IMG/VR virus record: IMGVR_UViG_3300037507_002193
Span: 1-29,973 of that record
Strand: one strand, 5' to 3'
From: a virus
Length of the DNA stretch: 29,973 nt
A model generated the notes under the pieces. That model saw nothing but the letters and a program-made list of their open reading frames with translations, ran no database searches and was not told where the DNA came from. The position numbers were made by a program, and so were the translations under genes. The number at the start of each line of letters is the position of its first letter. Position 1 is the first letter of the stretch. Positions 1-29,973 of the stretch are shown one piece after another.

Positions 1-2
1 CG

Positions 3-41
3 CAGTACAACACAGCCGCCCGCCGCTATCGGCAGGCGTAG
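3..41 (+). CDS. possible 3' end of an upstream gene (partial)
   Basis: One plus-strand frame enters from the left edge and closes at TAG 39-41, giving a basic C-terminal peptide (QYNTAARRYRQA). It is too short to identify. A G/C-rich hairpin at 233-248 lies downstream. This may equally be non-coding sequence. Confidence 0.2.
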   Translation, partial: QYNTAARRYRQA

Positions 42-75
42 ACGCAAACGCAACGAAGTACAGAAACGCAGACTG

Positions 76-221
76 GGAGAGATCAACTGGACGGGTTGGG
101 AGCTACCCAATCACCTACCCGATCGGAATCGAACCGACAGCCTCCGGGCGCTACCCGACACTCTACCGTTGAGCTACGGAGTGAGCCACTACGCGCATGG
201 CCCCGTCCAGTTGATCTCTCC
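76..221. repeat. 20-bp perfect inverted repeat enclosing the tRNA-like sequence
   Basis: The left arm (76-95, GGAGAGATCAACTGGACGGG) is the exact reverse complement of 202-221. The arms flank about 106 bp that contains the tRNA-like element on the minus strand. A transcript of either strand would close a 20-bp stem around that element. The arrangement resembles a processing stem or the footprint of an inserted tRNA cassette, but no function is shown by the sequence. Confidence 0.85.
114..183 (-). tRNA. degenerate tRNA or tRNA-like element
   Basis: Read on the minus strand it has a canonical D-arm (TAGCTCAACGGTAGAG), a 5-nt variable region (AGGCT) and a canonical T-arm (GTCGG-TTCGATT-CCGAT, one G-T pair). 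The acceptor stem is weak: CACTCCG against CGGGTAG pairs at 5 of 7 positions, including one G-T. The anticodon stem is 4 bp. Centring a 7-nt loop (148-154) puts T at position 33 and gives anticodon AGC (Ala), an unusual A34 for bacteria. No CCA is encoded. It may be a decayed tRNA, a phage tRNA mimic or a fragment of an attachment site. Confidence 0.5.
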
Positions 222-232
222 TCATCCAACTA

Positions 233-248
233 CGGGGCCGAGACCCCG
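233..248. terminator. weak terminator-like hairpin
   Basis: CGGGG (233-237) pairs with CCCCG (244-248) across a 6-nt loop. On the plus strand it is followed by GATTTCTTC, a poor T-tract. On the minus strand it begins 8 nt after the repressor stop but has no T-run. Weak evidence in either direction. Confidence 0.25.
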
Positions 249-255
249 GATTTCT

Positions 256-507
256 TCACGCGGCGGCGAGGTCGTTTCCCCTTGCCCGCCGGGGCTTTGG
301 GGGACGGTACGCCTTCATGAACACGCGAAGCGCGTCAATGGTTTCCGGCTCCATCTTCCGGCCGCGCCTCACCTCGTAGACAAATCGCCGATCGCCCATG
401 GCTTGCTCACCAAACAGAGCGGCCGACATCTCATGCCGCTCAAGGAACGCCTCAATCTCTTGAGCGGCCTCGGCGCGTAGCGCGTTGATCTGGTCTGCGA
501 TGGTCAT
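256..507 (-). CDS. small HTH repressor-like DNA-binding protein
   Basis: About 83 aa starting MTIADQINALRAEA. The centre (ERHEMSAALFGEQAMGDRRF, continuing VYEVRRGRKM and then a helix PETIDALRVFM) has the pattern of short phage XRE-like helix-turn-helix repressors in alphaproteobacterial phages. The tail is basic (RPPKPRRARG). I chose ATG 507 because the promoter at 515-543 predicts transcription starting at about 508, which makes the mRNA leaderless. In-frame TTG 543 and ATG 519 lie inside that promoter. The gene is divergent from the early operon and its promoter carries an operator copy, so autoregulation and control of lysogeny are the likely roles. The family is recognised by pattern only. 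Confidence 0.7.
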   Translation of the reverse strand: MTIADQINALRAEAAQEIEAFLERHEMSAALFGEQAMGDRRFVYEVRRGRKMEPETIDALRVFMKAYRPPKPRRARGNDLAAA

Positions 508-514
508 GTCTGGC

Positions 515-543
515 ACCATAGTTGGGTTGCGCCCACCAGTCAA
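515..543 (-). promoter_or_regulatory. promoter of the repressor gene
   Basis: On the minus strand TTGACT (543-538) is separated by exactly 17 nt from TATGGT (520-515). The predicted start point (about 508) coincides with ATG 507. The spacer contains operator site A. The layout mirrors the divergent early promoter at 612-640. Confidence 0.7.
521..536. promoter_or_regulatory. operator site A (repressor promoter spacer)
   Basis: GTTGGGTTGCGCCCAC is a quasi-palindrome of the form KTGGG-N5-CCCAM. It matches sites B and C: 11 of the 16 positions are identical in all three. It fills the -35/-10 spacer of the repressor promoter, so binding there would block RNA polymerase. Confidence 0.65.
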
Positions 544-587
544 GGTATAGGGGCATCAGGGCTGTTGAAGACGAGTTATCCACAACA

Positions 588-603
588 GTTGGGTGGTCCC
601 TAC
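588..603. promoter_or_regulatory. operator site B (between divergent promoters)
   Basis: GTTGGGTGGTCCCTAC aligns without gaps to sites A and C. Its centre is 31 bp (about three helical turns) from site C and 67 bp from site A. It lies 9 bp upstream of the early -35 box. Confidence 0.6.
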
Positions 604-611
604 GATTTTTG

Positions 612-640
612 TTGACTGGTAGGGTTTAGCCCACTATGTT
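612..640 (+). promoter_or_regulatory. early rightward promoter
   Basis: TTGACT (612-617), a 17-nt spacer and TATGTT (635-640). The predicted start is at about 647, just before the leader stem-loop at 650-713. The spacer contains operator C. It would drive the early operon from the gene at 729. Confidence 0.75.
619..634. promoter_or_regulatory. operator site C (early promoter spacer)
   Basis: GTAGGGTTTAGCCCAC, third copy of the operator, lying wholly inside the 17-nt spacer of the early promoter. Occupancy would repress the early operon. Confidence 0.65.
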
Positions 641-649
641 GCATGTCAT

Positions 650-713
650 CACCGGCCGCCCGGTGTAGCCGCCTCTGCAACCCCTGGAATGGTCCAGGAA
701 CAGGCGGCCGGTG
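650..713 (+). promoter_or_regulatory. structured 5' leader of the early transcript
   Basis: CACCGGCCGCC (650-660) pairs perfectly with GGCGGCCGGTG (703-713), 11 bp, enclosing an inner hairpin CCTGG/CCAGG (683-687/694-698). CCGCCT at 669-674 can compete for AGGCGG 702-707. The stem ends 3 nt before the ribosome binding site GGAGG (717-721). It begins almost at the predicted transcript 5' end. It could protect the 5' end or tune initiation at 729; two alternative folds are possible. Confidence 0.6.
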
Positions 714-728
714 AGTGGAGGCTCAACC

Positions 729-1055
729 ATGTACTCGACAAGTTGGACGCTCGAAATTCCGGTTCTCGTCGGCGAGACCATCGTCGGCTACTGCGAGACA
801 GATTGCACGCTGATGCTGGATGAAAGCTGCAATCTGCTCAAGATCGGGCTTCACCCGTGGCGCAAGGATGTCGCCAAGGAATGGATTTCTGCCGGCGCTG
901 ACGGCCAGCGCGGCATGATTTGGGACATGGCTGTTGCAGCAGTTGAGGCCGACCGCTGGCGCATTGCGGTTGAGGCCGGCATTCCGCCGGAGCCGCTGCC
1001 CGAGGAATACCGACCGATCAAGGGCGTCTACTCACATGGACGCTTGGTCGGGTGA
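729..1055 (+). CDS. hypothetical early phage protein
   Basis: 108 aa, first gene of the rightward operon. ATG 729 follows GGAGG with a 7-nt gap, which I prefer to the in-frame GTG at 711, because that GTG lies inside the leader stem. The sequence (MYSTSWTLEIPVLVGETIVG) is mixed alpha/beta. A mid-protein stretch, HPWRKDVAKEWISAGADGQR, precedes a helix rich in W, A and E. No recognised domain, signal peptide or membrane segment. As the first gene under the operator-controlled promoter it is an immediate-early product. Confidence 0.75.
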   Translation: MYSTSWTLEIPVLVGETIVGYCETDCTLMLDESCNLLKIGLHPWRKDVAKEWISAGADGQRGMIWDMAVAAVEADRWRIAVEAGIPPEPLPEEYRPIKGVYSHGRLVG

Positions 1056-1104
1056 GTTACCCGCGCCCCTGGCGACAGGGGCGGGGGAGGGGCCTGTCCA
1101 GCGC

Positions 1105-1179
1105 GTGAGCGACCGACTGCGGGGTAAGGTTGCAGTGATCGCTTGGACGGGCCCCGGTTTTAATAAGCGGGGTGTGTAA
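1105..1179 (+). CDS. possible 24-aa leader peptide or small ORF
   Basis: In the 123-nt gap between two early genes a GTG-started frame (MSDRLRGKVAVIAWTGPGFN, then KRGV) ends TAA at 1177-1179, sharing one base with the next ATG (TAATG). A purine run GGGGGAGGGG lies about 10 nt upstream. The junction suggests translational coupling, but the ORF is too short to support alone. Confidence 0.25.
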   Translation: MSDRLRGKVAVIAWTGPGFNKRGV

Positions 1180-1397
1180 TGGAGCGTAAACGTCGCAAGG
1201 TAGCGAAGAAGTATCTCGACATATGGGCCACCAATGCGGAGCTTGAGCGCAAGCTGCGCGACGCTAACCGGATCATTCGCGAGCTGCGTTGGGACAACCG
1301 GGCGCTACGTGTCCAAGTCTACTCACAGAAGGAATACGCCGATGCGCATACAGCTTATTTGCGTCGCGGCGCTCAAGGCAATGGGGGTGAGCGATGA
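1179..1397 (+). CDS. small basic coiled-coil protein, unknown
   Basis: 72 aa. The N-terminus is strongly basic (MERKRRKVAKKY), then a long charged helix with heptad-like spacing (ELERKLRDANRIIRELRWDN) suggests a coiled-coil dimer. The ribosome binding site is GGGGTG just upstream. The stop overlaps the next ATG (ATGA, 1394-1397), so it is coupled to the RecT-type gene and may work with it, for example as a nucleic-acid-binding accessory. That role is inference. Confidence 0.7.
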   Translation: MERKRRKVAKKYLDIWATNAELERKLRDANRIIRELRWDNRALRVQVYSQKEYADAHTAYLRRGAQGNGGER

Positions 1398-2305
1398 GTG
1401 AGGTCACAGTCTACGATCCCAAAGTCGTCCCGCTCAAAGCAGGAGGCAAGGTCACTGCGATCATTCCTCAATCCGTTGAGGAGGTGTTTCGCATAGCCAA
1501 GGCCATCGCATCAAGCGGTCTTGCTCCGAATGGGATGAAGTCGGTGGAGCAGATCACGGTTGCCATTATGCACGGCGCCGAGATTGGTCTACCGCCGATG
1601 CAGGCAATCCAGCGCATTGCAGTGGTCAACGGCCGCCCGACGATCTGGGGCGATGCTATTCCTGCACTACTGCTATCGCGCGGGTTTCGGATTCGCGAGT
1701 GGGACAACGAGACCACGTCATATTGCGAGATCACGCGGCCGGACGGAACAAAGATAGAGCGGTCATTCTCGGACGCCGATGCGAAGGCTGCAGGGCTGCT
1801 AGGCAAGGCCGGGCCGTGGACTCAGTACAAACGTCGGATGCGCCAGATGCGCGCTCGTGGCTACGCAGCGCGCGACGGCGCCGCCGATGTGTTGGCTGGT
1901 CTGTATCTCAATGAGGAGATGTCCGACATAGACACGGCACCGAAGCGGAAGTCCAGCGCGGAATGCAAGCGCGACGGAACCGAAGTGCGGTTTAACCTGA
2001 TCAGGCAACAGATCAGCGCGGCCACATCCACCGACGATCTGGACCGCATCGAGGCCGATCACGAGGCTGATATTGCCACGATGGCCGCTCGGTGGGCCGA
2101 CATCGTCAACGATGAGATGAAGCATAGGCGGGAAATCCTGTCGGCGCCGACCGATCAGGCTAGCGTGCTGCGGGAGATCGAACGCGCACTGGCTGTGAAA
2201 TCTGCTGAGGACGTTCGCGCTGAGTTTTCCACCGCGATCATGGCCATGGATGAGGACGGCCGCGCTGCCGCGCTCGACATGATCGACGCTACGGCAGCGG
2301 AGTAG
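1394..2305 (+). CDS. recT: RecT-family single-strand annealing protein
   Basis: 303 aa. Residues about 25-175 carry the RecT/Redbeta-superfamily pattern: a helical start (SVEEVFRIAKAIASSGLAP), the block GLPPMQAIQRIAVVNGRP at 65-82, IWGDAIPALLLSRG at 84-97, and the basic motif WTQYKRRMRQMRARGYAARD at 142-161. Family members coat single-stranded DNA and anneal complementary strands during phage recombination and concatemer formation. The C-terminal 120 residues are charged and variable. No exonuclease partner (RecE, lambda Exo or YqaJ type) is evident nearby, so the annealing protein may act alone or with a host nuclease. The start overlaps the preceding stop. Confidence 0.9.
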   Translation: MSEVTVYDPKVVPLKAGGKVTAIIPQSVEEVFRIAKAIASSGLAPNGMKSVEQITVAIMHGAEIGLPPMQAIQRIAVVNGRPTIWGDAIPALLLSRGFRIREWDNETTSYCEITRPDGTKIERSFSDADAKAAGLLGKAGPWTQYKRRMRQMRARGYAARDGAADVLAGLYLNEEMSDIDTAPKRKSSAECKRDGTEVRFNLIRQQISAATSTDDLDRIEADHEADIATMAARWADIVNDEMKHRREILSAPTDQASVLREIERALAVKSAEDVRAEFSTAIMAMDEDGRAAALDMIDATAAE

Positions 2306-2310
2306 CCGCC

Positions 2311-2568
2311 ATGCACGACACCCCTTCCAACCTTCACCTAATCCGCCAGATGACCAAGCAGGGCCATCCGCCGGCAATCGTCATGCAGCGGTGCTGCGAG
2401 CATTTGGGCTGGCAAGGCCCTCATCCGACCATTCGGGAGATCGTGGCACGCATGGAATACTTTCAAGGATCACGGGCGGTCTCCTCCCAGCCCGTGGCGG
2501 TCCCGGCGTCTGCCATAGAGCCCCTTGGCGCCGGGACCGCATCAACCAAAAAAGGACGCAGCACATGA
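2311..2568 (+). CDS. hypothetical small phage protein
   Basis: 85 aa, starting 5 nt after the recT stop with GGAG in the recT tail as a likely ribosome binding site. The first two thirds are helical (LIRQMTKQGHPPAIVMQRCC, then EHLGWQGPHPTIREIVARMEYF) and look like a small DNA-binding or adaptor fold without a clear family. The C-terminus is low-complexity. The stop shares the sequence ATGA with the H-NS-like gene, so the two are coupled. Confidence 0.65.
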   Translation: MHDTPSNLHLIRQMTKQGHPPAIVMQRCCEHLGWQGPHPTIREIVARMEYFQGSRAVSSQPVAVPASAIEPLGAGTASTKKGRST

Positions 2569-2846
2569 ACCTCGACACCATGAACACCAAGCAACTGCGG
2601 TTGCTCAAACAGCGCATCGACGCCGTGATCGCGGACAAGCAGGCGCAGTACAAAGTTGAGCTGGCCGCACGGTTTCGCGCCATGGCCGCAGATGCGGGGA
2701 TGTCTCTTGCCGACATCATCGGCAAGCCGGTCAAGGGTGGCAAGCTCGCGCCGAAGTGGCGGGACAAGACGACTGGCGTTCAGTGGTCTGGCAAGGGACG
2801 CATGCCGAACAAGTTCGACAAGAAACGGGCGGAGCGGATCGGATGA
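2565..2846 (+). CDS. phage-encoded H-NS-like nucleoid protein
   Basis: 93 aa. The N-terminal helices (about 5-45) form the expected oligomerisation coil. The C-terminus has the H-NS family core: APKWRDKTTGVQWSGKGRMP (62-81), in which Q-W-S-G-K-G-R-x-P is the AT-hook-like minor-groove loop. H-NS proteins silence AT-rich foreign DNA by forming filaments. A phage copy could silence host or rival DNA, interfere with the host H-NS, or regulate phage genes. ATG 2565 has AAAGGA 8 nt upstream. It ends in ATGA overlap with the next gene. The family call is strong; the role is inference. Confidence 0.85.
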   Translation: MNLDTMNTKQLRLLKQRIDAVIADKQAQYKVELAARFRAMAADAGMSLADIIGKPVKGGKLAPKWRDKTTGVQWSGKGRMPNKFDKKRAERIG

Positions 2847-3220
2847 GCATATCAGAACGAGCCCGCGCCGGCATCGTGCGCGACATGCCAGAGCAAGAGC
2901 GGCCGATCAGTGAGGAGTATAGGCTCGTCGCCAAGGCTTGGGTTGATGCCGACGCGGCGGCCTCGCTCCTTGAGGAAACCAAGACTGCCTTATTGTCAAA
3001 GCTCATGCTCGATCAAGGCGAGATGCCGGTGAGCAAGGCAGAGATGAACGCAAAGGCGTCGGCGCAATGGGTTGAGTATATCGACGCCATGGTAACCGCC
3101 AGGGCTGAGGCCAACCTGCGCCGCGTGCAGATGAAATACGTCGAAATGCGTTACGGCGAATGGCAATCGAAAGACGCCAACGCGCGGAAAGAACGGCACA
3201 TGGGGAGGCAAGCCACATAG
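2843..3220 (+). CDS. hypothetical early protein
   Basis: 125 aa, coupled to the H-NS-like gene by ATGA. It is mainly alpha-helical and charged (ISEEYRLVAKAWVDADAAAS, EETKTALLSKLMLDQGEMPV, ARAEANLRRVQMKYVEMRYG) with a basic C-terminal tail. Similar helical proteins sit beside RecT/ERF genes in many phages, but I cannot name a domain. It is the last gene before the first pentamer array. Confidence 0.7.
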   Translation: MSISERARAGIVRDMPEQERPISEEYRLVAKAWVDADAAASLLEETKTALLSKLMLDQGEMPVSKAEMNAKASAQWVEYIDAMVTARAEANLRRVQMKYVEMRYGEWQSKDANARKERHMGRQAT

Positions 3221-3222
3221 CA

Positions 3223-3476
3223 GGCGAGGAGGGGAATGGAGAGGCACGGATGGGATTGGAGCGAAGCCGAATGGCCAGGATTGGCTGGCACCTAGGCGGG
3301 ATCGGTTAGGTATGGACAGCAATGGCTCGGTGAGCATGGGAACGGCGGGGAGTGGCAGGATAGGAACGCACTGGTAAGGATTGCAAGGGAGAGGAGAGGC
3401 AGGCGTGGATGGGTAGGGCACGGATAGGACGAGACCGGATAGGCAGGCGCGGTTAGGCTGGGCCTGGCAGGGATTG
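3223..3476 (+). repeat. phased GGNNN pentamer array 1
   Basis: About 255 bp with GG recurring every 5 bases: GG starts at 3223, 3228, 3233, 3238, 3243, 3248, 3253 and 3258, then 3273, 3278, 3283. It continues with rare one-base slips (3304 register, 3363 register, 3402 register, 3451 register) to 3471. The three bases between GG pairs vary freely, so this is a rhythm rather than a sequence repeat. It is purine-rich on the plus strand and holds no credible gene. The next gene's ribosome binding site lies just beyond it. Confidence 0.9.
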
Positions 3477-3501
3477 CAAAAGATTAGAGAGGCAGAAGCA
3501 C

Positions 3502-4215
3502 ATGCAAAAGGCAGTAGAGAAGGTAATGCCGGAAAAGCAGAACAAGATCACCGCGATTAGCGCACCGCGCTTCGCCATGCTGAAGGTGCCAATCAAGAAT
3601 GCGCCCGGTGCGCCGCTGGTAATCCACGCATTCAGCGCCAAATCGCGGCAGATCATGCGCGAGGCTCAGGAGGCGGGCTCGGTCGGCAAAAAGAAGAAGC
3701 AGCGCGACCCGAAGGATTTTGACGCGGTGTATCAGGGCGCGCGGTACATCAGCCGAGACGGATGGGACGGCGCGAGCGCCGCGACCTTCCGAAACGCGAT
3801 GATCTCAGCATGCCGGCTTGTCGGCTTCAAGATGACCATCGGGAAGATGTCGGTATTTATCGAGGCGGACGGCGTGAGCGCGACCGATGGCACACCGCTT
3901 GTGCGCATCCACGGCGAGCCGCAGCCTTTCGAGGCGACGGTAAGAAATCAAACGGGTGTCACTGATATCCGCGTGCGCCCGCGCTGGGATGAGTGGAGTG
4001 CCAATCTGCGCATTCGCTACGACCGCGAGCAGTTCAGCGACGAGGACGTGGTCAATCTACTCGTTCGGGCCGGCTCTCAGGTTGGCATCGGCGAAGGGCG
4101 GCCCGATAGCAAGATGTCATTCGGCATGGGCTGGGGTTTGTTCGAGATCGACATAGAAAAGGGCATTGAGTTGACGGAAATTCCAGCGCCTAAGATCGAG
4201 TTTATCCGTAGGTAG
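3502..4215 (+). CDS. conserved phage protein of unknown function
   Basis: 237 aa, flanked on both sides by the pentamer arrays. It starts after AGAGAGG. The N-terminal half includes AMLKVPIKNAPGAPLVIHAF and a lysine patch (GKKKKQR). The C-terminal half (WSANLRIRYDREQFSDEDVV, AGSQVGIGEGRPDSKMSFGM, GWGLFEI) matches a signature I associate with phage early-region hypotheticals: a strand pair, a helix and a G-x-G-E-x-R-P loop followed by a G/W/F motif. No function is assigned. Its repeated-array context suggests it may act on, or move with, the arrays. Confidence 0.8.
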   Translation: MQKAVEKVMPEKQNKITAISAPRFAMLKVPIKNAPGAPLVIHAFSAKSRQIMREAQEAGSVGKKKKQRDPKDFDAVYQGARYISRDGWDGASAATFRNAMISACRLVGFKMTIGKMSVFIEADGVSATDGTPLVRIHGEPQPFEATVRNQTGVTDIRVRPRWDEWSANLRIRYDREQFSDEDVVNLLVRAGSQVGIGEGRPDSKMSFGMGWGLFEIDIEKGIELTEIPAPKIEFIRR

Positions 4216-4547
4216 GGATGGGTGTGGACAGGCGGGGATTGGATCGCAGGTAAGGATCGGATCGGCATGGAAGGGCATGGCGCGGATCGGCAGGAAGGGA
4301 CGGGAAGGGCAAGGCCCGGCGTGGATCGGAGGGGAATAGCAGTCGCGGACAGGATGGGCGGCGCTCGCAAGGGCGCGGATCGCAACGGCTTGGCGAGGAA
4401 AGGCAGGAAGGGCCAGGCACGGCCAGGTATGCAGGGGACTGGCGGGGATCGGCAGGATAGGAGCGGATCGGCAGGGAACGGATAGGAGGGGATCGGCAGG
4501 AACGGCTAGGCGCGCAAAGGTAGGATCGGACGGGACAGGAAAGGCAC
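4211..4547 (+). repeat. phased GGNNN pentamer array 2
   Basis: About 335 bp with the same 5-base rhythm, beginning in the last codons of the preceding gene: GG starts at 4211, 4216, 4221, 4226, 4231, 4236 and 4241, then 4254, 4259, 4264, 4269, 4274, 4279, 4284, 4289, and so on to about 4543. GGATC is the commonest unit. Long frames through it on either strand are low-complexity by-products. Its last units (GGAAAGG) supply the ribosome binding site of the gene at 4554. Confidence 0.9.
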
Positions 4548-4553
4548 GACATT

Positions 4554-5015
4554 ATGACCAAAAAGTCTGAGCTAGACAAGATCATCAAGGACGCTGGCGG
4601 ACCTATCACGGCTGAGCAAGTCGTGCAGGCGGCCCGCAACAAGTCGGAGTTTCCAGCGCTTCACCAACATCTGTGGGAGGTGCCGGAGCGCGAGCTTGCG
4701 AACGAGGCACGGCTTGCGCGCGCACACAAGCTTATCATCGCGCTTCGCGTCGTGTCCGCGTCGGGCTCGATCACGCGCATGATGGTGCACACATTGGGCA
4801 CCAAGGGCTATCAGCCTGCGGAGCACGTGGCGGCCAACATCGACCTTGCCTCGATCAAGCTCAAGCAACTCTCTGCCGACGTAGGCCGAGCACGGGAGCG
4901 GCTTCGAGGGTTTCGATCGATGATCGCGGACGACCTGTCTGACGAGATCGACGAGGCATTGGAGCGCGCCACGTCGGCTATCGACCGGGCGACGGCTAGG
5001 GATGCAGCTGCATGA
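4554..5015 (+). CDS. hypothetical phage early protein
   Basis: 153 aa. The N-terminal third (ITAEQVVQAARNKSEFPALH, then QHLWEVPERELANEARLARAHKLI) resembles a widespread phage early-gene domain with the pattern T-A-E-x-V-V-x-A-A-R ... L-H-x-x-L/F-x-W. The C-terminal half is a long helix with alternating charges (RARERLRGFRSMIADDLSDE). ATG 4554 uses AAAGG from the end of array 2 (gap 9). It is coupled to the HNH gene by ATGA. Function unknown. Confidence 0.75.
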   Translation: MTKKSELDKIIKDAGGPITAEQVVQAARNKSEFPALHQHLWEVPERELANEARLARAHKLIIALRVVSASGSITRMMVHTLGTKGYQPAEHVAANIDLASIKLKQLSADVGRARERLRGFRSMIADDLSDEIDEALERATSAIDRATARDAAA

Positions 5016-5362
5016 CCGGCTCGAGCTTCACCCACGCCCCGCGCGGCAGCATGAGCCCTCAGCGCGCTCTTCGGATATTCCAGTCCAGGGGAGGCGTGTG
5101 TTACTGCCCGGCCAATGACATTGACCGCGAACACTACGGGTGCAAGCGCAAGCTGACGCCAGCAGATAAATGGCGGGTCGAGCACGGCATTGCGCTCGAA
5201 AACGGCGGCACTGACGATGATTCCGGGCTCTACATTCTTTGCGAATGGTGCTGGCCCGAAAAGGACGGCGACGACCATTCGCAAGCTGGTCATGGGCGGA
5301 GAATGGCCGTGCGCGTTTTCGTTCCGAAAGAATATCGGACGAAGCGAGGCTTCCGATACTGA
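5012..5362 (+). CDS. HNH-type endonuclease-like protein
   Basis: 116 aa. Residues about 18-90 follow the HNH plan: RALRIFQSRGGVCYC then a second Cys (YGCKRKL), the metal-binding EHGIALENGGTDDDSGLYIL with E-H, then CEWCWPEK and a distal D-H/H-G-H. Phage HNH proteins of this size nick or cut DNA in packaging or recombination. The usual third-helix Asn/His is replaced in part (SGLYILCEWC), so activity is not certain. ATG 5012 overlaps the previous stop. Last gene of the rightward operon, converging on the minus-strand gene at 5365 with only 2 nt between. Confidence 0.75.
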   Translation: MTGSSFTHAPRGSMSPQRALRIFQSRGGVCYCPANDIDREHYGCKRKLTPADKWRVEHGIALENGGTDDDSGLYILCEWCWPEKDGDDHSQAGHGRRMAVRVFVPKEYRTKRGFRY

Positions 5363-5364
5363 TC

Positions 5365-5586
5365 CTATTCCGTTTCCAGTTCGCGGGCCGTTTTCTCATC
5401 GCCGATGTTGCGCGCCAGCTCGGCCATGCTCTCGTTTACCCGCGTCATGCGCTCGACGTTGCATGTGTAGCACCACGCACCCCAGGACGACTTAGTACAC
5501 CGCTTGCGGCAGCCGCGACACGTGTACGTGAGCCGGCCGCAATAGCTCGGGTGATCGGCGTCTCGCCACGTCCGGTGTTTTGGCAT
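5365..5586 (-). CDS. small zinc-finger-like protein
   Basis: 73 aa. It carries two paired cysteine motifs (TCRGCRKRC and WCYTC) in a basic, aromatic N-terminal half, and an acidic helical C-terminus (MTRVNESMAELARNIGDEKT). A four-Cys zinc knuckle is likely; the function is unknown. ATG 5586 has a strong AAGGAG site 6 nt upstream. It lies downstream of the gene at 5599 in the same direction. Confidence 0.75.
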   Translation of the reverse strand: MPKHRTWRDADHPSYCGRLTYTCRGCRKRCTKSSWGAWCYTCNVERMTRVNESMAELARNIGDEKTARELETE

Positions 5587-5598
5587 CCCAATCTCCTT

Positions 5599-5844
5599 CT
5601 ACTTTTTCCTAGTTGCTATCCGCAGCTCGTTCACTGCGTCGATGAGTTGCCGGTGAGCGCGCTCAACAGACGCGATCGTAGTTTCAAGATCATTGATGAC
5701 CGACACCTCCTGCCCACGCTGCCACGCAAGTGCGCGGGCGACCTGAGCCGAGCAAGCGGCGATGTTGCCCGCAGCAGTCGCGACTAGGTGGCGCGCGTCG
5801 AGAATGTCGCCGGTCCTGTCCTCGGCTATGTCGGCTTCAGCCAC
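5599..5844 (-). CDS. hypothetical helical protein, probably 5'-truncated
   Basis: 81 aa from GTG 5844. Helical throughout (ARHLVATAAGNIAACSAQVA, LETTIASVERAHRQLIDAVN). No ribosome binding site precedes the GTG, and the frame stays open upstream across 5845-5869 into the inverted-repeat end of the transposon at 5870. This suggests the native start was lost when the element inserted, or that adjacent DNA was deleted. The frame is coherent with the 73-aa gene downstream. Confidence 0.5.
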   Translation of the reverse strand: MAEADIAEDRTGDILDARHLVATAAGNIAACSAQVARALAWQRGQEVSVINDLETTIASVERAHRQLIDAVNELRIATRKK

Positions 5845-5869
5845 TCTTTGTCTTTCGCTGCCTTGGAAT

Positions 5870-5888
5870 GGTAGTGTCTCAGTTTGAA
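5870..5888 (+). repeat. left terminal inverted repeat
   Basis: GGTAGTGTCTCAGTTTGAA, an exact inverted copy of 9524-9542. Similarity continues inward (TTTATGATAG against ATTTGATCGC) with mismatches. Confidence 0.85.
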
Positions 5889-5889
5889 T

Positions 5890-6297
5890 TTATGATAGTC
5901 GCTTCTTCAGGTGCCCCGATACAACTCCAACAATAATTCCACCGGTCAAGAAGCTTTGCAGTTTTGTCTGTTGCTCGGACTTCAGAAAATGCCATGTGTC
6001 GGGCGCAATCAAATGCCAAATCCACGTCCCAGCAGCCAGCAGCAGAGCGAATGCTGCGAGCCAGAGGTAGATCAGAGATATCGTTTCGAAGTGGTCTTTG
6101 AAAGTTTGCGATCTATCGTGGTCTTTCTGCTCGGCTTCTTTCTTCAACTCTCGCGCAGTCTTGCCACGCGAGAGTTGAACTGCTTCTTGAGTTCCAGAAT
6201 CACTTGCCTCTGCTAACGCTGGATCAAGGATCTTGTCATCCTCGGCGGTTGGCCCAGGAACTACAATCTGTCTAGGTTCAGCGCCGTCTACACTCAT
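5890..6297 (-). CDS. two-helix membrane protein, candidate PanT toxin
   Basis: 135 aa. Residues 1-70 are soluble and charged. TM1 is at about 73-97 (SLIYLWLAAFALLLAAGTWI), then an amphipathic loop, then a shorter hydrophobic stretch at 114-130 (FLTGGIIVGVVSG) and a basic end KKRLS. The ATG overlaps the stop of the Panacea gene (ATGA), the standard layout of a PanAT pair with antitoxin first. PanA-type antitoxins are known to neutralise unrelated toxins, including membrane-acting ones. Toxicity is inference. The gene reaches almost to the left repeat, so it is the last cargo gene. Confidence 0.7.
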   Translation of the reverse strand: MSVDGAEPRQIVVPGPTAEDDKILDPALAEASDSGTQEAVQLSRGKTARELKKEAEQKDHDRSQTFKDHFETISLIYLWLAAFALLLAAGTWIWHLIAPDTWHFLKSEQQTKLQSFLTGGIIVGVVSGHLKKRLS

Positions 6298-6764
6298 GGC
6301 TGACGGCCGCTCCTAGCGGTCGCCATGCGCGCATAGTGATCTTCGATAACGTCGTTGGGTATCACCACTCCGAACAATCCCGGCCGATAAGTAATATCCC
6401 AAGGCGATCCAGGAAGATGCGTCAGTCTTGAGAGTGCTGGGCCAGAGTGTGCCCCATACTTGTCGTACACTTGGTCTACTATGCTTGCCTCAGAAGCGGC
6501 GAGATGCTCGTTCGCATCCGCTCCCCTCAATGGCCCTTCCACAGGATTGCTCTTGAAGTGACGCATCGCACCATAAAGCCTAGGAATAACAGGACCGTAT
6601 TCCCATGCCTGCACTTCGTCTTTGATGAGCGGACGACCGAGCAAGCCGAGTGTCCATCCGTGCGCAATGTAGACAAGCTTAAGGACCTGCATCGGGGTGA
6701 GGGCATCGTTGTTCGCCCGTGCCCGATCGAGAAGGTGGTTAGCGACTATGATGCTGTCGTACAT
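6294..6764 (-). CDS. panA: Panacea-domain antitoxin (SocA/GepA, DUF4065 type)
   Basis: 156 aa. The family core is residues about 5-70: IIVANHLLDRARANNDALTP, MQVLKLVYIAHGWTLGLLGR, then VQAWEYGPVIPRLYGAMRHF with the diagnostic L-x-K-L-V/L-Y-x-A-H-G and W-x-x-G-P-V/I-x-P motifs. Panacea proteins act as antitoxins for many unrelated toxins and are common in phages and mobile elements. ATG 6764 has a strong AAGGAGG site 8 nt upstream. The 4-nt overlap with the downstream membrane-protein gene couples them. The role as an antitoxin for that gene is inferred from context. Confidence 0.88.
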   Translation of the reverse strand: MYDSIIVANHLLDRARANNDALTPMQVLKLVYIAHGWTLGLLGRPLIKDEVQAWEYGPVIPRLYGAMRHFKSNPVEGPLRGADANEHLAASEASIVDQVYDKYGAHSGPALSRLTHLPGSPWDITYRPGLFGVVIPNDVIEDHYARMATARSGRQP

Positions 6765-6842
6765 CGTGCCTGCCTCCTTCCTGCATAGTTACAACCGCTC
6801 AACACAAATTGGCCGGCACCGATACCGGAACCAGCCTCCCAT

Positions 6843-6871
6843 TATATATGTTCTTTTTTGGTTCCGATCAA
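6843..6871 (-). promoter_or_regulatory. promoter of the PanA/toxin pair
   Basis: On the minus strand TTGATC (6871-6866), 17-nt spacer, TATATA (6848-6843). A perfect TATAAT overlaps at 6846-6841 with a 19-nt spacer. The leader to ATG 6764 is about 70 nt and contains a CCGG-flanked partial palindrome (GGTTCCGGTATCGGTGCCGG) that could be an autoregulatory site. The local sequence is AT-rich against its neighbours. Confidence 0.6.
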
Positions 6872-6884
6872 GCCCCTTCGCGGC

Positions 6885-7760
6885 TTACATCCTCTTCTTG
6901 TAATTCTTTGGCCGGTTCGGCTTGTCGGCCGCCGCATCGATCAGGGCCACGATGTCTTCCATCGACATGAGATTGTCAGTCAGGCCAGCGGCCATCGCAG
7001 GCGTCACCTTCAGCGTCTTGTGGATGCGCACCCAGTTGTAGAACACGAAATAGAGCGAGATCGCGTAGATGTGGCTCTCCAGCTTCTTGGAGAAGCCGTT
7101 CGTCAGTCGCGTGAACCGCCGCATGCTCATGCGCATCGTCAGGTTCTGCCGCTCAACGAATGACGTGCTGATGTGCTTCGGGTCCGGCTTGCCCTCGATC
7201 TCCGTCTTGCTGATGCCGGTGCACTCGGCCGGGCTATAACGGCCCTTGGCACTCTCCGGGCTGGCGCCGTAGAGCTTCACGAGCTGGGCATAGTCCACGT
7301 CCGCGCCAAACGCGCCCTCGACCGCTTCGAGGTACGCCTTGAGGCCATCGCTGGTGAGTTGCACGCGGGTTGCCAGCCGTTCGGCAAGGCCGTTGATGAA
7401 GTAGCCAGCCGTCTCGCCGTCGCGGTCACCCACGTACCATTGCACGATCAGCTTGCTGTCGGCATCGATCGCGGTCCAGGTCCACGTGTCGCCAGCGCCC
7501 TCGACGGGCTTCTTCATGCTGGGCACGTTCTTCTGCTTGGCGGCCGTGAACGACCAGATTTCATCGACCTGCACCCGCTTGGCCTTCACGCCAACGACGT
7601 TCTCGTCATGGAAAGTCATGCAAACCTTGCCTGCATCCTCCAGCAGCTTGGCGACCGTGTTGATCGACACGTCGCACACACGGGAGATCGACCGCATGGA
7701 CGATCCCTCGCAGAGCATCGAGAGGATTTGGACGCGGGTCTTGGTGGGGAGCTTGTTCAT
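6885..7760 (-). CDS. IS1-family-like DDE transposase
   Basis: 291 aa. An N-terminal HTH (about 12-43, [20 protein letters not shown]) is followed by a DDE core: D66 in [10 protein letters not shown]138 in [10 protein letters not shown] and E203 in [17 protein letters not shown]. The end ([20 protein letters not shown]) matches the IS1-type C-terminus. ATG 7760 has AAGGGAG 3-4 nt upstream, and its promoter at 7767-7795 predicts a start at the ATG. This is a single-ORF transposase without the frameshift of classical IS1. Catalytic residues are intact, so activity is plausible. The upstream extension of the frame has no codon support. Confidence 0.9.
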
Positions 7761-7766
7761 GGCTCC

Positions 7767-7795
7767 CTTATATGAACTTTTATGCTTAGCGTCAA
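7767..7795 (-). promoter_or_regulatory. transposase promoter, predicted leaderless
   Basis: TTGACG (7795-7790), 17-nt spacer, TATAAG (7772-7767). Only 6 nt separate the -10 box from ATG 7760, so transcription should begin at or within the start codon. The -35 box lies inside the TGCTT-N6-AAGCA site at 7783-7798. Confidence 0.65.
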
Positions 7796-7798
7796 GCA
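7783..7798. promoter_or_regulatory. operator-like site over the transposase -35
   Basis: TGCTTAGCGTCAAGCA, an inverted TGCTT/AAGCA pair with a 6-nt centre. It resembles the octamers at 7820-7871 and covers the transposase -35 box, suggesting the same regulator could act on both divergent promoters. Confidence 0.5.
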
Positions 7799-7819
7799 CA
7801 CGTGCCTCCATCGCCCAAT

Positions 7820-7871
7820 GCTTGCACGAATCATTATGCAAGCATATGCTTGCATTTCCCAGTTGCAAGCA
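7820..7871. promoter_or_regulatory. symmetric four-octamer operator array
   Basis: TGCTTGCA (7820-7827), 9 nt, TGCAAGCA (7837-7844), 2 nt, TGCTTGCA (7847-7854), 9 nt, TGCAAGCA (7864-7871): all four are symmetric about 7845.5. The inner pair makes a perfect 20-bp palindrome (ATGCAAGCATATGCTTGCAT, 7836-7855). The array covers the -35, spacer and -10 of the P63C-gene promoter and the start of its leader. Confidence 0.8.
7822..7850 (+). promoter_or_regulatory. promoter of the P63C-domain gene
   Basis: TTGCAC (7822-7827), 17-nt spacer, TATGCT (7845-7850). The elements are moderate and fully embedded in the operator array. The predicted start is at about 7857, leaving a leader of about 26 nt. Confidence 0.55.
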
Positions 7872-7882
7872 CAGAGGTCGAG

Positions 7883-8884
7883 ATGACAGGCAAAGATGAA
7901 AGCAAGGCCGCAGGGGGGCTTGCTCGCGCTGAGGCCCTATCGCCTGAACGCAGGAAAGAAATTGCCCAGAAGGCAGCGGCATCGAGATGGTTGGCCGATC
8001 TGCCGCAAGCTACCCACGTTGGAAACATCAAGGTTGGGCAGGCTGAAATCTCATGCGCAGTGCTCGAAGACGGTCGGCGCGTGCTCACTCAGAGTGACAT
8101 GATGCGTGCTCTTGGTAGGGCGCGACAAGCCAAGGGGCGCGCGTACTACAGTGGTGACGTCAACTTGCCTGCGTTTCTCACCGCAAACAACCTTAAACCG
8201 TTTATTCCCAAAGAGTTAGAGGTGACGTCGAGTCAAATTGAATTCAAGCTGCCATCCGGGCAAAAGGCGTTTGGATATCTGGCCGAATTGCTGCCGGAGG
8301 TCTGCGAGGTCTATATTAAGGCGCGTAAAGAAGGCGCACTGGCCGCCAATCAAGAGCACGTTGCCGACCAGTGTGAGATACTTATAAGAGGGTTGGCCAA
8401 GCTTGGCATCGTCGGGCTCGTTGATGAGGCCACGGGCTATCAGTATGTTCGCGACAAACAAGCGCTGCAAAGCATGCTTGATGCCTACTTGCGGCATGAG
8501 CTTGCGGCCTGGGCAAAGCGGTTCCCAGACGAATTCTATCGACAGATATTCCGGCTCCGAGGGTGGGAGTGGAAAGGCATGAAGGTCAATCGGCCACAGA
8601 TTGTAGCCCACTATACCAAGGATCTAGTGTACGAGCGCCTTGCGCCAGGCATTCTTACAGAACTCGAGAACCGCGTTCCGCGAGACGAGGACGGAAAGAA
8701 GAAAGGCAAGCTTCATCAGCTATTTACAGATGACGTCGGGCATCCCGCTCTAGCCCAGCATTTACATGCTGTAACGATGATGATGAAGGGGTCTCCGAGT
8801 TGGGACGCGTTCATCACAATGATGAACATCGCCTTGCCGAAGCGCGGCGCCAATCTAGAATTGGATCTGCGAGCGAAGGATTAG
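7883..8884 (+). CDS. P63C-domain protein
   Basis: 333 aa. Near the N-terminus is a basic motif (11-36: [20 protein letters not shown], then AAASRW). A middle region (about 50-200) is mixed alpha/beta. Residues about 225-320 are the P63C domain: [61 protein letters not shown]63C proteins are found on phages and other mobile DNA, with no settled biochemical role. ATG 7883 has GAGG 5 nt upstream; earlier starts would lie inside the promoter. The palindromic array over its promoter suggests strong, perhaps self, regulation. Its stop overlaps the convergent gene by 4 nt. Confidence 0.85.
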
Positions 8885-9114
8885 CGGCTATTCCATCTAG
8901 TCTTTGCTGCAGCCTTCGCGATTTCTGATCGCCTTTTCGCGCTCATCTTCTCTGCTCGCGCCTTACCTCCACGCCGCCCAAGGCTGACGGCCGCCTTGTC
9001 CTTGCCGTCGTCGGTCTTCTCGTCTTCTTCCTCGCCAGTGGCGATCTTCGCCACCTTGATGGCGTTGCCGATCACGTCGGCTGGGCGCTTCTCGCCCTTT
9101 GGGCCTTTAGGCAT
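8881..9114 (-). CDS. small basic protein sharing a GG..RW motif with the P63C protein
   Basis: 77 aa from ATG 9114, 4 nt after the previous stop. Its C-terminal 26 residues (GGKARAEKMSAKRRSEIAKA, AAKTRW) match the P63C protein's N-terminal motif at 16 of 26 positions with equal spacing. The N-terminus is lysine- and proline-rich (MPKGPKGEKRPAD) and the centre acidic. It may bind nucleic acid or compete with the P63C protein for a partner; both are speculation. Weak ribosome binding site, so translation is likely coupled. Confidence 0.65.
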   Translation of the reverse strand: MPKGPKGEKRPADVIGNAIKVAKIATGEEEDEKTDDGKDKAAVSLGRRGGKARAEKMSAKRRSEIAKAAAKTRWNSR

Positions 9115-9118
9115 GTCG

Positions 9119-9448
9119 TTATTTTCTTTCGCCAGACACGTGCTCGCCAGTCGTCGTGACATGTGTCACCAGATGCTCTGTGAGGTCCTGCCAAGCCTCA
9201 TCAACGATCGAATGTAGGCGACGACCTGCGGCGGCACTGTTCCATTCAACGGTAAGCCATCCCTTGTGATCGTGCATGCTGGCGATGCCGCTCGAAAACT
9301 CGTCCACTAGCTTTCGCGAGTCCGCCAGCGCCAACGCCTTTTGGTAGCATTCCAAAACGCGATCGAGGCGATGGGTCTCTCGATGACATCCAATCCTGAT
9401 CCAAGTGTCACTGGATCGGTCCAAGCTCTTGGGCTCAATTTGCGCCAC
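9119..9448 (-). CDS. hypothetical cargo protein
   Basis: 109 aa from GTG 9448 with GGAG 8 nt upstream (an ATG at 9455 is out of frame). Sequence features: helices (THRLDRVLECYQKALALADS) and a possible beta section (DHKGWLTVEWNSAAAGRRLH). No family recognised. It precedes the basic 77-aa gene in one transcription unit and lies next to the right end of the transposon. A TTGACA at 9511-9506 close to the repeat may be its -35, but no good -10 box follows. Confidence 0.6.
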   Translation of the reverse strand: MAQIEPKSLDRSSDTWIRIGCHRETHRLDRVLECYQKALALADSRKLVDEFSSGIASMHDHKGWLTVEWNSAAAGRRLHSIVDEAWQDLTEHLVTHVTTTGEHVSGERK

Positions 9449-9523
9449 GGTTCATACTCCTGCTTTGCGCTAAGCATAGCATGAGTTGGGAGCCGCCAAC
9501 ACCCCTGTCAACTGCGATCAAAT

Positions 9524-9542
9524 TTCAAACTGAGACACTACC
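9524..9542 (-). repeat. right terminal inverted repeat
   Basis: TTCAAACTGAGACACTACC, the exact reverse complement of 5870-5888. A TGA inside it (9531-9533) closes the frame of the adjacent gene fragment. Confidence 0.85.
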
Positions 9543-9665
9543 CCAGCCGAGCTATTCGCCCTCTACACGATGGGCGAGAAGGAAGGCGCTGGCCTCACGA
9601 AGCGGGTCGACAAACGCTACTACGACTGCATGCAGGACGAGCCAGAAGACGTTGACGCAGACTAA
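9543..9665 (+). pseudogene. 3' fragment of a disrupted plus-strand gene
   Basis: Directly beyond the right repeat a frame reads AELFALYTMGEKEGAGLTKR, then VDKRYYDCMQDEPEDVDAD and TAA 9663-9665. Composition and an acidic tail look like a real C-terminus. The frame is stopped inside the repeat, so the 5' part has been lost; it is not found left of the element. This supports insertion with loss of flanking DNA. The original product is not recognised. A 31-aa ORF from the internal ATG is the only possible remnant. Confidence 0.5.
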
Positions 9666-9738
9666 AACGGAGTTCTCCGCTACCAGTGCATGACCACCCA
9701 CCACGCCGTGCGCGCTAGCCCTATCAAGACTGCTGCGC

Positions 9739-9754
9739 CTGCTATCACTAGCAG
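9739..9754 (-). other. small hairpin after the late operon
   Basis: CTGCTA and TAGCAG form a 6-bp stem with a GTGA (GNRA-type) loop on the minus strand, 21 nt beyond the last late gene. No T-run follows, so it is more likely an RNA 3' structure than an intrinsic terminator. Confidence 0.3.
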
Positions 9755-9774
9755 CGTATGGCAAACCCGCACGC

Positions 9775-9993
9775 TCATCGGAGCGCCTTGAGAAAGGCCG
9801 CCAGCGTCTCGCCCATTTTTTCCGGTGACCAGTTGAGGACGATGCCACCCAAGATCGACAGGAACAGCAGCACCAGCCGCTGCGCCCATGATAGAGCCGT
9901 ATCCACCTTCTCCGTGAGATGGTCGACTTTGCGATTGGTCTCTGAGACGTCGCTGGCGATCCGCCCAATCTGATATGATAGCCAGTCGCTCAT
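9775..9993 (-). CDS. small membrane protein with coiled coil (XhlA/holin-like)
   Basis: 72 aa, last late gene. Residues 12-36 form a coiled coil (SDVSETNRKVDHLTEKVDTA); one membrane helix lies at about 39-55 (RLVLLFLSILGGIVLNW); the tail is amphipathic. This order resembles XhlA-type haemolysin/holin accessory proteins. It is coupled to the o-spanin gene by ATGA. It is the best candidate for a holin or holin partner in the lysis cassette, but one TM helix does not prove this. Confidence 0.65.
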   Translation of the reverse strand: MSDWLSYQIGRIASDVSETNRKVDHLTEKVDTALSWAQRLVLLFLSILGGIVLNWSPEKMGETLAAFLKALR

Positions 9994-10205
9994 CCATTGC
10001 CGCGCTCCCGCGCCGGGCAGATGGCCTCATAGGCCCGGTTGTGGCCGATGATCTGCCGCTTGGTCTCGTCGGTGTCGCGCTTGCTCATGGCGATCGTCTG
10101 GAACGCCTTGCACGAGCTGTCAGCAGTCCCGGCAAAATTTGTCGCGCAGCCTGTCAGCAGGAAGCTTGCTAGCGCTGCGACGAGCAGCATCGGCTTTTTT
10201 AGCAT
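9990..10205 (-). CDS. Rz1-like outer-membrane spanin lipoprotein
   Basis: 71 aa. Signal sequence MLKKPMLLVAALASFLLTGC ends in a lipobox (LTG-C20), so the mature protein is an outer-membrane lipoprotein. The remainder (SSCKAFQTIAMSKRDTDETK) carries a second Cys and a pattern (C-x-x-F ... D-T ... H-N ... C) common in phage Rz1-like proteins. It overlaps the i-spanin gene by 86 nt in another frame, the classical nested Rz/Rz1 arrangement. With the i-spanin it fuses inner and outer membranes at the last step of lysis. Confidence 0.8.
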   Translation of the reverse strand: MLKKPMLLVAALASFLLTGCATNFAGTADSSCKAFQTIAMSKRDTDETKRQIIGHNRAYEAICPARERGNG

Positions 10206-10344
10206 TCTCGTTGCTCTTTTGCTCGACGCGCGCACGCTCCTCGTTCACTGCCTTACTCTTGATCGACGCCACCCAGCCGAACACGGCACCGATGGCCACC
10301 ACCACCACCGTGATCTGACCCGATAATGATCGGAGGAACATCAT
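10120..10344 (-). CDS. Rz-like inner-membrane spanin
   Basis: 74 aa beginning MMFLRSLSG. One N-terminal membrane helix (ITVVVVAIGAVFGWVASI) is followed by a charged periplasmic coiled coil (NEERARVEQKSNENAKKADA) and a Cys-containing C-terminus (KFCRDC). This matches Rz i-spanins. Its start overlaps the endolysin stop (ATGATG) and the o-spanin gene lies nested over its 3' half. Confidence 0.8.
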   Translation of the reverse strand: MMFLRSLSGQITVVVVAIGAVFGWVASIKSKAVNEERARVEQKSNENAKKADAARRSASKLPADRLRDKFCRDC

Positions 10345-11063
10345 GGCTTGCGGCTCCACCACAGGTACGCCAGCACGCCCAATATGATCACCAGCGGGAC
10401 GCCCCACAGAGCGAGATCAACGCCGGACAGGAGTTGTCCTGCATTGGCCTTTACGGCGACGGCTGTCGACGTAACCCCGGCAGGATCAGCCAGGAGCGCA
10501 CCACCGCCGATGAGGCCAGTACCGCCCACAGCCGCAGCGCCGGGGGACACGGCGGGCGGCTCCTCCACTTTCTGTGCCATCGGCTCGGGCTCGGCATCCT
10601 CGGGCGGGGTAAGGAATAGCGCCTTCTCCGCAGCTCGCCGCCGCGCCAAGCCGCGCAACACCACCCGCTTACCGTTCACCGTCGCCTTGTTCCACATCTC
10701 GAATGCGGACGCCGCGCCTTCCGCGTCGCCACGGTTGAGCTTGCGGAGGATCGTTGACTTGCCCAGCGCACCGACGCCGCAGTTGTACGCGAAGCTCACC
10801 AGTGCGTCGAACTGATGCTGGTGAATTGGCACTGTCACAAGCCGCGTAACTGCTGCCTCGCACTCGGCCAGTTCTCGGCGCAAGCCTTCCACAGCCTGTT
10901 GCTTAGTCCAGGTCATCCCTGGCTTAATGCCCTTGGTGCAGCCCCATCCCAGCGTCCAGACACCAGCCGGGCAGCGATAGGCGATGCAGCCGCCGTCTTT
11001 CAGCGGACGAAGGTAGCCCTCAAATTCTCGGATCAGATCGAGCCCGCGCTCTGAGATGTTCAT
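10341..11063 (-). CDS. GH24 endolysin with C-terminal membrane helix
   Basis: 240 aa. Residues 1-150 are a phage lysozyme: REFEG with E15 as catalytic Glu, then AYRCPAGVWTLGWGCT, where C31 and T37 fit the E-(D/C)-T triad of P1 Lyz-type enzymes, and the helical YNCGVGALGKSTILRKLN block. A Pro/Ala/Gly-rich linker (about 152-214) leads to a membrane helix at about 218-236 (ALWGVPLVIILGVLAYLWW) and a basic end. There is no N-terminal signal. A tail anchor is unusual for soluble endolysins and may tether the enzyme at the inner membrane. The start overlaps the preceding gene by 4 nt. Confidence 0.85.
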   Translation of the reverse strand: MNISERGLDLIREFEGYLRPLKDGGCIAYRCPAGVWTLGWGCTKGIKPGMTWTKQQAVEGLRRELAECEAAVTRLVTVPIHQHQFDALVSFAYNCGVGALGKSTILRKLNRGDAEGAASAFEMWNKATVNGKRVVLRGLARRRAAEKALFLTPPEDAEPEPMAQKVEEPPAVSPGAAAVGGTGLIGGGALLADPAGVTSTAVAVKANAGQLLSGVDLALWGVPLVIILGVLAYLWWSRKP

Positions 11064-11299
11064 GCCGCCCCCTTCAACAGTCGCTTGTCGATCTCGATCG
11101 ATTCAATAGCCGCAAGCCGCTGCTTGGCGTCGATCAACTCAAGATTGATCCTCGCCAGTTGGCTGGCCATCTCTGTGATAAGATCGGTAACTTCGGGAGG
11201 CAGCGTCTCGGCGCGAACTTCTGTCGTGTGCGTCGGGTGCCGTTTTTTCAAGTTTTCAACGACTTTCGCCGTCAGTTCATCATGTCCAGTGGCGATCAT
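11060..11299 (-). CDS. hypothetical helical protein before the endolysin
   Basis: 79 aa. A basic N-terminal half (ENLKKRHPTHTTEVRAETLP) is followed by a long helix (MASQLARINLELIDAKQRLA) that is likely a coiled coil. No membrane segment. It overlaps both neighbours (20 nt with the gene at 11280, 4 nt with the endolysin). It may be a lysis regulator or a structural accessory; unassigned. Confidence 0.65.
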   Translation of the reverse strand: MIATGHDELTAKVVENLKKRHPTHTTEVRAETLPPEVTDLITEMASQLARINLELIDAKQRLAAIESIEIDKRLLKGAA

Positions 11300-11801
11300 C
11301 GGTATAATCCGCAGGGATGGGTGATCGAGCCATCAACGCGAACGATTTGGCCCATAGGGGCTGCCTGAATGATGCCGACGCGATTTCGACCGCGCGCCAT
11401 TCTGGCGCAGTCACGAGGCACGGGCCGGTGTCCGTAGCAATGGCAATCTGTGTCGCAAGGTCGCCGGAATCGATCAGCGCGCCGGCATAGGTCGATACCT
11501 CTGACCAGCCCTCAAGGTCGCGTTTTGTCGTGCCGATGTGATGCGTGCCGCGTGCGCCGCCGAAATTGTAATCAAACCCAAACGCTAGGCGTCGGTCGCG
11601 CTCATTCGCGACTTGTTCAACGGTCACGGGCGGCACGCTGCGCACGATGCGCACACGGTCCGCCTCGACAATCATTTGCTCCTTTGAGCCGCTGCCCTCG
11701 ATCACCACCGGCAGCCACAACGCCGCCTTGTGCGGCGGAATGCTGGTCAGTTCTCGACGTTCTATCACCTGCTCGTTCTCAACCCGCGCAAAAAGTGCCA
11801 T
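11280..11801 (-). CDS. phage tail-fibre-associated protein (DUF4376-like)
   Basis: 173 aa. ATG 11801 has AGGAGGTGA 5 nt upstream, so the TTG one codon earlier is not used. The C-terminal region (ERDRRLAFGFDYNFGGARGT, HHIGTTKRDLEGWSEVSTYA, DTGPCLVTAPEWRAVEIASA) fits the DUF4376 pattern seen at the ends of phage tail-fibre loci, where related proteins are fibre assembly or baseplate-side parts. Position directly downstream of fibre genes supports a virion or chaperone role. Family call moderate. Confidence 0.6.
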   Translation of the reverse strand: MALFARVENEQVIERRELTSIPPHKAALWLPVVIEGSGSKEQMIVEADRVRIVRSVPPVTVEQVANERDRRLAFGFDYNFGGARGTHHIGTTKRDLEGWSEVSTYAGALIDSGDLATQIAIATDTGPCLVTAPEWRAVEIASASFRQPLWAKSFALMARSPIPADYTDDRHWT

Positions 11802-11974
11802 CAATCACCTCCTCTGATTTCACGCCACTCCAGCACGCGGCCATATGGCTCGACTCCAGGCTCGGTTTCCCAGCGCTGCCCGGTCCATTGAGCACGCACC
11901 CACGAGACGCCACCGCTGCGCACAAACCACTGAACTCTAATTTCTACCTCTCTACGATGGGGCGGCTCGCGCAT
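11801..11974 (-). CDS. small hypothetical protein of the fibre cluster
   Basis: 57 aa (MREPPHRREVEIRVQWFVRS, then a beta-rich Trp-containing stretch). ATG 11974 lies 2 nt after the stop of the preceding gene and its own stop shares a base with the next ATG (TGATG), so translation is coupled both ways. Earlier TTG starts are inside the previous gene. Function unknown. Confidence 0.6.
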   Translation of the reverse strand: MREPPHRREVEIRVQWFVRSGGVSWVRAQWTGQRWETEPGVEPYGRVLEWREIRGGD

Positions 11975-11976
11975 CG

Positions 11977-12654
11977 TCAATTGCCCCAACTGGCACCAAC
12001 AGCAACGCCGCGCGTGCCTGTCCCCGCCGTTCCTGTTGCCGTGTGCGGCGTCTCGGCTGCAACGAAAGTGCCGCTTGCAGCAGCTGCCGCGTTAGATGAT
12101 GCTACGAATTGGTCCGAATTTTCGGTGAATCCGGTTGAGTATGTACTCCAGGCCGTGCCGTCGATTGAAACCGCGCTAATTATAGCAACGCCGTTCGCAG
12201 GGATGTTCATCGTGAACGAATAACTCCCGCTCGATAGAGCAGTGTCCGACCCTGTCGCATGCGCTGTGGAACTGTTGAGGTCTACCACTCGATATACAGC
12301 AATGGCGACGTTCTGGTTGCTACTCGACCAGTTCAAAACAAGGTCGCCCGTCGTGCCGGAGTCGACTTGAGCAATGATCAACCCGGCGATTGTCGTTGTG
12401 CCGGTGCCCTGAACGACAATTGTAGCGCTCACGCCTGCTATCGTTGCTGACGATAGCGTGCCAGACGATGCCGAATAGCACGAGAACGCGACAACGACGC
12501 GCCGCCCTGTCGCTGCGGCGCCGATTGATTGAGCGGAAAAGGTGTGGCTCGTCGCAGAGCTTGTCTGACTGTTGTTGCCTATATAGCTGAGCGACGGGTT
12601 GGCCGCTGACGATACGCCAGCCCCAAAACCAACCAGATTTGTCAATGTCAGCAT
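11977..12654 (-). CDS. virion surface or tail protein, beta-rich
   Basis: 225 aa, very rich in Ser, Thr, Ala and Gly and lacking charge: beta-sandwich repeats such as TGRRVVVAFSCYSASSGTLS and VLNWSSSNQNVAIAVYRVVD. Composition matches phage tail-tip or fibre accessory proteins. It starts 3 nt after the tail-fibre stop and is followed by two coupled genes. Adhesion or decoration is a reasonable inference; no named domain is certain. Confidence 0.7.
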   Translation of the reverse strand: MLTLTNLVGFGAGVSSAANPSLSYIGNNSQTSSATSHTFSAQSIGAAATGRRVVVAFSCYSASSGTLSSATIAGVSATIVVQGTGTTTIAGLIIAQVDSGTTGDLVLNWSSSNQNVAIAVYRVVDLNSSTAHATGSDTALSSGSYSFTMNIPANGVAIISAVSIDGTAWSTYSTGFTENSDQFVASSNAAAAASGTFVAAETPHTATGTAGTGTRGVAVGASWGN

Positions 12655-12657
12655 GGC

Positions 12658-15600
12658 TCAAGCATCCGTGCTGGCGTTGGTGGTGATATAGAGATGGATG
12701 CCGATCAATCGAGCGTCGACGGCCAGCGTGTCAGAGCCGTTTGCCACCTCGCGCGTAATCTCGAAATATACGACATCCCCTTCTGCTGGTGTGCCTCCGA
12801 TCGTGATGGCGCTGCTCTCTGCCGTGATGTGCATGTCGTTCGCGGTGAGTAGCGTATCCGTGACGATCTGTTGACCGGACACGGCTGTGTCCATCGCGTC
12901 GTCATCGGATAGCGCATAGCCAGCCAGGCCCCACGCGACGCCGCCCGAGCCAGATGCCGCCGTCCAGAACGCCTTGAAGGTCACGGTTGATTCATTCCAA
13001 GATTTGGGCATCGCGATCATGAACCCGACGCCCTCCTCGGTCGTGGTGTCGAAATCGAACGACCGCAACATGATGTCATTCGTCGCTAGCTCGGTCGTGC
13101 CGGAGGCCGCGCCGTTGGTTGTGCGCGCGGTCATGGCGGCTGCGGGAACCCAGATCGTCTGCTTGCCGGCCTTTTGCAAGACCGTGCCTTCGATCGACAA
13201 GTCGCCGGACGCCGCTGATAGCGTGTTAGCTGTCGCATGGCCTAGCTCGATCGTGCCCGTAGTCAGCGCTGCAGATGTGCCCAGCGAAACTGTCGTTGCG
13301 CCCGCTACAGTCAGAGACCCAGCGGCGTGCGTCAGCGTCACGTTGCCGTTGTTGAAGTTGACGACCGCGCCGGACGCCAGGAACAAATCCGACCACATGA
13401 GGGCCGACGTGCCGAGCGCTGCCCCGTCGCTCGACGTTGGAACGGCCGGGCGCGAAAACTCGATCGCGCCCGTTGATGTCGCGCCGAGCCGAATGGTGCC
13501 AGAACCCTTAGCGTCGAGTGACAACCCCTCGTCGGTGCCGGACGATATCGCCGCCAGTGCAACGCGAGCAGCGGCAGCCGCGCCCGTGATCTCGACGCCG
13601 GTTGCGACCAATGCCGTACTGGCATTGATTTTCAGAACGGGATTGGTCGCCCCGTTGGCGCCAACAGCCAAGGCGCTGGCGTTCGTTGACGTGGTCGTCT
13701 GCGTGCCGTTGGCGAGCGTACCAACGCCGGAGACATTATTGCTATCGTCGATGATGACGCCGGAATTTTGGATCAGCTTGCCAGTTGTCGCATCAAACCG
13801 TGCAACAGCGTTATCCGTCGTGCTGGCTGGTCCGACAACGTCGCCGGTTCCGCCTGCCGATACCCATGACGGATTGGCAGCCGCGCCATTGGTTCTCAAA
13901 AGCTGTCCGTTTACACCAGGAGCCAGGGCACTCCATTGGCTCCCATCACGGTAAAGGATAGCGCCCTGCGTGGTGCTGATGCCCTCCGCCAAGGCGCGGA
14001 ACCCGCCTGCCGCCGTGCTCGCCCCGGTGCCGCCGTCAGCAATAGGAACATCTGTTCCGCCCGCACGATAGACCGCGTTGCCTTCTATCGTGATGTCGCC
14101 CGCACCGGAGCGTGCAAGCGTCGTGTCGCTGGCGTGACCAAGCTCGACTGTCGTGGCTGACAGCGCAGCAATACCCGACACGTTCGCGCTGTCATCAACC
14201 GTCACGCCGGACGCTTGCACGCCCTTTCCGGTTCCGTCCGATCGGATTAGCCGGTTGTCCGTTGCAAAGGCTGATGCCGCCGTTACATCGCCCGTCCCGC
14301 TGACTGCTGCCCACCGCACGCCGGTTGCTTCTGCGCTGTCTGCCACCAGCACAGTCCCGTCCGCTCCAACGGTCAGGATCGTCGCGGTGTCGTTGCCCGT
14401 CGCAACCGCGAGGTCGCCCTTGGCCTGCCACGTCGTATCGGTTGCGAGTTGAGCGCTGTCGCCCTTGTCCCCCTTGGGCACAAACAAAACCGCAAGCTGA
14501 TCGTTCGCGACGAACGTGCCACCCGACGCCACATGCGTCAGTGTAAATTTATCGTAGGCCCCGCCATCGGTCATTGTGCCGCTGATCGTGAACGCCGCGA
14601 ACGTCAACAGCGAGCCGACCTTGTAGATGTACAGCGTGCCCTTGATGGTGCTGGTGCTGTCATCCCATAGCGCGAGTACCGGCCCCATGCCTGCGCCGGC
14701 CGCGTCCGTCTCACTGATGTAAAGCTGTGTTGCGCTCGCGACCGTAGCATTGTTGAGCGCCAGCTTGCCGCTGCCCGGATTGGTGTCCGTCGTACCCGTT
14801 GACCACTGGTAAAGCAGGCCGTTGACGCCGGTCGTTGCAGCGCTGGCCGTTGCCGGCAGCGCCAGGATGATCCAGTTTTGCACGATGCCCGGCGGGACAT
14901 TTGAGAACGCCGTACCGGAACCCGTCGCGCCGGTCGTCCCCGATACGGTATGAGTGTGAGCCCCCGCCGTCGATGTCGTGAATTGACTACCGGCAGCAAT
15001 CGACGCCGATACGCCACCGGCAGCGTTCAACGGGTTGTTGAGGCCATACGTATGAGAGTGATCGCCGTTAGAGCTAGTCGTGGCTGAAAACGAATGTGTA
15101 TGACTAGGGATGTTGCCCTCAGTCAGGGTCGTAGATTGTGCGCCGCCCGTCGCGCCTAGCGTCGTGCCGTCTGGGCCAAAAGACGACGTAAGCCGCGACG
15201 CTGCCGAGCCGCCCATGTCGTCCTTGCCGAAGGGGACGCGACCGCGATAATCGGGAACGTTGAATGTCGTCGATCCGTCGCCGGAGCCATACGTCGTGCC
15301 ATAGACCGCGAACAGCTCGACATAGGTGGTCCGGCTCACAGCCTGCCCGTAAGCGAGCAGCCACCCTGTCGGCGCCGTCGATGTCGGCCATGGGATGATG
15401 CCGCCGACCGGGAATACGCGCGCAGTCATGTCCGCCGACGTGCCGGATGCACGATCGCCGACCACTTGGAAGTCCGCCGTGGCCGATCGATAAACGACTT
15501 GAAGCTTCTGGCCTGATACGATGTCGCCAGATGCCAGAGCGCTGCCGTTGCTCGACACGATAGGCCGCGCACCGAGGCCGCTGACGTTCAGCGTGGCGGC

Positions 15601-15855
15601 TCCGGTGATTGAGTGATTGGCCGTGAACCCAATAGTCAGACCATCAGCAAGCGAGGCAATGGTGCGGTTCGGCGTGACCGCAAAGGCGTTGCTCGAGCCC
15701 GTCGAGTTCAGGCTCATGTTGCGGTCTTTGAACTCGCGCGCAATCATCCCCTCCAGCGCGCGGGCGCTGTCGTTGACATTGCGAAACTGCATGTTCTCTG
15801 GAAAACGCGCCGTGTTCGATGCGTCGGTCGTTGACAGGTCGTCAAGCTCGGCCAT
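12658..15855 (-). CDS. tail fibre with collar domain
   Basis: 1065 aa. The N-terminal 145 residues probably attach to the tail. A phage tail collar domain lies at about 147-216 (GWLLAYGQAVSRTTYVELFA, then YRGRVPFGKDDMGG). A His-rich metal-site loop follows (NIPSHTHSFS, GDHSHTYG, GAHTHTVSG). The middle has repeated fibre modules of the form G-T-G-D-V ... T-D-N-x-x-x-R ... G-V-x-x-D-D-S-x-N-V-S-G (two clear copies, about residues 545-600 and 700-755). The C-terminal domain (about 930-1065) likely binds the host. It is the largest gene and sets host range. Confidence 0.85.
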   Translation of the reverse strand: MAELDDLSTTDASNTARFPENMQFRNVNDSARALEGMIAREFKDRNMSLNSTGSSNAFAVTPNRTIASLADGLTIGFTANHSITGAATLNVSGLGARPIVSSNGSALASGDIVSGQKLQVVYRSATADFQVVGDRASGTSADMTARVFPVGGIIPWPTSTAPTGWLLAYGQAVSRTTYVELFAVYGTTYGSGDGSTTFNVPDYRGRVPFGKDDMGGSAASRLTSSFGPDGTTLGATGGAQSTTLTEGNIPSHTHSFSATTSSNGDHSHTYGLNNPLNAAGGVSASIAAGSQFTTSTAGAHTHTVSGTTGATGSGTAFSNVPPGIVQNWIILALPATASAATTGVNGLLYQWSTGTTDTNPGSGKLALNNATVASATQLYISETDAAGAGMGPVLALWDDSTSTIKGTLYIYKVGSLLTFAAFTISGTMTDGGAYDKFTLTHVASGGTFVANDQLAVLFVPKGDKGDSAQLATDTTWQAKGDLAVATGNDTATILTVGADGTVLVADSAEATGVRWAAVSGTGDVTAASAFATDNRLIRSDGTGKGVQASGVTVDDSANVSGIAALSATTVELGHASDTTLARSGAGDITIEGNAVYRAGGTDVPIADGGTGASTAAGGFRALAEGISTTQGAILYRDGSQWSALAPGVNGQLLRTNGAAANPSWVSAGGTGDVVGPASTTDNAVARFDATTGKLIQNSGVIIDDSNNVSGVGTLANGTQTTTSTNASALAVGANGATNPVLKINASTALVATGVEITGAAAAARVALAAISSGTDEGLSLDAKGSGTIRLGATSTGAIEFSRPAVPTSSDGAALGTSALMWSDLFLASGAVVNFNNGNVTLTHAAGSLTVAGATTVSLGTSAALTTGTIELGHATANTLSAASGDLSIEGTVLQKAGKQTIWVPAAAMTARTTNGAASGTTELATNDIMLRSFDFDTTTEEGVGFMIAMPKSWNESTVTFKAFWTAASGSGGVAWGLAGYALSDDDAMDTAVSGQQIVTDTLLTANDMHITAESSAITIGGTPAEGDVVYFEITREVANGSDTLAVDARLIGIHLYITTNASTDA

Positions 15856-15887
15856 AGCGATATGTTCTCGCGCTCAAAGGGCTACGC

Positions 15888-16115
15888 ATGCGACAAGCTG
15901 CCGTTGTGGTGATCACGATCACGATCCTGGCCGCACTGGGCCAGACCATGCTGAACGTCTACTGGACGATTCCCGTGGTGCTCATTGGCGCTGTATGGCT
16001 GGGGTATCGCCTCAGCTCGCCGTATGAGCGTCGAGAATTTAAGGTCTTTGTTCCGCGCCTATTGCGCCGGGCTGGGGTACGGCGCCGACCGCCGCGCCAC
16101 GCCCGCCGGTCATGA
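15888..16115 (+). CDS. possible counter-strand small membrane protein
   Basis: 75 aa. Two membrane helices form a hairpin: about 4-21 (AAVVVITITILAALGQTM) and 25-42 (YWTIPVVLIGAVWLGYRL), followed by a very basic tail. AAAGGG lies 6 nt before ATG 15888. It is the only credible plus-strand gene in the leftward late operon, sits mainly in a 183-bp gap and overlaps the 3' end of the gene at 16039 by 77 nt. The shape fits a holin-like or superinfection-exclusion protein, but this is not established. Confidence 0.4.
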   Translation: MRQAAVVVITITILAALGQTMLNVYWTIPVVLIGAVWLGYRLSSPYERREFKVFVPRLLRRAGVRRRPPRHARRS

Positions 16116-18240
16116 CGTTCTGCAACAATTCTTCACCGGCCGCGCGTTGACGCTGGCTGATGTCGCGGCGCTGAACGAACGATTGAAGCTCTCGGATGAA
16201 GTCGTCTCGCTGCGGGCCTTGAGCGGTCAGAATGCGAGCTGCGTCGAGCGCCTGCGCGCGGGAGCGCTCATCGAGATAGCCTGCGGTCATCTTGTTAAGC
16301 ACCCATCGCGCCGCGCGCTTGGCGTCGCCCCACAGGCTATCGCCTCCCGCGCCTGCCACTTGCGGATCGGTGCGCCCGCCGTAGCGCTTCATATTTTGCT
16401 GCATGGCAGCGGTAACGGAGTTCCCAACCGCTGCCTGCCGCGTCTGCTCGTAAATGCCTTCAGCGTCGAGCCTCGTGACAAGTCGATCTGCGCCGGGCTG
16501 GCCTGCCACCTGAGCCAGCTTGTCGCGTGCATAATCGCTGCCAAGGCGCCTCATGACGGCGCTGTCACCGGTAGACCCTAGCGTGGATGACGCCTCGCCC
16601 ATGATGTCGCGGATCTGGCCGCGAGCGCCGGCATTGAACCCGCCGCGCTGCACCGCGTTCATTCCCGCCAGATCAGCGCGCATCTGATCCGGGTGCGTTC
16701 CGCGCGAGAACGCTCCCTGTCCTTGCTCGAGCCCTTCGCGGAACTGCTGGCCCGTGCCTGCCGTTCGGCGTGCAGTCGCCCACGGTCCCAGCGCGGGGCT
16801 TTGCGGTGACAAGATCGTATCAACCTCGCGCCTCAGATCGCGTGTCAGGTTTGTATATGTCCGCGCCTCGGCCATGTTGCCGGCACGGCGCAAGTTTTCA
16901 ACCTGATCGTCGAGACCGCGCTTGATGTATTCGATGAGACGGGGCAACGCTTCCGGTCGTGCGATGTCGACGCGATCGGCCGCCGCAAGCCGCTGCGCCG
17001 CGCGCACGACGTTTTCAGGAACCGCCTGCAGGATGTTGACCAGCTCCTGCGTTGGCGGCATCGGCGTATTGTAGAACTGATCATAGAGGGGCCGCGCTCG
17101 CGCGTTGGCATCCTGCACCACCTGCCGCTCGAGCTGCACAAGGTTCTGCGGCGGCCCGAGCACAGCGTCGACATCTGCCTGAATGCGGGCCGGTGCGCCG
17201 CCGCGTCGCCCATGGCCGATTGTGGCGCCGAGCGCGTCGATAGCGACCGTCTTGCCTTCCCCCGGCATGCGCGCGATAGCGCCGACGTGACCTTGCAGAT
17301 TTGGGCCAAGATCGGCAATCATCGCCTCCGGCTCAACCGGCCTTGCTCCTACTTGGCCGTCTGCAACCAAATCGTCCGCCACGTTGGCCACCGCGCGGCG
17401 GTCCATCGGGGCTAAAGCGCCCTGTGGTTGCGGCGAGCGCCTAAGCAAGCGCGACACGCCCGTTGCAATCGGTGGAGCCGCTGCACCGAGGCCGGCACCC
17501 ATCGACGCACCAAGCGCGGCGCCGCGCAGCCGCTCCATGTCAGTCGTACCCTCGCCATGGCCGTAGCCAGCGCCGTAGGCCGTACCCGTTACGCTTGCAT
17601 TCACCATGCGAGGAAGCATCGTTGCACCGCGCATGACGTTTATCATCGGCGTGACGGGCGCCGATGCCAGGCCGCCCGCGAGTTTCTGAACCCCGCCCAT
17701 GGTGACATCGCCAATAACCGGGAGCGCGCCGATCTTGGTGCTGTCCTTGTCAATCGCCGCGTCGGTCGCGCGCTGGTAGGCGATTGCCTCGTCGTAGTCC
17801 GACCCGCCGAGCCCGAGCCGCTTCATGAGGGCTTGCGTGCCGGCGTTGGCCTCATCGAGCCATGAGCCTACAGGCGTTCCGCGTGCGAGGTTGCGCCCCA
17901 CGTCGCGAATGCCTTGCATCATGCCGCCGCCCTTGCGCTCGTTGGCAACGTAGGTTTTGGCCCACTCGTTGAATGCGTCCTTGCGCTGCTCTTGGGGCAG
18001 CGCCGCGATAGCCGCGCGCACGTCTGCGACGGGCGCATTGAAGTCTAGGCCAGGGAAACGCGGCTGAGGTGCAGCGGCCGGCGTCGCTGGCGCTGCTCGC
18101 GATGCAACCGGCCGCGCCTCAATGCCCATCGTGGCAAAGTGCTCACGAAGGCGCGTGCTGATCTGCTCAGGCGTCATGCCTTCCGGCATGGTCACCTCGT
18201 AGCGGCTGCCGTCCGGCCCCTCGACCTCGTAGCGTGCCAT
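16039..18240 (-). CDS. large internal virion or ejection protein
   Basis: 733 aa. The N-terminus (MARYEVEGPDGSRYEVTMPE, then GMTPEQISTRLREHFA) is an LRR-free motif common in phage internal virion proteins. Ala/Gly-rich helices at about 165-265 (GAALGASMGAGLGAAAPPIA) could insert into membrane. The C-terminal half is charged and helical. Proteins like this sit inside the head and are ejected to build the DNA channel in short-tailed phages. It is joined to the gene before by a TAATG overlap. No enzyme motif seen. Role by context. Confidence 0.7.
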   Translation of the reverse strand: MARYEVEGPDGSRYEVTMPEGMTPEQISTRLREHFATMGIEARPVASRAAPATPAAAPQPRFPGLDFNAPVADVRAAIAALPQEQRKDAFNEWAKTYVANERKGGGMMQGIRDVGRNLARGTPVGSWLDEANAGTQALMKRLGLGGSDYDEAIAYQRATDAAIDKDSTKIGALPVIGDVTMGGVQKLAGGLASAPVTPMINVMRGATMLPRMVNASVTGTAYGAGYGHGEGTTDMERLRGAALGASMGAGLGAAAPPIATGVSRLLRRSPQPQGALAPMDRRAVANVADDLVADGQVGARPVEPEAMIADLGPNLQGHVGAIARMPGEGKTVAIDALGATIGHGRRGGAPARIQADVDAVLGPPQNLVQLERQVVQDANARARPLYDQFYNTPMPPTQELVNILQAVPENVVRAAQRLAAADRVDIARPEALPRLIEYIKRGLDDQVENLRRAGNMAEARTYTNLTRDLRREVDTILSPQSPALGPWATARRTAGTGQQFREGLEQGQGAFSRGTHPDQMRADLAGMNAVQRGGFNAGARGQIRDIMGEASSTLGSTGDSAVMRRLGSDYARDKLAQVAGQPGADRLVTRLDAEGIYEQTRQAAVGNSVTAAMQQNMKRYGGRTDPQVAGAGGDSLWGDAKRAARWVLNKMTAGYLDERSRAQALDAARILTAQGPQRDDFIRELQSFVQRRDISQRQRAAGEELLQNVMTGGRGAAVGAVPQPGAIGAEQRP

Positions 18241-19637
18241 TAGTCGAGCTTCCTGATCTTGATGCCGCCGCCAAGGTCAATCGGCTGCGACTGGCCGCGC
18301 ACAGTATAGGACGGCTCCGCTGCGCTTGCCTTCTTGCGCGCAACTTCAACAAGAGCCTCGATTTCCTTTTTGACGTCGTCAACCGCGGCTTTGTAGCGCT
18401 CAGTCCCGACAGGCAGCGCATGCATTCTCGATATCGCTTCTGTTGCCTTTGCGCCTTCCGTTTCTGTAATTGCGCCGGCACCTCTTAGGCCGTCGAATGC
18501 AGTTAGGAACGCCTTACCCTGTACTTGGTCAATACGCGCCTTTGAATCGACCGCGTCCTGAGACACATTCGGCATCCGGCCCCAGAACGGATGTGTCATC
18601 GTCGGCAAATAACTGTCCGTTTTGATCGAATTCAGGGCGTCAATCATGATTTTTGCATTCGACTCGACACCGGGCAGGCTTGCCTTAGCCTTACCCGCCG
18701 CCTCGCCGCGTTCCTTCGCATCGGCACGGCGGAATGCCAGCACCTCAGCCGGAACCGGCGTCACGCCCGGCGGGAGCTGCGATTGCACTAGCTTGCCGTC
18801 GCGGCTGGCCTGCATTGGAACGTAGTTGCCACTGGCGTCAGTGCCCCACGTGACCTGCTGCGCCGTCTGGCCGTTCATCTCGCGCTTTTGCTTCATCCAA
18901 TCGGCAAACCCGCCCGCGTACCCGTCGCGCTTTGCGAACTGAAATTCGCGGATGTCGTCACTCGACGCCGGCTCATTCGCCTTGGTGATCTGCGCTTGCA
19001 TGAGCTGTTTCTGCAGCGGGAACAACTCATCGTCGCGGCGGCTCTTGCGCTGCGACTGCGCGAAGTTGTTTGCCGCTTGGCTGCCAGTCATCAGCCCTTG
19101 GCCGATATTCTGCGACCCGAGCACACCCGCGCCCATCTGGAACAGCGGCGACATGACCCACTGATTGAGATCAAAACCTTGCGGCTGTGCGTCGTTCAGC
19201 GGCATTGGGGCGGCTCCGGGTGCGGTGATTGCCTGCGGCGACTGTTGCGACGGTGAGGCGCCGAGAGGTGCCGGCGCGCGGCCCGCCTCATAGGCTGCCA
19301 TGGCCTGCATCAGTCCGGGCCGCTGCTCTGGTGTAAGGGGTGCGTTTGGGTCAACGCCGAGCCTCTTGGCGACGCTGGCCGCATATTGCGAAGTCGAGTT
19401 GTTATCGACCTGCGGCGGTGCCCATCGATTGACGATGCCGCCAACCGTATTGAGCCCGTGCTTGTTCTGGTAAGTGTCAAGTATGCGCGACATGACTTGA
19501 TAGCCCTGATCAGGGCTACCGAACTGCGCGTATCGGCCATTTGGGCCAAGTGTCGCGCCATATGCCGACATCCACGGCTTGAACTCGACCGCGCCGGGAT
19601 TGTTGTAGCGTAGGGTGAGCGGAGTCGTCAGTGCCAC
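18240..19637 (-). CDS. virion protein with P5-like N-terminal structural domain
   Basis: 465 aa, GTG start one base after the preceding stop. Residues about 8-100 (LRYNNPGAVEFKPWMSAYGA, GRYAQFGSPDQGYQVMSRIL, then VGGIVNRWAPPQVDNNSTSQ) match a domain found in PRD1 P5-like and lysozyme-adjacent phage structural proteins (RNNNPGN ... G-x-x-x-L ... W-A-P-P-x-x-N-x-T). The centre is Gln/Ala-rich. The C-terminal 200 residues are helical. It is probably ejected with the neighbouring proteins and may help cross the peptidoglycan; catalysis is not shown. Confidence 0.7.
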   Translation of the reverse strand: MALTTPLTLRYNNPGAVEFKPWMSAYGATLGPNGRYAQFGSPDQGYQVMSRILDTYQNKHGLNTVGGIVNRWAPPQVDNNSTSQYAASVAKRLGVDPNAPLTPEQRPGLMQAMAAYEAGRAPAPLGASPSQQSPQAITAPGAAPMPLNDAQPQGFDLNQWVMSPLFQMGAGVLGSQNIGQGLMTGSQAANNFAQSQRKSRRDDELFPLQKQLMQAQITKANEPASSDDIREFQFAKRDGYAGGFADWMKQKREMNGQTAQQVTWGTDASGNYVPMQASRDGKLVQSQLPPGVTPVPAEVLAFRRADAKERGEAAGKAKASLPGVESNAKIMIDALNSIKTDSYLPTMTHPFWGRMPNVSQDAVDSKARIDQVQGKAFLTAFDGLRGAGAITETEGAKATEAISRMHALPVGTERYKAAVDDVKKEIEALVEVARKKASAAEPSYTVRGQSQPIDLGGGIKIRKLD

Positions 19638-19638
19638 G

Positions 19639-20562
19639 TTAGAATGGCCTCATCGGTCCCATGACGCCGGGGATCGTCGGAATACCGCCCGCTTGCATCG
19701 CCGTTAGCATGCCAGGGCTGAGCCCCGAACCGCCGAAACCTAGTGCGCTTCCGATGCCGCTCATGGCACCCGGGAACATCCCGCCTGTCCCGAACATCGA
19801 CGCGCCCATAAGGCCAAGTCCGAGCGCCGTTTGTGCGGGGCTCTGTTGCTGCTGGGTCGTCGCCGTGCTCGTGCCGCTCGACTGCTGCCCGAGCTGCGAC
19901 ACCGGCAGCGTGTAGCCCTGAAATTCGCTTAGCGCGCGAGCGTCGCGGTTCTGGTCGTAGTCGTAGCGCATCATCTGATCAGTGATGCCCTTTTGATCCT
20001 GCGCTTCCCGCATCTGGCCGACGCCGAGAATACGCTCCATGTCCGCATAGTCCTGCTGCGCCAAGCCTGGAGCCATGCCGGCCGCCGTCATTTGGTTGCC
20101 GCGCTCCTGAGCATAGTTTTGATACGCGATCGGCGCGATTGCATCACCAATACCACGCGATGCAGCCTCAACCACTTCACTATTCCCGGTCCCGCGTCCA
20201 GCTCGTGCCCACTGCGCTGTGATCGATGGCAACACGTTTTGCGTGATTCGATCCGCCATCGATGTGAAGTAGGGATTACCTTCGGTTAAATATGTGCCCT
20301 GCAATGTGCTGTTGATCATGCCTTGCGCGCCGCGCGTCAGGTCTGAGCCCGCCTGCGCCCGGTTGGTCATGGCCGTCAGGCCCTGCTGCGTTTCCGGAGA
20401 AAAATTAGCGTAGGTCTGGCCGGGGAAAAACGACTGATTGCGCCGCTGGTCGTAAACTTCATTTGCAGCAGCCAGCCCACGATTGAGCGACGGCACCGCA
20501 GGTGCCCACGGGTCCACCTTCTTGTTCTCGACCGTGGTCTGTGTGGTTTTCGATGCGCCCAT
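19639..20562 (-). CDS. podovirus internal or tail-associated protein
   Basis: 307 aa. N-terminus K/T-rich; central pattern GNPYFTSMADRITQNVLPSI, AGRGTGNSEVVEAASRGIGD and NYAQERGNQMTAAGMAPGLA is typical of a conserved short-tailed phage family linked to DNA ejection. The C-terminal 90 residues are Gly/Met-rich and hydrophobic (GLGLMGASMFGTGGMFPGAM), a possible membrane-active tail. Starts with TAATG coupling. Exact role unknown. Confidence 0.7.
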   Translation of the reverse strand: MGASKTTQTTVENKKVDPWAPAVPSLNRGLAAANEVYDQRRNQSFFPGQTYANFSPETQQGLTAMTNRAQAGSDLTRGAQGMINSTLQGTYLTEGNPYFTSMADRITQNVLPSITAQWARAGRGTGNSEVVEAASRGIGDAIAPIAYQNYAQERGNQMTAAGMAPGLAQQDYADMERILGVGQMREAQDQKGITDQMMRYDYDQNRDARALSEFQGYTLPVSQLGQQSSGTSTATTQQQQSPAQTALGLGLMGASMFGTGGMFPGAMSGIGSALGFGGSGLSPGMLTAMQAGGIPTIPGVMGPMRPF

Positions 20563-20951
20563 TATTCCAGTTCCTTAACCACAGTCACTTGCACTGCACG
20601 CCAGCCTTGACGCTTCAGCAACCGTTCCCAGCCGGCCCGCCCGTTGCCTTCGATCCGCGTGCAGCCATTCTGACGCGCCCATTCCTCGATCACACTCAGC
20701 AAATGCAGCCACTCTCGAATGTGCTCCCCGGCGACGTATGGCAGCGCGCATGTCGTACCGTAGACCTCAGACACCACCGCGCCGACTGTCCGGCCATCTA
20801 TGCGCACGCCCCACAGCTGCATGTCTCGCGCGTCAAGCTTGGCCTTGATCGCGTCAAGATCCACCGGCATATGTGCCTCGCTGCGCGCCCGATCGACCCA
20901 CTTACTCAGCGCCGGCCACACCGCATTGAGCTTGTCGGCCGGAACTGGCAC
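20562..20951 (-). CDS. GNAT-like acetyltransferase-fold phage protein
   Basis: About 129 aa from GTG 20951 (TTG 20954 also possible); an ATG-free extension to 21047 lies inside the previous gene and is not favoured. The core (LWGVRIDGRTVGAVVSEVYG, HLLSVIEEWARQNGCTRIEG, NGRAGWERLLKRQGWRAVQV) has the strand-helix-strand of GNAT folds, ending in a G-R-x-G-W-E-R-L-x-x-x-x-G-W motif. Phage copies sit in the head-tail module with unknown substrate. The acetyl-CoA loop is not clear, so it may be structural. Confidence 0.7.
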   Translation of the reverse strand: MPVPADKLNAVWPALSKWVDRARSEAHMPVDLDAIKAKLDARDMQLWGVRIDGRTVGAVVSEVYGTTCALPYVAGEHIREWLHLLSVIEEWARQNGCTRIEGNGRAGWERLLKRQGWRAVQVTVVKELE

Positions 20952-20955
20952 CAAC

Positions 20956-21276
20956 TTAGCGGATGACAACAGCGTCAAATGTTTCGGTCCCGGCCGCCGT
21001 GCCGTGTGTAAGAGTGAACCCGGTGCCTGCTGTGCGTGCAGATACATAGGGGCTTAATCCGGCCGCTGCCGCGTTGGTTGGAGTAAGGGCCACGCGGTGA
21101 TTCGCGCTCATGCCAGCCCATGCCACGCTAGTTGACGTGCCAGCCGTCAGCGTGATCGAAGTTGCGTGATAATCCTTGTACTTTTCAAGCGCCAGAAGCT
21201 GCGCCAGCCGGCGGCACCACTCGTACAACTGCGGATTGCCCGGGCCGGTCGGGTTGCCCCATACGTTGCTGCTCAT
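20956..21276 (-). CDS. small virion protein, beta-rich
   Basis: 106 aa. After a helical N-terminus (YEWCRRLAQLLALEKYKDYH) the sequence is Thr/Ala-rich and beta (ITLTAGTSTSVAWAGMSANH, GFTLTHGTAAGTETFDAVVI). This looks like a decoration or fibre-connector protein. Starts in ATGA overlap with the gene before it. No family named. Confidence 0.65.
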   Translation of the reverse strand: MSSNVWGNPTGPGNPQLYEWCRRLAQLLALEKYKDYHATSITLTAGTSTSVAWAGMSANHRVALTPTNAAAAGLSPYVSARTAGTGFTLTHGTAAGTETFDAVVIR

Positions 21277-21686
21277 CGGCGCGGCATTTGACCGTAAAAT
21301 CCGCCGGGCTGGCCTTCGGCGTCTCCCTGATATCGAGGCGGCATCTCACCATAAAAACCGCCCGGCTGACCTTCGGCATCCATCAGCATGTTTTTCTGGT
21401 GCCTAATTTCGGGGAGGTTTTTGTTTGCAGCGTACATGCCCATTCCTGCGCCAATACCATGCCCAGCTAAAGCGCCGGGCAAATATCCGCGCCCTAACAT
21501 AGCAGTTGCTGCGCCAGTAAATGGCGCAACCAATCCTCCTGGAAGAACGCCCCCAATTAGCCCGCCCGTCACCAAATCCAACGGGCTGACAGTCTCCTGC
21601 ACCGCCTGCCGCCTAAGCATCGCCTCTTGCTCTGGCGTTAGAGGTGCAAACTGGTTTGCCGGCCGTGCGTCGCTCAATCCGCCCAT
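21273..21686 (-). CDS. small virion protein with duplicated C-terminal peptide
   Basis: 137 aa. Residues about 38-90 form a Gly-rich hydrophobic stretch (DLVTGGLIGGVLPGGLVAPF, TGAATAMLGRGYLPGALAGH) that may insert in membrane. The C-terminus has a tandem copy of DAEGQPGGFYG-[EQ]-MP about 19 residues apart. Junctions: TAATG with the upstream gene and ATGA with the downstream one. Likely an internal virion protein; function unknown. Confidence 0.65.
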   Translation of the reverse strand: MGGLSDARPANQFAPLTPEQEAMLRRQAVQETVSPLDLVTGGLIGGVLPGGLVAPFTGAATAMLGRGYLPGALAGHGIGAGMGMYAANKNLPEIRHQKNMLMDAEGQPGGFYGEMPPRYQGDAEGQPGGFYGQMPRR

Positions 21687-23167
21687 TATCTGCCCCCTGT
21701 TAGCACTGCTGTATGATGCACGCCTTCAGCCCTGGTCCAGATCGAGCCCGCCGTGATCTGCATTCGAGCACGAACAAACCGCGCGTCTATGCGCTGCGGA
21801 CAATAGCCCACGCGGTTCATGGCCGTGGGCTGAGTGTAGGCGATGGCCGCACCCGGCAAAGCACGCCGGTATCCAACCGACATCGACACGGCCGAGCTGG
21901 AAAAGTCGCCGACCGGCCATAGCTCAGTCACAAGCGCCCGCTGCCCTGCCGCCGGCTCGAACTCGCCTGTTTCGATGGTGGCTTGCCGGGTTGCCCCGCT
22001 GAACGTGCCGATGTGATGCGTTAGCAGTTCGACGCCGGTAAGTAACCGCCGCTTTTCGTCAAACACGTTGCTGTCGATGCTGATCGGATCAAGATTGCTG
22101 CTGTCGAGATCGTCTGACGTTTCATAGGTGTGGAAGTTGTCCACCGTCAGAGCCTCAACCGGCATATCCGTCAGCCACTCGAGGTCAACCTCATCATGCG
22201 TCCAGCGGCCATCCGTCAGCGAATAGATCAGCAGTTCGGAAATGTTCGTTGCCGATCCAGCCGGGATGCCGAACACAACAAACTTGTTGATAGTGTCGAC
22301 GCCAACACAAACCTTGTGGCGGTAACCGTAATTGAGCCGCCGCTGAAAATAGGCGTCCACCTTGCCTGAGCCGATCGGCGTTGAAGCGTTACCATCGAAC
22401 ACATAAAACCCATCGTCGGCCGCGAAGAAAATCGAGCCGCCAAACCGGGCTGCTGCGTTGGGACCGATAGCACCGCGCTTGGTCTCGACTGCATCTTGCC
22501 CAAAATCCCAGATCACTGGAGGGCCTGCGTAGATCGCGCGACGAATGGCGCGCTCCTGGAAAATCGCCGCGTACTGCCCGCCGACGATCGTTTGAATCTT
22601 GCCCTGCGACTGGTCAAGCTGTTGATTGCCCGCCTGTGTCGTAGCCGATGGCGTCCAGCTCGTGATGTTGTTGAACGCACTCCAGTGAACCGTAAAATCC
22701 TTACCGAGCATCAGGAAGTCGTTGATACGAGCAACGGAGGTCGCGCCGCTCGGCGGTGACCCAGCCAAGTTGGCGAAATCAGTAGACACTCCCATCTGAT
22801 AAACCTGCGGCGCCTCGCCGGCAGCGACCGCCACGACATAGTCGCCAAACTGCTCAAATCCCCACCATTCATCGCTACCGACCGTGTACCCGCCCGACTT
22901 GCTGACATCCGTAGCGGCACGAGACACGAGCGTATAGAGCTTTGCCCCATCACCCGCGAAGATCTGGCCGTTGCCGCCGCTATCATAGACGCCCTTAATC
23001 CCAAGGCAGACTGCATCCGTACCAGCGGAGCTGCCGTTGTAGTCGGAAAACGCCTTGAACGGCGCATAAGAGCCGGCAATCGACACGACGCCTTTCGCCT
23101 CGAGCGCTCCATTCTTGCGGTCGGGAACGTCGGGCGTCCACTCTTGAAATTGGATGGTGCTGGGCAT
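21686..23167 (-). CDS. tail/portal-side stabiliser-like protein (beta-propeller)
   Basis: 493 aa from ATG 23167 (TGATG junction; TTG 23170 not used). Repeated strand motifs with aromatic ends (GDGAKLYTLVSRAATDVSKS, WWGFEQFGDYVVAVAAGEAP, FFAADDGFYVFDGNASTPIG, ELLIYSLTDGRWTHDEVDLE) indicate a beta-propeller like the P22 gp10-type packaged-DNA stabilisation or nozzle proteins. Placed after the adaptor as in short-tailed phages. It closes the portal channel and continues the tail tube. Family assignment is by fold pattern. Confidence 0.75.
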   Translation of the reverse strand: MPSTIQFQEWTPDVPDRKNGALEAKGVVSIAGSYAPFKAFSDYNGSSAGTDAVCLGIKGVYDSGGNGQIFAGDGAKLYTLVSRAATDVSKSGGYTVGSDEWWGFEQFGDYVVAVAAGEAPQVYQMGVSTDFANLAGSPPSGATSVARINDFLMLGKDFTVHWSAFNNITSWTPSATTQAGNQQLDQSQGKIQTIVGGQYAAIFQERAIRRAIYAGPPVIWDFGQDAVETKRGAIGPNAAARFGGSIFFAADDGFYVFDGNASTPIGSGKVDAYFQRRLNYGYRHKVCVGVDTINKFVVFGIPAGSATNISELLIYSLTDGRWTHDEVDLEWLTDMPVEALTVDNFHTYETSDDLDSSNLDPISIDSNVFDEKRRLLTGVELLTHHIGTFSGATRQATIETGEFEPAAGQRALVTELWPVGDFSSSAVSMSVGYRRALPGAAIAYTQPTAMNRVGYCPQRIDARFVRARMQITAGSIWTRAEGVHHTAVLTGGR

Positions 23168-24711
23168 CAATATGCCTGCTCGTTTTCGTCTGACATCAGC
23201 GCGCCGACGCCAAGGCCAAGCCCTAGCGGGAGCGTAAGCGTCTTATTGTTGAACACCAAAGCCGCCTCAGCGGCCGTTGGCAATCTGCCGTGTGCAGCAA
23301 TAAATTTATCTAACACATCATTTGTTGCCGCTACACGCGCGGGCGTTACTGGCGCTTTAATACCTTGATCAAGCAGGCTTTGTTTTATTGCGCTCGCGCC
23401 CTCCCGAGGCGGTAGTCCTTGCCCTCGCAGGGCTCTGTCTGCTATGATTGCATTCTGGACCGCGCTTCGCGCTTGATTTGGGATTGCTGGATATGCACCG
23501 AATGCAGCAGGTAAAGACTGCGACTGTTCTGGCGGCGTTACGTCGAGTCGACGATCGACCGATGTCCGCTCTGGAACGTTTGTATTGGTGGGTGCGCGGG
23601 AAGCTCTCCTGAATGGTCTAGTCGAAATGCCGACAATTTCAGAGCCAGCCAGCCCGCCTAGAAGCCCTTCGGCAACGCCAAAGCCTGTCCGCTCCAGCAT
23701 CTTCGTTGTATCGTAGAACTCACCGGACGCGGCTTTTCTAGCCGGGTTCTCTCTTTCCAAACCCTGAGCGTAGTTCATCCACTCTTGCCGCCTAGGATGA
23801 TCAGGCGGCAACTCTCTGGCATATGCGGAAAACGCCTCCTTCTCCGGGTTCATGGCTGGCGCAAACATCAATTCATGTCCGAGCGGATAATTGGCAGCGA
23901 CACCGCCCGTTAACCCTCCAACGCCAATTGGCGCCGCGTACCTTGACACGTTCCCCGCGTGGCCTGCGGCCATCAGGCCGGCTCGCGTAAGTCCTCCCAT
24001 ACCTGCAGCAATGACGCCGGGTGCGATCACGCCGAGCTTGTCATAGACCTGACCCACCGAGGTCTCGGAAAATTTCTTCGGCTTGTCTGCAAGGATCGTG
24101 TCTCTGGCCGTTTCAGCACGCCGAACCGCCGCGTCATACTCTGATTGCCGCGATACGTTGCGAGCACCGGCGAAGTCGTCCGACAGCTTGCGAAGCTGCT
24201 CGACGCGACGCTCGACGGCTTGGCGATCGGCACGACCGCTATAGTTTGCCGACACTAGCCGCTGTTGCAGCGCGTTATATTCTTGGTTTTGCTCGTCGGA
24301 CAATCCCGGAAGCGTGACCTTGGCTGCTTGAGCTGGAGCGCCTTTTTTAGATTGAGCGTTGGCGTCGCTCATCAATGCGTCGGATGCTGCGGCAGTTCCC
24401 AACCCGCCAAGGGCTATCTTGCCGGCAGCGATCGGCCTAAACCCTGCCATCGCCGTCTGAACGCCTGCGTCTGTAAAATTGGCAATTGACGGGTTCAGGT
24501 ACGCCTCGCCGACCGACTGCACGGCTCGAACGGGCTGACCTAAGAACAACTCGCCGAGCATTTGCTCTAGCGCGGCGTTGTTCTGCTCGCTGATGGCACC
24601 TCGAGCCGCTATTGCCGCACGGTCATCTGCTGATAGCGTTGGGTCTCGCCCTGCCATCGCTCGCCGCGACATTGCAAGACGTTCTCTGTTGGTTGCATCG
24701 GATAATGGCAT
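23167..24711 (-). CDS. Ala/Gly-rich internal virion protein
   Basis: 514 aa from ATG 24711, which shares the TGATG junction with the adaptor gene; an ATG 12 nt upstream (24723) is possible. N-terminus helical and charged, central helices include a Gly-rich hydrophobic block (GVIAPGVIAAGMGGLTRAGL, then APIGVGGLTGGVAANYPLGH), and a second one near the C-terminus (LTLPLGLGLGVGALMSDENE). The pattern fits an ejected membrane-active protein. No enzyme motif. Confidence 0.7.
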   Translation of the reverse strand: MPLSDATNRERLAMSRRAMAGRDPTLSADDRAAIAARGAISEQNNAALEQMLGELFLGQPVRAVQSVGEAYLNPSIANFTDAGVQTAMAGFRPIAAGKIALGGLGTAAASDALMSDANAQSKKGAPAQAAKVTLPGLSDEQNQEYNALQQRLVSANYSGRADRQAVERRVEQLRKLSDDFAGARNVSRQSEYDAAVRRAETARDTILADKPKKFSETSVGQVYDKLGVIAPGVIAAGMGGLTRAGLMAAGHAGNVSRYAAPIGVGGLTGGVAANYPLGHELMFAPAMNPEKEAFSAYARELPPDHPRRQEWMNYAQGLERENPARKAASGEFYDTTKMLERTGFGVAEGLLGGLAGSEIVGISTRPFRRASRAPTNTNVPERTSVDRRLDVTPPEQSQSLPAAFGAYPAIPNQARSAVQNAIIADRALRGQGLPPREGASAIKQSLLDQGIKAPVTPARVAATNDVLDKFIAAHGRLPTAAEAALVFNNKTLTLPLGLGLGVGALMSDENEQAY

Positions 24712-25364
24712 CAGAGCACCCATGGGGCGATGCGCCCGGTTACGACCTTCGCCGCCATGCGCCGCTGCAGGGGCTCGAGGGCTTCACGGAGCGCGTCCTT
24801 GGCAAGCGCAACGCCGTCCATATCGCGCACGATGTCGCGATACAGGATCACCTTAGCCTGATTGCGAATCAGAGCTTCTCCCGTCGTCATCCATGCGTTG
24901 GACGCCGCGTCGCTCGACAGCGTGCCGAGCCGTGCAAGGCCCGACAGCGTGCATTGATAGGCTGCATCGGGGATGGGGTGCAGCCTCATCTGATCCCCGA
25001 ATATCGCGTAGGCGCTCGGCTGGCCGGTATAGAGCGAGCTGGGGCTCTGCTCCCGGTCAACGGCTTGCTGCGTCATCTCCCACAGCTGATAGGGCTGGTC
25101 GTTATAGGTCAGCGTAAAGCTGTCGATCTCGACCAGCGTCTCGTCAGTGTCGAGCGCGCTGCCGTCCGTGTTTGTCATTGACGAAAACGGGTAGTACTCG
25201 CCACCGTCGGAGGTGTAGAGCGTATACCGTTTTTCGTTGAAGTGAAAACGCGTCGGAGTCCAGATCGCAATTGCCGTGGTAATGGCGTTTGCGATCTGGC
25301 TCGAGAGGTCATCGCGGACGATTTCGTCCGCGATGCGCGTTTTCATGGTGCCCAGAGTGGACAT
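24711..25364 (-). CDS. head-tail adaptor protein (SU10-adaptor type)
   Basis: 217 aa. Helix-rich N-terminus (KTRIADEIVRDDLSSQIANA) then the conserved block TPTRFHFNEKRYTLYTSDGG and a beta region (DSFTLTYNDQPYQLWEMTQQ, PSAYAIFGDQMRLHPIPDAA), which match phage adaptor proteins that attach under the portal. Starts in a TGATG junction with the small head gene. Placement between capsid and propeller supports the call. Confidence 0.75.
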   Translation of the reverse strand: MSTLGTMKTRIADEIVRDDLSSQIANAITTAIAIWTPTRFHFNEKRYTLYTSDGGEYYPFSSMTNTDGSALDTDETLVEIDSFTLTYNDQPYQLWEMTQQAVDREQSPSSLYTGQPSAYAIFGDQMRLHPIPDAAYQCTLSGLARLGTLSSDAASNAWMTTGEALIRNQAKVILYRDIVRDMDGVALAKDALREALEPLQRRMAAKVVTGRIAPWVL

Positions 25365-25762
25365 CAGGCGTAGGCATCCGGATCGAGGATGAACTCGACC
25401 CAGGCGCGGCCGACGCCGGCCGAGGCCGCCGTTCCGGTCAGGTCAACAACGCAGACAATCTGCGTATCAGACGTGAACGGGCCGGCGTCGTTGGTCGTCG
25501 CCATTTCATCGGCAGAAATCACGCCGATGGTGCCGAGCGCCAGATCGGTAGCAAACCCATCCGGGTCAGCCGCCGTGCCGATGTCGAGCACGTTGGTCGA
25601 TCCGGCGTTAAACGCGGTCGATACCACCACCCCGCCGCGAATGACCGTGGCGCCTACAGGTGCCCAGCCAAGTTCGAGCGTCGAGCCATCGTCGGCGAAA
25701 GTGAAGTCTCTCGACAGCACGTGCGCCACAGGAAGGCGAAGATTAGTTCCACCAGTAGACAT
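25364..25762 (-). CDS. small head or decoration protein
   Basis: 132 aa, Thr/Gly/Ala-rich and beta: SRDFTFADDGSTLELGWAPV, VIRGGVVVSTAFNAGSTNVL, VCVVDLTGTAASAGVGRAWV. Its position right after the capsid gene suggests a capsid-stabilising or decorating protein. ATG 25762 has a very strong AAGGAGGG 8 nt upstream, consistent with high expression. No family name certain. Confidence 0.7.
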   Translation of the reverse strand: MSTGGTNLRLPVAHVLSRDFTFADDGSTLELGWAPVGATVIRGGVVVSTAFNAGSTNVLDIGTAADPDGFATDLALGTIGVISADEMATTNDAGPFTSDTQIVCVVDLTGTAASAGVGRAWVEFILDPDAYA

Positions 25763-25775
25763 GTTTTCGCCCTCC

Positions 25776-26840
25776 TTAGTGCGCCGCAGCGTAGCTGGTC
25801 ATCGTGATCGTTCCGAAGTCGACGCTGTTGAACACCGACTTCTTCAGACCGCCAATGCAGCCGGCCTTGACGCCGAGTTGATTGCCGTAGTCGAAAAGCT
25901 CCTCGTACCAGTCGAACTCCTTAAACGAGTGCCCCTGGCCGAACCCCATCACAGCACTCTGAGCGCCGCACAGAACAGCGCGCCGCGTGCTCGTCTGGGC
26001 TGCGCCCGTGCTGGAATGCACGCCATTCGTCACCCGCGTGGACTCGTGAAGAATGACGTTGTTGTACATCCCGAGCGCCCCGGTGAAGATCGGGTTTTCG
26101 GCCAGCTTGCCGCCGCTCATGGCCGCCTTCTGGATGTCGAGCCACTGACCGGTGCTGGTCGACGTGCGCAGATCATAGACCTGATACGGGTGCAGAAAGC
26201 AGACATAGTGCTTGCCGCCCATGATGTTGATCGGACGGATCAGCGGCGTTGCGGTCTTCGCCGCTTCCACCGCCTTATCGAGCATCGCAAGCGTCATCAC
26301 CTTGGTGCTGTCCGCCTGCACGGTCTCGTCAGCCGATCCCGTCGCGAACACCTTGCGATTGGCGCTCGGAGCCGTCACCGTGTTGTTGCCGGTGTAACGG
26401 CTATCGGTCTGGACTGTGTAGCCGCAAACCTGATTGAAAAACCAAGTGTCCATACGATCCGACCACCAGTCCCGAAGGCCCGACATGGCCTCTTCGCGCA
26501 CCGAGAACGGGATGCGCTGCTCGCTCATCTTGCCAGAGCTGCGAACAGCGTGGCGAAGCTGATTGATCAAGAAGTCGTCGGTGTAGGTGGTCAACGCCTC
26601 CTCATTGCCCTCAAGCGTTCCGTCACCCTGAACGCCCGCGCCGTCAAGCTGCATGCGCAGCGTCACGCGGACACGATCGCCGGGGCCCTTCTTGGTGTCG
26701 TTCCTGATCTGGATGACGCTGTCGTCGCTCTCACCAACGAACTTCTGGATATAGGTCGCTTTCAGCGCTTCACGAGCAAGCCGGCGCGACCACAGCTTGA
26801 CCGCCTCGTTGGCGTTCACGCCGTAGTTTGTGACTGCCAT
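25776..26840 (-). CDS. major capsid protein, N4-gp56 family
   Basis: 354 aa. HK97-fold family with signature pieces: ALKATYIQKFVGESDDSVIQ, GPGDRVRVTLRMQLDGAGVQ, RIPFSVREEAMSGLRDWWSD, FFNQVCGYTVQTDSRYTGNN, INIMGGKHYVCFLHPYQVYD and a C-terminal FDWYEELFDYGNQLGVKAGC. This matches the N4 gp56-type capsid domain. Ribosome binding site AAAGGA lies 9 nt upstream. A 144-nt untranslated stretch separates it from the scaffold gene, the largest late-operon gap in the head module, so it may have its own expression control. Confidence 0.88.
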   Translation of the reverse strand: MAVTNYGVNANEAVKLWSRRLAREALKATYIQKFVGESDDSVIQIRNDTKKGPGDRVRVTLRMQLDGAGVQGDGTLEGNEEALTTYTDDFLINQLRHAVRSSGKMSEQRIPFSVREEAMSGLRDWWSDRMDTWFFNQVCGYTVQTDSRYTGNNTVTAPSANRKVFATGSADETVQADSTKVMTLAMLDKAVEAAKTATPLIRPINIMGGKHYVCFLHPYQVYDLRTSTSTGQWLDIQKAAMSGGKLAENPIFTGALGMYNNVILHESTRVTNGVHSSTGAAQTSTRRAVLCGAQSAVMGFGQGHSFKEFDWYEELFDYGNQLGVKAGCIGGLKKSVFNSVDFGTITMTSYAAAH

Positions 26841-26984
26841 GGTATGGCGTCCTTTCTAGTATGGCTGTTAAGATAGTGCGCGGGTGCTCTGCTCTTGACG
26901 CCGGCAGGCTGGCGAGGCGGATTGCGGCTCCGTTCGGCCGAGGTACGCACGCTACGGGTACGGGATGGCAGGTTGCGGCCCTGC
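26841..26984 (-). other. untranslated leader between scaffold and capsid genes
   Basis: Contains short hairpins on the minus strand (GCAGG/CCTGC with a 7-nt loop just after the scaffold stop) and a strong ribosome binding site at its end. I see no clear -35/-10 pair. It likely shapes mRNA stability or capsid translation. Confidence 0.3.
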
Positions 26985-27962
26985 TTAGCCGAGTAGTCCC
27001 ATTTTCTGCATCCGGCGGAATTCCTTATCGGCCCTATCCGGGTCTTCGAGGTACAGCTCCGCCAAATCTTCCGGCGTCATCGCGTTGTTAGACTGCGACC
27101 CGCCTCCCGAAAGCGACTTGGCTGCCGCTTGGCCTGCCTTCGCCGCTTGAATTGGTGTAGATTGTGCCGTGGCCTTCTTAAGCGATGGCACAGCCGGCTT
27201 GCTCTGATATCCGCGTTGGACGGCGAGATTGTAGTACAGCTGCGCCGGACTGAGACCCATCTGCAGCGCTTGACGCGCGACGTTGATCCGATCGCTGTTG
27301 AGCATGGCCAGCCGCATGTCCGCCGCGCTTCTGAACCCGTTCTGCGCCGCGTAGGCTGAGCCGCGCTCGTCATCCGGCACCATCGCCTGCAATTCGCGCA
27401 CCCTCGACTCCTCGAGGAATGTCACGGCGGGATCATAGTCCGGGTTGGCCTGCCGCATTTCCGTTTCGGAGCGCTCGACCGCGCCCCAAAACTGCTGCTC
27501 CACTTGAGCATGCTGCACCTGCTGCACAGACTGCTGTGCGCCCGTACGAAGCTGTGCATTCTCCTGGCGAAGCTGCTCGATCTGGTGGTTGAAATACCCA
27601 ATCGGGTCTTCCTCGATCGTCGGCACCTTGATTTCAGGTTGAGCCGCTTGCTGCCGCGCCGTGGCCACGGCGCGAAGCACCGTTTCCATTTGCTGAATGC
27701 GCTCGGCCAGATGCTTCCGCGTGCCGCGCTCCTCGCCGAGCGCGCCCTGCAGCTGCCTATAGCGTTTGTCCAGCTCCTCGTAAGGAACAGGCGCCTTGTC
27801 GTCCTTTGCCGGTTCTTCCTTAATTGGCGCGTCGGGATCTGCCGACGCCTCCTCGACCTGCTCCTCGCCTTCCTCCGGCGCCACGTCCTTTTCAAGCTCA
27901 GCCCACGCGGCTGCCTCGGTCTGGTCCATTGGCTCTACTACAGTTTCAGTGCGATCGCTCAT
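26985..27962 (-). CDS. scaffolding protein
   Basis: 325 aa. Acidic N-terminus (VEPMDQTEAAAWAELEKDVA), a long Gln/Glu-rich coiled coil (about 60-160, RQLQGALGEERGTRKHLAER, QIEQLRQENAQLRTGAQQSV) and a basic C-terminal helix (LEDPDRADKEFRRMQKMGLL) that probably binds the capsid. Length, composition and place between portal and capsid fit a P22-like scaffold. The start overlaps the portal stop (ATGA). Confidence 0.85.
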   Translation of the reverse strand: MSDRTETVVEPMDQTEAAAWAELEKDVAPEEGEEQVEEASADPDAPIKEEPAKDDKAPVPYEELDKRYRQLQGALGEERGTRKHLAERIQQMETVLRAVATARQQAAQPEIKVPTIEEDPIGYFNHQIEQLRQENAQLRTGAQQSVQQVQHAQVEQQFWGAVERSETEMRQANPDYDPAVTFLEESRVRELQAMVPDDERGSAYAAQNGFRSAADMRLAMLNSDRINVARQALQMGLSPAQLYYNLAVQRGYQSKPAVPSLKKATAQSTPIQAAKAGQAAAKSLSGGGSQSNNAMTPEDLAELYLEDPDRADKEFRRMQKMGLLG

Positions 27963-29890
27963 CTACCACCTGGGAATAATTGAGGTTCGAGTGTCTGCTG
28001 ATAGGCTTGCTTCGTGGCCTGCACCGCGCGGGCCTGATTAAGCACGGCCTGGCTCTCATCCTTGGCCGCTGCTGCCGCTTCCTTCCGCATCGCCAACTGT
28101 TGGCCCGCCATCTGCATCTGCTGCTGTTCCGGGTCAGGCTGTGCGGCTTGCGCCAGCGCTTGGCCGATCTTGCCCGATACGCTCGACGGCAGCGGCGAAT
28201 AACGCAGGAACTCTTGCCAGACTTCCATAGGAACAGGCTGCTTTTGCAAGATCGGGAGCATTTGCGTGAGCATGCCCCACACGGCTTCCTTCTGATTGGC
28301 CGACATCGGCGCTTCGTCAACGATCACGTCATAGCTGGCCGTGTCGCGCTGGCGGACCAATGGCACGTACTGCTCGCCGCCGTTCTGGCCGCTGATGCGC
28401 ACAAGCCGGCCGTCGCTGATATACTCCTGTATATAGTGGAGCATCACGCGGCCCTGCATCTTGCGATAGCGGCGCAGGCTGTCAAAGAACACGGCGAGGA
28501 TGGCGTATCCGGCCTGTTTGCGCTGCGCCTCGAGCACGCCGGCCTGCTCTTTCTGCACGAGACCCAGAAGCTCAAGGTTGATGCCCGTCACCTGGGGCAT
28601 AGAGTTAACCGCAAACTCAAGCAGCCGATCGAGTCCTTGCGGGTAATTCTTGGCCTCGCGCTCCTGCACCCGAGCGAGGCCGCCGTGCTTAAGCTCAATG
28701 GCGCCGTCCGGCTTGGCCCATTCCTCCAGCGCCTTGCGCGGGTTTTCGAATGCTTCCTTTTCGTACAGCAGGCCGCCCTTTGCCGACGTGTTGAGGATGT
28801 GCAGAATTTGGGACAACCACTTGTTGGCCCACATCTGCGGGTCCATCATGGCGCGTACTATTCCGTACCACGTGCTTGAATTTCGATCGCGCTTGCCCGT
28901 GATGCAGTTCAACGTGAACCGATCACACGACACTCGCGACTTCGGCTCCAGCAGCGCATCGCCGCAGACAAACGCCTGATAATACCGGCGCGTCTTGACC
29001 TTGACGGCCTGTGGCGGCTGCATCCCAACCTGAATGTACTGCATCACGATCTGGCGGAACTCGTCCGCGTCCATCGTCGCAGATTGGCCCGTCGCATCGT
29101 CCTGTATGCGATAGGCGTCCTCAAGCTCATACCACTGGAAATGCTTGATGTAGACCTTGCCCTTGTGCCTATCCTCGCCGGTCGTTTCTTTGTCGCCGGT
29201 TTCGTAGTCGTCACCGGGTCCGGTCGATCCGCTCGCCGTCGACAACTCGCCGTCGTCGCTACTTTGAGTGATCTTCTCGCGCCATTCCTTTGGCAGCTCG
29301 CTCTTGTCGCGGTAGCGCGCACGGTAGCAATAGCGCATGTCAGCCAGATTGCGCTTACGGGCGGACGGATCACCCCACATCTCGAACGGATCGACGCGAT
29401 CAATGCGGATCGTGCCTTCCGCGTCGATCTCGTAATCCATGCGGGTCTCGGTCCAGCCCATACCGCACGTGATCACGTCGGAAAATGCGTCACTCTCCTC
29501 GTCCTCAGCGTCGCACAGATCGCGCGCCCAATCTGCGGCCGAGCTAATCAGCTCGTTGACCTGTACGTCTCCGACCTCGCGCGGCACATAGCGGACCTCT
29601 TGCCGGTTGAGGATTTCCGCGCCGAGAACGGCATCGACCATAGGGCCGGTGCGGTTAAACACGATCGGCGTGCGCATCTGCTCTAGCAGTACCGCCTTAT
29701 CATCGCTGTTCCACTGATGCCCAGCGACGAAGTCATAACAGCGCCGCGCCTCTTGGCGCCATTGAGACCAGTGTTGGCGCGCCTGCTTTTCCCACGCGCC
29801 GAGCTTGCGCATAAGCGCCTCGTCGTCGGCTTCCGGGGTGTCGGCCTCGTCGTTTCCCTCGTCGTCGTAATCGTCGGTCATGCCGCCCAT
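27959..29890 (-). CDS. portal protein, P22 gp1-like
   Basis: 643 aa. Acidic N-terminus, then KQARQHWSQWRQEARRCYDF, AGHQWNSDDKAVLLEQMRTP and IVFNRTGPMVDAVLGAEILN, the family pattern of P22-type portals. A helical stem block (WADKW-like MMDPQMWANKWLSQILHILN) and a long Gln/Ala-rich C-terminal barrel helix follow. It forms the dodecameric DNA gate. ATG 29890 has GGAGG 6 nt upstream; ATG 29881 overlaps the preceding stop (ATGA) and is an alternative. Confidence 0.88.
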   Translation of the reverse strand: MGGMTDDYDDEGNDEADTPEADDEALMRKLGAWEKQARQHWSQWRQEARRCYDFVAGHQWNSDDKAVLLEQMRTPIVFNRTGPMVDAVLGAEILNRQEVRYVPREVGDVQVNELISSAADWARDLCDAEDEESDAFSDVITCGMGWTETRMDYEIDAEGTIRIDRVDPFEMWGDPSARKRNLADMRYCYRARYRDKSELPKEWREKITQSSDDGELSTASGSTGPGDDYETGDKETTGEDRHKGKVYIKHFQWYELEDAYRIQDDATGQSATMDADEFRQIVMQYIQVGMQPPQAVKVKTRRYYQAFVCGDALLEPKSRVSCDRFTLNCITGKRDRNSSTWYGIVRAMMDPQMWANKWLSQILHILNTSAKGGLLYEKEAFENPRKALEEWAKPDGAIELKHGGLARVQEREAKNYPQGLDRLLEFAVNSMPQVTGINLELLGLVQKEQAGVLEAQRKQAGYAILAVFFDSLRRYRKMQGRVMLHYIQEYISDGRLVRISGQNGGEQYVPLVRQRDTASYDVIVDEAPMSANQKEAVWGMLTQMLPILQKQPVPMEVWQEFLRYSPLPSSVSGKIGQALAQAAQPDPEQQQMQMAGQQLAMRKEAAAAAKDESQAVLNQARAVQATKQAYQQTLEPQLFPGGR

Positions 29891-29973
29891 GCGGAGCCTC
29901 CGGCACGTCGGCGGGTGTAGCGCGAACGCGGCTGCTCAATTGGATGCTTCGTGCCGGCATAGCGCAGCATCAT
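29878..29973 (-). CDS. 3' end of the gene upstream of portal (partial)
   Basis: The minus-strand frame from the right edge reads ...LRYAGTKHPIEQPRSRYTRR, RAGGSAWAA and TGA 29880-29878, sharing ATGA with the portal's second ATG. Basic tail. By synteny it could be the terminase large subunit end, or a 31-aa gene starting at the edge (ATGATG). Not decidable here. Confidence 0.45.
   Translation of the reverse strand: MMLRYAGTKHPIEQPRSRYTRRRAGGSAWAA

Follow-up and report, generated by a model that had tools for sequence, protein, structure and literature searches.

What accounts for the GG dinucleotides that recur every five bases over ~250 bp of this viral genome? The window analysed is the whole of IMG/VR virus record IMGVR_UViG_3300037507_002193 (29,973 bases). 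A sequence-only reading had placed this rhythm at 3223–3476, suggested that selection acts on spacing rather than on sequence, and proposed as possible roles a protein-binding ladder on alternating helical faces, a recombination substrate, a packaging or replication signal, or a G-rich RNA. The rhythm is real: the region contains 56 GG steps with 32 GG pairs at lag 5 (z=6.8), where 1000 dinucleotide shuffles give 11.8±3.0 and never more than 20, and in the autocorrelation lags 10 and 15 are also elevated and lags 2–3, 7–8 and 12–13 depressed. A larger twin at 4211–4548 gives a stronger signal (51 pairs at lag 5 vs. 19.4±3.7 in dinucleotide shuffles; z=8.6). The pattern was to be abandoned if its period-5 signal did not exceed that of shuffled sequence; it is far higher in both arrays, and as the lag-5 count at 3223–3476 exceeds every one of the 1000 shuffles, this test fails to refute it. 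The proposed coordinates are correct apart from a tail reaching to about 3494, and the two arrays (3223–3494 and 4211–4548) flank an open reading frame at 3502–4215.

Both arrays lie on the plus strand and are built from units containing several pentamers. Autocorrelation, register segmentation, slip statistics and base composition divide array 1 (3223–3494) into about five tandem putative guide units, u1 (3223–3298), u2 (3299–3357), u3 (3358–3401), u4 (3402–3445) and u5 (3446–3494). Array 2 (4211–4548), parsed by autocorrelation, comparison with a relative and register segmentation, has about seven: v1 (4211–4248), v2 (4249–4292), v3 (4293–4341), v4 (4342–4405), v5 (4406–4454), v6 (4455–4498) and v7/v8 (4499–4548); the parse is less certain for u1, v1 and v7/v8. 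The window pentamer is GG[A/C/T]NN, with entropies at positions 1–5 of 0.33, 0.55, 1.29, 1.93 and 1.99 bits. The remark that bases other than GG vary thus holds for the nearly random bases 4 and 5 and fails for base 3, which is A or C, sometimes T, and never G (A 49, C 29, T 10, G 0; n=88 parsed pentamers; 0/88, p=1e-11). A occupies base 3 in 56% of window pentamers and in 5.7% of those in all other arrays pooled (Fisher p=5e-36, a nominal value because units within one array are not independent); the next-highest proportions are 38% in IMG/VR record IMGVR_UViG_3300020215_000089 (L003) and 28% in L011.

The one-base slips described earlier are present and are not incidental, as most clean slips consist of the four nucleotides GGCA, after which the register changes. 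A six-state hidden Markov model likewise finds most slips to be fixed in form, with units of n × 5 + 4 nt closed by GGCA and mostly 44–64 nt long. By slip count, GGCA outnumbers every other 4-nt form in the window, as it does in most close relatives; CGCA takes its place in L065 and L046. We read each GGCA-closed unit as a single guide of about 8–12 pentamers. Inspection of the segmented arrays reveals no shared structured 3′ tail beyond GGCA. The arrays are taken to be non-coding because period 5 keeps no reading frame, and an 87-aa open reading frame over array 2 is judged spurious. An Rfam scan of the arrays found no element, including hammerhead or other known RNAs, and intrinsic terminators and sigma-70 promoters near them are not above chance. 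A separate Rfam tRNA match is located on the minus strand at 119–179, close to the left end of the record.

The gene between the arrays (vipr, 3502–4215, plus strand) is predicted from sequence and model to encode a RAMP-fold guide-RNA-binding protein of 237 aa with a G-loop, GIGEGRPDSKMSFGMGWG. A profile of 32 homologs, built with phage SUSP1 left out, has a single match up to E=1, namely PDB 36pp, 'SUSP1 Vipr protein', at E=6.6e-17; the single sequence matches SUSP1 Vipr with E=1.7e-4. Its SUSP1 homolog, ALH47069.1, adjoins that phage's own arrays. The Foldseek matches listed for the AlphaFold model (pLDDT 90) are entries for CRISPR effectors (Csm, Cmr and type VII) and belong to the Csm3/Cas7 kind. 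PADLOC gave no match for the family. All 32 members fall within PHROG 4652, annotated as 'unknown function', which can now be named as corresponding to Vipr. PHROG 4652 relatives are also present in mycobacteriophages (Saal and others) and Gordonia phages, and their loci (L125–L127) carry GG arrays.

VIPR systems were described in 2026 as mediating RNA-guided DNA binding with gapped pairing, and were proposed to predate CRISPR (PMC13142463). A system consists of a RAMP-like Vipr protein and vrRNAs of 9–16 YNNGG repeats with a fixed, structured 3′ tail; in the repeats a fixed GG(Y) alternates with a hypervariable NN, the part that base-pairs with DNA, the DNA being read with a 1-nt skip. Repression of competing mobile elements is reported, GGY 'or a related consensus' is permitted, and 'staggered arrays' are mentioned (PMC13142463). 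The window locus is assigned to VIPR because its protein family includes SUSP1 Vipr (PDB 36pp) and its predicted fold matches Csm3/Cas7 RAMP subunits. A small RAMP-fold protein is therefore present by both the PDB 36pp match and the AlphaFold/Foldseek comparison, and pentamers with conserved GG and hypervariable NN are present under the 'related consensus' that the preprint allows. The strict base-3 pyrimidine of characterised type II systems is absent, which is not family-defining since it is not required of all seven VIPR types. If GGCA is the boundary, each unit has about 8–12 pentamers, compared with the 9–16 repeats given there per vrRNA. We are very nearly certain of the reading in which the arrays are tandem vrRNA genes, 3502–4215 is Vipr, 4554–5015 is a probable accessory gene and at least one guide, u5, appears to be aimed at a transposon terminal inverted repeat.

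The closest characterised system is the type II VIPR of Escherichia phage SUSP1 (PMC13142463; PDB 36pp), which is likewise phage-borne, with a homologous RAMP protein, GG-period-5 arrays on the vipr strand, hypervariable NN and a small adjoining gene, an accessory gene in SUSP1 and a candidate one here. The window differs in having A/C rather than T/C at base 3 (T-rich in SUSP1 as published) and in guides that follow one another directly, joined by the four nucleotides GGCA, whereas SUSP1 has separate vrRNAs of about 100 nt with a pseudoknotted tail. The accessory candidates differ as well: the plus-strand gene at 4554–5015, a candidate vap (VIPR accessory protein) whose family lies beside vipr in about 30 loci by profile search, is not recognisably vap1, and a profile search found no clear homology to it. 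The locus shows that the VIPR repeat code can be looser than GGY and that guides can be placed head to tail with a 4-nt junction. Part of this variant may already be known, as the preprint mentions a 'related consensus' and 'staggered arrays'.

Nearer relatives are L003 and cyanophage Cy-LDV1 (L124), whose Vipr proteins are about 51–55% identical to that of the window, whose arrays are also punctuated by GGCA, and which share the accessory family. Their arrays are placed differently with respect to vipr and vap, and base 3 is a mixture of A, C and T in L003 and C in Cy-LDV1. Because base 3 differs among Vipr relatives at about 50% identity, the scaffold rule seems, from these sequences, to change quickly. 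A relative with about 51–53% identical Vipr retains the same periodic array with diverged sequence. Comparison with related phages had been suggested for just this purpose, and the view that spacing rather than sequence is selected proves a good guess.

The likeness to class 1 CRISPR systems is confined to the Cas7/Csm3 backbone, with which the modelled Vipr shares its predicted fold, a glycine-rich loop and a probable role in lining the guide RNA; the window guide code, unlike that of class 1 systems, is gapped. The marks of class 1 CRISPR-Cas, identical repeats separated by unique spacers together with cas genes, were not found by Tandem Repeats Finder, PADLOC or Pfam. Tandem Repeats Finder gave no CRISPR-type array in the window, a weak test because the tool finds head-to-tail repeats, and there is no Cas-type Pfam match among the neighbouring reading frames tested.

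An IMG/VR scan for ten GG at 5-nt steps, making no use of protein information, returned at least 120 stretches. Iterated profile searches identify a homolog of the 3502–4215 product in 81 of the 120 pattern-found loci listed, with the nearest array within 300 bp in 65 of these 81; the GG-period scan alone thus recovered at least 81 loci with the Vipr family, and a visual 'pentamer rhythm' becomes a finding method. Of the 107 arrays within 3 kb of vipr in the loci listed, 106 share its strand, as suits a transcript better than double-stranded DNA. The single array opposite its neighbouring vipr is in L009 (11461–11720). Thirty-nine loci of L004–L123 are without a detected Vipr homolog, some being simple sequence (for example L056 and L063) and some ended by contig ends; others of these may carry more distant Vipr types.

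This strand coupling bears on the possibility that the arrays act as DNA, either as a ladder of GG steps that a protein binds on alternate faces of the helix or as a G-quadruplex-prone packaging or recombination signal. Five bases are about half a helical turn, G tracts are abundant, and a RecT and a weakly H-NS-like reading frame are neighbours, but a DNA ladder accounts neither for the shared strand of arrays and vipr nor for a base 3 from which G is excluded beside maximally variable bases 4 and 5, as a readout code needs, and the arrays travel in most of the listed loci with a RAMP-fold homolog of a known guide-RNA binder. We consider a DNA-level role highly improbable; the helical-face, recombination and packaging proposals find no support, and nothing in the analysis points to RecT or the H-NS-like protein as a partner. 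The interpretation offered from the sequence is thereby upheld in part, for its spacing and its G-rich RNA. An RNA with a protein ladder was well guessed, as was the suspected 3502 product, which by sequence is probably the Vipr-family partner.

A candidate target for one guide is present within the window. An IS1-type transposon of 3.67 kb with passenger genes (5870–9542) is flanked by 22-nt terminal inverted repeats (5870–5891 and 9521–9542; 95% complementary) and contains a leftwards-transcribed transposase gene (6885–7982) together with SocA/Panacea-like (6294–6764) and P63C-domain (7802–8884) reading frames. Relatives bounded by the same terminal repeat are carried on plasmids of Acidiphilium, Hoeflea and Mesorhizobium. 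These relatives have an 8-bp target duplication that is absent at the window copy, which may reflect a deletion next to it or a chimeric contig; the right flank of the window copy resembles the 3′ part of an interrupted reading frame.

The variable bases of u5 (GC TA TG CT AG TT AA TT GA) match a site on the right terminal repeat (9518–9543, minus strand) at 17 of 18 positions under the 1-nt skip rule, with eight consecutive dinucleotides, and the best match in the record with any other skip is 13. In the last three u5 pentamers the GG is lost and the NN bases matching the target are retained. When NN order was permuted across all guides in the record with at least eight dinucleotides, an equally good match arose in 4 of 12,000 trials (p about 3e-4). 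The match is equally good (17/18) in a Hoeflea plasmid relative of the transposon.

Could the same arrays be an RNA sponge or attenuator, in which a ring- or dimer-forming protein reads GG(A) every 5 nt and the variable bases have no targeting role? The array resembles the binding sites of TRAP, which are triplets spaced at a 5-nt pitch, and of CsrA, which recognises GGA, and base 3 of the window is A-rich. The partner, though, is RAMP-like and neither TRAP nor CsrA, the unit punctuation fits discrete guides, and u5, read with the published skip, matches a transposon end in its variable bases; together these points leave a sponge or attenuator with very little probability.

It is harder to dismiss that the arrays are standard VIPR arrays and the transposon match is a coincidence, leaving no guide with an identified target. 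Only one of about 11 guides has a match, the transposon copy and u5 occupy the same record, and scans for the other guides gave nothing convincing. Exact-target scans of viral contigs with the cores of u1, v3, v4 and v5 gave no match, and all guides compared all-against-all with 1.9 Mb gave no family-wide excess for skip 1. The u2 core has a single exact match in viral contigs, over 10 consecutive dinucleotides in AT-rich phage L195 (2123–2148), where it keeps the frame of a 150-aa reading frame of unknown family, the skip falling on the wobble base; L195 is a doubtful target, being an unrelated kind of phage in which one such match can be chance. Against coincidence are the permutation value over all guides in the record, the appearance of the u5 match only with a 1-nt skip, and the nature of the site, a conserved mobile-element end of the sort reported as a VIPR target. 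Coincidence is accordingly unlikely, although the u5 match is a single event tested.

Under the VIPR reading, the plus-strand arrays would be transcribed together with vipr, and each GGCA, which is observed to shift the register for the next guide, may also be the point at which guides are processed. Vipr and array RNA would form a ribonucleoprotein in which, to judge from the RAMP fold and from what is published on SUSP1, monomers oligomerise one per pentamer, each holding GG(A/C) and presenting two variable bases. By the published rule the NN pairs would read target DNA as NNxNNx, and a bound target would be repressed or blocked. Vipr directed by u5 to the terminal inverted repeats is proposed to block the transposase site or to silence the element. 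Aiming a guide at a transposon end would agree with the reported repression of competing mobile elements and could keep transposase from binding, and the locus suggests transposons as a class of VIPR target. That VIPR also controls transposons, with u5 directed at IS1-type terminal repeats including the resident copy by a variant that reads GG(A/C) and uses GGCA as punctuation, is a tentative proposal to which we give slightly less than an even chance.

The full u5 code has three exact matches in genome contigs, one of them on a degenerate repeat of the transposon family in Bradyrhizobium. Its eight-dinucleotide core is present in 4 of 297 genomes from the order to which this Bradyrhizobium belongs, each time on a repeat of this kind; a permuted control is present in none. 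The genome matches identify the site as a conserved end of the transposon and do not count as independent proof of targeting. Bradyrhizobium sp. LTSP885 (L193) contains a ~470-bp element (about 5141–5610) whose degenerate ends belong to this transposon family, and its right end matches u5 at 18 of 18 positions.
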